Assembly: GCF_007971225.1 (NCBI RefSeq) | Contig: NZ_CP042435.1 | Coordinates: 5,087,501 to 5,151,500, forward strand | Source: Panacibacter ginsenosidivorans | GTDB taxonomy: Bacteria; Bacteroidota; Bacteroidia; Chitinophagales; Chitinophagaceae | Reading direction: 5' to 3' | DNA length: 64,000 nt | In this document: positions 1 through 64,000 of the stretch, one piece after another | Layout: every line of letters begins with the position of its first letter | Position numbering within the stretch: the stretch's first letter is position 1 | Translations under genes and position numbers: made by a program | The notes under the pieces: model-generated | Seen by the model: the letters and a program-made list of their open reading frames with translations, nothing else | What the model was told of the DNA's origin: nothing | The model's database searches: none

Positions 1-2
1 CA

Positions 3-167
3 CAAAAAATAGCTACGGCAGAGAACTTTGACCAGATCATCGTATTAATGGAAGGCGAAATTGTAGCTACCGGTATACATTCCGAATTAATGAAGCAAAG
101 CCCGGAATACATACAGATTTTTAATTCACAGCAGAGCACAAGCAATTATGAATTACAACCTCAATGA
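3..167 (+). CDS. ABC exporter half-transporter, C-terminal fragment (5' end outside window)
   Basis: The open frame enters from the left edge and encodes 54 residues up to a TGA. They read like the last part of an ABC exporter nucleotide-binding domain after the H-loop: an ADxIIVL-like stretch (FDQIIVLMEGEIVATG), then HSELMK and an SPEYIQIFNSQ tail, the usual end of MdlA/MsbA-type proteins. Its last 20 bases overlap the start of the next ABC gene in another frame, so the two are very probably translationally coupled halves of a heterodimeric exporter. The membrane domain and Walker motifs lie outside the window, so substrate and exact family cannot be judged. Confidence 0.85.
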   Translation, partial: QKIATAENFDQIIVLMEGEIVATGIHSELMKQSPEYIQIFNSQQSTSNYELQPQ

Positions 168-1911
168 TATTGGAACGGCACAACAGAAAACATCAACACT
201 CAATGCGTTGAAAAGATTGTTGCAGCTGATAAAGGAAGAGCGCCGCAACCTTTTTCTGGCGTTGGTTGCCATACTTACTAACTCGGGGCTAAACCTGCTT
301 GGTCCTTTTATCATTGGCTATGTAATAGATACTTACATAGTGCACAAAGATTATGCTGGTGTATTAATGTGGGCAGGTATATTACTTGCCATGTATATTG
401 TGGCAGCCGTAGCCAGTTACCTGCAATCAAGAGGCATGGGCGGTGTGGGGCAACGTATGTTATTTAAACTGCGTAATTCCATTTTTACAAAACTGCAGCA
501 ATTACCCGTTGATTTTTTTAATCAAAATAAAGCAGGTGACCTTATTTCAAGGGTTAATAATGATTCAGATAAGATCAATCAATTCTTTTCACAATCGCTG
601 ATGCAGTTTATAGGAACAATTGTTACTATGACTGGTGCCGGCATCTTTTTGCTGGCTATTAATTTTGAACTGGGTGTTGCTACGCTCATACCAGGATTAC
701 TGATATTTCTTTTTACCAAATTTGCTTCGCCATGGATTAAAAAAAGAAATGCACTCAGCATGCAGCGTACAGGTGGCCTCAGTGCAGAGATACAGGAGAG
801 CCTGCATAATTTTAAAGTCATCATCGCATTTAATCGAAGAGATTATTTTCGCAACCGTTTTAACGAAGCCAATCAGCAAAATTATACAAGTGCCATTGCT
901 GCCGGTATTGCAAATAATGTATTTATACCTGTATATGGCTTTTTTGCAGGACTCGCACAACTAATTGTACTTACGTTTGGTATATATCTTATTGCTACCG
1001 GGCATTTTTCTATTGGGTTGCTGGTAAGCTATCTTGCCTATGCTACAAATTTCTATAACCCATTGCGACAACTTGCTGCATTATGGACGGGCTTCCAGGT
1101 GGCAATGGCAGGGTGGGACAGGATATCCTATATTTTAAATCTGGAAACAAACCTGCCTGTAATAGCAAGCAATACTAAAGAGAATATGAATGGTGCAATC
1201 ATGGAATTTCGTGATGTTTCATTTGGGTATAATAAAGACAAAGAAATTTTGCACCACATTAATTTTACATTGGAACGCGGCAGAACGTATGCATTGGTTG
1301 GCCCAACAGGTGGCGGTAAAACAACCACTGCATCATTGATCGCAAGATTGTATGATCCTGTAAAAGGCATGGTATTGCTCAATGGTAAAGACATTCGTAG
1401 TTACCAACCTGATGAACGAAGTGACAGGATTGGTTTTATATTACAGGAACCATTTCTCTTTACGGGTACTGTGCGGGAAAATATTTTGTATAGCAACGAA
1501 GCATATAAAAATTTCAGCAATGAGCAACTTGAAGCAACCATTCAATCTGCTGGTTTGCAAAGCCTGCTCAATATTTTTGAAAAAGGTCTTGATACTGAAA
1601 TAACCTCAGGCGGAGAAAGCATAAGTCTTGGTCAAAAACAGCTCATTGCCTTTATGCGTGCTGTATTGCGCAATCCTGCATTGCTTATTTTAGATGAAGC
1701 CACTGCCAATATAGATACCATCACCGAACAAATTTTGCAAGACATTCTAAACAAACTTCCCGAAAGCACTACCCGTGTAATTATTGCGCATCGCTTAAAC
1801 ACTATACAAAATGCAGATGAAATATTTTTTGTAAATGCCGGTGAAGTCATCCGTGCTGGTTCCTTCGATCATGCAGTGAATATGTTGTTACATGGGGAAA
1901 GAGAAAGCTAA
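148..1911 (+). CDS. ABC exporter half-transporter (MdlB/MsbA-like), membrane domain plus ATPase
   Basis: 587 residues, the normal length for a half-size ABC exporter. An N-terminal six-helix membrane domain (about residues 35-325) precedes an ATPase domain (about 345-587). Visible motifs are Walker A GPTGGGKT at 385-392, a Q-loop in FILQEPF, the signature ISLGQKQ at about 492 (a variant of LSGGQ, as is common in one half of heterodimeric exporters), Walker B LLILDEA at about 512 and the H-loop His at 548. The ATG overlaps the end of the upstream ABC gene by 20 bases, pointing to a paired exporter. Family knowledge suggests lipid, peptide or drug export. The adjacent lipid/pigment-type operon is on the opposite strand, so a shared role is only inference. 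Confidence 0.93.
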   Translation: MNYNLNDIGTAQQKTSTLNALKRLLQLIKEERRNLFLALVAILTNSGLNLLGPFIIGYVIDTYIVHKDYAGVLMWAGILLAMYIVAAVASYLQSRGMGGVGQRMLFKLRNSIFTKLQQLPVDFFNQNKAGDLISRVNNDSDKINQFFSQSLMQFIGTIVTMTGAGIFLLAINFELGVATLIPGLLIFLFTKFASPWIKKRNALSMQRTGGLSAEIQESLHNFKVIIAFNRRDYFRNRFNEANQQNYTSAIAAGIANNVFIPVYGFFAGLAQLIVLTFGIYLIATGHFSIGLLVSYLAYATNFYNPLRQLAALWTGFQVAMAGWDRISYILNLETNLPVIASNTKENMNGAIMEFRDVSFGYNKDKEILHHINFTLERGRTYALVGPTGGGKTTTASLIARLYDPVKGMVLLNGKDIRSYQPDERSDRIGFILQEPFLFTGTVRENILYSNEAYKNFSNEQLEATIQSAGLQSLLNIFEKGLDTEITSGGESISLGQKQLIAFMRAVLRNPALLILDEATANIDTITEQILQDILNKLPESTTRVIIAHRLNTIQNADEIFFVNAGEVIRAGSFDHAVNMLLHGERES

Positions 1912-1964
1912 AATTAATTATTCAAGTATTTTGTTCCCGGCTTTTGGTTGCAATTCAGCTTTAC

Positions 1965-2103
1965 TTGCGTCGCACTCTTGTACTGGTGAATGGTTAGTCG
2001 TCAATGGTGAATAAAATAACTGTTCAAAATTTATTGACCTTTCATGATTGACTATTGAGGATTAATGTTCCGGACGTACAAGTGAGTGACACAAGAGGCG
2101 ATG
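1965..2103. repeat. Composite intergenic repeat, head-to-head A(-)/B(+) pair
   Basis: Left arm: A-type core on the minus strand at 1965-1983, with its GCCCGG-like box (cccggc) at 1936-1941 on the outer side. Right arm: B-type core on the plus strand at 2076-2095 followed by the GGCGATG tail. The 90-bp spacer carries imperfect inverted phrases (GTCAATGGTGAAT against ATTGACC and ATGATTGAC). It lies between convergent genes, the 3' ends of the ABC exporter and the PaaK-like ligase. Confidence 0.9.
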
Positions 2104-2135
2104 ACACCAAGAGCTGCAGCCTGCAAAAAAATATA

Positions 2136-3428
2136 TTATCTCTTGTCAATAAATTTTCTTGGTTTTCTGCCTGCATCGGGGAATTGCAACTGCATCATTT
2201 GATCTTTGGCAACATATTTAACGTGCGGGCTAACACGCAGTCTTGCCTGCAAATAAGCACGTATTTTATGATCTGTTTCTTCAGTTTCGTTTGTGCGAAC
2301 AAGGTGTAATAAAATTTCATCTGTACCCAGATCGTTTGCATAAACTTCCACAACATAATCCTGTATGTCTGCCATCTCATTTAAAATATCTGAAAGTGCA
2401 GGAAGGAAAAGCGTGGTGCCTTTGTATTTGATCATTTGTTTTTTACGGCCGATAACGGGAGAGAGGCGCAAAGTATTTCTACCGCAGCTACACGATTCGT
2501 GATGAGCAATGCAGATATCACCGGTCTTGTAACGTAGTAGTGGCATAGCTTCCAGCCCGAGTGTTGTAATTGTTACTTCGCCGGGATTGCCTGCTGCAAC
2601 AGGGTTTCCATCATCATCTAATAGTTCAGCTATAAGAAGATCTGGTTGCAAATGTCCGCCATGTTGTGTAGTACATTCCGTGAATGCAGTCTGCATCTCT
2701 GTAGATGCATAGGTAGAATACAATTTAATATTCCAGGCATTCGTAATTTTTTTACCCAGCACATTCAAAGAGAAATCTGTATTGCGGATATTCTCGCCAA
2801 TGCAAATTGCTTTTTTCACAGAAGAATTATTGAGGTCAATTTTATGTTCTTCTGCAAATTGAATAAGTTTTACAATAAATGAAGGAACGGCTACGATCGC
2901 AGTTGGTTGCAATCTTGCAATTGTTTCCCACTGCAATGATGGAACGCCCGGACCAACACGAATAATACCCGCACCCATTTTTCGTATGCCTGTATAATAT
3001 GCCATGCCTGCCATAAACTGGCGGTCAAGCGTAAGCATGAGTTGATATATATCAGATGCAGAACCATCAGCGCATAAAAAAGATGAATATTCATTGAGCG
3101 CAAGACGATTGAGATCATTATCACTTAATGCAATGGTAACAGGTTTGCCAATAGTGCCTGATGTAGAAGTGTATTCAATGATCCTGTTTTTGGGGACGCA
3201 TAAAAAATCATCATTGCTTGTTTGTAATTCTTCTTTGCCAGTTGTTGGTAAAGCTGCAAGATCTTCAAGCGTATTGATCTTTGAAACATCAATATTGTTC
3301 TCCGCAAAAAGTTGTTTGTAATAGGGAGAATTGTTTTGCAGGTAAACAAGCAATTCCTTCAGTTTTGTTTCCTGTATTTTTTTTATTTCTGCTGCAGATT
3401 GAAATGCAATATTGTTTTTATGATCCAT
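2136..3428 (-). CDS. PaaK/CapK-like AMP-forming acyl/aryl-CoA ligase family protein
   Basis: About 430 residues from the ATG at 3428; a longer frame begins at a TTG at 3440, but the ATG is preferred. It belongs to the phenylacetate-CoA ligase-like adenylate-forming enzymes: P-loop-like STSGTIGKP, an A5-like YASTEMQ, RYKTGDIC, and the CSCGR motif typical of PaaK relatives. Such enzymes activate an aromatic or fatty acid as an acyl adenylate and pass it to CoA or a carrier protein. It is the last gene of the minus-strand operon and overlaps the acpS 3' end by 11 bases. PaaK-like ligases occur in flexirubin-type clusters, where they may load an aryl starter; that role is inference here. Confidence 0.85.
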   Translation of the reverse strand: MDHKNNIAFQSAAEIKKIQETKLKELLVYLQNNSPYYKQLFAENNIDVSKINTLEDLAALPTTGKEELQTSNDDFLCVPKNRIIEYTSTSGTIGKPVTIALSDNDLNRLALNEYSSFLCADGSASDIYQLMLTLDRQFMAGMAYYTGIRKMGAGIIRVGPGVPSLQWETIARLQPTAIVAVPSFIVKLIQFAEEHKIDLNNSSVKKAICIGENIRNTDFSLNVLGKKITNAWNIKLYSTYASTEMQTAFTECTTQHGGHLQPDLLIAELLDDDGNPVAAGNPGEVTITTLGLEAMPLLRYKTGDICIAHHESCSCGRNTLRLSPVIGRKKQMIKYKGTTLFLPALSDILNEMADIQDYVVEVYANDLGTDEILLHLVRTNETEETDHKIRAYLQARLRVSPHVKYVAKDQMMQLQFPDAGRKPRKFIDKR

Positions 3429-3804
3429 GCTGTTGTTCAATAATTACAATGGCAGTTGCAAATGTTTTTATGTGAGACAAAGAAACATGAATGTTTCCTA
3501 AATTCAATGAAGCAATTTTTTTTGCTGTTTCTCCTAAAAAATTGATGTATGGTTTACCTTCGGCGTTGTTGCGAATTTCCACTTCGTTTATGGTTGTTCC
3601 TTCTGCCCAACCTAAGCCCAAAGCCTTTCCCAGCGCTTCTTTCGCAGCAAAGCGTGCTGCGTAATGTTCGTATTTGTTTGTTTTTGCTTCGCAATATTTT
3701 ATTTCTTCAGCAGAGAACACGAGTTCACGAAATCCATTTTCTTTTTGAATTTTTGAAGCAATCCGCTCCACTTCTATAATATCTGTTCCTATGCCTTTTA
3801 TCAT
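3418..3804 (-). CDS. acpS: Holo-[acyl-carrier-protein] synthase (4'-phosphopantetheinyl transferase)
   Basis: 128 residues from the ATG at 3804, the usual AcpS size; a TTG two codons upstream gives a longer frame but is less likely. The family motifs are clear: GIGTDIIEVERI at the N-terminus with the Mg-binding Asp, then RFAAKEALGKALG with the catalytic/metal-binding Glu and Lys, and SLSHIKTFATAIVI near the end. It moves 4'-phosphopantetheine from CoA to a serine of an acyl carrier protein. It starts 2 bp after the stop of the C45 gene and overlaps the ligase downstream, so it belongs to the same operon. It may be the housekeeping AcpS or one dedicated to the pigment/lipid pathway. Confidence 0.92.
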   Translation of the reverse strand: MIKGIGTDIIEVERIASKIQKENGFRELVFSAEEIKYCEAKTNKYEHYAARFAAKEALGKALGLGWAEGTTINEVEIRNNAEGKPYINFLGETAKKIASLNLGNIHVSLSHIKTFATAIVIIEQQHGS

Positions 3805-3806
3805 GA

Positions 3807-5477
3807 TCAATCGGCTAACTTTTTATTACAGGCTTCTATTTGCGCTTTTATATGATCTTCCTCTTTTTTTGTTGCAATAACTTTTGTTAATGCGGTTTTA
3901 TAATAGCTCAACGCTTTTTTGTATTCTTCTTTCTTATAAGAATAATCTCCTGCCAAAACATACGCATGATAATAGTTTGGATTCTTTGCAATGATGTTGT
4001 CTGCGTTAATCGTCTTGCCGTCAGTTATTTCATGTGCATAATTCCTGTAATCAAGAAAATTTTTGAACTGTTGTGTTTGCATGAACGGGTCTGCAGGTAC
4101 AGTCAGTGCCGTATCATAAATTTCCTGGTCTTTTTTTGAGCCAGCCATCGCAAATACTTTAGTAAGATCATAACAAACAAACTGACCCAATTGCCAGGGC
4201 GATGTAGATATCCACACTTTTAATTTTTCCGGTTCAAATACAATGGAGTGATGTGCGATAAATTGGTTCAACGCTTTTTCGTTCCCCAGACCAATGTCTG
4301 CATTATTTATACCCTCATGATCTCTTAGAATTGCAATTGTTTTTTCAACAGTGTTTTTTCCATTTTGCTGCAGCAATTGAGACAAGCGATTGTATCTGTA
4401 AATTGATGCACTTTGATCCATCTGTTCCAGATTTGATTTTAATTTGCTTAACTGCGGTCCCTGGAAATGATTAGCGCATGTAATGAAATTTTTATTTGGA
4501 TCGTACACATCAAGAGAGTCCGGGGTCTTCTCAATAACGACCGCTTTTTTATCTGCTGCAGAACCCACGAGGAAAGATTCTGATACAAACATTTTTCTCT
4601 TCTTCGCTATGGCGATTGCTTCATCTATATTCTTTGCATACTGCACAATTTCTTTTGCAACAAGAGATACCGGCGTTGCGGAGCCGCCTGGTATATCTGA
4701 TTTTGCGGCGTTGATAGTTACTGTTAGCCCTTTTTCGTTCATGCCGGAAACAACGCCTGTGAAACCTCCCCATGTTACATACATGAACTTGTAACCTTGT
4801 GAGGGTTTGCAGAATGAAATGATCTTTTCTTTTGCAAAATCATCGCTTACATAAAAATCAAAATTGCGACCAATGATCATCGTACTGTCCTGAGACATAG
4901 CACCCCATGTACCAAATGAAGTGCAACCAACTAATGCCATGCTTTGCAATGCGTGACCAATATCGTGCGCCGCATGATAATTTAAAATGCGTGAATAATT
5001 ATCACCAATGTAATCGTATTTATCAGATGCAGATTGAGACACACCAAAAATCTCTTCCTTGTCTTCTTCTGTAATATTTTTTGCAAGATCCCTGTTGAAC
5101 CATCCAATAAAATATTTTAGAAAGTGCAAATAAAAATCAGACGGAATCATCTTTTTTATTTGCGCACTAAAATTATCTTCCTGTCGCCAGATCAATTCTT
5201 TGGTAAGTTTTCCATTAATAACACCACGTTCAAAAGGTTGGCCTTCTGTATATAATTCGTAAAGACCTGTATTGCTTTTATGAAACCAATCATTTTTTAG
5301 TGTATAAAAATCAGGGCTTACTTCTGTGCGTGTTAATTGTAAACTGCTTTTATCTTTTATTTCCGGCGGATCAATTTTTGCAATCCATGCCAGATATAAA
5401 AACAAAATAAGGAGCAATGCTATAAAGCTTCCAAACACATATGCTACCCTTTTCCAAAACTTCTTTCTTCTAAGCAT
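3807..5477 (-). CDS. C45-family (acyl-CoA:6-APA acyltransferase-like) Ntn hydrolase, membrane-anchored
   Basis: 556 residues with an N-terminal signal/anchor helix (about 11-31, VAYVFGSFIALLLILFLYLAW), so probably facing the periplasm. The centre matches the C45 acyl-transferase/hydrolase fold: VGCTSFGTWG with the candidate nucleophile Cys185, which in this family becomes N-terminal after self-cleavage, then MIIGRNFDFY, GMNEKGLTVTINAA, and a C-terminal lysine-rich repeat-like helical region (about 470-556) resembling TPR. It overlaps the upstream oxidoreductase gene by 8 bases. Similar proteins accompany flexirubin-type clusters, where acyl transfer or hydrolysis is suspected. Its substrate cannot be read from sequence. 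Confidence 0.82.
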   Translation of the reverse strand: MLRRKKFWKRVAYVFGSFIALLLILFLYLAWIAKIDPPEIKDKSSLQLTRTEVSPDFYTLKNDWFHKSNTGLYELYTEGQPFERGVINGKLTKELIWRQEDNFSAQIKKMIPSDFYLHFLKYFIGWFNRDLAKNITEEDKEEIFGVSQSASDKYDYIGDNYSRILNYHAAHDIGHALQSMALVGCTSFGTWGAMSQDSTMIIGRNFDFYVSDDFAKEKIISFCKPSQGYKFMYVTWGGFTGVVSGMNEKGLTVTINAAKSDIPGGSATPVSLVAKEIVQYAKNIDEAIAIAKKRKMFVSESFLVGSAADKKAVVIEKTPDSLDVYDPNKNFITCANHFQGPQLSKLKSNLEQMDQSASIYRYNRLSQLLQQNGKNTVEKTIAILRDHEGINNADIGLGNEKALNQFIAHHSIVFEPEKLKVWISTSPWQLGQFVCYDLTKVFAMAGSKKDQEIYDTALTVPADPFMQTQQFKNFLDYRNYAHEITDGKTINADNIIAKNPNYYHAYVLAGDYSYKKEEYKKALSYYKTALTKVIATKKEEDHIKAQIEACNKKLAD

Positions 5478-6981
5478 TCTTGATTTTTTTTATGAATTCA
5501 TTGCTGTTCATTACTGCCGTACAGGTTACCAGGCCACTTATTGCTGCGCCAAGTACACCATGCAAATTCAGGTTCTGACCTGTAAAATAAAGATTTGGCA
5601 ATTTAGTGCGTGGAGAAATAAAAGTTTTTAAAGGTTCTTTATAATCTTTGGCTATTCCATAAAGAGAACCATTGTCTGTTCCGATATAATCACGGAAAGA
5701 AAGTGGTGTTGAAGTGTAGTAAGATTTTATGCAGCTTCTAAGCATCGGAAATTTTTCAGAAACAACATCTATCAATTTCTCCGCTTTTCTTTTCTTGAAA
5801 GCTTCATAGCTTTCTCCACGGCTGCTTTCTGCTGAGACAGTATTAAAAGTATTTTCCCATTCTTTCACTTCTTCATAGCGCATGTAAGTAAATATGGTAA
5901 ATCCTTCTGCATATTCTTTTGATCTTGATGTTGCTGAAATAAAAATGGCATAACCTAATGGCCAATCCTGTTCCGTGTATGCTGTCTGCGACCATAAATG
6001 CCCTTCTCTGTGCCAGTAATAATTATGTGTATGATATTTGTAAGAATCTTTTTTCAAAACTATGTTTACAATAAAGCAGGAGATCGTATCTTTTAAACTA
6101 TGCATCCTGTTTTTATAAGCCTGCTTAAAAACAGTTGTCTCTGTAAGTTGAAGTGTTTTTACAGGATGCAGGTTTGATATAAAATGTTCCGCATACAATT
6201 TTGAACCATCTTCCAGGATAACATGATCAACTTTTCCTTTATCTTCTACAATGCTTACTGCTTTTGTGTTTCGAAAGATTGTACCGCCATTGGTTCTTAT
6301 ATTTTTGGCCATATATTTTGCAATCTGCGAGCCGCCATCAACACATTTCCATGAACTTTCTATATAGCTATTGGTAATTAGTGCATGCACATAAAATGGT
6401 GTTTCGTTGCCTACACCTGCATATAATTCATTATTGCCTGCAAGTACTGCCTGCAGTTTATTATTACCTGTAAGTGATTCAATAAAACCTTTGGTATCTA
6501 TATCAAGTATGCTTGTTTTTTCTTCGTAGCCATCTCTTGTATCAAGATTGTACAAAGGGAATTTTTTACAGATGTCCTTTATTTTATCACAGTACGCTCT
6601 TATAGCAGTTGCTTCTTCGGGAAAATCCTGTACAAGTGTTGCAATGAAGTTTTCATAGCCCTGTGCCAATGCATATTCTTTTTCATCACCACTGATAATG
6701 ATTTTATCAAACGCATTTTCATCCATTCTTTCCAGCTTCAGTTTGTCCATCAATCCAAGATATTTGAAAAGCTGGTAAAGATTTTGCCCTTTATCAAGCC
6801 CTCCCACATAATGCACACCTGAATCGAATACCACTTTGTCTCTTGCATAAATCTGCAGGCACCCGCCAATTTGTTTATTCTTCTCTATAATGCACACGCT
6901 ATAACCTTCGCGGCTAAGAATGTCTCCGCAAACCAAACCGCCCATGCCACTACCAATTATTATAACGTCGTATCCATTCAT
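5470..6981 (-). CDS. FAD-dependent oxidoreductase, phytoene desaturase/retinol saturase (CrtI/RetSat) type
   Basis: 503 residues. The N-terminus holds the dinucleotide-binding GSGMGGL (residues about 11-17) followed by CIIEKNKQIGG, and the C-terminus the typical LYFTGQNLNLHGVLGAAISG FAD-contacting segment. This architecture is that of CrtI-like desaturases and RetSat-like reductases that act on polyene chains. In the operon it sits between the MMPL fusion and the C45 protein, overlapping the latter. A polyene-modifying role fits a flexirubin/aryl-polyene pathway, but the direction (desaturation or saturation) and substrate are inference. The gene is separated from the upstream MMPL gene by 160 bp holding two repeat copies. 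Confidence 0.85.
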   Translation of the reverse strand: MNGYDVIIIGSGMGGLVCGDILSREGYSVCIIEKNKQIGGCLQIYARDKVVFDSGVHYVGGLDKGQNLYQLFKYLGLMDKLKLERMDENAFDKIIISGDEKEYALAQGYENFIATLVQDFPEEATAIRAYCDKIKDICKKFPLYNLDTRDGYEEKTSILDIDTKGFIESLTGNNKLQAVLAGNNELYAGVGNETPFYVHALITNSYIESSWKCVDGGSQIAKYMAKNIRTNGGTIFRNTKAVSIVEDKGKVDHVILEDGSKLYAEHFISNLHPVKTLQLTETTVFKQAYKNRMHSLKDTISCFIVNIVLKKDSYKYHTHNYYWHREGHLWSQTAYTEQDWPLGYAIFISATSRSKEYAEGFTIFTYMRYEEVKEWENTFNTVSAESSRGESYEAFKKRKAEKLIDVVSEKFPMLRSCIKSYYTSTPLSFRDYIGTDNGSLYGIAKDYKEPLKTFISPRTKLPNLYFTGQNLNLHGVLGAAISGLVTCTAVMNSNEFIKKIKNA

Positions 6982-7009
6982 GTTTTAAAAGTTCAATAAA
7001 GAACAAAGC

Positions 7010-7132
7010 GTATAAGCGTGCGACGCAACGATGTTCAATATTTATTCTAAAGTTTGGCTCACAAAATTTATTTCTTTTATGCCCCCAACAATATTGCTGC
7101 TATGATGCTTCTCTTGCGTCGCACACTTTTGC
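7010..7132. repeat. Two A-type intergenic repeats, tail-to-tail (A+ then A-)
   Basis: A-type core on plus at 7010-7029 (GTATAAGCGTGCGACGCAAC) with its tail running right into tttggctcacaaaat. A-type core on minus at 7113-7132 with its tail running left to gccccc at 7081. The tails meet in the middle, the reverse of the head-to-head pairs. The pair lies inside the putative operon, 10 bp past the stop of the MMPL fusion gene, and may separate or modulate transcription of the downstream four genes. Confidence 0.88.
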
Positions 7133-7142
7133 TGCAACAATT

Positions 7143-10100
7143 CTACTCAGCATGTTGAAGCAAATAAATAATGTTAGAAGTATATTTTGTGTTGTCAACT
7201 TCTTTGCATTGCATGTTGTGCGCTGCTGCTATATCTTTTACAAGCTGACCGGAAAAAAACGTAAGACCCTTTCCGGATGTTTTATTAAAACCGATCAATC
7301 TTGTTGAAAAAAATTCTGTAAGCTTTGTCTTTTTGTGCCGCTCTTTTAAATCTGTATTGCCATCCCTTATCAAAATTGTTCCGCCCGGATTCAGATGCCT
7401 GATACATTTTTCAATCAGCTCTTTTTGTTGTGCAGATTCAAGATAGTGCAACATATCTGCCATTATAATTACGTCGTAATCTCCGGTTTCAAAATTTGTT
7501 GCATCAGCATGCAGGAAATTTATATTTTCGTCTTTGCTGAAGCAATGATTGGCAAGTGTTATTTTTTCATCATCATAATCTATGCCCGTTATAATTCTTT
7601 GTGGCGCTGCAAAGTGAAGCATGTAACTCATGAAACCATAACCACAACCGATATCCAGCATTTTGCCGCTTCCGGGGATCAGGTTATGAATCGGCTGATA
7701 ATATTTTTCCAGTTTTGTCTTTATTCTCATGTACCACTCAAGAACAGGACCTTTATAAAGATAATTGTATTTGAGTTGCTCTTTGTAGTAAGCAGGTTGC
7801 TGAATATTGTTGCTAATTTCCGCAAAACGTTGTTTGAAATTTTTACTTATTGTTTTTGCTTTCGTAGTATAATCATCACCAAATTTTGTGGCGCCTGGTT
7901 TTATTCTTTCTTCAATGGTTAATGTTATGGTTCCATCTTTTAAAAGAAAATCATGTTTCGTCATAGTGTAGCCAGTACCATGAATAATGACAGGCAAAAT
8001 GTCGAGATTTAATTTTTCTGCAAGATAGAATGCTCCTTTATGAAAACGTTTCATCGCTCCATCAACTGTTCTTGTGCCTTCAGGAAAGATTACTATCGAA
8101 TAACCATTCTTAACACGATCTTCTAATAATTCAATGCTGTTTTCAATACCATCTGCGACCGGGTAATAATCAGCCATTCTTATAACCCATCCAAAAACCG
8201 GCGATTTCCAGACCCATTGATTGGTTAAAAGAATAAGCTTTGGATAAAGCATTGTCGTTACCAGAATATCAAGGAAGGATTGATGATTGCATATAATAAC
8301 CGCAGGCGTTTTAAAATTTTCTTCATGTGGATTTACTATTCTCTTTGTAAGGTTACTCATTATATACACTAATGACCACGTGTATTTTGAGAGCAGTGTA
8401 TGGTAGATAAGTTTACCTCGCTCTTTGCCAAACGGAAAGATAATCACAAGAAAAAAACCTGCAATGGTTAATAATATGCTGCCAATAACAAAGTATGCAA
8501 AAGAAAAAAATGATTTGAACAAACCAAGTGCTGTCCATGGGAATTTGTTTTTCTTAACACGGTTTGTAATAAGAAAATTGAACAAGAACGGGATCATTAC
8601 CTGCGCAATCAATACAACACAAAGAATGCCTGTAATGGAAATAAATGCAATTGATTTTAATGCAGGATGTTTGGCAAAGATCAATACACCAAGACCTGCA
8701 ACTGTTGTAATTGCCGAAAGGAAAATAGATGATTTAAAAGACGATAAATTTTTCTTTCCTGTTTTATATTCCTGTAATAAACCGTCCATGATGAACAAGC
8801 TGTAATCATCACCCAAGCCAAATATTAATGCAGAGATGATGATGTTTATGATATTGAACTGAATGTTGAATAAAGACATGATGCCAAGGATCCATATCCA
8901 GGTAATGAACATTGGAATGAATGAAACAAGTGCCAACTCAATTCTTCCGTAAGTGATTAACAGAACGATGAACACCAATATAGAAGACATATATGCAATG
9001 CTGGTAAAATCAGTATTGATGATTTCAGCCATACGGTCTGCCAGGTATTGTTTATCGAGAACAGTAACAGTATTATTATGTGCAAAACTTTTATAAACAG
9101 CAGGCTTATTTTTATCTGAAACTTTTATGAGTGTTACAACATTTACACCCGTGGGTGTTTCTGAAATATAATCATCAAGAAACTTTTTCCTTACATCCGT
9201 CATTTCTGTTAAAGAGATAGGTTCGTATTTTGTATTTAATAAGTTGTTGAAATTATTAAATGCAGATGAAGAGAATTTTAGTGGTGCACCTTCTTTTTTC
9301 AATGTTGCCATCAGGGCTTGCTTTTTTTCTACAGTCCAGTAATTATTCCAGCGGTTAATTCTTTCCCGCTGCAAAGAGTCAGAGAGGATAAGTGATGAGA
9401 CCCCTGAATATTTAGTAACAATATTCTGCTGTTTCAATGAATCAATTGTTGAAGAAAGATGTTCGCTGTTTTTTAGAGCTTCATCCAAAGTGTTTCCTTC
9501 TGAGACTGCATACACAGATTTTAGAGCAGCCTGGTTTAATGCATTTAGGTTTGATTCAGATTTTTTCAAATTATCTGACATGTAGTTCATGTGCATCATG
9601 TCTGAATCAAAGCCAACATTGCTTACATAGAATGAGAAGAATATAGTAAGTGCAATTATAGCTGCAATCAATATTTTATTGTAATGAGGATTGTATGCTG
9701 CAAGTTTATCTATAAATGAAAGATCATGTGCGCCATGATTATCTTCTTCTTTAGTATGAATGAAATGCGGTAAATAGATCAGACTACAGAGTGCTGCACC
9801 AATAAGACTGAATGCAGCAAACAAACCCAGATCTTTCAATAATTCGGATTGCACAAACTCAAGACATAGAAACCCACCAATGGTAGTAAAACTTCCAATC
9901 GTTAAAGGAAAGGAAAGGTCTTCAATTGTTTTTTCGCTGCTATGTGTATGACGGTAATGGTTAAATACATGCAAAGAGTAATTAATAGCAATACCAAGTA
10001 TTACGGAGCCTGTTCCCAATGCAATAACAGAAATCGTTCCTTTAATAAAATAAATGGCAGCAAGTGAAAATAAAGCCCCAAAGACAACTGGAATTAAAAT

Positions 10101-10997
10101 CAGAAAGGGTGCTCTTTTCTTTTTAAAATAAAAACCTATAAATAAAATAAGGAATATAACAGTGATGCCTTGAGTAAGTAAAGTATCATTTCGCAATTGC
10201 TCTGCGTTGCCTAAAGAAACTGCGGCGGCGCCAAAATAATCAACAGAAATATTCTTATAGCTGATAGAAGTAAAACTATCAATGATATTATCAAGTCCAT
10301 GAATTAGTTCCGCATTCTTTCCTGTATTGTTTGCAGGAAATGCGGGCGTAATAAATATTAATAAATGCTTTTGATCTTTTGTAACGATATAGCTATCGTA
10401 TAATTCAAAATTATCGTCATACTGCAGTTGCCGGATCTTCCTTAAGCCAATAAATGAGATACCAACAGGATCTTTGCTGATCATCTGCTTTAATGCAAAA
10501 CCTGAAGGCGATATAAGCGTTCTGAAATCAGACTCCAAAGTTTGTTTTACCGTTTCAGGCTTTATGAGGCTATCTATTGTTGCATATTCTTTTTCCGTAA
10601 GAAACACTGGCAAGTGATCGTTGATCGTACTGAATAATTCCAGCGCCGTATTATCATCAACTTTATAATTCAGTTTTGCTATGAAGGGAGAAAGGTTATT
10701 TTGTATTTGACTTACAAAGCTGTCCGTAAAGTTTACAAGGCTATCGGGCTGTGGCCCCGCAAGTGAATCTTTTAGTGAAATAGTAATGGCGAGTTTATCA
10801 GCAAACTTTGAATTCTGAAAAACACTGTTCAGCTTTTCAATCTTTTTATCATTTGGAAGAATCCTGGAAATGTCTTCTTCAAAAACCACCCGGGATGCAA
10901 AAAAGCCAATTACCAGAAAGCTGGCAACAAATGAAACATACAAAGCCGTCTTATGATTGCTGAAATAATTATATATCCGTAAGAAGAATTTTTCCAT
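7143..10997 (-). CDS. Three-part fusion: MMPL/RND lipid exporter + PlsC-type acyltransferase + SAM methyltransferase
   Basis: 1284 residues, far longer than a plain MMPL protein. Residues 1 to about 830 form an RND/MMPL exporter: N-terminal helix, a periplasmic loop, a helix bundle with GTGSVILGIAINYSLH, a second loop and a second bundle with FGLGDDYSLFIMDG. A PlsC-type acyltransferase follows, with NHQSFLD (His905, Asp910) and FPEGTR at about 971. A class I methyltransferase closes the protein, with MLDIGCGYGF around Asp1115. No internal stop or frameshift is visible. The gene starts 2 bp after the stop of the GT2 gene. Separate genes of all three kinds are known from flexirubin-type clusters; here they are one polypeptide, suggesting that acylation and methylation of a lipid-like product are coupled to its export (inference). 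Confidence 0.9.
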   Translation of the reverse strand: MEKFFLRIYNYFSNHKTALYVSFVASFLVIGFFASRVVFEEDISRILPNDKKIEKLNSVFQNSKFADKLAITISLKDSLAGPQPDSLVNFTDSFVSQIQNNLSPFIAKLNYKVDDNTALELFSTINDHLPVFLTEKEYATIDSLIKPETVKQTLESDFRTLISPSGFALKQMISKDPVGISFIGLRKIRQLQYDDNFELYDSYIVTKDQKHLLIFITPAFPANNTGKNAELIHGLDNIIDSFTSISYKNISVDYFGAAAVSLGNAEQLRNDTLLTQGITVIFLILFIGFYFKKKRAPFLILIPVVFGALFSLAAIYFIKGTISVIALGTGSVILGIAINYSLHVFNHYRHTHSSEKTIEDLSFPLTIGSFTTIGGFLCLEFVQSELLKDLGLFAAFSLIGAALCSLIYLPHFIHTKEEDNHGAHDLSFIDKLAAYNPHYNKILIAAIIALTIFFSFYVSNVGFDSDMMHMNYMSDNLKKSESNLNALNQAALKSVYAVSEGNTLDEALKNSEHLSSTIDSLKQQNIVTKYSGVSSLILSDSLQRERINRWNNYWTVEKKQALMATLKKEGAPLKFSSSAFNNFNNLLNTKYEPISLTEMTDVRKKFLDDYISETPTGVNVVTLIKVSDKNKPAVYKSFAHNNTVTVLDKQYLADRMAEIINTDFTSIAYMSSILVFIVLLITYGRIELALVSFIPMFITWIWILGIMSLFNIQFNIINIIISALIFGLGDDYSLFIMDGLLQEYKTGKKNLSSFKSSIFLSAITTVAGLGVLIFAKHPALKSIAFISITGILCVVLIAQVMIPFLFNFLITNRVKKNKFPWTALGLFKSFFSFAYFVIGSILLTIAGFFLVIIFPFGKERGKLIYHTLLSKYTWSLVYIMSNLTKRIVNPHEENFKTPAVIICNHQSFLDILVTTMLYPKLILLTNQWVWKSPVFGWVIRMADYYPVADGIENSIELLEDRVKNGYSIVIFPEGTRTVDGAMKRFHKGAFYLAEKLNLDILPVIIHGTGYTMTKHDFLLKDGTITLTIEERIKPGATKFGDDYTTKAKTISKNFKQRFAEISNNIQQPAYYKEQLKYNYLYKGPVLEWYMRIKTKLEKYYQPIHNLIPGSGKMLDIGCGYGFMSYMLHFAAPQRIITGIDYDDEKITLANHCFSKDENINFLHADATNFETGDYDVIIMADMLHYLESAQQKELIEKCIRHLNPGGTILIRDGNTDLKERHKKTKLTEFFSTRLIGFNKTSGKGLTFFSGQLVKDIAAAHNMQCKEVDNTKYTSNIIYLLQHAE

Positions 10998-10999
10998 TG

Positions 11000-12202
11000 T
11001 TAATTCTGTACTGTAATGGTATGTTTCCTTTTAAAAACTTTCAGAAGTATTAAAGTTAGTAAGCCTAAGGTAATACCTGCAGCAATAGCCAATGTTATGC
11101 TTCCATAAATGTATTGCTGAAGGTTTTGTTTGATTGAATCAAGTGTTATATTATTTGTCAATGAAAAATCAATTGCTTTATCGCCGATCCAAAAACTACC
11201 CATCATGAAACTTAGAAAAATAATCAGTGGTATCATTGGTGGTATACTTATGTTGGCAGCAATTATTACAATGGGTTTATTCAGTTTAAATAGAATAGCC
11301 AGAAAAATAGCCACAACCAGTTGAAAACCCCAAATTGGAACAATACCCATAAAAACGCCAAAAGCTACAGATGCAGCTTTTACGACGTCAGGCTCGCCGG
11401 GATGTAATAAATGATTGTGCCATATAGTGCGCCAGGTTTCTTTCTTAAAAATGCTGCTTAAAAAATTTCTTGGCTTTATATATAAAAAAGTTATAAGAAC
11501 AAGCACAGTATTCAATATGCTTATTCTTGTAAAATCTTTAAACGGCCTGAAATGAGAAACCCTTGTTGCTTTTGGCGCATAATAAACAGAAACAGGAACG
11601 GATTCAATCTTTACACTACGCCATGCTGCACGCACCAATACTTCTATTTCAAATTCATATTTGCGGGTAAGGAATTTTATCTTGTTCAATGGTTGTAATG
11701 GATACAAGCGATAACCAGATTGCGTATCCGGGGCATTAATCCCCGTTTCTACCTTGAACCAAAAATTAGAAAACTTGTGTCCAAAGCTACTCTTACCGGG
11801 TACTGATTCCTGGTTCATATTTCTTGAACCAATAATGATAGCATTCTTTTCCGTTTCCAGTTTTTCTAAGAATGCAGCAAGATCTTTTGCAAAATGTTGC
11901 CCATCTGAATCTATTGTTATGGCATATAAATAGCCAAGTTCTGTTGCACGTTTCAAACCTTGCCTTAGTGCCCATCCTTTGCCAACATTTTTTTTGTAAC
12001 TGATAATATTTAGAAAAGGGAGCTCACTAAGAATTTTTTCTGTTTCATCAAGCGAGCCGTCATTAACTACTATAATGTTTTTTGTATAAGCCGATACATC
12101 ATTGATTACTGAACCAAGTGTTTTTGCATTATTGTAGGTAGGAATAATAACACACACTTTCAGTTGATCAAAATTATCCCGATATAAAATATCTTCAGTC
12201 AT
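11000..12202 (-). CDS. Family 2 glycosyltransferase with C-terminal DUF2062 membrane domain
   Basis: 400 residues from the ATG at 12202; the frame also opens at a TTG at 12217, which is less likely. The N-terminal GT-A domain has VCVIIPTYNNAKTLG, VVNDGSLDET and the metal-binding DSDGQ, as in dolichyl-phosphate-mannose-synthase-like enzymes. The C-terminal part (about 255-400) has several hydrophobic helices and a GVFMGIVPIWGFQ segment characteristic of DUF2062. It is the first gene of the minus-strand operon, 2 bp before the MMPL fusion, and has a good promoter upstream. GT2-DUF2062 proteins accompany flexirubin-type clusters; sugar and acceptor are unknown. Confidence 0.87.
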   Translation of the reverse strand: MTEDILYRDNFDQLKVCVIIPTYNNAKTLGSVINDVSAYTKNIIVVNDGSLDETEKILSELPFLNIISYKKNVGKGWALRQGLKRATELGYLYAITIDSDGQHFAKDLAAFLEKLETEKNAIIIGSRNMNQESVPGKSSFGHKFSNFWFKVETGINAPDTQSGYRLYPLQPLNKIKFLTRKYEFEIEVLVRAAWRSVKIESVPVSVYYAPKATRVSHFRPFKDFTRISILNTVLVLITFLYIKPRNFLSSIFKKETWRTIWHNHLLHPGEPDVVKAASVAFGVFMGIVPIWGFQLVVAIFLAILFKLNKPIVIIAANISIPPMIPLIIFLSFMMGSFWIGDKAIDFSLTNNITLDSIKQNLQQYIYGSITLAIAAGITLGLLTLILLKVFKRKHTITVQN

Positions 12203-12229
12203 TAAAATAGTAGTCAATATTTATCTCGG

Positions 12230-12237
12230 CAAATTTA
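12230..12237 (-). promoter_or_regulatory. Bacteroidota -7 promoter box (TAAATTTG) for the minus-strand operon
   Basis: On the minus strand the sequence TAAATTTG matches the TAnnTTTG box of the main Bacteroidota sigma factor, about 28 bp before the ATG of the GT2-DUF2062 gene. A TTG is present upstream, but at a shorter spacing than the usual 18-20 bp, so only the -7 box is well supported. Confidence 0.5.
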
Positions 12238-12342
12238 ATGCTTCGAATTGTACAACCTTAAATAGTTCTTTAGTGATCGCATTATTGTTCTTTGAATTAA
12301 ATTGATTTTTATATTTGTTTACAGTAGTAATAATTCAACCAA

Positions 12343-13185
12343 ATGAAATATTTCATTCTTGCAGTAACCTTTTTTATATTATTTTCCTGTGCACCAAAAC
12401 TCAGTTCAAAAATTACCACCATACAGCCTTCTTTGCCGGTAAATACACCATTTATTATTTTAGAGGAGGACGATACCAGTAGTATTCGTGGTAATGTTCT
12501 TGGTACATTACGCTCATCTGACAATGGGTTCTCTGTTAATTGCTCTTATGAAAAAACAGTTGAATTATTGAAAAGCCTTGCTTTAACAAAGGGAGCTAAT
12601 GTTTTAAAAATAACTGAACATAAATATCCGGATGTATGGAGTTCGTGCCATCGTATTAAAGCGGACATTTATAAAGTCCACAATGTTTTCGACTACGAAA
12701 AAGAAATCGAATGGAGCAAAAACAGAAAATTAACCTGGGATGATTTTAAAGGAACTCCAAAAGTGCTGACCAATATTAACACAGCTGCTCAAACCTATTG
12801 TGGCTTTGCTTATAGGTCAAGTACCAGTAGTATGATTTCTTCTGCAAGATCTTTTACAAAGGCAACGTTTGATTGCAGGTTAAGTTGGGTAAAGCCTGAA
12901 GAAAAAGGTCGGGCTGATTTACTGGAACATGAACAAGGACATTTCGATTTGTCAGAAATATACAGAAGACTTTTATCTAAAAGATTAAGCCAGGAAAAAA
13001 TTAATAGTTTCAACTCATCTGCAGCCACAGATCGTATTTACAAAGATGTTTCTTCATCTTACCTTACCCGACAGGAAGCCTATGAAAGAGAAACTAATTA
13101 TGGACTGGACAGGCAAAAGCAACTGGAATGGGAAAAAGAAATTTCCGTTGAACTATTAAACTCTGACAACTATTCTGTGAAATAG
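12343..13185 (+). CDS. Lipoprotein with DUF922-like putative zinc protease domain
   Basis: 280 residues. The N-terminus MKYFILAVTFFILFSC is a lipoprotein signal with the lipobox Cys at 16, so it is probably membrane-anchored. The C-terminal half has LTWDDFKG and then LLEHEQGHFDLSEIY: the HEQGH at 196-200 is an HExxH zinc-binding/catalytic motif as in DUF922 proteins, annotated as predicted Zn-dependent proteases. A short cysteine-containing region about residues 60-110 precedes it. It stands alone between the divergent minus-strand operon and the 3' end of glyA. Substrate is unknown. Confidence 0.75.
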   Translation: MKYFILAVTFFILFSCAPKLSSKITTIQPSLPVNTPFIILEEDDTSSIRGNVLGTLRSSDNGFSVNCSYEKTVELLKSLALTKGANVLKITEHKYPDVWSSCHRIKADIYKVHNVFDYEKEIEWSKNRKLTWDDFKGTPKVLTNINTAAQTYCGFAYRSSTSSMISSARSFTKATFDCRLSWVKPEEKGRADLLEHEQGHFDLSEIYRRLLSKRLSQEKINSFNSSAATDRIYKDVSSSYLTRQEAYERETNYGLDRQKQLEWEKEISVELLNSDNYSVK

Positions 13186-13218
13186 ACGCATTTTGAAAAG
13201 CACATCTTTTGTACAAAC

Positions 13219-13238
13219 GTACAAGAGTGCGACGCAAC
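13219..13238 (+). repeat. A-type intergenic repeat core
   Basis: Perfect GTACAAGAGTGCGACGCAAC. The tail (aaagcctaatact) and the box-like ctctggttc lead into an A-run that ends at the glyA stop codon, so the element occupies the whole 3' flank of glyA. Confidence 0.93.
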
Positions 13239-13279
13239 GAAAGCCTAATACTTATTCAACACTCTGGTTCAAAAAATTC

Positions 13280-14560
13280 CTAACCCATCTCAGGATACAA
13301 TTCAAACTGGCTCATAAATTCATTTACCTGTTTCCTAACAGTTGAAATAACATTTGCATCGTCTGCATTCATCAATACATTGTCGAGAGAATTTACCACG
13401 AACTGCATGTGCTCTGCTTTCATACCACGTGTGGTGATCGCCGGAACACCAACGCGGATACCGCTTGTAACGAATGCACTCTTGTCATCAAAAGGCACCA
13501 TGTTCTTGTTAGCAGTAATATCTGCCTGCACCAAAACCTGCTCTGCTTTTTTACCGCTGATGTTTTTATTACGAAGATCTATCAACAATAAATGATTGTC
13601 TGTACCGTCGCTGATGATGTTGTAACCTTTGTCGCGAAAAGCTTTTGCCATTGCCTGCGCATTTTCAACAACCTGTTTTGCATATACAGTAAAATCATCA
13701 GAAAGAATTTCACCAAATGCAATTGCTTTTGCAGCAATTACGTGTTCAAGCGGTCCACCCTGGATACCCGGAAAAACAGCAAGATCGATCAGGCTGCTCA
13801 TCATGCGAATGTTGCCCTTAGGATCTTTATGCCCCCACGGGTTTTCAAAATCTTTGCGGATCATAATGATGCCGCCACGTGGTCCACGCAAAGTTTTATG
13901 TGTAGTTGAAGTAACAATATGACAATGATCAAAAGGATCAGCCAGCAAACCTTTAGCGATCAAACCCGCCGGATGTGCAATATCAGCCATCACCAAAGCG
14001 CCAACTTCATCGGCCACTTTGCGAATGCGCTCATAATCCCAATCCCGGCTATAGGCACTGGCGCCACAAATGATCAGTTTTGGTTTTACTTCTCTTGCTT
14101 TTGCTTCGAGCATTTCATAATCAACGCGACCGGTTTCTTTTACCACACCATAAAAATGTGGCTTATATAACTTACCACTGTAGTTAACAGCCGAGCCATG
14201 AGTAAGGTGTCCGCCCATGCTAAGGTCAAGTCCAAGAATATCATCACCGGGTTGCAAACAAGCAAGCGCTACTGCAGCGTTTGCCTGCGCACCGCTATGT
14301 GGCTGCACGTTAGCATATTCAAGATTGAAGATTTGTTTTAAACGGTCAATCGCAAGATTTTCTGTCTGGTCAACGATTTCGCAACCACCATAATAACGGC
14401 GGCCAGGATAGCCTTCAGCGTACTTATTCGTCATCACATTCCCCATCGCCTGCATCACCTGCAAACTTGTAAAATTCTCCGATGCAATCAGTTCAATACC
14501 ATGGCGCTGGCGTTCCAGTTCTTTGCGTATGAGGTCGAAAACCAAATTATCTCTTTGCAT
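13280..14560 (-). CDS. glyA: Serine hydroxymethyltransferase
   Basis: 426 residues, normal for bacterial SHMT. It interconverts serine plus tetrahydrofolate with glycine plus 5,10-methylene-THF, using PLP, in the cytoplasm. Family hallmarks are ELIASENF at the N-terminus, [29 protein letters not shown], and the PLP-binding [14 protein letters not shown] with Lys222. It is monocistronic: repeat copies flank both ends (13219 and 14682), and a clear TATCTTTG promoter box lies 20 bp before the start codon. Confidence 0.97.
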
Positions 14561-14579
14561 GAGGTTCTAAAATTTGCCG

Positions 14580-14587
14580 CAAAGATA
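14580..14587 (-). promoter_or_regulatory. Bacteroidota -7 box (TATCTTTG) of glyA
   Basis: TATCTTTG on the minus strand matches TAnnTTTG exactly, 19 bp upstream of the glyA ATG, giving a very short leader. No convincing -33 TTTG is seen at 18-20 bp upstream of it. Confidence 0.55.
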
Positions 14588-14681
14588 GCGGGTAAACGTT
14601 TGCCGTTTTTAGTTAATCGTTTTTCATTGCTGTTATGTTGAAAAGTTGTGATACCAGCAGCAATTTTTCATAGCATCAGCC

Positions 14682-14701
14682 GTTGCGTCGCAATCCTTTC
14701 A
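14682..14701 (-). repeat. C-type (diverged) intergenic repeat core
   Basis: GTTGCGTCGCAATCCTTTCA followed by TCGTTCAG. It keeps the GTTGCGTCGCA half of the core but ends in CTTCATCGTT-like sequence instead of CTTGTAC, as do the copies at 50780, 51112 and 58712. It lies in the 376-bp divergent spacer between glyA and pckA, which otherwise shows only the two promoters. Confidence 0.8.
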
Positions 14702-14911
14702 TCGTTCAGATCATTGTTGCATCTTCAATACTAATTTTTAGCCGGATTTGATATTTAAAGTATTCGTAGCTATCCAATAGCATGGCAAAAATTATAGACC
14801 ACTGTTAATTACAGTCATAGAAATTTCGACACTATCTAAATAAACTTGTATTCAACAAGACCTTTTCTAAGTTTCGGTAATAAAAACTTACTATCGTTAG
14901 TTTATAAATTA

Positions 14912-14919
14912 TATTTTTG
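14912..14919 (+). promoter_or_regulatory. Bacteroidota -7 box (TATTTTTG) of pckA
   Basis: TATTTTTG matches TAnnTTTG and lies 17 bp before the first ATG of pckA. The -33 element is weak. The AT-rich sequence makes chance matches possible. Confidence 0.4.
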
Positions 14920-14936
14920 TCGTTCTAAAAAAATCT

Positions 14937-16547
14937 ATGATTATGTCTGTATCGCTAATGACAATACCTGAAAAGCATCTGAAGCAACTTGGTTTGACAA
15001 ACACCAACATTCATTACCAGCTAAATCCTGACGACCTTACAGAACAAACGATCAACAGAGGAGAAGGTGTTTTAAACAATACAGGAGCCCTTTGTATCAG
15101 TACAGGAGCGTATACAGGAAGAAGTCCGCAGGATAAATTCATAGTTAAAGATGCCATAACAGAGAGCAGCGCTTACTGGAATAATTTCAACTTACCGATA
15201 GACGAAAAATATTTTTTACAACTAAAAGAAAAGTTGCTAACCTATTTAAATAAAGCAGAAAATGTTTGGGTGCGTGATTGTTATGCCTGTGCAGACCTTG
15301 CTTACAGGGTTAATATTCGTGTGATCAATGAAAATCCATGGAGTAATTTGTTTGCCTACAACATGTTCCTGCGTCCAAAAGAAGAAGAGCTTGAAAGTTT
15401 TGAACCGGAATGGACAGTAATGCAGGCGCCGGGTTTTAAAGCAGATCCAAAAGTTGATGGAACACGACAGGAAAATTTTGCTATTATTTCATTTACGCAT
15501 AAGACAATATTGATTGGAGGTACAGGTTATACCGGTGAAATAAAGAAAGGCATTTTTACGGTACTCAATTACATATTGCCGAATGATAAAAATGTGTTGA
15601 GCATGCATTGCAGCGCTAATATGGGCAGTAACGGTGATGTTGCAATATTTTTTGGCTTAAGTGGTACCGGTAAAACGACGTTAAGTGCAGACCCATGCCG
15701 CAAACTTATCGGCGATGATGAACATGGTTGGAATGATCATGGAGTTTTTAATTTCGAAGGTGGCTGTTACGCAAAATGTATTGACCTTAATGAAGATAAA
15801 GAACCTGCAATATTCAAGGCAATAAAACAAGGTGCATTGGTTGAAAATGTAACTTTTATCGATGATACTGACGAAATAGATTTTACTTCAAAAAAAATTA
15901 CAGAGAATACAAGAGTAAGTTATCCGCTCGGTTATATAAAGAATGCAATTGAACCAAGTATTGGCGGCTTGCCAAAAAATATTTTCTTTCTTACCTGTGA
16001 TGCCTATGGCGTGTTACCACCAATAAGTAAGCTTACACCCGGGCAAGCTATGTATCAGTTCATAAGTGGTTATACCGCAAAAGTTGCCGGAACAGAAACA
16101 GGTATAACAGAGCCGAAGGCAACGTTCAGTGCATGTTTTGGAGCGCCTTTTCTGCCTTTACGCCCTGATTTTTATGCAGAGATGCTGGGAAAAAAAATGA
16201 AAGAGCAGCATGTAAATGTCTGGATGGTAAACACCGGATGGATAGGTGGCAGATATGGTGTTGGTGCCCGTATAAAACTGCGTTATACAAGAGCAATAAT
16301 AGCCGCAGCATTGAACGGAAGCTTAAATAATGTGGATTATGAAACACATCCTGTATTTGGTGTGGCGGTTCCTAAAAGCTGTGCTGATGTGCCTTCAGCG
16401 TTACTCGACCCTCGTGCTACATGGACAAACAAAGAAGCATATGATAAACAGGCAAACGAGCTTGCTGCTATGTTTGTAAAAAACTTTGAAAAGTATGCAA
16501 ACTGTGTAAGCAAAGAAATATTATCTGCTGCGCCTTTGGGTAATTAA
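14937..16547 (+). CDS. pckA: Phosphoenolpyruvate carboxykinase (ATP)
   Basis: 536 residues, the normal length of ATP-type PEPCK. It converts oxaloacetate and ATP to PEP, CO2 and ADP, the entry step of gluconeogenesis. Signature sequences are GAYTGRSPQDKF, MHCSANMG, the kinase-1a P-loop GLSGTGKTT at 240-248, GDDEHGW and FNFEGGCYAK. A second ATG two codons in (14943) is an alternative start. A strong hairpin terminator follows at 16633, so the gene is probably monocistronic. Together with pgk, gapA and sucA elsewhere in the window it covers central carbon metabolism. Confidence 0.97.
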   Translation: MIMSVSLMTIPEKHLKQLGLTNTNIHYQLNPDDLTEQTINRGEGVLNNTGALCISTGAYTGRSPQDKFIVKDAITESSAYWNNFNLPIDEKYFLQLKEKLLTYLNKAENVWVRDCYACADLAYRVNIRVINENPWSNLFAYNMFLRPKEEELESFEPEWTVMQAPGFKADPKVDGTRQENFAIISFTHKTILIGGTGYTGEIKKGIFTVLNYILPNDKNVLSMHCSANMGSNGDVAIFFGLSGTGKTTLSADPCRKLIGDDEHGWNDHGVFNFEGGCYAKCIDLNEDKEPAIFKAIKQGALVENVTFIDDTDEIDFTSKKITENTRVSYPLGYIKNAIEPSIGGLPKNIFFLTCDAYGVLPPISKLTPGQAMYQFISGYTAKVAGTETGITEPKATFSACFGAPFLPLRPDFYAEMLGKKMKEQHVNVWMVNTGWIGGRYGVGARIKLRYTRAIIAAALNGSLNNVDYETHPVFGVAVPKSCADVPSALLDPRATWTNKEAYDKQANELAAMFVKNFEKYANCVSKEILSAAPLGN

Positions 16548-16632
16548 GAAATTTTGTATTTATATTTATAAAATATTCAAAAGTATTTTAATCTGTACAT
16601 CAAACTGAGCCTCTTCGATTGCTATGCAAATA

Positions 16633-16664
16633 AAAAAGCTCCACCGTTGCCGGTGGAGTTTTTG
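16633..16664 (+). terminator. Rho-independent terminator of pckA (bidirectional form)
   Basis: Perfect 8-bp stem CTCCACCG/CGGTGGAG with a TTGC loop, an A-run before it and a T-run after it, about 90 bp past the pckA stop. It could also act on the minus strand. Confidence 0.85.
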
Positions 16665-16743
16665 TTTAAACACTATGTACTGCTTGCTATGAGGAAATGG
16701 AGGTCAATCTTTATGTTATTAAATGCACCGTTAAGTATAAGAC

Positions 16744-16763
16744 GTACAAGCGTGCGACGCAAC
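16744..16763 (+). repeat. A-type intergenic repeat core
   Basis: GTACAAGCGTGCGACGCAAC, followed 23 bp later by GCCCGGCTC and an A-run that ends at the stop codon of the minus-strand cytochrome c peroxidase gene. Confidence 0.92.
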
Positions 16764-16803
16764 ATGGTCATATAGCAGCACTGCTGCCCGGCTCAAAAAA
16801 ATA

Positions 16804-18156
16804 TTAATTACATCCCCGGTCTGTTTTTGATTGTGCATCATTATTTGGAATACAGCTTGCCGACGGTAAACTTGCAGGCACATACCTTGAAAGATTTGGG
16901 TCGTATAAAGCATCCTCAACAAATTTTGTAAGTTTACTCATTTCATCCTCTGTTAAATAAAGCGGTTGAAACTGTTTGGCTAATTGTGATACCGGTACAT
17001 TCGGATTTTGCGGCACTGCATTGTTTAAATAATGTATAACATCTGACACCGAACTAAACGAAGAGCCGTGTCCAAAGAATTTTACATCTTTAAGATTGTA
17101 TAACTGCGGTGTTTTAAATTTATAGAGGTCCTTATTCTTGCCCGTAAACCCACCTCTTCCTTTATGCTCAACTGCACCGGACGAAACATTCAACACATTT
17201 GAGATGCCATTTGTAAGATTATTCATACCAAGGCTATAAAATGTTGCAGCATTAAGACCAGGCGAAGTATGACATGTGGCGCATTTGGCTTTACTAAAGA
17301 ATAATGTTTTACCGTCTTTCTCATCTTTTGTCATAGCTTTTTCGTCGCCGCGCAACCAAAGCTGAAAAGGTGATTGGTTAGGTAGTAGTGTACGCTGGTA
17401 TGCAGCCAGGGCAAGGCTTACGGTAAGATCGGTAATTCGCGCAGTATCCGGCAGATCGGGGAACGCAAGATCAAATAGATTCTTGTATTCAGGAACAGAG
17501 GCGAGCCATGCTGTATCAGGCTGTAATCTATGTCTTACTTCTGCGCCAAGTCCTGTTGTTTCCAGGCCCTGGTAGCCTAAATAGTTATTGTATTTTGTTG
17601 TTCCCGGAGTCCATCCGGCCTCGGTGCCAATATTAACTCCTGTACCGCCAAACTGACCATTCCACATCATTACTTCACTGTAAGCAGTGTTTAATACGCT
17701 TGGTGTACGTATAGGACCCACATCTATAAGACCTATATCATATAGAGGATCTGCAACTCTTGTTTCACCATAAGTTCCAAATCCAATTCCACCTTCACCA
17801 ATGCCCTGGGCAAGACCTGATTGAAAACCGGCTTCTGCATGATGACAGGTTGCGCAGGAATAAGTTTGTAACCCTTGCGGAGATAAATTGTTGATACCTA
17901 ACCTGGATTCGTGAAATAGTAATTTTCCCAATTCCACTTTTTCAGCTGTAAGAGGATTTTTTGGATCTTGTGGAATGGATGCAAAATCATCGCTGTCCGG
18001 TAAGCGGTATGCTGCCAGTGCAACGGCCGTTGTTTTTACATTATCAGGATCATTTTTGCTGGGAATACTATTCCTTGTATTTGTCCTTAAATCACTTTTC
18101 TGACATCCACTGATAAACAAGGCAAGCAGGGAAAAATGGATTAAAGTTTTCTTCAT
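16804..18156 (-). CDS. Di-haem cytochrome c peroxidase/MauG-family lipoprotein
   Basis: 450 residues. The signal sequence ends in a lipobox (LFISGC, Cys18), so it is probably a periplasm-facing lipoprotein. Two c-type haem sites are present: CATCHH at 101-106 and CATCHT at 292-297, spaced as in bacterial di-haem peroxidases and MauG relatives. These enzymes reduce hydrogen peroxide with electrons from cytochrome c or, in MauG, oxidise protein tyrosine/tryptophan. No mau genes are nearby, so peroxide reduction is likelier. The gene stands alone, with repeat copies on both sides. Confidence 0.9.
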   Translation of the reverse strand: MKKTLIHFSLLALFISGCQKSDLRTNTRNSIPSKNDPDNVKTTAVALAAYRLPDSDDFASIPQDPKNPLTAEKVELGKLLFHESRLGINNLSPQGLQTYSCATCHHAEAGFQSGLAQGIGEGGIGFGTYGETRVADPLYDIGLIDVGPIRTPSVLNTAYSEVMMWNGQFGGTGVNIGTEAGWTPGTTKYNNYLGYQGLETTGLGAEVRHRLQPDTAWLASVPEYKNLFDLAFPDLPDTARITDLTVSLALAAYQRTLLPNQSPFQLWLRGDEKAMTKDEKDGKTLFFSKAKCATCHTSPGLNAATFYSLGMNNLTNGISNVLNVSSGAVEHKGRGGFTGKNKDLYKFKTPQLYNLKDVKFFGHGSSFSSVSDVIHYLNNAVPQNPNVPVSQLAKQFQPLYLTEDEMSKLTKFVEDALYDPNLSRYVPASLPSASCIPNNDAQSKTDRGCN

Positions 18157-18354
18157 CGGGTTGAGTTTTCATAAAAAGAATGATTAGTATTTAGGGTAAG
18201 AATACTAACCAGGTACGGAAACACAAAAGTAGGCGAAATAGTAAATGTGCGATTCGGAAATAATGTGTTTAAGCATCTATTAATTACAAAAATGATGATG
18301 TAGTGATGAGGTATTTTTTTATAAACCCAACGATAATATTTCATGGCATCGCTT

Positions 18355-18374
18355 GTTGCGTCGCACTCTTCAGC
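18355..18374 (-). repeat. A-type intergenic repeat core with GGCATCGC tail
   Basis: GTTGCGTCGCACTCTTCAGC preceded by GGCATCGCTT, so an A core carries the tail usually seen on B copies. It lies in the 374-bp spacer 18157-18530. The rest of that spacer is AT-rich and shows no gene. Confidence 0.85.
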
Positions 18375-18530
18375 GTTAAAGTCTGTATGGTACATTACAC
18401 GGATATAACTAAACAAAACCTACTTGAGAAGAATAAGAAAAAACTTTTTAAGTCTTTTATAATAATGCCTGTTGTTATAAAAAAGGAAAGAATAGATGGC
18501 TGGTTTTTTATAAAGATTTGTTAGACAATG

Positions 18531-20453
18531 TTATTTCAAAACTTTTACTGTCTTCTTTGTAGCGCCTATATATTGTACAAAATAAACGCCTTCAGGAAGT
18601 ATGGCTATATTATTAAATGGAATGGTGTAATAGTAATTTAACTGCACATTCATAGTCGTTGAAGTTATTATTCTTCCTGCCACATCAATAAGCCTTATGT
18701 TGGCTTTTCCTGTTTCCGGCGCTTTTAAATAAACTGTAAGTTGGTTATTAAATGGCACTGGTGCCACAACCAGCCAGTCTTTCATGATAATGCCATTTTT
18801 CTTTAATACAACTGTTCTTGTGTTTTCATTGTCTTTATATTGAACGTTATAATTTCCCGGAGGTAAATTATCAAGTCCTGTAAATGAAGTGTCATATATT
18901 TCCTGCGCTTCTGCATTCAGTGCAAGTGATTGAATAGTATTACCGTCTTTATCAATTAATGATAATGTTATTGTTCCTTCCTGTTGTGCAATCACTTTTA
19001 CATCAATTCTGCTGGTGAAAGGATCAGGGCTTGCGAATAACCATTCGTTGCCATACAATTCAATGTTCTGTTTCTTTTTCAGGATGACATAAGCCTCTTT
19101 CATATTTGGTATACCAAAGCCATAGCGATTGTCAGGATTATTATATTTATCAGCACTTTCATAAACTGCATTTAAAATAGTCATATTATCATCTGCCGGA
19201 AATGCCTGCCATAAACATGCTATCAGGCCATTTATATTAGGATTCGAAAACGAAGTGCCGCTACCTGTTGCAGGTACATTATTCGTACCCCAAATAACAG
19301 TGCCGGATCCTACAGAAACAATATTGGGTTTTACTTTTCCAGGATAGCCATAACTGCTGAAAGATGCAATGATACCATTATTATCAACAGCGCCTACTGT
19401 GCAAACACTATCAGCATCGGCGGGAAATATTAAATATTTCCAACTGTTGTTGCCTTCATTGCCTGCACTGTTGGTTACGATCATACCTTTTTGTGCAGCC
19501 ATAGTTGCCCCCTTACTTACAACGGTTGAATTCTTATAAAAATCTGCATAGCTGTGATTGAAAGTTGGATCATCGAAAAGATAATAACCGAGTGATGAAC
19601 TGATGATGTCTGCACCTGCACTGTCTGCAAATGCTGCTGCTGCAACCCAGTTATGTTCTTCTATAGGGTATTCACTAAAAACATTTTCTGTGCGCATTAA
19701 CCAGAAAGAAGCATGCGGCGCAGTACCCACCATTTTGCCTGGCACATTCGCTGCAATAGTGCTTAAGCAAAACATACCATGCGAATTATCTTCGGTTACA
19801 CTGTTATCAAAATCAACAAAATCTTCTACACCAAGTATGCGGTTTTGTAATCGTGCACTGTCAAAGGCCTGCAGGTTATCGTATTGATAAAATCCTCCAT
19901 CAAGTATTGCAATGGTAATTCCATCACCTGTATAACCTTTATTGTGCAGGAATTCTCCATTATGTATATGCACCTGGTTATAGGCATTCCCATAATCTAA
20001 TGTATCCTGCATAGTGGATGCAGTGAATGAACTAACGTCCAATTCTTTTATTTCATCTTCTGTCTTTTCTTTTATGGGTTCTGTTGTTTTAAACAAACCA
20101 ATAGCCTGCGATTTTTTTACAAATGGTAATTGATTGATGGCAGTGATTGTGTTATTGTCCTTGCAATAGATCAATATCTGGTTAAGCCATTTTGCCTGGC
20201 TTAAATAAGTAACATTTCCCTTTGCAAGAACCTGTTCTATATAAATCGGATTAACCGGCAGGTCGCTGCTATCAATAACAATATGTTGTTTTGTTCTTCT
20301 GTCGATTGCTTTCTGTGAGAGATAAGCTGTTGGATCATTTAAACTATATGGAGAATTATTTTTATCGGTGAATTGAATGATCCACTTTGAATATTGCGCA
20401 ACCAACTGTGTGCTGCACAAACATAAAATCATTGCTATTGAAAATACACGCAT
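18531..20453 (-). CDS. Secreted S8 (subtilisin-like) serine protease with T9SS C-terminal sorting domain
   Basis: 640 residues from the ATG at 20453, where a signal peptide begins (MRVFSIAMILCLCSTQLVAQ). The open frame extends further upstream, but that part crosses a repeat copy at 20549-20568 and is not credible. The S8 catalytic triad is Asp185 (AILDGG), His225 (NSHGMF) and Ser401 (GTSFSNP). After the protease come two short beta-sandwich segments, each beginning with a (S/A)PxPF motif, the last ending in GVYFVQYIGATKKTVKVLK, typical of T9SS type A sorting domains. It is expected to be exported by T9SS to the surface or medium. Substrate is unknown. Confidence 0.92.
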   Translation of the reverse strand: MRVFSIAMILCLCSTQLVAQYSKWIIQFTDKNNSPYSLNDPTAYLSQKAIDRRTKQHIVIDSSDLPVNPIYIEQVLAKGNVTYLSQAKWLNQILIYCKDNNTITAINQLPFVKKSQAIGLFKTTEPIKEKTEDEIKELDVSSFTASTMQDTLDYGNAYNQVHIHNGEFLHNKGYTGDGITIAILDGGFYQYDNLQAFDSARLQNRILGVEDFVDFDNSVTEDNSHGMFCLSTIAANVPGKMVGTAPHASFWLMRTENVFSEYPIEEHNWVAAAAFADSAGADIISSSLGYYLFDDPTFNHSYADFYKNSTVVSKGATMAAQKGMIVTNSAGNEGNNSWKYLIFPADADSVCTVGAVDNNGIIASFSSYGYPGKVKPNIVSVGSGTVIWGTNNVPATGSGTSFSNPNINGLIACLWQAFPADDNMTILNAVYESADKYNNPDNRYGFGIPNMKEAYVILKKKQNIELYGNEWLFASPDPFTSRIDVKVIAQQEGTITLSLIDKDGNTIQSLALNAEAQEIYDTSFTGLDNLPPGNYNVQYKDNENTRTVVLKKNGIIMKDWLVVAPVPFNNQLTVYLKAPETGKANIRLIDVAGRIITSTTMNVQLNYYYTIPFNNIAILPEGVYFVQYIGATKKTVKVLK

Positions 20454-20548
20454 AGAAAATTCTTCCGTTCGAATGTACAACGCATTTATAATACTATTTA
20501 TGATAAATAGTTTTTGTTTGTGAGCTACAACAATACTATTAAGCTTTG

Positions 20549-20667
20549 GTTGTGTCACTCACTTGTACATTCAGAACAGTTATCAGCATTCAGAAAGTAA
20601 AGTGTATTGCTGAAGCCTGACTGCTGGTGGCTGATACCTGTGTTGCAGTACAAGAGTGCGACGCAAC
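20549..20667. repeat. Composite intergenic repeat, head-to-head B(-)/A(+) pair
   Basis: B core on minus at 20549-20568 and perfect A core on plus at 20648-20667 followed by the AGGCGATGCC tail. The spacer holds a nested stem, TATCAGC against GCTGATA with TTCAG/CTGAA inside. Located between the divergent subtilase and a small secreted protein gene. Confidence 0.92.
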
Positions 20668-20832
20668 AGGCGATGCCCAAAGCATTAATTGATGGGCCCA
20701 AAAAATTGTTGTTTTCAAAGGTTTAATGAGGAATGAACATTTATATTTTTAATAGGGAATGTTTCTGTTTTTAATAACAATCGTTGGCACCTGCTTTGGC
20801 ATATAGTAATCAAACAACAAAAAATAAAAATT

Positions 20833-21276
20833 ATGAAAAGAATTTTACTCGCAACAACATTATTCATCGGAAGTATGATCTATACTTCGGCAGATGCACA
20901 GGTAAGAGTTAGTTTGCATGCAAACATTGGCAACCAGCCACAGTGGGGGCCTGCAGGTTATGACTACGCACAATTTTACTACTTACCTGATCTTGATATG
21001 TACTATGATGTACAGGCAAGACGATTCGTTTATCTTGATCGTGGCCGCTGGGTGTATGCAACTGCATTACCTGTTAACTATCGCAACTATGATCTGTATG
21101 GCGGTTACAAAGTTGTAGTTAACCGTGATCGCCCTTTCATGTATCACGATTATGACAGAAATCACTACAGGAAATTCAGGAACTATCGTAACAGGCAGGT
21201 AGTGATTTTAAACAGTCGCGATGCAAGGTATGCGCCTTTCAGAAATCATCGCAATAATTATGTGGTAATAAGGTAA
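20833..21276 (+). CDS. Small secreted protein of unknown function, Tyr/Arg/Asn-rich
   Basis: 147 residues. It has a clear signal peptide (MKRILLATTLFIGSMIYTSADAQ, cleavage after about residue 23). The mature part is unusually rich in Tyr, Arg, Asn and Asp, with phrases such as YYLPDLDMYYDVQARRFVYL and a basic, His/Arg/Asn-rich C-terminal third. I do not recognise a named domain; similar small periplasmic YxxxDRG proteins are common in Chitinophagaceae. It is monocistronic, followed by its own hairpin terminator. Confidence 0.8.
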   Translation: MKRILLATTLFIGSMIYTSADAQVRVSLHANIGNQPQWGPAGYDYAQFYYLPDLDMYYDVQARRFVYLDRGRWVYATALPVNYRNYDLYGGYKVVVNRDRPFMYHDYDRNHYRKFRNYRNRQVVILNSRDARYAPFRNHRNNYVVIR

Positions 21277-21301
21277 TAATTGGTTTGAGGTTTCGAAAAG
21301 T

Positions 21302-21336
21302 AAAAGTTCTGCCTGTAGGGCAGGACTTTTCTTTCG
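21302..21336 (+). terminator. Rho-independent terminator
   Basis: Stem AAAAGTTCTGCC/GGCAGGACTTTT (one G-U pair) with a short loop and T-rich end, 25 bp past the stop of the small secreted protein gene. Confidence 0.8.
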
Positions 21337-21397
21337 CTGTAATACTTAATATTTACTTCATGTAAATATTGTTACTTAGCAGTGTAAACGCAAAACC

Positions 21398-22231
21398 ATG
21401 AATGTTAACAGGAGAAAGTTTTTACAGCTAACATTTAAAGCTGCTGTTGTAATTGGAGCAGGTAATACACTGCAATCATTTGCAGCTTCAGATTTTATAT
21501 TGCCTTCAAAAGACAAAATCCGTTTGCGTTTTGCTGTTGCATCAGACGGGCATTATGGCCAGCCTGATACAAAGTATGATATACTGCATGATGAAATGAT
21601 TGCCTGGCTAAATGCAGAAAAGAAAGATCGTGGTATTGATTTTACAATGATCAATGGTGATCTTTTTCATAACGATGTAACTTTTTTGCCAAAAATAAAA
21701 ATGAAACTCGATGGTTTGCAAATGCCTTATTATGTTTCACATGGCAATCATGACATGATACATGAAGATGCATGGGAACAAACATGGAATACCCGGTGGC
21801 ATTATACTTTCGAACAAAAGGATGCAACGTTTCTTGTTTTAAATTCAGCTGATGACAAAGGCACGTACATATGTCCCGACCTTGCATGGACAAAAGAACA
21901 ACTGGATAAACACCAAAATAAAAAACAGTTATTCGTGTTTATGCATATAACGCCATTTAACTGGACGAAAGCAGGATTGCCTTGCCCTGAACTTGTTGAC
22001 ATCTTTAACAAACAGTCAAACCTGAAAGCTATATTTCATGGGCATGATCATGACGAGGATAATGTAAAAGAAAACGAAGGAAAATATTATTTCTTCGATT
22101 CGCATATTGCAGGTAACTGGGGAACAGAGTATCGTGGATACAGGATTGTTGAGATTTTAAAAAGTGGAGAGATCATTACTTATCAAATGAATCCTGCTGT
22201 TCAACAGAAAGTGAATACTAATAATATTTAG
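21398..22231 (+). CDS. Tat-exported calcineurin-like metallophosphoesterase
   Basis: 277 residues. The N-terminus NRRKFLQLTF followed by a hydrophobic stretch is a twin-arginine signal peptide, so the folded protein is exported to the periplasm. The metal-binding blocks of calcineurin-like phosphoesterases are visible in order: SDGHYG, NGDLFHND, SHGNHD and the C-terminal HGHDHDE. They imply a dinuclear metal site hydrolysing phosphomono- or diesters. No operon partners: terminators or repeats bound it on both sides. The actual substrate is unknown. Confidence 0.88.
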   Translation: MNVNRRKFLQLTFKAAVVIGAGNTLQSFAASDFILPSKDKIRLRFAVASDGHYGQPDTKYDILHDEMIAWLNAEKKDRGIDFTMINGDLFHNDVTFLPKIKMKLDGLQMPYYVSHGNHDMIHEDAWEQTWNTRWHYTFEQKDATFLVLNSADDKGTYICPDLAWTKEQLDKHQNKKQLFVFMHITPFNWTKAGLPCPELVDIFNKQSNLKAIFHGHDHDEDNVKENEGKYYFFDSHIAGNWGTEYRGYRIVEILKSGEIITYQMNPAVQQKVNTNNI

Positions 22232-22260
22232 CAGGCTTTATTGCTGCATAATGTTATGCA

Positions 22261-22280
22261 GTACAAGAGTGCGACGCAAG
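22261..22280 (+). repeat. A-type intergenic repeat core
   Basis: GTACAAGAGTGCGACGCAAG with tail AAAGCTTAATAG and GCCTGG box 24 bp from the core. It lies between convergent genes (phosphoesterase and S10 peptidase). Confidence 0.92.
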
Positions 22281-22320
22281 TAAAGCTTAATAGTTCTACT
22301 GCAGCCTGGTTATTGAAATA

Positions 22321-22351
22321 AAAAAAGAGGCATTGCGTATGCCTCTTTTTT
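22321..22351. terminator. Bidirectional rho-independent terminator
   Basis: AAAAAAGAGGCAT / ATGCCTCTTTTTT with a five-base loop, 17 bp from the stop of the minus-strand S10 peptidase. The symmetric A and T runs allow termination on both strands. Confidence 0.88.
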
Positions 22352-22367
22352 ATTTTCAATAAAATAT

Positions 22368-23885
22368 TTATTTACCTGTGATAAAATCTGCAACATCTTT
22401 TTTGAAAGCCGCTGCAGACGCTGGTTCTACATACATCATGTGGCCTGCATTATAATATTTGAAAGTTACATTCTGTTTTAATTTCTTTTCCAGACTCAAA
22501 TGATCGAAAGTGTATTCAGTTGCAAAGAAAGGCGTGGCAAGATCATACAATCCGTTTAACACAAGCACCCTCAGGTTTGGATTATGGCTCATGGCTTCTG
22601 CAAGATCAGTTCCTGTATTAGGCGTTACAGGATCTCCGCCTCCACCATTTTTAGCGTGTTTCCAATCCCAGTCAAAACCTTCTGCACTGTAAGCATTAAC
22701 ATGGTATACGTTGCTTTTATCAACTTTAAGATCGCCATAATAATAATTCATAAAAGAGGCAACAAATGGTGGACTTACTGCACTGCTCTGTGGATCGAAA
22801 ACAGAATACTCGCTCAGCAGATCCTGGTTAATACCTTTATATCTTGAGTCAAGCCTGCCAACAGTCATATGTTCGTTGCGTAATAATTCCTGTGTAAACT
22901 GTGGTTCGTTTACACGAAGATTTGCTTTTAGTAAGTAATCTTTACTTAAGCCGGTATAAGATGCAAGTTTGGTTGCAATATTATCTTTTTCTGCGTCTGT
23001 TAACTGATCGCCTTTTGTAAGCGCAGCAAGATATTCGCCACTTGCAAATGTTCTTACTTCTTTTAGAAAAGCATTGAGGTCTGCAGGTTTGTTTGCAAGT
23101 TTATTATGGTACCAGGCAGTTGCTGCATAAGTTGGTAAATGCAGCGGATAAGAAATGTCATCGCCTTGCTGAAAAGTAAGTGTACGCAGATCAAGCACCA
23201 CAGAAACAAGCACAATGCCATTTACTGCTAACCCCAGATTTTCCTGCAAATAATTGGCAACACCTGCACTGCGCATGGTGCCATAACTTTCTCCCAATAG
23301 AAATTTGGGAGAGTTCCAGCGGTCGTTATCTGTAACATATTGTTTAATGAACCAGCTTACACTTTTTATATCCTGGTCTACTCCCCAGAAATCTTTATTC
23401 TTTGCTTTACCTACTGCATGGCTCAAACCCGTGCCCACAGGGTCTATCATCACAATATCACTTACATCAAGAATTGAGTTCATGTTGTCTTCCATTTTAT
23501 ATGGCGGTGGCGGATTGTCATATGGATCATTTACCACCACTTTCCTTGGGCCCATTACACCAAGGTGTAACCACATAGAAGAAGAACCCGGCCCTCCGTT
23601 GTATGAAAAGGTAATCGGTCTTTTTGCCGCATCTGCCTCTCCATCTTTTGTATAAGCTGTATAACCATACAATGCCACCTGTTCATCTTTCTCATTTTTT
23701 AAAATGATGGCACCGGCGGTAGCAGTGTAATTAATAAGCTTACCATTAATAGTAATGCTGTGCTTCGTTACAGATTTTACAGGTGCCGGTATAGGCGTAG
23801 TATCATTAATTGCCGGCGGCGTTTGCGTGTATCCAATACTTGTAAAACATAACAATAGCAAGAATAAATAAACACGTTTTCTCAT
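22368..23885 (-). CDS. S10 family serine carboxypeptidase
   Basis: 505 residues with a signal peptide (MRKRVYLFLLLLCFTSIGYTQ). Alpha/beta-hydrolase features of S10 peptidases are plain: the oxyanion region NGGPGSSSMW, the nucleophile elbow GESYGT, GLYDLATP around the catalytic Asp and NAGHMMYV with the catalytic His. The enzyme trims C-terminal residues from peptides at acid pH and should act in the periplasm or outside. It is a single gene between a terminator and an A-type repeat. Peptide scavenging is likely, alongside the secreted subtilase. Confidence 0.93.
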   Translation of the reverse strand: MRKRVYLFLLLLCFTSIGYTQTPPAINDTTPIPAPVKSVTKHSITINGKLINYTATAGAIILKNEKDEQVALYGYTAYTKDGEADAAKRPITFSYNGGPGSSSMWLHLGVMGPRKVVVNDPYDNPPPPYKMEDNMNSILDVSDIVMIDPVGTGLSHAVGKAKNKDFWGVDQDIKSVSWFIKQYVTDNDRWNSPKFLLGESYGTMRSAGVANYLQENLGLAVNGIVLVSVVLDLRTLTFQQGDDISYPLHLPTYAATAWYHNKLANKPADLNAFLKEVRTFASGEYLAALTKGDQLTDAEKDNIATKLASYTGLSKDYLLKANLRVNEPQFTQELLRNEHMTVGRLDSRYKGINQDLLSEYSVFDPQSSAVSPPFVASFMNYYYGDLKVDKSNVYHVNAYSAEGFDWDWKHAKNGGGGDPVTPNTGTDLAEAMSHNPNLRVLVLNGLYDLATPFFATEYTFDHLSLEKKLKQNVTFKYYNAGHMMYVEPASAAAFKKDVADFITGK

Positions 23886-23966
23886 AAACAGATTTTTATT
23901 AAGTATACAAGATAAGGAGAATAAAATTTTTTATGCACCCAACTTTAGAATTAATATTAAGCTTTT

Positions 23967-23986
23967 GTTGCGTCGCACTCTTGTAC
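23967..23986 (-). repeat. A-type intergenic repeat core
   Basis: Perfect minus-strand core, with tail ATTAAGCTTTT on its left and a CACCCAAC box 23 bp away. It lies between the divergent S10 peptidase and NIPSNAP genes, so not every copy is at a gene 3' end. Confidence 0.92.
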
Positions 23987-24133
23987 TGTTTGTTTCTTTA
24001 TTCAGCATCAGCGGGCATACTATTTGAAAATTAATTTGATTTTTTATTGCGGGGTTCCGCAGAATGTTTGCAGTATATAATTTACTTGTACTAATTTCGG
24101 TGCGTCTTATAAATTTATATAACGATCATAAGT

Positions 24134-24925
24134 ATGAAAATGAAACAATCTTTAATTATTGCCTGTCTTTCCTCTTTCGTTTTGATAAGCACACTTGCTT
24201 TTGCTCAAAAAACTCCCGAAAGAGAATATTATAAACTAATAGTGTATCATTATAAAGATGCCGTTCAGGAGGATATACTGGATACCTATCTTGAGCATGC
24301 ACTTTTACCTGCACTGCACAGGCAAAAGGTTTCAGATGTAGGTGTGTTCAAAAGTCTTTCCAATGACACGGTTACAGATAAATTATTGTATGTGTTCATG
24401 CCATTCAAATCTCTAAAAGATATGAAGAATATGGAAGAAGATATCGACAAAGACAAAGCATATCAGGCAGCCGGCAGTAATTACATCGATGCCGCTTATA
24501 ATAAACCACCTTATACAAGAAAGGAAACAATTATTTTGTATGCATTTCCAATGGCTCCTAAAATGCAATTACCACAGTTAAAATCAGCCGCAAATGAAAG
24601 AGTGTATGAGTTGCGCAGTTATGAAAGTGCCACGGAAAAAGTGTTTGCAAACAAAGTAAGAATGTTTAATGAGGGTGGGGAAGTGCCGCTCTTTAAACGA
24701 CTTAATTTCAATGCTGTTTTTTACAGTGAAGTAATTGCAGGCCCTAAAATGCCTAACCTGATGTACATGACCACATTTGAAAATATGCAGGACCGTGAAG
24801 CCCATTGGAAGGCCTTTGGTGCAGATGAAGAGTGGAAAAAATTATCTTCTATGCCAGAATATCAAAATAATGTACAGCATATAGATATCACTTTTTTAAG
24901 ACCAACAAATTATTCCGATTTTTAA
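24134..24925 (+). CDS. NIPSNAP-family secreted protein
   Basis: 263 residues with a signal peptide ending at about residue 25 (ISTLAFAQ). The C-terminal half has the NIPSNAP pattern: RVYELRSYES near residue 155, then NAVFYSEVIAGPKMPNLMYMTTFENMQDREAHWKAF and a C-terminal EYQNNVQHIDITFLRP. The N-terminal half (ERE-YYKLIVYHY) looks like a diverged second copy of the same ferredoxin-like fold. Function of bacterial NIPSNAP proteins is not established. A 12-bp hairpin follows the stop. Confidence 0.82.
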   Translation: MKMKQSLIIACLSSFVLISTLAFAQKTPEREYYKLIVYHYKDAVQEDILDTYLEHALLPALHRQKVSDVGVFKSLSNDTVTDKLLYVFMPFKSLKDMKNMEEDIDKDKAYQAAGSNYIDAAYNKPPYTRKETIILYAFPMAPKMQLPQLKSAANERVYELRSYESATEKVFANKVRMFNEGGEVPLFKRLNFNAVFYSEVIAGPKMPNLMYMTTFENMQDREAHWKAFGADEEWKKLSSMPEYQNNVQHIDITFLRPTNYSDF

Positions 24926-24936
24926 TTTCCCCTGCT

Positions 24937-24967
24937 CTTTATGCAGCAACCTTTTTGCTGCATAAAG
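24937..24967. terminator. Perfect 12-bp hairpin after the NIPSNAP gene
   Basis: CTTTATGCAGCA / TGCTGCATAAAG with a seven-base loop, 12 bp after the stop codon. There is no T-run behind it, so it is a weak terminator or an mRNA 3'-end stabiliser. Confidence 0.5.
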
Positions 24968-25066
24968 AACTCATATATAGTGTTTCTATCTGCTGCTTCA
25001 TCACGCAGGTTGCTCAACCAAGCCTGACAGCATCGATCCGGTTTAGTATAAAAAATAAACTGTACT

Positions 25067-25642
25067 TTATAGATAGTCAATATCCACACTGAAATTGTCA
25101 GGATATTTTGCATGAAACTGTTTATAAAACTGCATAATCTCTTTCATGTCTTTATCCATATCAGATGGGTAAATAATTTTGCCAATGCCGGCAATCTTTT
25201 TTAGATAATCTACATAACCAAGTAATATCGGCACATTACACTCTTTAGCTACATGATAAAAACCGGTTCGCCAATGTTCGTTTTTGCTACGGGTACCTTC
25301 AGGTGTAAGCAATAAAATCAGTTCATCATTTTCTTTGAAGAGCGCCATTAACGCTTCTGTCTGGCTTAAACGTGGCTCACCTTCTTTTTTGGCAGAACGG
25401 TCAATGCCAATACCACCAAGCGGTTTAGTAATTAAGCTGAATGGAAAACGAACCCATTCCTTTTTTATAGCATAGCGGATCTTTAGCCGGTAAATTATAA
25501 ATGCTGCCATCGCATACCAATAATCCCAGTTACTGGTATGTGGTGCCGCTATTACAATGCATCGCTTAATCTGCGGGGGCACGTTAGTGTCGAGTTTCCA
25601 TCCGGTGACCCAAAAAATGAAACGGCAAAAAAGTCTTAGCAT
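25067..25642 (-). CDS. PlsC-type 1-acylglycerol-3-phosphate acyltransferase-like protein
   Basis: 191 residues. The acyltransferase HX4D block is APHTSNWD (His35, Asp40), and LLTPEGTRSKNEHW carries the second conserved block that binds the glycerol phosphate. The short length and the position of the HX4D motif near the N-terminus match the small phospholipid/glycerol acyltransferases common in Bacteroidota. It is probably membrane-associated through the N-terminal hydrophobic segment (LFCRFIFWV). Transcribed alone on the minus strand. The precise acceptor (lyso-phosphatidate, ornithine lipid or other) is not visible. Confidence 0.85.
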   Translation of the reverse strand: MLRLFCRFIFWVTGWKLDTNVPPQIKRCIVIAAPHTSNWDYWYAMAAFIIYRLKIRYAIKKEWVRFPFSLITKPLGGIGIDRSAKKEGEPRLSQTEALMALFKENDELILLLTPEGTRSKNEHWRTGFYHVAKECNVPILLGYVDYLKKIAGIGKIIYPSDMDKDMKEIMQFYKQFHAKYPDNFSVDIDYL

Positions 25643-25727
25643 GCAGCAGTGGTTATACGAGCAAAGTAACTTTTATTACAACAATGCGCATGAAAAGTTT
25701 TGTAAATGCTTTTAAGTCTTGAGTATA

Positions 25728-26393
25728 TTATTTAGCACTTTTAAATTCATCTATCTCTTTCATAAAAGCAATGGCTTGTGTAACGCCGGTCCATTCACTA
25801 TTGCCAAATAATATTCTAAACCATCTTTTATTTACATTTTTAAAAGAAATATTCATGTAGAGCCATACGGAAAGAAATGTAAGTAATACTGTTGCTGCTG
25901 CCTGTACTATCAGCCAACCCGTACCTGCATTTGCTAAGAGTGTTGGTGTAATAAACCATGTAGAATAAAATGGCATCTGCAGAAAAAGAATACGTGTTAT
26001 TTTCAAAGTCGATGTTTGCAGCTCTGCAAGTTTTCTTTGTGTGTAAGTAATACTATCACTTTCTTTTATCTGTGCTATCAGCACAAGATGTTTGATATAA
26101 ACAATAATGGCAATAATGGAAATAAACATCACAGCATATGCTGATAAAGCAAAGAAAATATTACCAACAGTATATGCAGCAAAGCCAAGTGATCCGAGCA
26201 ACCACACCCAAAGCAAGCCAAGCAATATACCAAGCACTTTAATAATAGCAACTGAAGTAAGTTTTGATTTTGCTTTTTGTGTTTGTATAGTAATAATACA
26301 ATCCATATTTAATTGCATTACATTCATGAGCCATGTATCATTATCTTTTTCTTTAAAAGATTGTAACATGTTTTCAAAAGATTTGTCTTCCAT
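25728..26393 (-). CDS. Membrane protein paired with an ECF sigma factor (possible anti-sigma)
   Basis: 221 residues. A cytoplasmic-looking N-terminus of about 45 residues precedes four hydrophobic helices (about 47-65, 68-110 as two, 135-180). It begins 2 bp after the stop of the sigma-factor gene and is surely co-transcribed. That arrangement, and a soluble N-terminus before membrane helices, suggests an anti-sigma or sensor role, but no anti-sigma zinc motif is seen. I do not recognise the family. Confidence 0.65.
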   Translation of the reverse strand: MEDKSFENMLQSFKEKDNDTWLMNVMQLNMDCIITIQTQKAKSKLTSVAIIKVLGILLGLLWVWLLGSLGFAAYTVGNIFFALSAYAVMFISIIAIIVYIKHLVLIAQIKESDSITYTQRKLAELQTSTLKITRILFLQMPFYSTWFITPTLLANAGTGWLIVQAAATVLLTFLSVWLYMNISFKNVNKRWFRILFGNSEWTGVTQAIAFMKEIDEFKSAK

Positions 26394-26395
26394 AA

Positions 26396-26905
26396 TTATT
26401 TGTTTAACCCTGATACTTTTTGTTTCAGGTTGTTTTTAATGCGATTAATTTTTGTAGCAGTGTTTGTTTCTGTAATGCCAAGAATAACGGCTATTTCGGC
26501 ATAACTCTTGCCATCTATATAAAGCAGCATTAATGCCCTGTCTAGTGTGTTGAGTTCGTTGATAAATTGCTCCAGCAATAAAGTGTTTTCTGTTGCTGCA
26601 TCATGTCGCTCAGTTGTATCTGCTATCTCTTTTTCATTTGCATCGATAGAAATCGTTGAAGTATTCCTGCTTTGCTTTCTATAAGAACTAATAGCAACAT
26701 TCAACGCTATGCGATACATCCATGTAGAAAATTTATGGCTGTTATCAAAACCACTCCAGGATTTCCAAACGTTGTAAATAATTTCCTGTGCAAGATCTTC
26801 GCGATCATGAATATTAGCACAATAGGCATTACAAACCTTGAAAATAATTCCCTTGTTGTCCTGTATTAGTTGCGTAAATGCCTGTTTATCTGCCTCGCTA
26901 TTCAT
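26396..26905 (-). CDS. ECF-subfamily RNA polymerase sigma-70 factor
   Basis: 169 residues from the ATG at 26905 (MNSEADKQ). The frame is open for 30 codons more, but that part looks non-coding. Region 2 is visible in DREDLAQEIIYNVWKSWSGFDNSHKFSTWMYRIALNVAISSYRK, with the DLxQE and FSTWxYRIA motifs, and region 4 in LNTLDRALMLLYIDGKSYAEIAVILGITETNTATKINRIKNNLK, a helix-turn-helix. It directs RNA polymerase to a small regulon. The membrane protein behind it probably controls it. Confidence 0.92.
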   Translation of the reverse strand: MNSEADKQAFTQLIQDNKGIIFKVCNAYCANIHDREDLAQEIIYNVWKSWSGFDNSHKFSTWMYRIALNVAISSYRKQSRNTSTISIDANEKEIADTTERHDAATENTLLLEQFINELNTLDRALMLLYIDGKSYAEIAVILGITETNTATKINRIKNNLKQKVSGLNK

Positions 26906-27007
26906 GTGATTGTTCGTGTCTGAATAATTATTCGCAGAAAGGTCAGAAAAATCACAGTGAAGTATAAAATTTTTTTGTAACAAGCTGTAGGGCATCTGGC
27001 ATCGCTG

Positions 27008-27147
27008 GTTGTATCACTCACTTCAGGGTTCGAAGCTGTATTGTACTGTAAAAGTGAAAGATGAAAAGTCAACCCTGTACTTTCACTTTTACTTTTGACT
27101 TTTCACCTGCTGCTACATGCAATTGCAGCACAAGAGTGCGACGCAAC
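27008..27147. repeat. Composite intergenic repeat, head-to-head B(-)/A(+) pair
   Basis: B core (one change, GTTGTATCACTCACTTCAGG) on minus at 27008-27027 with a GGCATCGCTG tail. A core on plus at 27128-27147 with ACTTAATGC tail and GCCCGG box 24 bp on. The spacer is a nested inverted repeat of GTGAAA/AAAAGTCAA phrases against TTGACTTTTCAC. Confidence 0.92.
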
Positions 27148-27251
27148 GAAAACTTAATGCATATTCTATTGCCCGGCTCCAAATCATTTCTTATTTCGCT
27201 AACACCTGTTATTGCAAAATGAAATAACTTCGCCTCCCGAAAATTAGTTGT

Positions 27252-27674
27252 ATGGTTAAAATAGAACTTGCACGTGTACAGAATGACTATGGCTTTGAAG
27301 CCACAGACGCGTACGGGCATAAAGTGCAGATGGATACAAGCCCCGAAAGTGGCGGGCATAATTTTGGTGTGCGGCCCATGCAAATGTTACTGATGGGTGT
27401 GGCTGGTTGCAGTGCTATTGATGTGATAAGCATTTTGAAAAAGCAACGCCAGGAAGTTCGCGATTATAAGATGACCGTGAATGGTGAACGTGAAGCCGGT
27501 AAAGAACCTTCTTTGTGGAAAGATATTTCTATAGATTTTCACATCTATGGCAATGTTGATGAAGACAAAGCAAAACGTGCAGTGGAATTATCAATGGATA
27601 AATATTGTTCTGTATCTGCAACATTGAAGGCTGCAGGTGCGGATCTTAAATGGAATGTATTTGTACATCCTTAA
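27252..27674 (+). CDS. OsmC-family protein
   Basis: 140 residues, a normal length for OsmC/Ohr-like proteins. The two redox cysteines of the family are present: Cys53 in VAGCSAIDVI and Cys119 in DKYCSVSATL. These proteins reduce organic hydroperoxides, or act as YhfA-like members with unclear substrate; this one looks closer to the YhfA type. It lies 54 bp upstream of the MetZ-like gene on the same strand with no terminator between, so the two probably form an operon connecting redox stress and sulfur metabolism (inference). Confidence 0.88.
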   Translation: MVKIELARVQNDYGFEATDAYGHKVQMDTSPESGGHNFGVRPMQMLLMGVAGCSAIDVISILKKQRQEVRDYKMTVNGEREAGKEPSLWKDISIDFHIYGNVDEDKAKRAVELSMDKYCSVSATLKAAGADLKWNVFVHP

Positions 27675-27728
27675 GTAAGCATCGGTCTGACCGTCCCGGC
27701 CTGACCGCAAATCATAATTATATTTTTG

Positions 27729-28913
27729 ATGAGCGAACAACAACATGAACTGCACCCTTTATCAAAAGCGGTGCGTGTAAGAGGTGATCAAACCTGGCAG
27801 ATGGAGCATTCTTCTCCCATGTATCTTACCAGCAGTTTTACATTTGATTCAGCAGAAGAAATGCGTGGCGCATTTGCAGAAGAGAATGAAGAAAATATTT
27901 ACAGCCGGTTTAGTAACCCCACCGTTGATGAGTTTGTTGCAAAGATGTGTGCATTGGAAAATGCTGAAGCAGGCTTTGCCACTGCAAGCGGTATGGCTGC
28001 TGTGTTTGGCTCCATCTTCGCATTGCTGAAACAAGGCGATCATTTGCTTTGCTGCAGTTCTGTTTTTGGCAGCACATTTACGATCGTTACAAAGTTTCTT
28101 CCCAAGTATGGCATTGAATGTACATTGGTTGCTGCCAACGATAAAGAGGCGTGGGAAAAAGCAATAAAGCCAAATACTAAAATGATCTATTTGGAAACGC
28201 CGACAAATCCACAACTGGAATTGATAGATCTTGAATGGGCGGGGCAGCTTGCAAAAAAGCATAACCTTATTCTTAACGTTGATAATTGTTTTGCTACGCC
28301 ATTATTACAACAACCTTTGCAGTATGGTGCGCATCTTAGTGTGCATTCTGCAACTAAGTGGATAGATGGACAGGGTCGTGTATTAGGTGGTGTTGTTGTT
28401 GGCGATAAAGCATTGATAAGAGAAATTTATTTGTTCTGCAGAAATACAGGTCCATCATTATCTCCATTCAATGCGTGGATACTAAGCAAGAGTCTTGAGA
28501 CACTTGATGTGCGCATGCAGCGTCATTGCGAGAATGCGATGAAGGTTGCTCAGGCATTGGAAAATCATCCAAAAGTTTCATGGGTTAAATATCCTTTCTT
28601 AAAAAGTCACCCGCAATACGATATTGCTATCAAACAAATGAAAAGCGGTGGTGGTATTGTTTGCTTTGAAGTAAAAGGTGGCGTTGAAAGCGGCAGAAAA
28701 TTCCTCAACAGTTTGCAGATGCTTTCTATGACCGCTAATCTTGGCGATACACGCAGCATTGCATCTCACCCCAGCAGCACTACACATTCAAAGCTTAGCG
28801 AAGAAGAGCGTTTGAGCGTTGGCATTACGCCGGGTCTTGTGCGCATCTCCGTTGGTTTGGAATTTGTGGATGATATCATTTATGATATTACACAGGCATT
28901 AGATAAGTGCTAA
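27729..28913 (+). CDS. metZ: Trans-sulfuration PLP enzyme, probably O-succinylhomoserine sulfhydrylase
   Basis: 394 residues from the ATG at 27729; the preceding TTG is a less likely start. It has the Cys/Met-metabolism PLP fold: YSRFSNPTVDEF, ATASGMAAV, YLETPTNPQLELID, NVDNCFATPLLQQP and the PLP lysine Lys210 in HSATKWIDGQGR. The GQGR after the lysine and the C-terminal SHPSSTTHSKLSEEER favour MetZ-type sulfhydrylases, which make homocysteine from an O-acylhomoserine and sulfide. Cystathionine gamma-synthase or lyase is the alternative. Adjacent to an OsmC gene. Confidence 0.85.
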   Translation: MSEQQHELHPLSKAVRVRGDQTWQMEHSSPMYLTSSFTFDSAEEMRGAFAEENEENIYSRFSNPTVDEFVAKMCALENAEAGFATASGMAAVFGSIFALLKQGDHLLCCSSVFGSTFTIVTKFLPKYGIECTLVAANDKEAWEKAIKPNTKMIYLETPTNPQLELIDLEWAGQLAKKHNLILNVDNCFATPLLQQPLQYGAHLSVHSATKWIDGQGRVLGGVVVGDKALIREIYLFCRNTGPSLSPFNAWILSKSLETLDVRMQRHCENAMKVAQALENHPKVSWVKYPFLKSHPQYDIAIKQMKSGGGIVCFEVKGGVESGRKFLNSLQMLSMTANLGDTRSIASHPSSTTHSKLSEEERLSVGITPGLVRISVGLEFVDDIIYDITQALDKC

Positions 28914-28956
28914 AATAATTTTTGTTTGCAGGCTTTTGTTTTGCATGGCATCGGCG

Positions 28957-28976
28957 GTTGTGTCACTCACTTGTGC
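28957..28976 (-). repeat. B-type intergenic repeat core, left flank of an orphan gene
   Basis: GTTGTGTCACTCACTTGTGC preceded by GGCATCGGCG. It points away from the B copy at 29910, so the two B arms bracket a single gene in head-to-head orientation with a spacer of about 930 bp. Confidence 0.88.
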
Positions 28977-29008
28977 GTGCTGTTCTCTTTGCATCATTCT
29001 TGTTTATT

Positions 29009-29130
29009 TACTTTTTGTCTTAACACAAAAAGTAACAAAAAAGTCAAGAACGGATGATATACAGCACATCCGTTCATTTGCCCTGAATAGGCTGAGAGGG
29101 CAAAGCCCACGTTAGCGGCTGGCTTTGTCC
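29009..29130. repeat. Cluster of three inverted repeats at the 3' end of the orphan gene
   Basis: (1) TACTTTTTGT / ACAAAAAGTA, 29009-29034, a phrase that recurs in Bacteroidota genomes. (2) AACGGATG / CATCCGTT, 29049-29074. (3) GGCAAAGCC / GGCTTTGTCC, 29099-29130, overlapping the gene's stop codon. None is followed by a clean T-run. Confidence 0.6.
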
Positions 29131-29831
29131 GTGAATTCAATGAAGCTTTCATTGTCAAACTCTTTAAAATAAAAAATTTCAAAAACTACTTTTGATAAAA
29201 CTAATTTCAATCTGTTCAGGATTTCGTCTTTGTCGCCAGTAAGTGTCAAGATAAGTTTTGTTTCACTTTCTGTTAAGTTGAACCCTAAATTTTTAAAAGA
29301 GTTTATATTGTCGTCATAAAGTATCCACTTTTTTGTATGCTGTTTAACATACGGCAATGTTACTTTTAGTATTTTCTTTGAATACCTAAATCCTAAGAAT
29401 AAATTGTCTGCTTTTTTTAGAATTAGCTTTAGGTTTTTAATTTTCTTGTCTACAAGCTTTTTTAGAGTTTCGTCAAATAAAGTTTCGTTGCCTGATGATG
29501 TCGCCGGTTTGGGAATTTGATTTAGTTTTTCTAATTCTTCATTAGCCCGTTGAAGGTCTTTCACATAATGCTCCTTCATATAATCTGAACTTTCGACCTC
29601 AATTCGTTTTTGTAGGCTGTCAATTCTTCTTTGTCTAAAATCTTTCTGGTCAAAGAGTTTGTCGTCAATATTCTTTAAAGTCTGAAGCCTGCCGTTTAAT
29701 TGATATAAAGCTTGTGAATGATAATGAGCCAGTAAATATTCAGTTTCACCTAAACACTCGTGAATCAGTTTTTGGAGTTGAACCTTTTCTTCTTCGTACA
29801 AGGAAATTAAAAGTTTAAGTTGATTGTCCAT
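29112..29831 (-). CDS. Orphan coiled-coil protein of unknown function, bracketed by B-type repeats
   Basis: 239 residues from the ATG at 29831; the longer frame from 29915 runs into a repeat copy and is rejected. The protein is highly charged and helical. Residues about 1-125 look like a coiled coil (LYEEEKVQLQKLIHE, LKDLQRANEELEKLNQ), and the C-terminal part is Lys-rich with alternating hydrophobics. No signal peptide, membrane helix or known motif is seen, and I do not recognise the family. It stands alone, between inverted B-type repeats at 28957 and 29910, with extra hairpins behind it. That setting suggests an acquired or mobile cargo gene, but this is inference. Confidence 0.7.
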   Translation of the reverse strand: MDNQLKLLISLYEEEKVQLQKLIHECLGETEYLLAHYHSQALYQLNGRLQTLKNIDDKLFDQKDFRQRRIDSLQKRIEVESSDYMKEHYVKDLQRANEELEKLNQIPKPATSSGNETLFDETLKKLVDKKIKNLKLILKKADNLFLGFRYSKKILKVTLPYVKQHTKKWILYDDNINSFKNLGFNLTESETKLILTLTGDKDEILNRLKLVLSKVVFEIFYFKEFDNESFIEFTDKASR

Positions 29832-29909
29832 GTGGTCATTTAAGCTTGCCGCTAACTCAAAAATATACAAAACTTTTTCACCGGCAACTGCCCAATTACA
29901 ACCCCAACC

Positions 29910-29929
29910 GCACAAGTGAGTGACACCAC
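29910..29929 (+). repeat. B-type intergenic repeat core, right flank of an orphan gene
   Basis: GCACAAGTGAGTGACACCAC followed by AGCCGATGCC. It is the partner of the inverted copy at 28957. Confidence 0.85.
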
Positions 29930-29974
29930 AGCCGATGCCATGAAAAACATTGGCCGGTTCACCTGAATAAAATA

Positions 29975-30001
29975 AAAAAGTTCCGCATACGGAACTTTTT
30001 T
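29975..30001. terminator. Bidirectional rho-independent terminator
   Basis: AAAAAGTTCCG / CGGAACTTTTT with a CATA loop, about 20 bp past the stop of the minus-strand acidic protein gene. Confidence 0.88.
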
Positions 30002-30022
30002 ATTGAAACCAGACTTTATGGA

Positions 30023-30487
30023 TTATTGTCCCCAACTGTAAGTATTATTTTCCTCATCTTCATTGCCTGTTGCTTCATCAGCATCGTCAAGTTCCGCACC
30101 AGGAACATCAAGATCATCTCCGGATATATCATTTTGTACATTTAATAATTCACCGTCTTCATCAGTATTATCAAGTACAATATTTTTTCTTGCTTCATCA
30201 TCTTCGCCTGCCATACTTTCGCTGCTGCTTTGTAATAGCTCTTTTTCTTCGGCTGATACATTGGTTTCTGCATCTAATTCATCTTCCTCAAATAAACCTT
30301 TACCTTCTTCATCATCAGAAGAAATTGTTGTATCAATCATTTCTTTCATTTTGGGCACATGTATATGTTCCTGCCCGGGTATATCTTTTACGTCGGGAAT
30401 ATCTATTGTCGTTTCTTCTTTCTTAAGATATTGTTTATCTCTTTTTGAATCCTGCAGGTCTGAAGATATTTTTTTGTTTTGTTCCAT
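30023..30487 (-). CDS. Small highly acidic protein of unknown function
   Basis: 154 residues, extremely rich in Glu and Asp, especially the C-terminal two thirds (DDEEGKGLFEEDELDAE, DDADEATGNEDEENN). No hydrophobic core or domain is evident, so it is probably disordered. A conserved-looking stretch, DIPGQEHIHVPKMKEMIDTTISSDDEEG, resembles acidic proteins I have seen in other Bacteroidota, but I cannot name a function. No signal peptide. It is followed by a strong terminator and preceded by 130 bp without features. Confidence 0.75.
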   Translation of the reverse strand: MEQNKKISSDLQDSKRDKQYLKKEETTIDIPDVKDIPGQEHIHVPKMKEMIDTTISSDDEEGKGLFEEDELDAETNVSAEEKELLQSSSESMAGEDDEARKNIVLDNTDEDGELLNVQNDISGDDLDVPGAELDDADEATGNEDEENNTYSWGQ

Positions 30488-30620
30488 AAGTTAGTGTTTA
30501 CAGTAATTGCTCCCAAAATGGTGCCACAGGAAAACATATTCTTTGCCTGCAACTTAAATTTGCGGAGCAAGGTGTTTGTGAAGTTGCTAATAGACTAAAC
30601 TTTTCAAAAGATAAAACAAA

Positions 30621-30986
30621 CTATGCAACACGCAGGATCTTTTCCATCTTACGACCTTTAGCCAATTCATCTACCAACTTATCCAGATATCTTACCTGTT
30701 GTGTTAAAGTATTTTCTATTTCTTCCACCCGGTAGCCACAAATTAAACCAGTAATCAGGTGCGCATTTGCGTTTAATTTTGCATGCTGAAAGAATGTTTC
30801 AAAAGTTACTTTTTTTTCGATCAGGTCATGTAGTTTTTTTTCATCGTAGCCAGTCAGCCACTTAATTATTTGATGCAATTCTTCTTTCGTTCTGCCTTTC
30901 TTCTCCACTTTTGCGATGTACATAGGATACACAGAAGCGAATGTCATTTTCGCAATACGCTCATCGTGTTTTTCTGTGGTGTTCAT
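30621..30986 (-). CDS. DUF2200 family protein
   Basis: 121 residues, a compact soluble protein. The pattern [42 protein letters not shown] and [41 protein letters not shown] is that of the DUF2200 family, which covers the whole chain. Function is unknown. It is 27 bp downstream of the DUF1801 gene on the same strand, so the pair is probably one transcript. Confidence 0.8.
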
Positions 30987-31013
30987 ATCTTATATTTAAC
31001 TTACAACTTCAAG

Positions 31014-31406
31014 TTATTTCAATCTTTCTAATTTACCTTTTCTTTTCACTATGTTTTTATAGTCCCACTGAATTTCTTTTGATTTTTTCAGCCAGCGTTT
31101 AAGATCCTTTGTATTGATTTGTTCAGGAACAGTATAGAAAATAGAAGCGTCTTTAAATTTCCCACCTGCCACATTTAAATTTTCTTCCTCAAAACCTGCG
31201 CCACTCCAAAACATCAAACGCATTCCTGCTTTCTGTTTACTGTAGCCAACAATTGGATTACCGTCTAAAAACCAAACAGGGTGAGCGTGCCAGATTTTGC
31301 TTTCTGCTTTAGTCAGTTCGTTGTCTATTGTAACTGCGAGAAGGTTACAGATTTCTTTGTTAACTGTTGTTTGGTCGTTATTATATGCCTGAATTTCTGC
31401 GTTCAT
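31014..31406 (-). CDS. DUF1801 (YdhG/CyaY-like fold) family protein
   Basis: 130 residues, soluble. The features fit DUF1801 proteins: an N-terminal helix, AESKIWHAHPVWFLDGNPIVGYS, then MRLMFWSGAGFEE and a C-terminal helix. Function is not established; some members are linked to iron or stress responses. Probably co-transcribed with the DUF2200 gene. The 270 bp upstream (31407-31675) hold an A-type repeat and a terminator. Confidence 0.72.
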   Translation of the reverse strand: MNAEIQAYNNDQTTVNKEICNLLAVTIDNELTKAESKIWHAHPVWFLDGNPIVGYSKQKAGMRLMFWSGAGFEEENLNVAGGKFKDASIFYTVPEQINTKDLKRWLKKSKEIQWDYKNIVKRKGKLERLK

Positions 31407-31565
31407 GATTTGTCAATAATCACAGCTAAATTTTGTATTAGCAAAATAAATCTATAAAAAAATATTGAGAATTAATACAAATTATGTTGCATTTGAAAAT
31501 CGGCAACTTTCGTTTTTTTACTACTGCCATGTTCCGCTTCAATAAAGCTGCTTATAGCATTAACT

Positions 31566-31585
31566 GTACAAGAGTGCGACGCAAC
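31566..31585 (+). repeat. A-type intergenic repeat core with GGTGATGCC tail
   Basis: Perfect GTACAAGAGTGCGACGCAAC, with an AGGTGATGCC tail more typical of B copies, and a gggtacataaaaaa end that runs into the terminator of the DUF5689 gene. Confidence 0.92.
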
Positions 31586-31616
31586 AGGTGATGCCGTTTT
31601 ATTCGGCAGTTGGGTA

Positions 31617-31657
31617 CATAAAAAATGAAAACTCACTAAATTTTAGTGAAGTTTTCA
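31617..31657 (-). terminator. Terminator of the DUF5689 lipoprotein gene
   Basis: On the minus strand GAAAACTTCACTAAA pairs with TTTAGTGAGTTTTC (one bulge), followed by ATTTTTTATG, about 20 bp past the stop. Confidence 0.7.
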
Positions 31658-31675
31658 AAATATTTGAATATTCGG

Positions 31676-33637
31676 TTAACGTGTACCGAGATTGCTTACA
31701 TCATCTGTTGTTGATATTACATCCCACTCTGTAGCAGCAGAACTTGCCCAGTCTGTGTTGCCATGTGTAATGCCTGCCTGTCTTCTCACTGTTTTATCTT
31801 TTGTGGCAGCGGCATCACTGTTGATGGTCCAGCTATCTCCCGGGTCTATACCAACAAGACCGAATACATCTACTACCACTCCATCTTTTTCTAATGTAAC
31901 AGCATCATCGCCATTGAACCCACATACCCCGGAATTGTAAGCTGTAACAGCAGCAGGTAATGTTAATGCAGCGCCGGAATTTTTTAATATAATGGCTGCG
32001 CCTGCGGGTAATGTACCGAGGCCTGTAACTGCATCCAGTACTGCAGTTGATGAAGCAGTGATTGCACCATTGGTGTACATTTTGACTGTGTATTTAGAAA
32101 GATCTGCTGCGCCGCTTCCTGAATTATAAATTTCCAAATACTTATTGTTAGAAGAACCTTCCACATATTCTGAGATGATAAGTGTATCGCCTGTTGGTGG
32201 TGGGGCTTCACCATCAGTTACATCATTTGTGTTACGCAACATCATCTCCTTTGTACTGCCAAAAAGTGTGCAGTAACCGGTAAATGTTTTTGCTGTTGTG
32301 GGTAATGCATCGCCTGCAAATGTTGCAGTTGAAGAAGTGTAGAGTGTCATAGAACCACTTGCATCGGTTAATGTTTTATTGCCACTGTAAATGCCACTGG
32401 TTGCTGTTGCATCTTTTATTGTAACGAGTGTGTATTCTATGTCGGGTAATTGTGTGGCGATCTCTGCAATTGTTAACGCTTTTGGTGTTATTGTTTTGCC
32501 TGTAGCTATTGCAACCGATGGTAGTGCAGAAGAAGACAATGATATTTCCTTGGAACCATTATAATCCTGCAATGTGCCGCCTGTAACATCTACTACCAGT
32601 GAATCTCCAATGCTAAAGTTTGCAGTTGCTGCACTGCTTCCGAAATATAATTTAATACCCGCATCTTTATCCTGTAAAACAATATTACCCGAAGAAATAT
32701 TTTTAGCAACAGCATCTGAAATAACCACACCTCCTATTTTATAAGAACCAAGTGTAACATCACTGCCATTATAAAATGATTTGATGGTTGCAATGTCAAC
32801 CACAGCGCCGGTACCACCGCTGCCACATCTGGCACCATAAAATTTTACATCTGATGTATCGCGTATGTTTAATTGTTTGGTAGTACCAAATACTGTATAA
32901 ATGGCAATAATAGAACCATTGCCACCGGGCACTTTGTATCCTGCAAAATCTGCATAGCTGCTGTTGCGAAGTATAATAGACTTATCCGAACAACTTTGTA
33001 ACGTAAAATTTACTGCGCTGGAACTAAGGTCTTGCTTTGCATAAGTTTTTGAAGTATCCGCTACAGCAAATTCATAGTTGTCGAGTTGTATCAGCATGTT
33101 TTGGTAAGAGTCATCTAATTCATCTACTGTTACCACCTTTGGTGTTACTGCATTATCAAGCGTTCCTTTTATTACATATTTATCTATTAGCACAGAAGGT
33201 ATCTCATCCAATCTTGGTGAAGAACCTGTATTGTCAACGCCACCGCCTATTTCAATAAGTTTGTTATAATCGCCGAGATAAAGATCCTTTACTTTTATAT
33301 ATACTTTTCTGCCAACAGGATATTTTGTATAAAGATCATACGCATCAAGTTTTACACTTATGCCACCTGTTTCATCCTCTATTACAATTGTTTTATAAAA
33401 CTCACCAGTACGGTCATCGGCAACTACTATTCCGCCAATTGTTTTATCTGTTGTTATTTGTTCAAATTTTCCGCTTACATGCATGGCTTTAAGATCGCTG
33501 ATGGTTAGATCCGGTATTATATCAGGTGCTGTATAAACAGGGGGTTCATCAAATTTTTTATTACAGGAAACTGTGATGCATACTGCAACAATTGCAAGGC
33601 TCGTAAACGATAAGAAACACTTTAATCTATTTTTCAT
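31676..33637 (-). CDS. Surface lipoprotein with DUF5689 domain and C-terminal lamin-tail-like domain
   Basis: 653 residues from the ATG at 33637, where a lipoprotein signal starts (MKNRLKCFLSFTSLAIVAVCITVSC). After the lipobox comes a DUF5689-type beta-rich module (IGGIVVADDRTGEFYKTIVIEDETGGISVKLD), further OB-like repeats with IGGVVISDAVAKNISSGNIVLQD at about 305-330, and a C-terminal lamin-tail domain (LIISEYVEGSSNNKYLEIYNSG). Its neighbours are a TonB receptor behind it and a divergent EEP nuclease/phosphatase, so it is probably the surface binding lipoprotein of that uptake system. The ligand is unknown; nucleic acid is a reasonable guess. Confidence 0.83.
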   Translation of the reverse strand: MKNRLKCFLSFTSLAIVAVCITVSCNKKFDEPPVYTAPDIIPDLTISDLKAMHVSGKFEQITTDKTIGGIVVADDRTGEFYKTIVIEDETGGISVKLDAYDLYTKYPVGRKVYIKVKDLYLGDYNKLIEIGGGVDNTGSSPRLDEIPSVLIDKYVIKGTLDNAVTPKVVTVDELDDSYQNMLIQLDNYEFAVADTSKTYAKQDLSSSAVNFTLQSCSDKSIILRNSSYADFAGYKVPGGNGSIIAIYTVFGTTKQLNIRDTSDVKFYGARCGSGGTGAVVDIATIKSFYNGSDVTLGSYKIGGVVISDAVAKNISSGNIVLQDKDAGIKLYFGSSAATANFSIGDSLVVDVTGGTLQDYNGSKEISLSSSALPSVAIATGKTITPKALTIAEIATQLPDIEYTLVTIKDATATSGIYSGNKTLTDASGSMTLYTSSTATFAGDALPTTAKTFTGYCTLFGSTKEMMLRNTNDVTDGEAPPPTGDTLIISEYVEGSSNNKYLEIYNSGSGAADLSKYTVKMYTNGAITASSTAVLDAVTGLGTLPAGAAIILKNSGAALTLPAAVTAYNSGVCGFNGDDAVTLEKDGVVVDVFGLVGIDPGDSWTINSDAAATKDKTVRRQAGITHGNTDWASSAATEWDVISTTDDVSNLGTR

Positions 33638-33710
33638 AAAATGAATTTGCATTGAATAATTTTTTTAAAGGTTAATTTGAATATCGGCTTTATGTCTCTG
33701 GGCATCGCCG

Positions 33711-33781
33711 GTTGTGTCACTCACTTATACGTTCGGAACATTGCTTAACAAAGAACAAAACCCTGAAGAGTCCGACGCAAG
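33711..33781. repeat. Composite intergenic repeat, head-to-head B(-)/A(+) pair
   Basis: B core on minus at 33711-33730 with a perfect GGCATCGCCG tail. A degenerate A core (CTGAAGAGTCCGACGCAAG) ends at 33781, followed by the AAGGCTTTATAG tail. Spacer only about 30 bp. It lies between the TonB-receptor and the DUF5689 gene on the same strand. Confidence 0.85.
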
Positions 33782-33859
33782 TAAGGCTTTATAGCAGTAA
33801 TGCAGTCTTGCTCCCAAAAAATCCAACCTGCCTTTTTTATTTCCTGAATTTGAATAACA

Positions 33860-36412
33860 CTAAAATCTTAATGTAACACTGGCGAAATAATTTAAACCAT
33901 ACGCATAATATAATTTGGCCGGGAACTGGTTAGGATCTTTTGTATCAAAATCAAAACGCAGTTGTTCATAACCACCGGTAACTATATTTTTATTATTTAG
34001 CAGGTTATTGATACCAACATTAAATACCAGGTACATGGGTTTAAGTTTTTGTGTTGTTCTGCTGATCTTGTAGGAATAACCACCAAAGAAATCGACTGTA
34101 TATGCAGCTTTTAGTCTCGTTTGGTCTATGATTTCCTGCCATTGCGTGCTTTTTGGATCAACACCCTCCACTGCTGCTGCGGTTCTTCGTATGGGATTAA
34201 AGTCGAGCCACATCTGGTCAAAATAATTGCCCGTTAAACTTAAGAACCAAAATTTTGGTGAACGGTAAGTAAAGCCTAAGCTATAAGCTTCCTGTGGCGT
34301 TGCAGCAATCCTGTAGTTTTCAGAATACACTGTTTGTTTATCCAGTATCTCTGCGGTATTATCTAGCGATACAACTGCGTTTTGCCTGCTGTTGTAATAG
34401 TAGCGGCCAACAGCTGCTGCGGCATTTACGGTAAGGTTGCGGGCAACTTTGGCTTCAAAACCAAATTCGCCACCGAAATGAAGTTTATCAATATTGCTTA
34501 ATGCATAGTTGACAAAATTCTGATAAGTTTCATGATAGAATGTGAGCACGTTAAACCCATGCCTGAATGATGTATAATAACCATTCAGCCTTATCTTAAG
34601 TTTTGGTGCATTAAGTATATAGCCTGCTTCTGCTGTTTGTATTATTTCTGAAGTAAGATCATCCTGTTCAATATTTCTTGTTCTGGGTGCTATATAGGCA
34701 TTCTCAAAGAATGGAGCTCTGGTGCTATAAGCGGCGTTGACATATAAATAATTTCTGCCATTAAGCTTATAGGTAAAGCCCCCTTTAAAAGAAAAGTTTA
34801 CAAAATAGTTTATGTCTGATTTGCCATAAGAATCATCAGGAAATAATCCATTCCTTACATTTCCTTTTCGCCAGAAAACATTCTGTGAAACTTCACCTGC
34901 AAGAAAGAAATCTAATTTATTGTATTTAAAAGATGTTTGTGCCCATGCTGCAGTTCTTATAACATCGATGTCGTAATTATATCCATACTTTTCTCCCACC
35001 TTTACAAGCCCGTTGGGGTGATCCAGGTTATTTTGCGCTGCGTTGTTGTTACCCGGAAAACTTCTTTCTGCAAACTGGTTAAGGTCAACATAAAATTCAC
35101 CACCCAACAGGTCATCTATTTGCTGGTAATAAATATTTTTTTGAGATTGCACTGTTAGCCCGGCAGTAAAATCAAGATGATCGCTAAAGCTGGAATTAAG
35201 TGTTGAATTAAAATTAAATTTTTTTGTATCAGTAACTCTGTCGGATAAAATATACAATGCACGATGCCCGGTAACATTATTTCCGGCAATACCATCAGCA
35301 TTGTAAATTGTTTCGTTGTTATCCCTGTTTACATCATAAAAATTTTGCCAGTTTATTTGCCTGTTGGCTTCATTATTCTTTAAAAGACCTGTTACTATAT
35401 CTTTTATTGCAGGATCTGTTTGAAAGCTTGGCAAATAACGATAATAATCAGGTCTTGGGTCCGGTGCATTATACCAGTCAACACCACTTATGCTTCTTTT
35501 ACCAAATGAATACCCTGCTGCTGTCAGTAGTGAAGTATGGTCGTTTATCCTGAACTCATGTGTAAGTATAAATACAGGTTGGTTAGTTTTACCCACACTT
35601 GCATTTCTTTTTTTGCCATTTTGGTATCCCCAATAAGGATTGTAAAAATGCGTGCCCGCCAGTTCCTGCATTTCGGTAACAGCAGCACCTTGCCTTCCAT
35701 TCTCTGTAGGCGCTCCAAACGCTGCAAGTGAAAGCATATTTCTTTGCCCCACCCTTTTATCTACAGCAAAAAAATAACTCCACCCATCATAATAAGTGCC
35801 GGGTACATAACCTTCATCGGCCCAGCGGCGACTGCCTGAAAAAGAAAATGCCCATCCTTTTTTATTAATGCCTGTGCTGTGTGTAAGCATCCATCTGTGA
35901 TTATAGCTGCGGTTAGAGTATGCATAACTAAAACTGGTTTGTTTGCGTTGCTTACTTGCTCTTGCATCAATGCTTGTACTGGTACCTGGTGCACCAAAAG
36001 CAAACGTGCCCGGTCTTAACCCAATAGCCATATCGCGGTTGCGCATTACATCATTTAATCCGCCCCATAAACCAAAAGGTGTAAAACCATTATCAAGGTT
36101 CGTTATTGGAATACCATTCATAAATGTTGCAGAAAGATCTGCATCATATCCGCGGATCTTAAAACGAAGCGCACTGAAATTATAAGCTGCCGCTGAAAAG
36201 AAAGGATTTCTTCCTGCATTTAAAACAGAAGAAACATTTTGTGGCCCTGCATCTGAAAAATCATTGTCGTCTAAAGAGATCACAGGCAGGTTATCCAGTG
36301 CATTATCTTTTAGTTCGTAAAGTGAACTGTCTGCCACTGATGTTGAATCTTTATTTTGGGCAAAGGATACAAAAAAGATACAGCACAATGGGATTAGGAT
36401 TAGTTTTCGCAT
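33860..36412 (-). CDS. TonB-dependent outer-membrane receptor
   Basis: 850 residues from the ATG at 36412 (MRKLILIPLCCIFFVSFAQ signal peptide). A plug-like region follows (about 45-150: QNVSSVLNAGRNPFFSAAAYNFSALRFKIRGYDADLSATFMNGIPI), then a beta-barrel with many aromatic-flanked strands, ending in NYFASVTLRF with the terminal Phe expected of outer-membrane barrels. It imports a substrate across the outer membrane using TonB energy. No SusD-type partner is present. Instead a DUF5689 lipoprotein lies downstream on the same strand and an EEP-family enzyme is transcribed away from it. Confidence 0.9.
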   Translation of the reverse strand: MRKLILIPLCCIFFVSFAQNKDSTSVADSSLYELKDNALDNLPVISLDDNDFSDAGPQNVSSVLNAGRNPFFSAAAYNFSALRFKIRGYDADLSATFMNGIPITNLDNGFTPFGLWGGLNDVMRNRDMAIGLRPGTFAFGAPGTSTSIDARASKQRKQTSFSYAYSNRSYNHRWMLTHSTGINKKGWAFSFSGSRRWADEGYVPGTYYDGWSYFFAVDKRVGQRNMLSLAAFGAPTENGRQGAAVTEMQELAGTHFYNPYWGYQNGKKRNASVGKTNQPVFILTHEFRINDHTSLLTAAGYSFGKRSISGVDWYNAPDPRPDYYRYLPSFQTDPAIKDIVTGLLKNNEANRQINWQNFYDVNRDNNETIYNADGIAGNNVTGHRALYILSDRVTDTKKFNFNSTLNSSFSDHLDFTAGLTVQSQKNIYYQQIDDLLGGEFYVDLNQFAERSFPGNNNAAQNNLDHPNGLVKVGEKYGYNYDIDVIRTAAWAQTSFKYNKLDFFLAGEVSQNVFWRKGNVRNGLFPDDSYGKSDINYFVNFSFKGGFTYKLNGRNYLYVNAAYSTRAPFFENAYIAPRTRNIEQDDLTSEIIQTAEAGYILNAPKLKIRLNGYYTSFRHGFNVLTFYHETYQNFVNYALSNIDKLHFGGEFGFEAKVARNLTVNAAAAVGRYYYNSRQNAVVSLDNTAEILDKQTVYSENYRIAATPQEAYSLGFTYRSPKFWFLSLTGNYFDQMWLDFNPIRRTAAAVEGVDPKSTQWQEIIDQTRLKAAYTVDFFGGYSYKISRTTQKLKPMYLVFNVGINNLLNNKNIVTGGYEQLRFDFDTKDPNQFPAKLYYAYGLNYFASVTLRF

Positions 36413-36541
36413 ACAGAGTTTTTGGTATCTCAACAAAACTATACATGTATATTATTTGTACAAAGAGCTCAGCTATTTATAATTATTTCTTAATTCCGCA
36501 AAAGCAACACTGTTGTATGTTTGCGTACACATTTCACCCGC

Positions 36542-37579
36542 ATGAAAATAGTATCAACGCTAATTTTATCCCTTATCTTTTTTTATACAGTTCAGGCGCA
36601 GAAACAAAACTATAAAGCTGAGGTGATTGCGTTTTATAACCTCGAAAACTTTTTTGATACTATAGACAACCCTGTCATTAATGATAATGAGTTTACACCA
36701 AAAGGAGAAAAAAATTACAACAGTACTATTTACAACAGCAAAGTTCATCACCTTGCTACAGTTATCTCTCAAATAGGAACAGATATGAATCCTGATGGGC
36801 CTGCGATTCTCGGTGCTGCTGAAATTGAAAATGATACTGTGTTAAATGATCTTATAAGAGAGCCATTGCTCAGTGGCCGTCAATATAAATTTGTTCATTA
36901 CGATTCTAAAGACCTGCGTGGTGTAGATGTGGCACTGATTTATAATCCAAAATATTTTAAAGTAGAAGACAGTAAAAAACTTTTTGTGCGCTTGCCAGCC
37001 GGTGCAAAAGAAAATATTTTTACCAGAGATGTATTATGGGTTAAAGGAAAACTGAATGGCGAAACTGTTCATGTTTTTGTTAACCACTGGCCAAGTCGGT
37101 TGGGTGGAGAAGAACGCAGTGCTCCTGGCCGCGCAGCAGCAGCGCAGGTTTGTAAAGATTTCGCAGACTCTATACAAAAAACTGATGCCAGTGCAAAGAT
37201 CATTATCATGGGCGATTTAAATGACGATCCTATCAGTCCAAGCCTTACACAAGTGTTGCATGCAAAAGGAAAAATTAATGAGGTGCAACCTGGCGGCCTC
37301 TTTAATCCATGGGTGGAGATGTATAAGAAAGGTTATGGCACACTTGCCTACCAGGATGCATGGGGATTGTTTGACCAGATCATCATCGGTTATTCATGGC
37401 TAAACAAAAACCAGGATGGTTATTTTTATTTTCATCAGCATATTTTTAATAAACAATACATGATCGAGAATAATGGTAAGTATCGCGGTTATCCTATGCG
37501 CACATGGGATGGCAATACGTATCGCGGCGGTTATAGTGATCACTTTCCTACTTACATTGTATTGGTAAAAAAAGTGTAA
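36542..37579 (+). CDS. Secreted endonuclease/exonuclease/phosphatase (EEP) family protein
   Basis: 345 residues from the ATG at 36542 with a signal peptide (MKIVSTLILSLIFFYTVQAQ); a TTG upstream is in frame but less likely. The EEP fold is shown by IAFYNLENFFDTID near the N-terminus, AAEIENDTVLNDL with the metal-binding Glu, NHWPSRLGG, MGDLNDDP and the final GYSDHFPTYI with the catalytic His. These Mg-dependent enzymes cleave DNA, RNA or phosphoesters. Divergent from the TonB receptor, it may release nucleotides or phosphate for it (inference). Confidence 0.88.
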   Translation: MKIVSTLILSLIFFYTVQAQKQNYKAEVIAFYNLENFFDTIDNPVINDNEFTPKGEKNYNSTIYNSKVHHLATVISQIGTDMNPDGPAILGAAEIENDTVLNDLIREPLLSGRQYKFVHYDSKDLRGVDVALIYNPKYFKVEDSKKLFVRLPAGAKENIFTRDVLWVKGKLNGETVHVFVNHWPSRLGGEERSAPGRAAAAQVCKDFADSIQKTDASAKIIIMGDLNDDPISPSLTQVLHAKGKINEVQPGGLFNPWVEMYKKGYGTLAYQDAWGLFDQIIIGYSWLNKNQDGYFYFHQHIFNKQYMIENNGKYRGYPMRTWDGNTYRGGYSDHFPTYIVLVKKV

Positions 37580-37621
37580 TAGTTTTTTTGATCCCAACTA
37601 TTAATTCAATGTGCATCGTTC

Positions 37622-37740
37622 CTTGCGTCGCACTCTTGTGCTATTGAATACAAATGAACAGATAGCAATAGAAGACTCTTTGCCTATTGCCTCATTGCCT
37701 TGTTGCCTTTTCTTCCGAACGTACAAGTGAGTGACACAAC
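37622..37740. repeat. Composite intergenic repeat, head-to-head A(-)/B(+) pair
   Basis: A core on minus at 37622-37641 and perfect B core on plus at 37721-37740 with tail AGTTCAATAG and GCCTGT box. The spacer has a nested GCAATAG / CTATTGC stem and a CTATTGCCT phrase shared with the spacer of the pair at 53114. Confidence 0.93.
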
Positions 37741-37860
37741 GAAGTTCAATAGCATTACCAAAGCCTGTACCCAAATCAATATCTCACTATCAAGATTTCC
37801 CGATATCCTGTTTAGGATGAAATCCCTATCTTCGCAGCCTCAAAAAAAGCTCTTTCCTGA

Positions 37861-38790
37861 ATGATCAGCAGAAGAAATATACGTGTTAAAGTAATGCAGG
37901 AACTGTACGCGCTTCAAGCAATAGATGGTGCGCAGGATAAAATTAATCCCGTAGATAATTTAAAAAAGAGTCTTGATCTTACCACGGGCCTTTTTGTTTA
38001 CCTGTTGTACTTTATTACCGAAGTGGCACGCTATGCAGAAAAAGATGCAAAACAGCGTGCATTAAGAAACCTGCCATCGGCAGCAGACAAAAATGTAAAT
38101 ACCAAGATTTCGGGAAATGAATTACTTTGGCGTATCCTGGAAAATGAGTCTTTTAAAAAAGAAAAAGCTACCCGTACATTAGCTTTTCCTGATACGGAAG
38201 ACCAGGTAAAAAAAACCTACAATGAGCTGGCTGCTACTGATAATTACAAGCAATACATTCTTGCACAAGGGCGTGATAAGAAAGCAGAAAAAGACATGCT
38301 TATTTTTATTTTTACGAATCTTATGTTGCCCAACGAAGATTTTATTCAGCATATAGAAGAACATTTCACCAACTGGGATGACGATGCTGAAATGATGGAC
38401 CAGCTAATGCTAAATTACCTCCAAAAGCCTGGATCTTACAGCCTGCAGCAAATGGTGGGAGAGGAGAAATGGAAATTTGCAAAAGACCTGCTGGTAACAA
38501 CATTTAATAAAAAAGATTACGCCTTGGAACTTATAAAACCCAAACTCAAAAACTGGGATTCAGAAAGAATAGCCGCGCTTGATATGATACTTATGCAAAT
38601 GGGTGTATGTGAGTTTCTTTATTTTGAAACGATACCACCAAAGGTTACCATCAATGAATATATAGACCTGGCAAAAGAATACAGCACACCGCAAAGTGGG
38701 CAGTTTGTAAATGGTATTCTCGACAGCATACATAAGGAACTGCTAAGCCAGGATAAAATTCATAAAATTGATTTTAAACAAAAAGCCTGA
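37861..38790 (+). CDS. nusB: Transcription antitermination factor NusB (long Bacteroidota form)
   Basis: 309 residues; Bacteroidota NusB is about twice the length of the E. coli protein. The N-terminus (ISRRNIRVKVMQELYALQ) and the C-terminal segment (ERIAALDMILMQMGVCEFLYFETIPPKVTINEYIDLAKEYSTPQSGQFVNGILDSI) match the NusB RNA-binding helical domain. It acts with NusE on boxA RNA in rRNA transcription. The middle, charged and helical, is the lineage-specific extension. It is followed at 126 bp by the DUF1573 lipoprotein and yajC on the same strand, an arrangement often seen in Bacteroidota. Confidence 0.93.
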   Translation: MISRRNIRVKVMQELYALQAIDGAQDKINPVDNLKKSLDLTTGLFVYLLYFITEVARYAEKDAKQRALRNLPSAADKNVNTKISGNELLWRILENESFKKEKATRTLAFPDTEDQVKKTYNELAATDNYKQYILAQGRDKKAEKDMLIFIFTNLMLPNEDFIQHIEEHFTNWDDDAEMMDQLMLNYLQKPGSYSLQQMVGEEKWKFAKDLLVTTFNKKDYALELIKPKLKNWDSERIAALDMILMQMGVCEFLYFETIPPKVTINEYIDLAKEYSTPQSGQFVNGILDSIHKELLSQDKIHKIDFKQKA

Positions 38791-38804
38791 TGTAAGGAAT
38801 CGCT

Positions 38805-38812
38805 TACATTTG
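38805..38812 (+). promoter_or_regulatory. Bacteroidota -7 box (TACATTTG) upstream of the DUF1573 gene
   Basis: TACATTTG matches TAnnTTTG, about 105 bp before the chosen start of the DUF1573 lipoprotein. No good -33 TTTG is seen. It would allow the DUF1573-yajC pair to be transcribed separately from nusB. Confidence 0.4.
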
Positions 38813-38916
38813 CGCTCAAAATAATTAATTATGAAATGAGCTATGATAATGCTTATCCGAAGCCGGAAAGATTATTTAGCGAATTCTGTTTGACCAAAAC
38901 AAAAAAAATTAAACAA

Positions 38917-39387
38917 ATGAAAAGGGTTCTTTTTTTTATTCTTCCCTTGTTGCTGCTGATAATTTTTTATTCCTGTAATTCAGGCGATGCTGCAGCCAAA
39001 GAAGCACCTGCAGATGTCGCCACAGATTCTGCCAATTTTACTACGGTAAAATGGAATGATACTGCGGTTAATTTCGGCACTGTTGTTAAAGGGGAGAAAG
39101 TGCATATAAAATATACCTGCACTAACACGGGCAATAAACCTTTATTTATTTATTCTGTACGCCCTGGCTGTGGTTGCACCGTAGCTGACTATACCAAGGC
39201 TGCTATTATGCCGGGTAAAACCGGGGAAGTAAATGCAGAATTTGACAGTAATCATGGCAATCCTGGTGAAGTACACAAATCAATTGCCGTGCAAACAAAT
39301 ACGCTGAATGCTTCGCCACGTTTAACCTTTACAGGAACCGTAAATCCTCCTGCGGAAAGCAAAGACAGCACTAAGAAAAGTTCTTAA
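38917..39387 (+). CDS. DUF1573 lipoprotein
   Basis: 156 residues from the ATG at 38917, where a lipoprotein signal begins (MKRVLFFILPLLLLIIFYSC). The frame opens 27 codons earlier, but that part has no signal character. The rest is an immunoglobulin-like DUF1573 domain with VNFGTVVKGEKVHIKYTCTNTGNKPLFIYSVRPGCGCTVADYTKAAIMPGKTGEV. The CGC motif is typical. Function is unknown; the family is abundant in Bacteroidota periplasms. It precedes yajC by 25 bp and is likely in one transcript with it. Confidence 0.88.
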   Translation: MKRVLFFILPLLLLIIFYSCNSGDAAAKEAPADVATDSANFTTVKWNDTAVNFGTVVKGEKVHIKYTCTNTGNKPLFIYSVRPGCGCTVADYTKAAIMPGKTGEVNAEFDSNHGNPGEVHKSIAVQTNTLNASPRLTFTGTVNPPAESKDSTKKSS

Positions 39388-39412
39388 CACAATAACATAT
39401 AAAAAAGCAACG

Positions 39413-39769
39413 ATGAATCTTTTGAACACAGTATTACTAATGGCTCCTCAAACAGGAACCGGAGCAGACCAAAGTCCGTTACCTACCTTTCTTATGATGG
39501 GCGCCATTATTCTTGTTTTCTGGTTGTTTATGATACGTCCACAGGCCAAGAAAGCAAAGGATCAGAAAAAATATATCGAGAACATGCAGAAAGGGGATAA
39601 GATCGTAACCATTGCAGGTATACATGGCAAGATCAACAAAGTAAATGAAGATGGAACTATAGATCTTGAAACAAGCCCGGGTAGCTATATTAAGATCGAA
39701 AAATCTGCTATCAGTCTTGAGTGGAGCCAGAATGCCAATAAAGCAGCAGGTTCTGTAGAGAAGAAATAA
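39413..39769 (+). CDS. yajC: Sec translocon accessory subunit YajC
   Basis: 118 residues. One transmembrane helix (about 22-42, FLMMGAIILVFWLFMIRPQ) is followed by the basic FMIRPQAKKAKDQKKYIENMQKGDKIVTIAGIHGKINKV segment that defines YajC. It associates with SecDF-SecYEG in the inner membrane and aids preprotein translocation. It ends the nusB-DUF1573-yajC run and is followed by a strong terminator. secD/F are not in this window. Confidence 0.93.
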   Translation: MNLLNTVLLMAPQTGTGADQSPLPTFLMMGAIILVFWLFMIRPQAKKAKDQKKYIENMQKGDKIVTIAGIHGKINKVNEDGTIDLETSPGSYIKIEKSAISLEWSQNANKAAGSVEKK

Positions 39770-39798
39770 ACAACAGCAAGCACGGCATAAAATAGATT

Positions 39799-39828
39799 AA
39801 GGAAACTAAAATGGTTTCCTTTTTTTAT
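39799..39828 (+). terminator. Rho-independent terminator of yajC
   Basis: AAGGAAAC / GTTTCCTT with a seven-base loop and a long T-run, 30 bp past the stop. Confidence 0.88.
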
Positions 39829-39860
39829 GAGCCAAACTTTTGTATTGTGTGGCGTCACCT

Positions 39861-39952
39861 GTTGCGTCGCACTCGTGTGCATTTGATCTTTACGCAAAAA
39901 ATAATTTTTAAATGCTCACTATATTTCTGAACGTACAAGTGAGTGACACAAC
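39861..39952. repeat. Composite intergenic repeat, head-to-head A(-)/B(+) pair
   Basis: A core on minus at 39861-39880 (GTTGCGTCGCACTCGTGTGC) and perfect B core on plus at 39933-39952 with tail CGGCGCTTAATAG, a mosaic of both tail types. Located between convergent genes yajC and the FGE-like lipoprotein. Confidence 0.92.
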
Positions 39953-40008
39953 CGGCGCTTAATAGTAGTACAAAAGCTGGTTACAAGGACTTTCTTGAAT
40001 TGTTTCAA

Positions 40009-41202
40009 TTATTTCTTTACATAGTCCTGCACGCAGCGAAAACCAATATGATTGGTGGCAGACCTGTATTCCCCTTTGCCTCTTGTGCCTACCATGTAGC
40101 GTGTGCAATATTGATCGGTACACAAGAATGAACCACCGCGTTGAACCTTCTTCTTTAAACCCGGCTCCGCCGGATCATAAGAATTTGCGGGGCCCTGAGG
40201 ATTCCTTGCAACGCCGGTTGTTGATAATTGTTGATAATAATCGGGTGTGTACCAGTCGCTGCACCATTCCCAAACATTCCCGGCTACATCATATAAGCCA
40301 TACCCATTTGGTGCAAATTGTTTTACAGGTGCAATGCCCGCATAACCATCGTCTGCTGCATCTTTATCCGGAAAAGAACCTTCAAAAATATTAGCGGGCC
40401 ATTTGCCTCCAGGTTTTAGTTCATTGCCCCATGCATATAGGTTGCCTGATTTGCCACCACGTGCAGCAAATTCCCATTCAGCTTCTGTTGGCAATCGTTT
40501 ACCTGCCCATTTTGCATAAGCTTCAGCATCTTCATAACTAATATGTACAACAGGGTAATTTTCTTTTCCTTTTATGGAGCTGCCTTTGCCAAGCGGGTGT
40601 TGCCAGTCGGCACCATCCTTATAGCTCCACCATTGTAAATAATCAGTAAGACTTACTTTTCCTGCAGGTGGAGAAAATACCACAGAACCTGCAATCAATT
40701 TATCTTCAGGAGCATCTGGGAATTCTTCTTTAGTTGGTTTTCTTTCTGCAACTGTAATATAGTTAGTAGCTTTTACAAAGGCTGCGAATTCTGCATTGGT
40801 TACTTCAGATGCATCCATGTAAAAACCGTCGACATATACACGGTGAACAGGTCTTGCATCGTTCATGGTTTCAAAGCCACCGTCTTGTATGCCTACAGGG
40901 TTTACGCCACCCATGCTAAATTCGCCACCTGGTATCCAAACCATTCCTTCAGGTGCGGTTTCAGTTGGTGTAGTAGTATTTGCAACAGTTTCTTTGAAAT
41001 CTGCGCCACCACCATTCATAAATACTGCACTATCGTTTGGTGAGAGCCCGTATGCACATGATATCGCGCCTGCAACTTTTGTGTGCTCAATAATAACAGA
41101 GGCATCTTCCTTTTGTTTCTGAGTTGCATTATTACAACTAAAAAGTGATGTAATTAATACTGGTATTAAAAGTAAAATGCTTGTGTATTTAAAATGTATC
41201 AT
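40009..41202 (-). CDS. FGE/SUMF1-family lipoprotein with the conserved cysteine pair
   Basis: 397 residues with a lipoprotein signal (LLLIPVLITSLFSC). The FGE-sulfatase domain starts near residue 88 (MVWIPGGEFSMGG) and ends with GFRCVQDYVKK. Key blocks are VTNAEFAAFVKATNYITVAER, RLPTEAEWEFAARGG, NVWEWCSDWY and GGSFLCTDQYCTRY. Cys361 and Cys366 keep the spacing of the copper-binding cysteines of true formylglycine-generating enzymes, which many FGE-like proteins of Bacteroidota (for example GldJ/GldK-like) lack. It may therefore oxidise a Cys or Ser of a sulfatase to formylglycine. Being a lipoprotein, it would act outside the cytoplasm. No sulfatase lies in the window. Confidence 0.88.
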   Translation of the reverse strand: MIHFKYTSILLLIPVLITSLFSCNNATQKQKEDASVIIEHTKVAGAISCAYGLSPNDSAVFMNGGGADFKETVANTTTPTETAPEGMVWIPGGEFSMGGVNPVGIQDGGFETMNDARPVHRVYVDGFYMDASEVTNAEFAAFVKATNYITVAERKPTKEEFPDAPEDKLIAGSVVFSPPAGKVSLTDYLQWWSYKDGADWQHPLGKGSSIKGKENYPVVHISYEDAEAYAKWAGKRLPTEAEWEFAARGGKSGNLYAWGNELKPGGKWPANIFEGSFPDKDAADDGYAGIAPVKQFAPNGYGLYDVAGNVWEWCSDWYTPDYYQQLSTTGVARNPQGPANSYDPAEPGLKKKVQRGGSFLCTDQYCTRYMVGTRGKGEYRSATNHIGFRCVQDYVKK

Positions 41203-41354
41203 CTTTAATGGATAAAATGTTTGCTCAACGTTTTATGTAAGTTATATAAGCTTTGTGTAAATAAAAGTAAGAAGCCGTTAAAATATTGCACTCCTGATAA
41301 TAAATCTTTTGATTTCTGTAGGGAGCCGATCTTTAATACTGCTATCAGGCTTCT

Positions 41355-41374
41355 GTTGCGTCGCACTCTTTTGC
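41355..41374 (-). repeat. A-type intergenic repeat core
   Basis: GTTGCGTCGCACTCTTTTGC with the left tail CTATCAGGCTTCT. It lies in the 259-bp spacer between the FGE-like gene and the desaturase, 30 bp from a terminator. Confidence 0.9.
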
Positions 41375-41405
41375 AATTATAATATTATGGGTCTATTTAG
41401 AAAAA

Positions 41406-41438
41406 GTAAAAGCCGTTCATTAAATGAACGGCTTTTAC
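41406..41438. terminator. Bidirectional rho-independent terminator of the desaturase gene
   Basis: Perfect 15-bp stem GTAAAAGCCGTTCAT / ATGAACGGCTTTTAC with a TAA loop, 24 bp past the stop of the minus-strand desaturase. Confidence 0.85.
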
Positions 41439-41461
41439 ACAAAAGAAATATTATTTAGAAG

Positions 41462-42529
41462 TTATGCCCTGCCCATTTGTTTCAGAAATGCAACATGGGA
41501 AGCCACCGCCTGGTCAAGTCTTGGATATTCTACGTACACTACACCGTACTCATGACATGCCTGTTTCACAATGCGGCTGATCTGCGGATAATGTATATGC
41601 GAAATTTTAGGAAACAAATGATGTTCAATCTGGAAATTAAGCCCGCCAACAAACCACGATACAAAACGACTTTTTGTAGCGAAATTGGCAGTTGTTTTCA
41701 ACTGGTGAATAGCCCATTCATCTTCCAGCCTGTTTGTAGCTGCATCAGGCACGGGAAATTCGGTATGTTCTACAGTATGTGCAAGCTGGAAAACAATACT
41801 TAGAATAAAACCTGCAACAACAGTGAAAGAAAGATAGCCTATCAGCCAATCTGTAAAGCCCAGTTTTACTATTGGTATAACAATGAACAATGAGTAGTGC
41901 AATATTTTAAAACCCCAGAAAGTGATATGATCTTTTACACTCATTTTTTTCAAAGGAATATCGCCAATCTTTCCGGCAAAATATTTCCTGTAGTCACTCA
42001 TCATAACCCAATAGAGATGAAGAAAACAATAAAATATCCAAAAATATAAATGTTGAAATTTATGCAATTTGTAACGTTTCTGCGTTGAAGCCATTCGAAG
42101 TACAGGTTTAGCATCTATATCATCATCCACACCATCAACATTTGTATATGCATGATGTATAACATTGTGCTTCATGTTCCACATAAAATGACTTGCACCT
42201 AAAACTTCCGCAGTTATAGCGGCAAATTTATTTACAAATGGATATTTACTAAAACTACCATGGCCACCATCGTGCATAACGTTAAAGCCAATAGCTGCTG
42301 TGCATGCGCCTAATAAAATACTTAATAATATGGCCCATGGAGCAGATGGAGTAAAGAAAACTAATTGAATGTAGAGGTAACAAAAAGTAATCAGCAAAAA
42401 AGCTGCTTTACCAAATAATCTTATACCTCCTGTTGTTGGTTTACCTGTATTTGCAAAATAATCGTTGATGCGGTTTTTCAGTTCTACGTGGAAAGATTGG
42501 GATGTGTGCGCGAATTTTGGAGCTTGCAT
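41462..42529 (-). CDS. Membrane fatty acid (acyl-CoA/acyl-lipid) desaturase, front-end type
   Basis: 355 residues from the ATG at 42529 (MQAPKFAH); the 16 codons before it look non-coding. The three histidine boxes of membrane di-iron desaturases are present: HDGGHG at 86-91, HNVIHH at 121-126, and QIEHH near 313. Glutamine in the first place of the last box is typical of front-end and linoleoyl-CoA-type desaturases. Four to six hydrophobic helices surround them. It introduces a double bond into membrane acyl chains, often in response to cold. Single gene; the position of the double bond is not predictable here. Confidence 0.9.
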   Translation of the reverse strand: MQAPKFAHTSQSFHVELKNRINDYFANTGKPTTGGIRLFGKAAFLLITFCYLYIQLVFFTPSAPWAILLSILLGACTAAIGFNVMHDGGHGSFSKYPFVNKFAAITAEVLGASHFMWNMKHNVIHHAYTNVDGVDDDIDAKPVLRMASTQKRYKLHKFQHLYFWIFYCFLHLYWVMMSDYRKYFAGKIGDIPLKKMSVKDHITFWGFKILHYSLFIVIPIVKLGFTDWLIGYLSFTVVAGFILSIVFQLAHTVEHTEFPVPDAATNRLEDEWAIHQLKTTANFATKSRFVSWFVGGLNFQIEHHLFPKISHIHYPQISRIVKQACHEYGVVYVEYPRLDQAVASHVAFLKQMGRA

Positions 42530-42636
42530 GATCAAAATAAAATTACTGACTAAAATGATTCGGTTGCAAAGGTGCACTTATTTCGTCAGTTATCCGAATT
42601 ATGTTTAGTTAATGTATGATATTATATTCTTATTGC

Positions 42637-43365
42637 TTATGTTACTTGTTGAATAAAAGCATCAAAGTTTGAAACCCCGGGTGTTTTAGCCGATAAATAT
42701 CCTTCTGCGTATTTTACCCCTATTCTTTTGCCAAACATCAGTGCTCTTCCTTTGATTGTTTCAAGAAAATCCGGATTTGAAATGTATGTTTCTGGTTCGC
42801 TTGTATCAGTAGTATTAAATTGCGTCTTGTAGCAAAGAATTGATTTGATCTTTTCCTCAAAGTAAGCTGAAATGTCAAATACAAAATCAGGTTTCAGATA
42901 CCTGTCCTGTATATAATGAAAAACATAAGATGGCCGCCAATGCTCTTGTTGAATATCGTTTATACTTGTTTCAATTTTTCTAAGACCAGAAAGAAAGGCT
43001 GCATCGGCAACAAGTTTTGAACTGCGCCCATGATCCGGGTGCCGGTCTTCAGGTGCATTACATAAAACTATTTCAGGTTTATATTTTCTTATAACAGTAA
43101 TTACTTTACGAATATTTGTTTCATCGTTTTGAAAAAAACCATCTGCCATAAAAAGATTTTCTCTGGCAGAAAGCCGCATTATTTTAGCTGCATCAGCAGC
43201 TTCTGTTTTTCTTGTTTCAATGGTTCCCCTTGTACCAAGTTCACCACCGGTAAGATCAATAACCGCCACTTTTTTTCCTGCAGCTGCAGAAGCAATCAAT
43301 GTTCCCGAGCAGCCTAATTCAACATCATCTGGATGAACACCAAAAGCAAGTATGTCCACTTTCAT
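42637..43365 (-). CDS. bshB1: Bacillithiol biosynthesis deacetylase BshB1 (PIG-L/LmbE family)
   Basis: 242 residues from the ATG at 43365 (MKVDILAFGVHPDD); the frame is open further upstream but reads as non-coding. The PIG-L zinc motif HPDD is at 11-14, with DLTGGELGTRG, CNAPEDRHPDHGRSS and a C-terminal ERALMFGKRIGVKYAEGY-like segment, as in BshB1. It removes the acetyl group from GlcNAc-malate, the second step of bacillithiol synthesis, in the cytoplasm. BshA and BshC are not in the window, which is normal because the genes are usually dispersed. Confidence 0.88.
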   Translation of the reverse strand: MKVDILAFGVHPDDVELGCSGTLIASAAAGKKVAVIDLTGGELGTRGTIETRKTEAADAAKIMRLSARENLFMADGFFQNDETNIRKVITVIRKYKPEIVLCNAPEDRHPDHGRSSKLVADAAFLSGLRKIETSINDIQQEHWRPSYVFHYIQDRYLKPDFVFDISAYFEEKIKSILCYKTQFNTTDTSEPETYISNPDFLETIKGRALMFGKRIGVKYAEGYLSAKTPGVSNFDAFIQQVT

Positions 43366-43465
43366 ATAAAAGAAAATTTTTTCGGAATGCAAGATAAGTT
43401 GATAAAGTCGAAAGGAGAGAACCAGAAACATGCTTATCCAGGAAAGAATCAAAGGGGAATTATTA

Positions 43466-44092
43466 TTATCCTTTTACACCATACATCTTCTCAACATCTT
43501 TTACTATCATTTCCATAACCTCATCTTTCCCTGCTGGTTCATAATTCTGGCGAAGGTTACTCCCAAAGATCAACGCAATGGTCTGCCAGAAACTTGCATT
43601 GAAACTGCCTTTGTATTCTTCAATAATTTCATAGCAGTTATTGCCGGTTTGACGGTAGATTAGTTTCATTAAAACCTTTCCCTGGTAAACTGAAAGTTGT
43701 GTAAGCTTATCTGCAAATTTTGATTTGAGTTCTTTTTCCTGCGATTTAATAATTGCTTTACGTTTGCTTCTATCACTTACACCTTCTAATCGTGCGTTGA
43801 TGTTGTTCATAACCTTTGAAGCTTCGATTGCGTAGGGATAAGTAACATAAACTGCATTACGCAAACGCGTCCATTCGGCATATTTCTTTTTCCATTTGCC
43901 GGTTAGTTTGGCATACACATAAGCAGGATCAAGCCATGAGCAGGGGATAGTATCTCCATTTGCCTCTATGCACGCATCAACTCTTATCGTATCATATATA
44001 CCGGTGCCATTCTGTGCATTTGAGGTTTTGGGTACACAGAAAAATATAAAAAAGATTGTTAATAAGGATAATATTCTTTTAGTCAATCGCAT
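43466..44092 (-). CDS. DUF4294 secreted protein
   Basis: 208 residues with a signal peptide (ILSLLTIFFIFFCVPKTSNAQ). The mature part reads VDACIEANGDTIPCSWLDPAYVYAKLTGKWKKKYAEWTRLRNAVYVTYPYA, then a helical stretch and QLSVYQGKVLMKLIYRQTGNNCYEIIEEYKGSFNASFWQTIALIFGSNLRQNY, characteristic of DUF4294. These are Bacteroidota periplasmic proteins with no known function. It is 100 bp upstream of bshB1 on the same strand, so a shared transcript is possible. Confidence 0.85.
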   Translation of the reverse strand: MRLTKRILSLLTIFFIFFCVPKTSNAQNGTGIYDTIRVDACIEANGDTIPCSWLDPAYVYAKLTGKWKKKYAEWTRLRNAVYVTYPYAIEASKVMNNINARLEGVSDRSKRKAIIKSQEKELKSKFADKLTQLSVYQGKVLMKLIYRQTGNNCYEIIEEYKGSFNASFWQTIALIFGSNLRQNYEPAGKDEVMEMIVKDVEKMYGVKG

Positions 44093-44248
44093 TCAAGTAT
44101 AAATATAACAATAGTCCATCTTATTAATGACATCCCGGCCGTTTAGTAACCTTTGCAGGATGTTGTTTTATGAATATTTAACAATCATTCAAATAAAATT
44201 AATGAAGAACTATACTTGGGGCCCGGCTATATACTGCTATTAAACTTA

Positions 44249-44395
44249 GTTGCGTCGTACTCTTGTACAATTTGTACTTGACGCTGCAGTAAAAACATTA
44301 TGATTTGAATGAAATAATAAATGCTAAATACATAAAAATTACAACTTCTGTATAAATAAGATGAAAGATATAAAGGTGCTGAAGTGTGCGACGCA
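44249..44395. repeat. Composite intergenic repeat, head-to-head A(-)/A(+) pair
   Basis: A core with one change on minus at 44249-44268 (GCGTCGTAC), preceded by TACTGCTATTAAACTTA and GCCCGG at 44221-44226. Degenerate A core on plus near 44377-44395 with TTGATTAATAG tail and GCCCGG at 44419-44424. This is the only tight head-to-head pair with two A arms. It fills most of the 525-bp gap 44093-44617. Confidence 0.87.
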
Positions 44396-44448
44396 CAAAG
44401 TTTGATTAATAGGTTTTTGCCCGGACCTCCAGATAAAATTAATTAATT

Positions 44449-44488
44449 ACAAAAAAATAAAAGGTGAAGGACTACTGACCCTTCACCT
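44449..44488 (-). terminator. Terminator downstream of the ferredoxin gene
   Basis: On the minus strand AGGTGAAGG / CCTTCACCT with a nine-base loop, followed by TTTTATTTTTTTG. It is about 130 bp past the ferredoxin stop. Confidence 0.75.
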
Positions 44489-44617
44489 CTACTACGGGAA
44501 ATATCACCCGCTTGTTAATTGCTGCTTTCGCAACAGTTCTTTGTATAGGAAAGGTAGAAATTTCATTGAATAAACCAAGAAAATCTACCTTAAAATTTTG
44601 ACATTAGTTATGCACAA

Positions 44618-44965
44618 TTATATATGCATCCTGTCTTTTTTTGCCAGTAACTCTTCAACTGTTTCCTTGTACATTTCATCGGGCACACAACAATCTACAG
44701 GACATACAGAAGCACATTGTGGTTCTTCATGAAAACCCTGGCATTCTGTACATTTATTGGGAACAATAAAATATGTATCCACACTTATTGGTTCAAAGCG
44801 TTGATCTGAGTCTACAACAGTTCCGTCCATCAATGTAAATGGGCCTTTAATAGTAGTACCATCTGAAATGGCCCATTCAACACCGCCTTCGTAAATTGCA
44901 TTGTTTGGACATTCTGGTTCGCAGGCACCACAGTTAATACATTCTTCAGTAATTTTTATAGCCAT
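44618..44965 (-). CDS. 2[4Fe-4S] ferredoxin (Alvin/YfhL type)
   Basis: 115 residues. The first cluster motif is C9xxC12xxC15xxxC19P ([13 protein letters not shown]). The second is in [23 protein letters not shown], where eight residues separate two cysteines, the insertion typical of Alvin-type ferredoxins. Between them lies an unusual insertion of about 50 residues ([26 protein letters not shown]), common in Bacteroidota homologues. It is a cytoplasmic electron carrier. Divergent from the acyl-CoA reductase gene 72 bp away, though a functional connection is not shown. Confidence 0.93.
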
Positions 44966-45036
44966 AGTATATTTAATTTTGAAGTTTTAAATAGTGTTTG
45001 TAATTCAAATATAGTTAAGCAGCTTAAATATTTTAC

Positions 45037-46035
45037 ATGCAGTTATCACAAAGAATAGATTTATTGGTTCACCTTGGCGAATATATGCAAAATGGAAATA
45101 ATGAATTTGAATTGGTAAAAGAAAATGCATACCGCGAAAACCCGTGGTTTATTCCCGAATTTATTGATCTGGCAGTAGCAAATATTGCAAATGATTTTTT
45201 GCAGGAAGATAAACTAAAAGCCTGGGTAGATTATTATAATATCCCTGCAGAAAATAAATCTCCTAAAACTGTTGGGATTGTAATGGCAGGCAATATTCCG
45301 TTGGTGGGTTTTCATGATCTGCTGAGTGTATTTATAAGTGGTCATACCGCAGTTATTAAGCCTTCTTCAAAGGACGTTATTTTAATAAAACACCTCATTA
45401 ATAAGATGAATGAATGGGAAGGAAGCATTCACCAATTAATATCACTGGCAGAAACACTGAAAGATTGCGATGCTTATATAGCTACCGGCAGTAATAATTC
45501 CGGCAGGTATTTCGAATATTACTTTGGAAAATATCCTTCTATCATCAGAAAAAATAAAACATCTGTTGCAATACTTGATGGGAGCGAATCACCTGAAGAA
45601 CTTGAATTACTAACCGACGATATGCAATTGTATTTTGGTCTTGGTTGCAGAAACATCACCAAGTTGTATATCCCCAGGAATTATGATTTTGTGCCGTTAT
45701 TAAGTACCATAAAAAAGTACGACAGGTTTATGGAGTTTTACAAGTATAAACACAATTATGATTACCAGTTAGCATTACTTATAATGAATAACAAATTTTA
45801 TATGACGGATGGGTCTCTCCTTCTTACTGAAAATGATTCCTTATTTGCACCGGTAAGCCAGGTTAACTACAGTTTTTTTGAGGATGCCATGGTACTAAAA
45901 AGAAGCCTCAGTAAAATTGCGGATATTCAATGTATAACAGGGCATGGGTTTATCCCTTTTGGCAGGGCACAATTCCCATCATTAACTGATTATGCAGATG
46001 GGAAAGATACTTTGCTTTTTTTGAGCAAACTTTAA
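45037..46035 (+). CDS. LuxC-type acyl-CoA reductase
   Basis: 332 residues. It has the aldehyde-dehydrogenase-like fold of LuxC/acyl-CoA reductases: VGIVMAGNIPLVGFHDLLSVFISGHTAVIKPSSKD, ATGSNNSGRYFEYYFGKYPSIIRKNKTSVAILDG and a catalytic Cys204 in YFGLGCRNITKLYIP. It reduces a fatty acyl-CoA to an aldehyde with NADPH. No luxD/E or wax-ester genes are nearby, so the product may serve lipid or secondary metabolism. The 250-bp gap behind it (46036-46285) is AT-rich, with no feature I can name. Confidence 0.87.
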   Translation: MQLSQRIDLLVHLGEYMQNGNNEFELVKENAYRENPWFIPEFIDLAVANIANDFLQEDKLKAWVDYYNIPAENKSPKTVGIVMAGNIPLVGFHDLLSVFISGHTAVIKPSSKDVILIKHLINKMNEWEGSIHQLISLAETLKDCDAYIATGSNNSGRYFEYYFGKYPSIIRKNKTSVAILDGSESPEELELLTDDMQLYFGLGCRNITKLYIPRNYDFVPLLSTIKKYDRFMEFYKYKHNYDYQLALLIMNNKFYMTDGSLLLTENDSLFAPVSQVNYSFFEDAMVLKRSLSKIADIQCITGHGFIPFGRAQFPSLTDYADGKDTLLFLSKL

Positions 46036-46285
46036 TCTCTTTGAACATACTTTCTTTATTTAATTTTACAGATGGATTTATCAGAGATTGTTTGTAAGCA
46101 TGACATATTTTGTCATCAAACAGAAATTTATCCTTTTAAATAAAAGAAAGAATGACAGAACTACGATAGCTTTCGTCAATTTTATGTTAAAAGGGATAGC
46201 TTAACAACTGACGATTAAACCGCTTTGTTACTTTGTTATCAGAACAGGAATAAAATTTGACACTAAACGATAAAACAAAATCTAA

Positions 46286-47827
46286 ATGACAATGAAACTC
46301 AAAAACATTTTATTGGTAGTTTTTATTAGTGCTACTACCGCTATTTTGAGTGTTTGGGGCTATGCTAAGTTTGCAGATCATAATAGCTCTTCCGGAATAC
46401 AGCAGGACAACGGAAAACTTCCCGTAAACTATGCCGGTTTTTTTGATAAGGATAATGCTCCTGTTGGTCCGGTTGATTTTACCGCAGCTGCAACAGCATC
46501 TACCCCTGCAGTAGTACACATAAAAACACATACAAAAGAAAAGCAGGTTGCCAATAATAACAAACGTAAAAATCCTTTCTCTGACCTTTTTGGCGATGAT
46601 GATCCTTTCTCTGATTTTTTTGGAGGCCCGCGTAACATGGTAATACCTGAACAACGCGCAAGCGGCAGTGGTGTAATTGTTAGCAATGACGGGTACATCG
46701 TTACCAATAACCATGTAGTTGAAGGAGCTGATGAAATTACGGTAACCACAACTAACAGAAAAACATACAAGGGAACAGTAATTGGCACAGACGTTAACAC
46801 AGATCTTGCTGTTATTAAAATAGATGGCGCAGGCAACCTTCCTTATATGGTTTGGGGTAATAGTGATGATGTAAAACTTGGTCAGTGGGTATTAGCTGTT
46901 GGTTATCCATTAAATCTTGATGTTACCGTAACTGCCGGTATTGTGAGTGCCAAATCGCGTTCTATTGGTATAAATAAAGGCGATCGTCCAATAGAATCAT
47001 TCATACAAACAGATGCGGCAGTTAACCCGGGTAATAGCGGCGGGGCTTTGATAAACACAAATGGTGAATTGATCGGTATTAACTCTGCCATTGCTTCACC
47101 AACAGGTTCTTATGCTGGCTATTCTTATGCAATACCTGTAAATATTGTAAAAAAGATAGTTGGAGATCTTATGAAATTTGGTGCTGTACAAAGAGCTTAT
47201 ATCGGTATTTCTTATCCACCAGATGATCTTCCCGAAGAAAAGAAAAAAGAAATGGGTATTAAAGACGGTGAAGGAGTTTTTATAAATGGTGTAGCCGATG
47301 ATGGTGCTGCTAAACAGGCTGGTATTCAGAAGGGTGATTTTATTACAAAGATTAATGGAAGTGCAGTGAACAGTGGCCCTGAATTGCAGGAGCAGGTTGC
47401 CCGTTATAAACCAGGCGATAAAGTAACCATTACTTTCGTAAGAAATGGTAAAGAGAATACAGCTGCAATTACACTTAAAAACAAGGCTGGTAATTATGAG
47501 GCAGTAAAACAAGAATCAGCTCTTGATAATCTTGGTGGTGCTGAGTTGGTAAATCTGGATAAAGCTACTGCTCAGAAAAATGACATAGCTGGCGGTGTAC
47601 TTGTAAAGAAACTGGGCGATGGTATTTTGAAAAATACACGCATGCAGGAAGGTTTTGTAATTACTAGTGTAGACGGACAGGAAGTAAAAACTGTTGAGGA
47701 CTTAAAAGCAATTTTAAATAATGCACAGGGCGGCACTGTAAGACTCGAAGGTATTTACCCTGGTTATGAAGGCACCTATGGTTATCCACTCAACTTAAGT
47801 AGTTCAGATGGTGGTGCTGATAAGTAA
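46286..47827 (+). CDS. HtrA/DegP-family periplasmic serine protease with two PDZ domains
   Basis: 513 residues. An N-terminal hydrophobic signal/anchor (about 5-27) precedes a trypsin-like domain with His143 (TNNHVVEG), Asp173 (NTDLAVIKI) and Ser251 (NPGNSGGAL). Two PDZ domains follow, the first starting around YIGISYPPDDLPEEKKKEMGIKDGEGVFINGVADDGAAKQAGIQKGDFI and the second around GGVLVKKLGDGILKNTRMQEGFVITSVDGQEV. It degrades or refolds damaged envelope proteins. A Phe/Asp-rich loop (FSDLFGDDDPFSDFFGG) before the catalytic His is typical of Bacteroidota members. Monocistronic with a strong terminator. Confidence 0.95.
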   Translation: MTMKLKNILLVVFISATTAILSVWGYAKFADHNSSSGIQQDNGKLPVNYAGFFDKDNAPVGPVDFTAAATASTPAVVHIKTHTKEKQVANNNKRKNPFSDLFGDDDPFSDFFGGPRNMVIPEQRASGSGVIVSNDGYIVTNNHVVEGADEITVTTTNRKTYKGTVIGTDVNTDLAVIKIDGAGNLPYMVWGNSDDVKLGQWVLAVGYPLNLDVTVTAGIVSAKSRSIGINKGDRPIESFIQTDAAVNPGNSGGALINTNGELIGINSAIASPTGSYAGYSYAIPVNIVKKIVGDLMKFGAVQRAYIGISYPPDDLPEEKKKEMGIKDGEGVFINGVADDGAAKQAGIQKGDFITKINGSAVNSGPELQEQVARYKPGDKVTITFVRNGKENTAAITLKNKAGNYEAVKQESALDNLGGAELVNLDKATAQKNDIAGGVLVKKLGDGILKNTRMQEGFVITSVDGQEVKTVEDLKAILNNAQGGTVRLEGIYPGYEGTYGYPLNLSSSDGGADK

Positions 47828-47847
47828 TCTTATATAATTATTAAATT

Positions 47848-47880
47848 AAAAAACCCGTTCATTGATAGAACGGGTTTTTT
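47848..47880. terminator. Bidirectional rho-independent terminator of the HtrA gene
   Basis: AAAAAACCCGTTC / GAACGGGTTTTTT with a seven-base loop, 20 bp past the stop. Confidence 0.9.
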
Positions 47881-47923
47881 ATACTGTTTATGTACTTAGC
47901 TATAGCACTACTATTAAACTTCC

Positions 47924-47943
47924 GTTGCGTCACTCACTTCAAC
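47924..47943 (-). repeat. Hybrid A/B intergenic repeat core
   Basis: GTTGCGTCACTCACTTCAAC: the left half is A-like (GTTGCGTC), the right half B-like (CACTCACTT). The tail TACTATTAAACTTCC is of the A kind. It shows that A and B are variants of one family. It lies in the 454-bp gap 47828-48281 between convergent genes. Confidence 0.85.
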
Positions 47944-47979
47944 TTTCTGAAAAGCATGAGCAATAAAATAATAAAAATA

Positions 47980-48010
47980 AAGTGGCTTTACGGAGCCACT
48001 TTCTTTTCTT
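47980..48010. terminator. Hairpin with T-rich flank in a convergent intergenic region
   Basis: AAGTGGCT / AGCCACTT with a TTACGG loop, followed by TTCTTTTCTTTTG. No gene ends directly before it; it may be a backup terminator. The following 200 bp show nothing else. Confidence 0.5.
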
Positions 48011-48227
48011 TTGTTCCATAGGTTGCTTTCCATTATCCAAATCCAACTTAATTTCTTAACTATGAATTCTTCGGTGTTTTATTTCTTGCGTAAAGATATA
48101 TTCATAATATGCCTTTCAAAAAATGTATCTGAATGAACTGTATCAAAAGAAGATTGAATTGAATATATGTTTACATGAGCCGTTTTAATCTAGGCATATT
48201 TAGTAAATACATTATAGCTTATAAATA

Positions 48228-48263
48228 AAACTGCGAATAGATTTTTAAAAATCTAGTCGCAGA
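48228..48263 (-). terminator. Rho-independent terminator of pgk
   Basis: On the minus strand CTGCGA-CT-AGATTTTT / AAAAATCT-AT-TCGCAG (internal mismatch), followed by TTTTATT, 19 bp past the pgk stop. Confidence 0.8.
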
Positions 48264-48281
48264 ATCTTTTGTACCCACCTG

Positions 48282-49481
48282 TTATTCATTAATAGCTGCA
48301 ATGCCTGGCAATACCTTGCCTTCAAAATATTCAAGCATTGCGCCACCACCGGTGCTTACATAACTTACCTTGTCAGTATAACCAAACTGGTTAACAGCAG
48401 CAACACTATCACCACCGCCTACTAAAGAGAAAGCACCGTTTTGTGTTGATTCAGCTACCGCATCTGCAATTGCTTTGGTGCCAGCCTGGAATTTTTCCAT
48501 TTCAAAAACACCCATTGGTCCGTTCCATAAAATGGTCTTAGAGTTCCTGATCACTTCAGAAAATACACCGCATGCTTTAGGACCAATATCTAAACCCATC
48601 CATCCATCTGGTATTGCATCACTCATGCATGTTTTGGTATTTGCATCTGCCGCAAACTTGTCTGCAATTACAGAATCTTCAGGTAGATGGATGCTTACAT
48701 TTTTTACTATTGCTTTTTTCAGAAGCTCACTTGCTGTATCCAGGCGATCTTCTTCGCATAATGAATTACCAATCTTTCCACCTCTTGCTTTCATAAATGT
48801 GTAAGCCATGCCACCACCGATGATGATATCCGTTGCTCGTTCTAATAAATTTTCAATAATGAGAATCTTATCTGAAACCTTTGCGCCACCAATAATAGCT
48901 GTAAATGGCTTTTCTGATTGGTGCAATACTTTCTCTGCACTGATCACTTCACTTTCCATTAATAAGCCAAACATTTTTTTATCGCCGGGAAAGAATTTTG
49001 CAATTACTGCTGTAGATGCATGTGCACGGTGAGCTGTGCCAAATGCATCATTCACATAAACATCACCAAGCTTTGATAATTTTTCTGCAAATGCTTCATC
49101 ACCTTTTTCTTCCTGTTTATAAAAACGGAGATTTTCCAGCAACAATACTTGTCCTGGTTTTAATGCTGCAGATTTATCTGTAGCCTGCTGACCAATGCAA
49201 TCATCGGCAAATTCAACAGCAACGCCACCTAGTAAATCGCTTAAGTGTGCTACAATATGTTTCAATGAATATTTATCTTCTGGTCCTTCCTTGGGGCGGC
49301 CAAGATGACTCATAAGAATTACGCTGCCGCCATCCCCCAGTATTTTTTTTATAGTGGGTACTGCTGCACGCATCCTGCTGTCATCTGTAATAGCAAAAGT
49401 TTGTTTATCTAAAGGCACATTGAAATCTACGCGGATCAATGCTTTTTCATTTGCAAAATTATGATCAGAGAATTTGCTCAT
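48282..49481 (-). CDS. pgk: Phosphoglycerate kinase
   Basis: 399 residues, normal for PGK. It transfers phosphate between 1,3-bisphosphoglycerate and ADP in glycolysis. Characteristic sequences are the N-terminal [53 protein letters not shown] and the C-terminal nucleotide-binding GGGDSVAAV and [10 protein letters not shown]. It lies downstream of gapA on the same strand, separated by 178 bp that hold a B-type repeat and a long hairpin, so the two glycolytic genes may be transcribed together or apart. Confidence 0.97.
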
Positions 49482-49508
49482 GATTATGATTTATTATTTG
49501 TAAATAAA

Positions 49509-49580
49509 AACCGCAAAGACTTAAAGGCGCAGAGAAATAATAAAATTAAAAACTCTCAGCGTCTCTGCGTCTCCGCGGTT
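49509..49580. repeat. Long imperfect palindrome of 'cgcaaagac...gtctctgcg' type between pgk and gapA
   Basis: AACCGCAAAGACTTAAAGG and GCGCAGAGA on the left pair with TCTCTGCGTCTCCGCGGTT and CTCTCAGCG on the right, around an A/T-rich loop. Similar phrases occur in unrelated bacterial genomes as intergenic hairpins. It lies directly before a B-type repeat, in the position occupied by spacer stem-loops in the composite pairs. Confidence 0.7.
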
Positions 49581-49602
49581 TATGTTGAATAAAGATCTGA
49601 AC

Positions 49603-49622
49603 CTTCAAGTGAGTGACACAAC
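49603..49622 (+). repeat. B-type intergenic repeat core, single
   Basis: CTTCAAGTGAGTGACACAAC with AGGCGATGCC tail. The expected A partner on the left is absent; the pgk start lies there. A perfect GCACAAC-T-GTTGTGC palindrome (49637-49651) follows, 9 bp before the gapA stop, and may aid termination of gapA. Confidence 0.87.
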
Positions 49623-49659
49623 AGGCGATGCCATAAGCACAACTGTTGTGCAACAAAAA

Positions 49660-50673
49660 TTACTTGCTTATTAAACCTGCAAAATAATGTACTGTGCGTA
49701 CTAACTGGCTTACATAGCTCATTTCATTATCGTACCAGCTAACTGTGCGTACTAATTGAACATCGCCAACTATTTGCACACGTGTTTGTGTTGCATCATA
49801 CAAAGAACCATAGGTGATGCCGATAACATCTGTGCTTACAATTTCATCTGTGGTATAACCAAAGCTTTCATTTGCTGCTGCTTTCATTGCTGCATTTACT
49901 TCTTCAACGGTTGTTTTCTTACCAAGAACCGCAGTCAATTCAGTTAAAGAGCCTGTGATAGTTGGAACACGCTGAGCAGAACCATCCAGTTTGCCTTTCA
50001 ATGAAGGCAGTACAAGACCAATTGCTTTTGCAGCCCCGGTGCTGTTTGGTACAATGTTCTGTGCTGCTGCACGTGCACGGCGAAGATCACCTTTGGGATG
50101 CGGCGCATCCTGTGTATTCTGATCGTTTGTGTAAGCGTGAATAGTAGTCATTAAACCATTAACAATACCAAATGTATCTTCAAGCACTTTGGCCATTGGT
50201 GCAAGACAATTGGTAGTGCAGGATGCACAACTGATCACGGTTTCGCTGCCATCAAGAATACTATGGTTTACATTGAATACAATTGTTTTCAGATCTCCTG
50301 TAGCAGGTGCAGAAATAACAACGCGTTTTGCGCCTGCAGTAAGATGTAATTCTGCTTTTGCTTTATCTGTGAAGAAACCTGTACATTCCAAAACAACATC
50401 TACATCATGCTGGCCCCATGGAATTTCAGCAGGATTTTTTTGTGCATATATTTTTACTTCGTTACCCTTTACAATGATTGAATTTTCTGTAGCAGAAACC
50501 TCTTCATTAAAGCGGCCCTGTGCGCTATCATATTTTAAAAGATGTGCTAATACTTTTGGACTAGTAAGATCATTTATCGCAACAACATCAATCCCCTCCA
50601 TGTTAAATATCTGTCTGTATACCAAACGGCCGATTCTTCCGAATCCGTTGATTGCAACTTTTACTGTGCTCAT
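49660..50673 (-). CDS. gapA: Glyceraldehyde-3-phosphate dehydrogenase (type I)
   Basis: 337 residues. NAD-binding [14 protein letters not shown] is at the N-terminus, and the catalytic Cys152 is in [12 protein letters not shown], followed by [13 protein letters not shown] and the C-terminal [20 protein letters not shown]. It oxidises glyceraldehyde-3-phosphate to 1,3-bisphosphoglycerate, the step before pgk, which follows on the same strand. The 265 bp upstream hold a C-type repeat and the tRNA-Glu promoter on the other strand. Confidence 0.97.
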
Positions 50674-50779
50674 GTTTTATTGTTTATATTTTATTAAAAG
50701 CGATGCGAATTTACAAGTATTGAAGTGAAAAAACATGATATTTTTTGTTTACAGACGTTAGTACAAGCATTAAGCTTCT

Positions 50780-50799
50780 GTTGCGTCGCATTACGTTCA
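50780..50799 (-). repeat. C-type intergenic repeat core, left of tRNA-Glu
   Basis: GTTGCGTCGCATTACGTTCA followed by TCGTTCTG, with tail ATTAAGCTTCT on the left. With the inverted C-type copy at 51112 it brackets the tRNA-Glu gene. Confidence 0.82.
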
Positions 50800-50884
50800 T
50801 CGTTCTGTAATCCTTATGAGCATTGAGTTGCAGCTCGCATGTTATTTTTGTGATTGATAAAATACTTATAAGGCTTAAAAAAAT

Positions 50885-50915
50885 TTTGCCGAAATAGAAA
50901 ACGCGCCTATTTTTG
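50885..50915 (+). promoter_or_regulatory. Consensus Bacteroidota promoter of tRNA-Glu
   Basis: -33 TTTG at 50885-50888 and -7 TATTTTTG at 50908-50915, separated by 19 bp, a full match to the TTTG-N19-TAnnTTTG pattern, 23 bp before the mature tRNA 5' end. Confidence 0.8.
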
Positions 50916-50938
50916 CACTCCCAAAAAATGAGGGACAT

Positions 50939-51010
50939 GGAGCGTTGGTCAAGGGGTTAAGACACCTCCCTTTCACGGAGGAATCACGGGTTCGATTCCC
51001 GTACGCTCTA
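50939..51010 (+). tRNA. tRNA-Glu (anticodon TTC)
   Basis: 72 nt. The acceptor stem GGAGCGT pairs with ACGCTCT (first pair G-U), discriminator A. The anticodon arm is CTCC-CTTTCAC-GGAG with anticodon TTC. The T-arm is ACGGG-TTCGATT-CCCGT. The 3' CCA is not encoded (next bases CAG). It is a single tRNA with its own promoter. Confidence 0.96.
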
Positions 51011-51111
51011 CAGGAAAAGGTAAAGTTGTAAATCCCAATTGTCTGCAAAGATGGTTGGGATTTCTTATTTTAAATCTTTTGTTCTGGTTTGCTCAATTTA
51101 TCTTTTGCTGA

Positions 51112-51131
51112 TGAAGAGATTGCGACGCAAC
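51112..51131 (+). repeat. C-type intergenic repeat core, right of tRNA-Glu
   Basis: TGAAGAGATTGCGACGCAAC with GAAGCTGCTAC tail; its complement reads GTTGCGTCGCAATCTCTTCA, matching the other C-type copies. It ends about 45 bp from the dnaJ stop codon. Confidence 0.85.
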
Positions 51132-51178
51132 GAAGCTGCTACATGTACTATCGCTGGTATCATAAATAAAAAAACTAT

Positions 51179-52339
51179 TTAACTAAATACTTCCTTCACT
51201 CTGTCAAAAAAACTTTTCTCACTTTTTCCTGGTTGCGGTTTAAAGTTCGGGCTGTTGTTTAATTTATCGAGCATTTCTTTTTCTTCAGTTGTTACATGTT
51301 GTGGTGTCCACACATTTACATGCACCAACTGATCTCCTTTGGAATATCCGTTTACATCAGGAAAGCCTTTGCCTTTTAATCGAAAGATCTTTCCACTCTG
51401 TGTACCTGCCGGTATTTTTATTTTAGCTCTTCCATCAATCGTTGGAACTTCTACCTGTGTGCCAAATGTTGCATCAGGAAAAGAGATGTGCAATTCAAAT
51501 GCTACATTCAATCCATCACGCTGCAATTCTTTATGCGCTTCTTCTTCTATAAGAATAATCAGATCACCTGGTGCACCGCCTCTTTCACCTGCATTACCTT
51601 TTCCACTCATACTTAACTGCATGCCCTCCTGCACACCTGCAGGAATATCAACGGTAACCATTTCTTCACCGTACACACGGCCTTCTCCTTTACAGTTGCC
51701 GCATTTTGCAGTGATGGTTGTTCCTTCTCCGTTACAGGTTGAGCATGTTGTTACTGTTTGCATCTGACCAAGAAAAGTATTAGTTACTTTTCTCACCTGC
51801 CCGCTACCGCCGCAGGTGCTGCAGGTTTGCACACTGCCTTTATCTTTTGCACCGCTGCCACCACACGTATTACAGCCTACATATTTTTTAACCTTGATGG
51901 TTTTTGTTACACCCTTTGCAGCTTCTTCAAAAGTGAGTTTCAATTTCACACGAAGGTTGCTTCCTCTTATCCCTCTGGGCCTTCCACCGCCACCACTTCT
52001 TCGTTGTCCTCCACCAAAGAAGCTGCCGAAAATATCATCGCCAAAAATATCTCCGAATTGGCTAAAAATATCTTCCATATTGCTTGCATGGCCGCCGCCA
52101 AAACCACCTTGCCCTGGTGCAAATGCCTGGTGACCGTAGCGGTCATATTTAGCCCTTTTATCAGCATCGCTTAATACTTCATAGGCTTCCGCTGCTTGTT
52201 TGAATTTTTCTTCAGCTGTTTTGTCTCCGGGGTTGCGGTCAGGGTGATATTGCATAGCCACCTTGCGATAAGCTTTCTTTAACTCTTCGGCAGTAGCTGT
52301 TTTACTGACACCTAAAATCTCGTAATAGTCTTGCTTCAT
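51179..52339 (-). CDS. dnaJ: Chaperone protein DnaJ
   Basis: 386 residues with the complete type I layout: J domain (1-70) with HPD at 32-34, a Gly/Phe-rich linker, four CxxCxGxG zinc repeats ([32 protein letters not shown]) in the middle, and a C-terminal substrate-binding domain. It stimulates the DnaK ATPase and delivers unfolded proteins. It follows grpE by 85 bp on the same strand, so a heat-shock pair; dnaK itself is not in the window. Confidence 0.97.
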
Positions 52340-52424
52340 AATGTTTAAATGCGCTAATGTGTCGATGAATTTATGTGGTTATCCGCTTTTTCATTTTCAC
52401 ATCTCCACATTTTAAATTTTCAAA

Positions 52425-52997
52425 TTATTTACCCACAACTACTTTTGCAAAGCGTATGATCTTATCATTAAGGTAATAACCTTTTTGAACTTCATCCACT
52501 ACTTTACCTGATAATGCAGGGGTGGGTGCCGGAATTTCCGTAATGGCTTCATGTTTTTCTACGTCAAACTCAGAACCAATACTTTCCATTGCCTTTACAC
52601 CTTTTGATTGCAGGTTATTGCGCAGCTTGTTAAAAACCAGTTGTATACCTTCTTTTATTAAGGCAACATCTTCTGTTTGCTGCAACTGTTTTTCTGCACG
52701 GTCGCAGTCGTCCAATACATCCAGTAAAGACGTGATAACATCTCTGCCTGCTGTTTGTATCAGCTCTATTCTTTCTTTAGCTGTGCGGCGGCGAAAGTTG
52801 TCAAACTCTGCGTATAGGCGCACATATTTATCTTTTTGTTCCTGTAAATCAGCTTTTAGTTTTTCTAATTCAGACTCATTGCCTACAGGCTCGTTAAGAT
52901 GCGTGGTGCCCGCTGCATTTTCGTCAGCATTAATTGAAAAATCAGCCGTTTCTACAGTATTATCCTGTTCAAAGGTTTGCTTTTGATTGTCTTCCAT
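52425..52997 (-). CDS. grpE: Nucleotide exchange factor GrpE
   Basis: 190 residues. An acidic N-terminal part precedes a long coiled-coil helix (ELEKLKADLQEQKDKYVRLYAEFDNFRRRTAKERIEL), then the beta domain with the GrpE signature, KVVDEVQKGYYLNDKIIRFAKVVVGK. It releases ADP from DnaK as a homodimer. It lies directly upstream of dnaJ. No CIRCE-type operator was seen upstream. The start codon is 10 bp from the divergent RlmI-side spacer. Confidence 0.95.
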   Translation of the reverse strand: MEDNQKQTFEQDNTVETADFSINADENAAGTTHLNEPVGNESELEKLKADLQEQKDKYVRLYAEFDNFRRRTAKERIELIQTAGRDVITSLLDVLDDCDRAEKQLQQTEDVALIKEGIQLVFNKLRNNLQSKGVKAMESIGSEFDVEKHEAITEIPAPTPALSGKVVDEVQKGYYLNDKIIRFAKVVVGK

Positions 52998-53113
52998 ACT
53001 TTAAATATTGTTATTCAATTGGTCAAATTTTTTGCCAAGGATACTTAAGTGGAAATATTGGCAGGCGATAAATGAATTCTGGGGCCGGCTTTTGGGTTTT
53101 TATGGCATCGCCG

Positions 53114-53211
53114 GTTGTGTCACTCACTTGTGCGTTCGGAACTTTAATGAACAATTTCACTGCCTATTGCCTCCTTGCCTTTGTTCATGGATTACAAAAG
53201 TGCGACGCAAC
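53114..53211. repeat. Composite intergenic repeat, head-to-head B(-)/A(+) pair
   Basis: B core on minus at 53114-53133 with GGCATCGCCG tail and GTGCGTTCGGAAC continuation. A core on plus at 53192-53211 with GATGTCCAA tail. The spacer has a nested ATGAACAA / TTGTTCAT stem and a CTATTGCCT phrase also found at 37681. It lies between divergent grpE and the RlmI-like gene, and forms a false N-terminal extension of the latter. Confidence 0.93.
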
Positions 53212-53289
53212 GATGTCCAATTTCTGCACTTTAGTTGGGTTCCTAAATATCAAAATCAAATACTGCAACCCGCCAATTATCTTTGCCAC

Positions 53290-54465
53290 ATGACAAAGGT
53301 TATTCTAAAGCGAAAGATTGCAATGCGTATTGCCAACGGGCACCCGTGGATATTTGCCAATGAAATTGAAAAGACGGAAGGCGCTGTGGATGCAGGTGGT
53401 ATTGCAGATGTTTTTTTTCACGACGGCAAATTTGCGGGCAGGGGATATGTGAACCCGCAATCTCAGATAATGGTGCGCTTGCTTACACGCAGGAAAGAAG
53501 AAATTGATGAACAATTTTTTTTCAGGCGCATTAATGAAGCCTGGAAATACCGACAGAAAATTGGTTATACAGAAAATTGTCGGCTGATATTTGGTGAAGC
53601 AGATGAAATGCCTGCATTGATCATTGATAAGTTCAACGATTATTTTGTAATTCAAACAATGGCGCTGGGTATTGATGTGTGGAAACCTGCCATAGTAAAG
53701 GCTTTGCAGAAAATATTTTCTCCCAAAGGAATCTATGAAAGAAACGATGTGCCTGTTCGTGAACTGGAAGGGTTGCAACAACAAAAGGGTTTTTTATCTG
53801 AGCCTTTTGATACAAATATCATCATCAATGAAAATGGTTTGCAGTTTCATGTGGATATTGAAAATGGACAAAAGACCGGGTACTTTTTAGATCAGAGAGA
53901 TAACAGGAGACAGATACAACACATAGTAAAAGGTGCAGATGTTCTTGGTGCATTTACTTATACGGGCACATTTGAAATTCATGCAGCGCATTATGGTGCA
54001 AAGAGTGTACATGGTTTGGATATTTCAGAAAATGCGGTTGCACAAGCTACAAAAAATGCTCAGTTAAATAAACTGGATCATATCTGCAAGTTTGAAACGA
54101 TCAATGCTTTTGATGCGTTGAAGAATTGGGGAAAAGAAGGCAGGCAATATGATGTTGTAATGCTTGATCCGCCTGCGTTTACCAAGAGCAGGGAAACCAT
54201 TCAGAAGGCAATAACCGGTTATAAGGAAATTAATTTACGTGGTATGAAGTTGCTGCGTGATGGAGGGTTTCTCGTAACATCAAGTTGTACCAATCTTGTG
54301 CAACCTGAATTGTTTTTGCAGGTCATTGATATGGCTGCGAGAGATGCAAGAAAGAAAATAAAGCAGGTTACATTTCGTGCACAGGCAAGTGATCATCCGA
54401 TTGTTTGGGGGATGGAGAATACGAATTACTTGAAATTTTTGATCGTTGAAGTAAGTAATAAATAA
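53290..54465 (+). CDS. Class I SAM-dependent rRNA (cytosine) methyltransferase, RlmI-like
   Basis: 391 residues from the ATG at 53290 (MTKVILKRKIAMRIANGHPWIFANEIEK); the open frame from 53008 is rejected because it runs through a repeat pair. The N-terminus is a PUA domain (GHPWIF, GGIADVFFHDGKFAGRGYVNP). The C-terminus is a Rossmann methyltransferase with DQRDNRRQIQ, LGAFTYTGTFEIHA, LDPPAFTKSR and SSCTNLV, where the Cys belongs to the catalytic region of the RlmI/m5C class. It modifies 23S rRNA. Its stop directly abuts that of the convergent LysE gene. Confidence 0.88.
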   Translation: MTKVILKRKIAMRIANGHPWIFANEIEKTEGAVDAGGIADVFFHDGKFAGRGYVNPQSQIMVRLLTRRKEEIDEQFFFRRINEAWKYRQKIGYTENCRLIFGEADEMPALIIDKFNDYFVIQTMALGIDVWKPAIVKALQKIFSPKGIYERNDVPVRELEGLQQQKGFLSEPFDTNIIINENGLQFHVDIENGQKTGYFLDQRDNRRQIQHIVKGADVLGAFTYTGTFEIHAAHYGAKSVHGLDISENAVAQATKNAQLNKLDHICKFETINAFDALKNWGKEGRQYDVVMLDPPAFTKSRETIQKAITGYKEINLRGMKLLRDGGFLVTSSCTNLVQPELFLQVIDMAARDARKKIKQVTFRAQASDHPIVWGMENTNYLKFLIVEVSNK

Positions 54466-55101
54466 CTAAATAAATTTTCCCCATATCATCCTGTAAAGCT
54501 GTGCCAGTGCGGCTATTATAAAAATGCCGCCCATTACAGAATTAAGTGTTTTTGTACTGGTGTTCATTTTGGTAATAAGCCAGTTGCCGCCATACATGTA
54601 AAGTGCCAGACCGCTGATGGTTCCTGCACCACAACCAAAAGTGAAAAAATTAAACTCGGTAAAATTTGACAGGAGTACTTTATTGTCTAGCAAATATGTA
54701 CTCCATATAAACCAAAAAGGTATTTGTGCAGGGTTCAATGCACTCATACTTACACCCAGCAAAAAGCGGTGAAGATTGTTATCAAGTAATAGCGCTTTTT
54801 TTTCAGTTTCTTGTTTCCACGCTGAAACAAAACTAATAATACCAAGCGTCAGAAAAACCGCAACTGTAAGCCATCCTAAAACCTGGAATAAAAGTTTGTG
54901 CTGCATAATCCAGTTGACACTGAAAAGCGTAAGCCGCAGATAAATAATTTCTACGATTGCTACACCAATTGCATAGCGCCATGCATGTTTAAAATTTTCC
55001 TGCACAGCGATCTGTGTAGAGGTAATACTCATGGTGCCTAATGGTAATTGTCCTAAGAAACTTACCAACCAGCCTATCCAGAAAATAAAAAAATAATGCA
55101 T
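54466..55101 (-). CDS. LysE/RhtB-family amino-acid exporter
   Basis: 211 residues, the usual LysE length, with about six hydrophobic helices. The N-terminal segment WIGWLVSFLGQLPLGTMSITSTQIAVQ resembles the conserved LysE loop (GPxxxxxxxxxL replaced by LPLGTMSITS), and SALNPAQIPFWFIW in the fourth region corresponds to the conserved NP motif. It should export amino acids or related metabolites across the inner membrane. It is alone and converges with the RlmI-like gene without any spacer. Confidence 0.82.
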   Translation of the reverse strand: MHYFFIFWIGWLVSFLGQLPLGTMSITSTQIAVQENFKHAWRYAIGVAIVEIIYLRLTLFSVNWIMQHKLLFQVLGWLTVAVFLTLGIISFVSAWKQETEKKALLLDNNLHRFLLGVSMSALNPAQIPFWFIWSTYLLDNKVLLSNFTEFNFFTFGCGAGTISGLALYMYGGNWLITKMNTSTKTLNSVMGGIFIIAALAQLYRMIWGKFI

Positions 55102-55215
55102 GCACTTATTTAAAATGCAATGATAAGAAAACAGTAAGATGATTGTGTAAGTAACCTATCAGTAAAATGGAATTAGTTTTTATGAGCCAGGCTGATGAAT
55201 ATATATTAATCTTTT

Positions 55216-55308
55216 GTTGCGTCGCACTCTTGTACGTTCTGCTCTTCTATCGACAGTCAATCGTTAACTGTCGACCATTTTTCCAAACGCTCAAGTGAGT
55301 GACACAAC
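55216..55308. repeat. Composite intergenic repeat, head-to-head A(-)/B(+) pair
   Basis: Perfect A core on minus at 55216-55235 and B core on plus at 55289-55308 with CGGCGATGCC tail and GCCCGG box 23 bp on. The spacer has a perfect nested stem TCGACAGT / ACTGTCGA (55250-55274). It lies between rpsT and the LysE gene. Confidence 0.94.
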
Positions 55309-55344
55309 CGGCGATGCCAAAAGAACAGAAGCCCGGAACAAAAT

Positions 55345-55376
55345 AAAAAAGCCGTGTTATGACTAACACAGCTTTA
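55345..55376 (-). terminator. Rho-independent terminator of rpsT
   Basis: AAAGC-C-GTGTT / AACAC-A-GCTTT with a six-base loop and an A-run on the left, i.e. a T-run on the minus strand, about 26 bp past the rpsT stop. Confidence 0.75.
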
Positions 55377-55401
55377 ATTATAATTCAACAACTAAAATTA
55401 A

Positions 55402-55659
55402 TTATGCTTTGGGAAGCGCAGCTTTCTTAGAGAGTTTACTCTTAAGATTGCTTGCTTTGTTTTTGTGAATGATACCTTTTTTAGCCAGTTTATCAATCAT
55501 AGAAATAACAGAAGGAAGTTCATCAGTATAAGCTTTCTCTTCTTTTACCTCTTTCAGGTCACGTATTGCATTACGTGTAGTTTTACCGTAATAACGGTTT
55601 CTGTCCCTGCGTTTCGCTGCCTGGCGAGTATCCTTCTTTGTAGCTTTATGATTTGCCAT
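55402..55659 (-). CDS. rpsT: 30S ribosomal protein S20
   Basis: 85 residues, very basic. MANHKATKKDTRQAAKRRDRNRYYGKTTRNAIRDLK and the C-terminal LAKKGIIHKNKASNLKSKLSKK match S20, a primary 16S rRNA-binding protein of the 30S body. Monocistronic, as usual, with a terminator behind it. Confidence 0.95.
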   Translation of the reverse strand: MANHKATKKDTRQAAKRRDRNRYYGKTTRNAIRDLKEVKEEKAYTDELPSVISMIDKLAKKGIIHKNKASNLKSKLSKKAALPKA

Positions 55660-55823
55660 TATTTATTTTTTCGGACGGCAAAGGTAGGCATCTGAACGAA
55701 AAAAAGAAAAAAAATTCAGAATAAATCTAAAATTTTGATCTTGCGAATTTTCCAGGGCAATTGCAATATGGCATCAATGAACGATATTTGCATCCGCCAT
55801 AATGATTTTTAAAAGCAATCGAG

Positions 55824-58574
55824 ATGAAAGACTTTTCGTATATAACCAGCTCACATCCCCAATTCGTTGAAAGCTTATACCAGGATTTTAGTAAAAACCC
55901 CGAAAGTGTTGATCCGGAATTCCGGAAATTCTTCGAAGGTTTTGATTTTGCTGTAAATAACGGCTCAAAAAACGGTAATGGGGCTGCGACGCCTGCAGCA
56001 GTTAGCACTGGCGAAGCAATTGACTGGATGCGTGAAATTCGTGTTTATCGTATTATTCTTGGTTACAGGAACAAGGGGCATTTAATTGCTAAAACAAATC
56101 CTATTCGTGAAAGAAAAGATCGAGGCGCTAACCTTGATCTTGGTTTTTTTGGGTTTACGGAAGCTGATCTTGATAAAGAATTCCAGGCAGGTCAATTAAT
56201 TGGTCTTGGCAAAACCAAGCTTAGAAATATTATTGATTATTTACAAAAAGCTTATGCAACACATGTTGGTGTTGAATTTAAATATATAAGTGAGCAGGAC
56301 AGGGTAGATTGGTTATACAATGAAATGGAAAGAAAATTCAATGACCCTTTGCCTCTTGAAAAAAGAAAACGCATACTGGAAAAATTGAACCAGGGTGTAA
56401 TGTTTGAGAAATTTTTACATACCAAATATATCGGCCAGAAAAGATTTTCATTGGAAGGAGGGGAGACCACCATTGCGGCTTTAGATGCAATCATTAATAC
56501 TGCGGCAGATAATGACGTACAGGAAGTGGTGATTGGCATGGCGCATAGAGGAAGATTAAATGTGCTCGCTAATATCATGGGTAAAACCTATGAACAAATA
56601 TTCAGTGAATTTGAAGGTACTGCTAAACTTGACCAGACAATGGGTAGCGGCGATGTTAAATACCACATGGGGTATGGAAGTGAGGTTACTACACCCGGTA
56701 ATAAAACTGTCCACCTGAAACTAATGCCAAACCCTTCACATCTTGAAGCAGTGGATCCGGTGGTGGTAGGTTTTTCAAGGGCAAAGGCAGATGTGATGTA
56801 TGAAAGTGAATACGACAAAATTCTTCCAATACTTATACATGGAGATGCTTCAATTGCTGGTCAGGGTGTAGTATATGAAATATTGCAAATGAGCGATCTG
56901 AAAGGTTATTATACCGGAGGTACTATTCATTTTGTAATTAATAACCAGATTGGCTTTACTACAGACTTCGACGATGCCCGGAGCTCTGATTACTGTACTT
57001 CGCTTGCTGGTGCTATTCAAGCACCCGTGCTACATGTAAATGGTGACGATGCTGAAGCAGTAGTAAAATGTGTTGAGATCGCAACGCGTTACCGTCAGCA
57101 GTTCAATGCTGATATTTTTGTAGATATGGTTTGTTATCGTCGTCATGGTCATAATGAAGGTGATGATCCAAAGTTTACACAGCCGCATATGTACGCATTG
57201 ATTGAGAAACACCAAAACCCGCGTGAGCTATACACAAACTACCTTTTGGAAAAAGGTGAAGCTGATGCAAAAGATCTTGCCAAAGAAATGGAGAAGAAAT
57301 TCTGGGGAGATCTGCAAGAACGATTAGATGAAGTAAAACAGAATCCGCTTCCTTATAATTATCAACAACCGGAGTTGTGGTGGAAGAGTTTGCGCAAAGC
57401 AACATCTGATGATTTTGTGAAGTCACCAACAACTGCAATTTCCAATTCAGATTTCAAAAAAATATTTGACGCCTTAATGTCATGGCCTGAAGATTTTACG
57501 CCACTTAAAAAAGTGGAGAAAATTATTCAGGATAAGGTCAAGCTTTTTCAGGCTGAAAATAAAGTTGATTGGGCAACCGGCGAATTAATGGCTTATGCAA
57601 GTATTCTGCTTGATGGCAATGATGTGCGCATGAGCGGGCAGGATGTTAAACGTGGTACATTCTCTCATCGTCATGCAGTATTAAGAGATGAAAATACTGA
57701 TAAAGAATATAGCCGTTTAAGCAGGCTTGATGGAGCAAAAGGAAAATTCAGAATTTATAATTCCTTACTTAGTGAGTATGGTGTATTAGGTTTTGAATAT
57801 GGTTATGCTATGGCAAATCCACACGCTTTGGTTCTTTGGGAAGCTCAGTTTGGTGATTTTAGTAACGGCGCACAAACCATGATTGATCAATTTATAAGTG
57901 CTGGTGAGCAAAAATGGAATCGTATGAATGGCGTTACTATGTTGCTGCCTCATGGTTATGAAGGTCAGGGCCCTGAACATAGCAGCGCAAGAATGGAGCG
58001 TTACTTACAGGCTTGTGCCGAATTGAACATGGTAATTACAAATATTACTACCGCTGCAAATTTATTCCACGCTTTGAGAAGACAGGTTGCCTGGCCGTTC
58101 AGAAAACCATTGATCAATTTTTCGCCAAAAGCAAATCTTCGTCACCCGGGAAGTTATAGTCATCTCTCAGAGTTTATAAGTGGTGGTTTTAAAGAAGTGA
58201 TAGATGATGAAAATGTAACTGATGTTGCACAGATCAAAAAAGTATTGTTCTGTTCCGGTAAATTATATTTCGATCTTGCTGAAAGAAAACAAAAAGACAA
58301 TCGCAATGATGTAGCGATCATTCGTCTCGAACAGATATACCCATTGCCTTTTAAACAACTTGATGATCTTTATAAAAAATACAATAAAGCCGTTTGGTTT
58401 TGGGTACAGGAAGAGCCTTTGAACATGGGCGCCGCATCATTTTTACAAATGAATTTAAAGAGTATCAATTACGGCGTAATCAGCCGTAACCCAAGCGCGG
58501 CAACAGCTACAGGCTATGCTAAAGTTCATAAACAGGAGCAGGAAGAAATTATACAAACAGCTTTCAGCATTTAA
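55824..58574 (+). CDS. sucA: 2-oxoglutarate dehydrogenase E1 component
   Basis: 916 residues, the normal E1o length. The N-terminal motif (FVESLYQDFSKNPESVDPEFRKFFEGF) contacts E2. The ThDP region includes GMAHRGRLNVLANIMGK, HGDASIAGQGVVYE and FVINNQIGFTTDFDDARSSDYCTSLA, and the C-terminal half has FVDMVCYRRHGHNEGDDP and LLPHGYEGQGPEHSSARMERYLQ. It decarboxylates 2-oxoglutarate in the TCA cycle. The E2 gene (sucB), often next to it, is absent here: a terminator and two repeat copies follow. Confidence 0.97.
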   Translation: MKDFSYITSSHPQFVESLYQDFSKNPESVDPEFRKFFEGFDFAVNNGSKNGNGAATPAAVSTGEAIDWMREIRVYRIILGYRNKGHLIAKTNPIRERKDRGANLDLGFFGFTEADLDKEFQAGQLIGLGKTKLRNIIDYLQKAYATHVGVEFKYISEQDRVDWLYNEMERKFNDPLPLEKRKRILEKLNQGVMFEKFLHTKYIGQKRFSLEGGETTIAALDAIINTAADNDVQEVVIGMAHRGRLNVLANIMGKTYEQIFSEFEGTAKLDQTMGSGDVKYHMGYGSEVTTPGNKTVHLKLMPNPSHLEAVDPVVVGFSRAKADVMYESEYDKILPILIHGDASIAGQGVVYEILQMSDLKGYYTGGTIHFVINNQIGFTTDFDDARSSDYCTSLAGAIQAPVLHVNGDDAEAVVKCVEIATRYRQQFNADIFVDMVCYRRHGHNEGDDPKFTQPHMYALIEKHQNPRELYTNYLLEKGEADAKDLAKEMEKKFWGDLQERLDEVKQNPLPYNYQQPELWWKSLRKATSDDFVKSPTTAISNSDFKKIFDALMSWPEDFTPLKKVEKIIQDKVKLFQAENKVDWATGELMAYASILLDGNDVRMSGQDVKRGTFSHRHAVLRDENTDKEYSRLSRLDGAKGKFRIYNSLLSEYGVLGFEYGYAMANPHALVLWEAQFGDFSNGAQTMIDQFISAGEQKWNRMNGVTMLLPHGYEGQGPEHSSARMERYLQACAELNMVITNITTAANLFHALRRQVAWPFRKPLINFSPKANLRHPGSYSHLSEFISGGFKEVIDDENVTDVAQIKKVLFCSGKLYFDLAERKQKDNRNDVAIIRLEQIYPLPFKQLDDLYKKYNKAVWFWVQEEPLNMGAASFLQMNLKSINYGVISRNPSAATATGYAKVHKQEQEEIIQTAFSI

Positions 58575-58594
58575 TTGCTGCATTATTTGTCGTA

Positions 58595-58731
58595 GTACAA
58601 GAGTGCGACGCAACATAAGATTAATTGAAATACAAAAGCCCGGATCATAAAAATGTTCCGGGCTTTTCTTATTTATTTGAATACAAGCTTTTGCAACTCC
58701 GGTTAAGCATCGTTGCGTCGCAATCACTTCA
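58595..58731. repeat. A(+) and C(-) repeats, tail-to-tail, enclosing the sucA terminator
   Basis: Perfect A core on plus at 58595-58614 with GCCCGG at 58638-58643, and a C-type core on minus at 58712-58731. The tails face each other. The GCCCGG box of the first copy is the left arm of the sucA terminator. Confidence 0.9.
58634..58667 (+). terminator. Rho-independent terminator of sucA, formed partly by a repeat tail
   Basis: AAAAGCCCGG / CCGGGCTTTT around an AT-rich 14-base loop, 60 bp past the sucA stop. The left arm is the box of the A-type repeat at 58595. Confidence 0.8.
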
Positions 58732-58763
58732 TCGTTTTACTAAACATCAACCAAATTGATTAT

Positions 58764-59456
58764 TTAAAATTTAAGGGTAAGGCCGCCATTAAGAATATAT
58801 TTTCCATAGCCACCTTCAATATAAAGCCCTGCATTTTTAGAAATATTAAATCTTGCACCAAGAGATGCCTGGTATGCGAGGATGGTAGGATTTTCAAGGT
58901 CATAAACTTTTGCACCAGTTTCGTCTATATAATCCTGTTTCCAGTTATTAACACCTATGGCTGTTCTTAAATATGGTTCTACTTTTCTGTTATATGTTGG
59001 AAAATAAGTCATGATATTCAGCATTACACTCCAGTTTTCTAATTTGCCTGTAAAATCCGGAATGTTAGTACTATTACTATAATTATAATATGGAGCAGAA
59101 ACTTTTCCATAAGTTCCTATAACTCCAATGCTCATATTGCGGTTAAACTGGTAGTCTATCGCGCCTGTTATAGGGCCTGTTTGAGAGGAATTTCCTCTGT
59201 AGCTATTGTAAAAATTATACAGATGATCTTTATCTAAATTGGGAAACCCATACCCAATGCTCAAATTCAATGTTGGTTCGAATGGTGCTTTCTTCGGTGC
59301 TGTTTGCCTTGTCTGTGGTCGTCTTGGTGCCGGTGCAACTCTTACTCTGCTCCTTACCCTTGGCCTTCCATAATAGTAATGATATCGGAATTGAGCTTCA
59401 GACTCTATCGCAAAAGCCGTACAAAGTATGACAATAATCAGTATATGTTTTTTCAT
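58764..59456 (-). CDS. Small outer-membrane beta-barrel protein
   Basis: 230 residues from the ATG at 59456, where a signal peptide begins (MKKHILIIVILCTAFAIESEAQ); upstream codons are not credible. After an Arg/Pro-rich linker (RPRVRSRVRVAPAPRRPQTRQ) come alternating strands: LNLSIGYGFPNL, NRNMSIGVIGTYGKVSAPYYN, EPYLRTAIGVNNWKQDYID, AYQASLGARFNISKNAGLYIEGGYGKYILNGGLTLKF. The C-terminal Phe and the pattern match an eight-stranded OmpW/OmpX-like barrel. Function is unknown. Divergent from rpoB. Confidence 0.83.
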   Translation of the reverse strand: MKKHILIIVILCTAFAIESEAQFRYHYYYGRPRVRSRVRVAPAPRRPQTRQTAPKKAPFEPTLNLSIGYGFPNLDKDHLYNFYNSYRGNSSQTGPITGAIDYQFNRNMSIGVIGTYGKVSAPYYNYSNSTNIPDFTGKLENWSVMLNIMTYFPTYNRKVEPYLRTAIGVNNWKQDYIDETGAKVYDLENPTILAYQASLGARFNISKNAGLYIEGGYGKYILNGGLTLKF

Positions 59457-59555
59457 AATGAATAATGATTTATCAGTATGATTATCAATAAACAAAAAGG
59501 TTTAAAAAGAATAATGTCTTATTTGGTAGTATTAACATACGGAATAAAATTTGTT

Positions 59556-59585
59556 TTTGAGTTTCGCGCACTATCATTACCTTTG
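59556..59585 (+). promoter_or_regulatory. Promoter of rpoB (TTTG-N18-TACCTTTG)
   Basis: -33 TTTG at 59556-59559 and -7 TACCTTTG at 59578-59585, spacing 18 bp, a good match to the Bacteroidota consensus. It predicts an rpoB leader of about 120 nt and transcription of rpoB on its own. Confidence 0.65.
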
Positions 59586-59618
59586 CCCTCCTTTAATTTA
59601 GGGCTAATTAGCGATGTT

Positions 59619-59647
59619 TGCTGCGGCTGGCCAGATAATCCGTAGCA
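59619..59647 (+). promoter_or_regulatory. Leader hairpin of rpoB
   Basis: TGCTGCGG / CCGTAGCA (one G-U pair) enclosing the self-complementary CTGGCCAG, in the untranslated leader. A second small stem GAGAA/TTCTC follows. It may be a control element of rpoB, but no known leader family is recognised. Confidence 0.4.
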
Positions 59648-59715
59648 CAACATATCAAACAGTTGAGAATCAAGTTGTTCTCTTTATTGTACAGTAAAAC
59701 CGGTTAATTATAGAT

Positions 59716-62700
59716 ATGTCATCAACTACAATGCAAAGCAGGGTTAGTTTCGGTAAAACAAAGAACCTGGCTGAAACTCCTGATCTTTTAGACATTCAGT
59801 TAGAATCTTTCAGAGACTTTTTCCAGTTAGAAACTACTCCTGACAAACGTAACAACGAAGGCTTGTTTAAGGTATTTAAGGAAAATTTTCCTATTACCGA
59901 CACCCGTAACATCTTCGTTTTGGAGTTCCTGGATTATTTTATTGATCCTCCCCGCTACACAATTGAAGAATGTATGGAGCGTGGCTTAACTTACGCGGTT
60001 CCGCTTAAGGCTAAATTGCGTTTAAGTTGTAATGATGAGGAGCACGTAGATTTTCAGACAATTGTTCAGGATGTATTTCTTGGAAATATTCCGTACATGA
60101 CTCCACGTGGCACATTTGTTATCAATGGTGCTGAACGTGTAGTGGTATCTCAATTGCATCGTTCACCAGGTGTATTCTTTGGTCAGTCTATTCATCCTAA
60201 CGGAACTAAGATATACTCAGCAAGAGTAATTCCTTTCAAAGGGGCGTGGATGGAATTTGCTACAGACATTAATAATGTAATGTATGCTTACATCGATCGT
60301 AAGAAAAAATTCCCGGTAACTACTTTATTGCGTTCTATCGGTTTCGAAACAGATAAAGATATCCTGGAACTTTTTGGCATGGCTACAGAAGTTCCCGCCG
60401 ATAAAAAATCTTTAAAAAATCATCTTGGTAAAAAATTGGCTGCACGTGTATTGCGTACCTGGGTAGAAGATTTTGTGGATGAAGATACCGGCGAGGTTGT
60501 ATCTATCGAACGTAACGAAATCGTTATGGAACGTGATACAATCCTTGATGAGGCAGCAATTGAAACTATTGCAGATATAGATGTCAAAAGTGTTTTCGTT
60601 CAGCGTGAAGACGTTGGTGGTGATTATGCTATTATCTATAATACATTAAATAAAGATACCTCTAATAGTGAATTAGAAGCAGTTCAACATATCTATCGCC
60701 AATTGCGTGGTGCTGATGCTCCTGATAATGAAACTGCACGTGGTATCATCGATAAATTATTCTTTAGCGATAAGCGTTATGATCTTGGTGAAGTTGGTCG
60801 TTATAAGATCAACCGTAAATTAGGCGTTACTCAAAAGCTTACTAATAAGGTTCTTACTAAAGAGGATATTATTGAAATCATTAAATACCTGGTGCGCTTA
60901 ACAAATGCTAAAGCGGAAATTGATGATATCGATCATTTGAGTAACCGTCGCGTTCGTACCGTGGGCGAGCAATTATATGCACAGTTTGGTGTAGGCCTTG
61001 CACGTATGGCACGTACTATTCGTGAAAGAATGAACGTACGCGATAATGAAGTGTTCACTCCTGTTGATTTGATCAATGCAAGAACACTTTCATCAGTGAT
61101 TAATTCATTCTTTGGTACATCACAGTTATCACAGTTTCTTGACCAAACCAATCCTTTATCCGAGATCACACACAAACGTCGTATCTCAGCTTTAGGCCCC
61201 GGTGGTCTTAGCCGTGAAAGAGCTGGTTTTGAGGTTCGTGACGTACACTATTCACACTATGGTCGTCTTTGTACGATTGAAACACCGGAAGGTCCAAACA
61301 TTGGTTTGATCTCTACACTTTGTGTACACGCCAAGATCAATGATATGGGCTTTATTGAAACACCTTATCGTAAGGTTAACGATGGTAAGGTGAATATGAA
61401 AGAGCTTACTTATCTGAGCGCAGAAGAAGAAGATACGGCAAAGATCGCACAGTCTAATTCTATAGTAGATGAAAAAGGAAACTTTGTTGAAGATAAGATT
61501 GTAAGCCGCGAAACTGGTGATTTCCCTATTCTTGATAAAGCTGATGTTGAATATATGGATGTTGCACCTAACCAAATCGTTGGTTTGAGTGCTTCATTAA
61601 TTCCATTCCTTGAACATGATGATGCCAACCGTGCATTGATGGGATCAAACATGCAACGCCAGGCAGTTCCGCTTATCCGTCCTGAATCACCAATTGTTGG
61701 TACAGGGCTGGAGGGTAAAGCTGCACGTGATGCACGTATCCAAATCCATGCAGAAGGTGATGGCGTAGTTGAATATGTTGACTCAAAAGAAATACATGTT
61801 CGCTACAGCAGGAACGATCAGGATCGTTTGGTAAGTTTTGAAGAAGATCTGAGAATTTACAAACTCACTAAATTCATCAAAACAAACCAATCAACTTGTA
61901 TCATTCTTCGCCCGGCTGTTAAGAAAGGCCAGAAGGTTTTGAAAGGTGATTTCCTTACAGAAGGTTATGCAACACAGAATGGTGAATTGGCTCTGGGCCG
62001 TAACCTGCAGGTTGCATTCATGCCATGGAAAGGTTACAACTTTGAAGATGCTATCGTTATCAGCGAGAAAGTAGTTCGTGAAGATCTGTTTACTTCTATC
62101 CATATTGATGAATATGAATTGGAAGTTCGTGATACAAAACTTGGTGAAGAAGAATTAACGCCTGATATTCCAAACGTTTCTGAAGAAGCTACCAAAGACC
62201 TTGACGAAAATGGTATCATCCGTATTGGTGCTCAGGTTCGCGAAGGCGATATTCTTATCGGTAAGATCACACCAAAAGGTGAAAGCGATCCTACACCGGA
62301 AGAAAAATTATTACGTGCCATCTTCGGTGATAAAGCAGGTGACGCAAAAGATGCTTCTTTAAAAGCACCTAACGGAACTGAAGGTGTTGTAATTGATAAG
62401 AAGCTTTTCCAGCGTGCAAAGAAAGATAAGAATGCAAAGATCCGTGAGAAAGCACAACTTGAAAAAGTAGAGAAGGTTCACGATAAAAATGAAGAAGATC
62501 TGAAAGAAGTATTGCTAAGCAAATTGCAAACATTACTTCGTGACAAATCCTCTGCAGGTGTTACCAACAACTTTGGCGAAATGCTGATTGGTAAAACTGC
62601 TAAGTTCAATGTTAAGAATCTTGCGGCAATCGATTACCAGAACGTTAATCCTTTGAACTGGACTGGTGATGCAGTTGTTGATGACCAGATCAATACTTTG

Positions 62701-63519
62701 TTACACAACTTCAACATCAAATACAACGAAGAACTTGGTCGTTACAAGAGAGAGAAATTCAATATCTCTATCGGTGATGAATTACCTGCAGGTGTTTTGA
62801 AACTTGCTAAAGTTTACCTCGCTGTAAAACGTAAGTTGAAAGTGGGTGATAAAATGGCGGGTCGTCACGGAAACAAAGGTATCGTTGCCAAGATCGTTCG
62901 TGCAGAAGATATGCCGTTCATGGAAGATGGAACACCGGTTGATATTGTATTGAATCCATTGGGTGTACCATCACGTATGAACCTCGGTCAGATTTATGAA
63001 ACAATTCTTGGATGGGCAGGTAAGAAGATGGGCGTTAAATTTGCTACACCAATTTTTGATGGTGCTACAGTAGATGAGATCGGTCAGTATTGCACAGATG
63101 CAGGAATTCCTTCAATGGGTCACACTTATCTGTACGATGGTGAAACCGGCGAACGCTTCCACCAAAAAGCAACAGTTGGTGTTATTTACATCATTAAGCT
63201 GCACCACATGGTTGATGATAAGATGCATGCCCGTTCAATCGGACCATACTCTCTTATCACACAACAGCCACTCGGCGGTAAAGCACAGTTCGGTGGTCAG
63301 CGTTTTGGTGAAATGGAAGTTTGGGCACTCGAAGCTTATGGTGCAGCAAATATTCTGCAGGAATTGCTTACGCTTAAATCAGATGATATCATCGGTCGTG
63401 CAAAGACTTATGAAGCCATCGTTAAAGGTGATAATATTCCAAGAGCAGGTGTACCGGAATCATTCAATGTATTGGTTCATGAGTTACGCGGCTTAGGTCT
63501 CGATCTTAAATTTGAATAA
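59716..63519 (+). CDS. rpoB: DNA-directed RNA polymerase subunit beta
   Basis: 1267 residues, full length for Bacteroidota. Recognisable blocks run from [13 protein letters not shown] and [19 protein letters not shown] through the rifampicin region ([43 protein letters not shown]), [43 protein letters not shown] and the C-terminal [25 protein letters not shown]. The rifampicin pocket looks wild type. rplJ/rplL are not upstream, where a divergent outer-membrane protein lies, and rpoC is not downstream, where a terminator, a repeat and a degenerate frame lie. The usual rpl-rpoBC operon is thus broken here. Confidence 0.98.
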
Positions 63520-63541
63520 GCAAAACGCTTACATCATATTC

Positions 63542-63570
63542 AAGGCTGTTCGAAAGAACAGCCTTTTTTT
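63542..63570 (+). terminator. Rho-independent terminator of rpoB
   Basis: Perfect 10-bp stem AAGGCTGTTC / GAACAGCCTT with a GAAA tetraloop and a T-run, 23 bp past the rpoB stop. It leaves no read-through into a downstream rpoC. Confidence 0.92.
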
Positions 63571-63609
63571 ATTTTATGTAATTAGCTGTATTGCTTCTAT
63601 GAAGCTTTA

Positions 63610-63629
63610 CTTGCGTCGCACTCTTGTAC
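63610..63629 (-). repeat. A-type intergenic repeat core
   Basis: CTTGCGTCGCACTCTTGTAC with the left tail CTATGAAGCTTTA. It lies between rpoB and the degenerate minus-strand frame; 63520-63710 hold only this copy and the terminator. Confidence 0.92.
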
Positions 63630-63710
63630 TGTAATTCTTTATTGAGCTTTTAACAAGAATATTAAATGGCTACTCTTAGCTTACGTAAGGATTAATTTGT
63701 TAGTGTTGTT

Positions 63711-64000
63711 TTAATCATTGTCTTTGAATCCATTTGATAGAATAATTTGTCTATTCGAACCTCTTATAATACACAACACATCAGTAGTCTTGTCATCTGT
63801 TTCACGCTAATAAAAGTCTACCCAATAATTTTCTTCTTTCAGCAAGTTTATTGTGTTTTTTAATGAATCAGAATATTGAATTGCATTATTGCAAAAGCTA
63901 TTTGAATATTCTATTAATTTAATAATAAAGTGCCGATCAGCTTTGCTTGAAATGGATTTTAGACTTCGGTCGAATACATCAATATCGCCGCTGTTTCATA
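63711..64000 (-). pseudogene. Degenerate protein-coding remnant with in-frame stops (continues past the window edge)
   Basis: One minus-strand frame reads protein-like text across two stops. After a TGA at 63996-63998 it gives DIDVFDRSLKSISSKADRHF, then IIKLIEYSNSFCNNAIQYSD and LLKEENYWVDFY. A TAG follows at 63807-63809, then RETDDKTTDVLCIIRGSNRQ and ILSNGFKDND to a TAA at 63711. The amino-acid texture continues smoothly through the stops, and no start codon fits between them, so this is most simply a decayed C-terminus. I do not recognise the family. A sequencing error or recoding is possible but would need two events. Confidence 0.55.

Follow-up and report, generated by a model that had tools for sequence, protein, structure and literature searches.

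Known dispersed repeats

REP/BIME and REPIN sequences of Pseudomonas and enterobacteria occur in hundreds to thousands of extragenic copies, either singly or as inverted pairs with variable spacers. MITEs are miniature inverted-repeat elements, non-coding and bounded by facing end sequences. DNA uptake sequences of Neisseria and Pasteurellaceae have a short invariant core that is present in thousands of copies on both strands, often as facing intergenic pairs, and each family has its own dialect. The definition of REPs, in the available part of its source, includes a GTAG or CGTC tag at one end (PMC3733652). Intergenic repeats made of 7-nt direct units are represented by the TAACTGA heptamers of Beggiatoaceae, which, according to the available part of the source, are found in five Bacteroidetes as well (PMC4679880). 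Here we describe a dispersed repeat of Panacibacter ginsenosidivorans (Chitinophagaceae) that resembles each of these systems in part. It is undescribed in the titles and abstract openings of the literature on REP/RAYT, Chitinophagaceae repeats, heptamers, Bacteroidetes REP/MITE and uptake sequences, which took in few subscription papers. Literature matches to short core strings came only from zebrafish, plants and a snail, and judging by the titles were taken as chance.

Genome sample and repeat scan

The window, a stretch of 64,000 nucleotides (NZ_CP042435.1, positions 5,087,501-5,151,500), lies within the 5.53-Mb single-contig genome of P. ginsenosidivorans, of which we read 1.24 Mb (22%). 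About 12 kb is present at both contig ends, with 100% identity at each of the six sites examined, and represents an untrimmed circular overlap; removal of the duplicate copy leaves 1.23 Mb (1.2285 Mb). This copy (block b3 beyond 428,500) holds two pairs and five arms. It was removed for the element alignments, arm consensus, target-site, folding, half-to-half and stem-length analyses, and also for the single-arm periodicity, gap-occupancy, partner-core and monomer-fold analyses, the class counts of 7- and 8-nt stretches and the spacing pair counts. It is still included in the arm scan, core classes, 153-pair count, ORF overlap, covariation, arm-versus-arm identity, word-family list, orthologous-gap comparisons, strand counts and gap-evenness counts. 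In the lag-7 periodicity analysis, identical spacers were removed instead. Genes were long ORFs called by a simple script, so the borders of gaps are approximate.

A position-matrix scan identified 645 arms in 1.24 Mb and none in the reversed control. Among them, 153 facing pairs have their arms at most 200 nt apart (two of these are contig-end duplicates). The spacers of 151 pairs were divided into short (n=52), mid (n=22) and long (n=73), and four spacers of more than 160 nt, which show no excess of folding energy, were kept apart from the long class. At the gathering score of Rfam 15 the sole match in the window is a tRNA, and identity of the repeat with a known structured RNA was thereby rejected.

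An 82-bp arm with a nearly invariant core

The repeat unit is an arm of about 82 bp, extending from a T-run at -40 to about +41 and conserved alike in single and paired arms. Its core of 16 nt is nearly invariant and comes in two forms, A (TTGCGTCGCACTCTTG) and B (TTGTGTCACTCACTTG), which differ at positions 3, 7, 9 and 11. Of these, 3 and 7 form a covarying local dyad, and short local dyads of this kind account for the strongest pairing-type covariation. In the arm consensus, CGTC sits inside the A core, not at the arm end. A third form, A2, is similar to TTGCGTCGCAATCNCTTCATCGTT and has a similar outer arm; the 1.24-Mb sample contains 41 A2 cores, and those of the window are at 14681-14706, 50779-50804 and 58711-58736.

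The whole genome contains 1,944 exact cores, against none for the reversed pattern. Scaling by the 640 scan matches found for 461 exact cores in 1.2285 Mb gives an estimate of about 2,700 arms per genome. Arms are mostly extragenic, 560 of the 645 scan matches lying outside the script-called ORFs. The monomer forms no hairpin: 195 single arms (82 nt) have a mean fold z of +0.11, compared with -0.70 for control DNA. Conservation of the core was also assessed without any core-based search, by locating partner arms through the 62- or 69-nt spacing alone, a procedure in which each pair may count from both sides. Of 79 such cores, 76 have at most two mismatches in 16, and the classes with three to six mismatches are near background, with no decayed tail. 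The flanks of random arms agree at about 35-39%. An unfolded monomer with an exactly kept core points to recognition as double-stranded DNA.

Among 60 Chitinophagaceae genomes the number of exact cores is highest in P. ginsenosidivorans itself (1,944), followed by a genome of the same genus (1,364) and then by genomes with 362, 165 and 129. At least one exact core is present in 31 of the 60, P. ginsenosidivorans included, and 29 have none; the 23 genomes sampled from the order outside this family have no exact core. Among the matches listed, the A core occurs in exact form at least once in Foetidibacter luteolus, Segetibacter koreensis, Limnovirga soli, Niastella caeni and Flavisolibacter nicotianae.

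Within the genome, about three in four codirectional or convergent gaps of 120-400 nt hold an arm. For gaps of 120-200 nt the share with an arm is 45/62 (++), 50/65 (--), 43/54 (convergent) and 15/41 (divergent), and for gaps of 200-400 nt it is 54/69, 54/68, 24/30 and 33/58, respectively. All four gene arrangements are thus occupied, the divergent one less often, and a gene-orientation rule for arms was rejected.

Pairing of arms and homology of whole elements

Arms occur singly or in inward-facing pairs that usually combine one A and one B. By type, the 153 pairs are A/B (114), AA (37) and BB (2), where our arithmetic from arm frequencies gives about 72 A/B pairs expected. Two spacing classes stand out, with core starts 62 nt (20 pairs) and 69 nt (20 pairs) apart; other pairs are spaced more widely and then often have a filler of 7-nt periodic words. 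Within a pair, the two arms resemble each other less than random arms do (core z -7.1), so that a hairpin formed arm to arm was discarded. High identity at +42 to +60 across all pairs arises because the arms overlap in short pairs, and it vanishes for pairs of more than 100 nt (z 1.35).

Comparison of 151 elements yielded 1,628 similar element pairs among unlinked copies at E<1e-10. Alignments longer than 120 nt end preferentially at -40 and between +36 and +40, and to a lesser degree at the core edge. Whole pairs are therefore homologous between unlinked loci and their ends are mostly sharp, most long alignments stopping at the T-runs. The best full-length unlinked copies share 82% identity over 217 bp, and partial stretches reach 91-94% over about 100 bp. 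One pair of copies lying 3.4 kb apart agrees at 90% over 199 bp. Nothing in the 22% of the genome read suggests that distant loci carry fresh copies. A search of 151 pairs for target-site duplications gave none (largest z 3.6 over many offsets), which could reflect decay, because the copies look old. At about 249000-295000 of the contig, a run of similar intergenic elements was observed, several of them about 2.6 kb apart, as if belonging to a tandem gene family.

Elements in the window

The paired element at 55177-55347 consists, according to the arm scan, of an A arm on the plus strand (core 55217-55235), a spacer (55236-55288) and a B arm on the minus strand (core 55289-55307). Its ends were placed at the -40 T-run, at which long alignments between unlinked copies mostly terminate. 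The first-pass annotation had described this and several other pairs as conserved arms around nested stem-loops, each with unrelated sequence but always self-complementary. We compared the spacers of the eight arm pairs of the window with 300 dinucleotide shuffles each. All palindromes that had been named are present, and three pairs have stems beyond chance. In the 55217 pair, TCGACAGT/ACTGTCGA at 55250-55274 forms an 8-bp stem with a 9-nt loop (shuffle P=0.003; DNA fold z -4.4). The element at 53075-53250, with a B arm on the plus strand (core 53115) and an A arm on the minus strand (core 53210), encloses ATGAACAA/TTGTTCAT at 53147-53188, likewise with an 8-bp stem (P=0.003); this stem-loop alone folds at z -1.7. 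The strongest case is the element at 26969-27186, composed of a B-like arm (+, core 27009) and an A arm (-, core 27146) with words of the GTGAAAA/GTCAAAA type between them. The GTGAAA/AAAAGTCAA words noted earlier do occur there, and the actual stem is one of 13 bp at 27048-27092, which none of the 300 shuffles reaches (fold z -4.8).

Two further pairs have stems of 7 bp that are within chance. One is the element at 37583-37779 (A arm +, 37623; B arm -, 37739), with words of the GGCAA type on the B side and GCAATAG/CTATTGC at 37665-37690 (P=0.10); the other is that at 20510-20706 (B arm +, 20550; A arm -, 20666), with CAGC-type words and TATCAGC/GCTGATA within 20581-20636 (P=0.15). The phrase CTATTGCCT is, as reported, common to the spacers of the 37623 and 53115 pairs. 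The remaining three pairs have nothing comparable (P 0.70 to 0.92): the longest perfect stem is 6 bp at 1925-2134 (A+, 1965; B-, 2094), an element filling the gap between convergent ORFs that end at 1911 and 2136, 4 bp in the short element of spacing class 69 at 33672-33820 (B+, 33712; A-, 33780) and 5 bp at 39822-39991 (A+, 39862; B-, 39951). "Always self-complementary" is thus wrong for the window, where three of eight pairs exceed chance, two have chance-level stems of 7 bp and three have none.

The other arms are arranged differently. Two lie back to back at 6987-7155 (minus-strand core 7028, plus-strand core 7114), an outward arrangement that is rarer. No partner within 200 nt was found by the scan for the A arms at 13196-13277 (-), which adjoins the stop of the ORF at 13280-14560, 16721-16802 (-), 18316-18397 (+), 22238-22319 (-), 23928-24009 (+), 31543-31624 (-) and 41316-41397 (+), for a weak arm at 44210-44291 (+; score 20.9) and for the B arm at 49580-49661 (-). 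The B arm at 28918-28999 (+) has a facing B arm at 29928, beyond an ORF; the scan places a B arm at 29887-29968 (-). It also detected an arm with the mixed core TTGCGTCACTCACTTC at 47885-47966 (+). At the A arm 58572-58653 (-) the outer GCCCGG can, by eye, pair with a downstream CCGGGC to give a terminator-like hairpin. By eye, too, an A2-like core follows this hairpin (58595-58680), and the sister species has a similar layout at its orthologous site. The A arm at 63571-63652 (+) comes directly after a terminator-like hairpin, and in both species a B arm faces it, past the end of the window.

Self-complementarity of spacers in the genome sample

Perfect stems of at least 8 bp are present in 26 of 73 long spacers (0.36, compared with 0.18 in control intergenic DNA and 0.09 in shuffles) and in 7 of 22 mid spacers (0.32, compared with 0.11 and 0.02), and in none of the 52 short ones. 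Folding of all spacers against controls, which the first-pass annotation had proposed, revealed an excess for long spacers, although a weak one (P=0.0035; mean z -1.28, n=73, versus -0.68 for 73 control pieces), and no significant one for short (P=0.15) or mid (P=0.07) spacers. The share with a fold z below -2 is about equal in long spacers (0.25) and control DNA (0.22).

The two halves of a spacer give a clearer picture. In long spacers the mean half-to-half match is 8.63 in inverted and 5.42 in direct orientation (P=1e-11), the control values being 6.09 and 6.21. Scores of at least 9 are reached by 45% of the 73 long spacers, compared with 4% of the control, and 55% of long spacers have no such match. 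The inverted orientation is also favoured over the direct one in short spacers (P=7e-8), and mid spacers show no excess (P=0.18). Nested self-complementarity is real for a substantial minority of spacers, not for all.

Seven-nucleotide arrays between facing arms

Inspection of long spacers by eye revealed families of 7-nt words, such as GTGAAAA/GTCAAAA, CAGCTAT/CAGGTAT, GAGCTAT/GAGCTTC, AGGCAAC/AGGCAAA and GTGAATC/GTCAATC. Self-match of spacers at lag 7 is 0.446, compared with 0.293 in shuffles (z 16.4), and extends to lags 14 (z 13.1) and 21 (z 4.2). Lag 8 shows a small excess (z 3.5), and control intergenic DNA has no excess at lag 7. In the arms of long pairs the 7-nt period starts at +42 and continues inwards (z 16). 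It is absent beside single arms, both in 195 strict cases and in 100 whose partner is weak. Pair interiors, 10.9 kb in all, contain 13 strong 7-nt stretches and other intergenic DNA (141.8 kb) contains 7, a density about 24 times higher within pairs; for 8-nt periodic stretches the counts are 5 and 8, respectively.

The nested palindromes derive from these 7-nt periodic arrays between facing arms. Words tend, by eye, to read the same way from each arm, and the two sides are therefore often rough reverse complements, with the look of a stem-loop. The suggestion that a second type of element lies between the arms was thus close, its centre being a 7-nt periodic array that is dense in pairs. That each spacer carries unrelated sequence is only partly so, since many long spacers, judged by eye, share a limited set of word families between loci. 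Some elements have a different word family beside each arm, and their stem score is then low; such two-family fillers argue against simple duplication, which does not explain them. The step from 62 to 69 nt in spacing looks, by eye, like one added unit (TGAGCAA TGAACAA) and, being a step of 7, is consistent with unit duplication. Spacings of 75-160 show no modulo-7 peak, and a modulo-7 rule for long spacings was dropped.

Among 198 sampled genomes of the class, one word family also occurs, as tandem arrays, in 15 besides P. ginsenosidivorans, and all 15 belong to other families. The five such loci read show no arm by eye in the stretch covered. In several of those genomes the reversed pattern is about as frequent, since reversal alters this word only slightly.

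Sister species and orthologous gaps

In 1.6 Mb of a sister species of the same genus we found 539 arms and 52 pairs (A/B 38, AA 5, BB 9). Its 39 long spacers have neither a lag-7 signal (z -0.1) nor an excess of inverted over direct matches (P=0.31). Since the filler is absent from single arms and from the long spacers of the sister species, the repeat element does not generally need a folded centre, and the nested palindromes belong to the P. ginsenosidivorans lineage. Selection for a folded centre, which the first-pass annotation had put forward, is unsupported as a rule, given single arms devoid of the periodic module, short pairs devoid of 8-bp stems, the folding results and a sister species devoid of the excess, and we rejected it as such.

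Per-strand arm presence in 65 orthologous gaps was as follows: in both species 27, in P. ginsenosidivorans only 16, in the sister species only 3 and in neither 84. Where each species has one arm in the gap, orientation is kept in 16 of 16 cases; in one gap that holds two arms in both species, their order is reversed between the two. Of the 27 shared arms, 16 are of the same A/B type, hardly above the chance expectation of about 14 (our arithmetic). Orthologous flanks are hardly more alike than those of random arms (z 1.0 to 1.8), a comparison near saturation. That place and orientation are kept and A/B type is not is the least explained of our results. The poor match in type and flank at shared places could reflect repeated insertion or conversion at favoured places, not descent.

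In other genera, 48 pairs were seen in 119 loci, and some of their spacers look, by eye, self-complementary with other sequences. Three loci have, again by eye, inverted repeats of the GTCATTGCGAGG...CGCAATGACG type between the arms, a different type of palindrome at the same position.

Origin and maintenance of the repeat

We lean, with moderate confidence, towards the explanation that this is a dispersed intergenic repeat of Chitinophagaceae whose core is held by a putative factor that binds DNA, and whose paired arms enclose heptad filler in this lineage. Under such a scenario, pairs would once have spread as units by means of a presumed enzyme. The core would be bound by a protein and would be, or once have been, the end that a putative mobiliser recognises; what keeps it today would be a DNA-binding protein, either that former mobiliser or a factor of the host, acting on double-stranded DNA. 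The filler would be a passenger, its 7-nt units probably accumulating between facing arms by local duplication, and the stem a by-product in this lineage rather than a working part. We count against this explanation that BB pairs are nearly absent here (2/153) and yet make up 9 of 52 in the sister species, that pair interiors contain 8-nt periodic stretches as well, and that neither a target-site duplication nor a mobiliser came to light.

An unlikely alternative is that REPIN-like units were moved as single-stranded DNA by a RAYT, the stem-loop being the hairpin recognised by the transposase or at the replication fork. High copy number, extragenic location and inverted pairs with variable spacers are all as in REPINs. 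A arms are distributed over strands as 55 +/79 - in the first block, 61 +/69 - in the middle and 100 +/69 - in the last, a bias in the two end blocks of 179 versus 124 (P=0.002) that B arms there lean against, and of 76 codirectional A/B pairs, 50 have the A arm upstream (P=0.008). However, the bias omits the middle block, is confined to -- genes in the first block and ++ genes in the last, and depends on fork directions guessed from mixed GC skew. In relatives, an arm lies immediately beside the RAYT in 4 of 20 loci, from genomes with 362, 49, 49 and 10 exact cores; the case with 362 says little, because arms are common there. Against this, P. ginsenosidivorans, with the most exact cores of the 60 genomes, has no RAYT (Y1_Tnp) match, and across the 60 the presence of a RAYT does not follow core number, which led us to reject RAYT as the present-day mobiliser. 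In addition, the surroundings of the RAYT genes contain their own, different short palindromes (by eye), no clear arm is present within 700 nt of two RAYTs among the 119 arm-bearing loci, single arms do not form a hairpin and the stem is absent in the sister species. The gene may nevertheless have been lost from the P. ginsenosidivorans genome after a period of activity. At one of the four RAYT loci with an adjacent arm, the 5' stretch read starts with the heptad-like words GTGAATC/GTGAAAC.

As a speculation that we consider probably wrong as a whole, the roughly 2,700 near-invariant cores, common in mid-sized gaps and often kept in place and orientation between species, may be binding sites of a putative protein through which Chitinophagaceae organise the chromosome or the borders of transcription units, A/B pairing giving each border a direction and a dedicated process working in 7-nt steps writing the arrays between facing arms. 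Arms that are a host signal, either a DNA uptake sequence or a chromosome-organising site, and never were a mobile element seem to us quite unlikely. A core nearly invariant on a diverged background, present on both strands and common to genera of the family, would agree with this, as would the orthologous positions and orientations kept and the somewhat even spacing of arms (CV 0.54 versus 0.67 for gaps of at least 100 nt). But homology extends over 82 bp and over whole pairs of about 217 bp with sharp ends, which is unexpected from point mutation, and the 29 family genomes devoid of an exact core likewise speak against it. Selection of the folded centre itself, as RNA or DNA structure with sequence free, is very unlikely: different word families do yield the same shape and the halves of long and short spacers match better inverted, but most long spacers lack such a match, mid pairs have no excess, the energy excess over control is small, and short pairs with 8-bp stems, sister-species pairs with a folded centre and single arms with one are all wanting.

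Whatever holds the core, one short sequence fills most mid-sized intergenic gaps of this genome, its core conserved on a fast-changing background. Since core number in the family spans from none to nearly two thousand exact copies, the question of what binds the core becomes testable. Annotators and those searching for RNAs in the family should be warned that paired copies imitate structured RNAs. The heptad arrays exemplify nested stem-loops that seem to form with no selection acting on the stem.

Comparison with known systems

Like REP/BIME and REPIN sequences, the repeat described here is high-copy and extragenic, and occurs singly or in inverted pairs with variable spacers. Unlike them, it has a monomer of about 82 bp that is unfolded and conserved in mid-unit, its pairs are mostly A/B and the genome has no RAYT. 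Of the properties of REPs, high extragenic copy number is thus found, while the hairpin unit of 20-40 bp and the tag at the end are not, and with the RAYT missing as well we do not file the repeat as REP or REPIN. The pairs resemble MITEs in being about 140-230 bp long and non-coding, with facing ends that are sharp at unlinked loci, but differ from them in that the arms fall short of perfect inverted repeats, no duplication of the target was detected and a search for Y1_Tnp gave no cognate transposase. With DNA uptake sequences the repeat shares the short invariant core, thousands of copies on both strands, facing pairs and a family dialect, whereas its long homologous flanks (-40 to +41) and whole-element homology set it apart. 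Finally, the filler, like the TAACTGA repeats, is made of 7-nt direct units in intergenic DNA, but its words are imperfect, belong to several families and form facing arrays between two arms.
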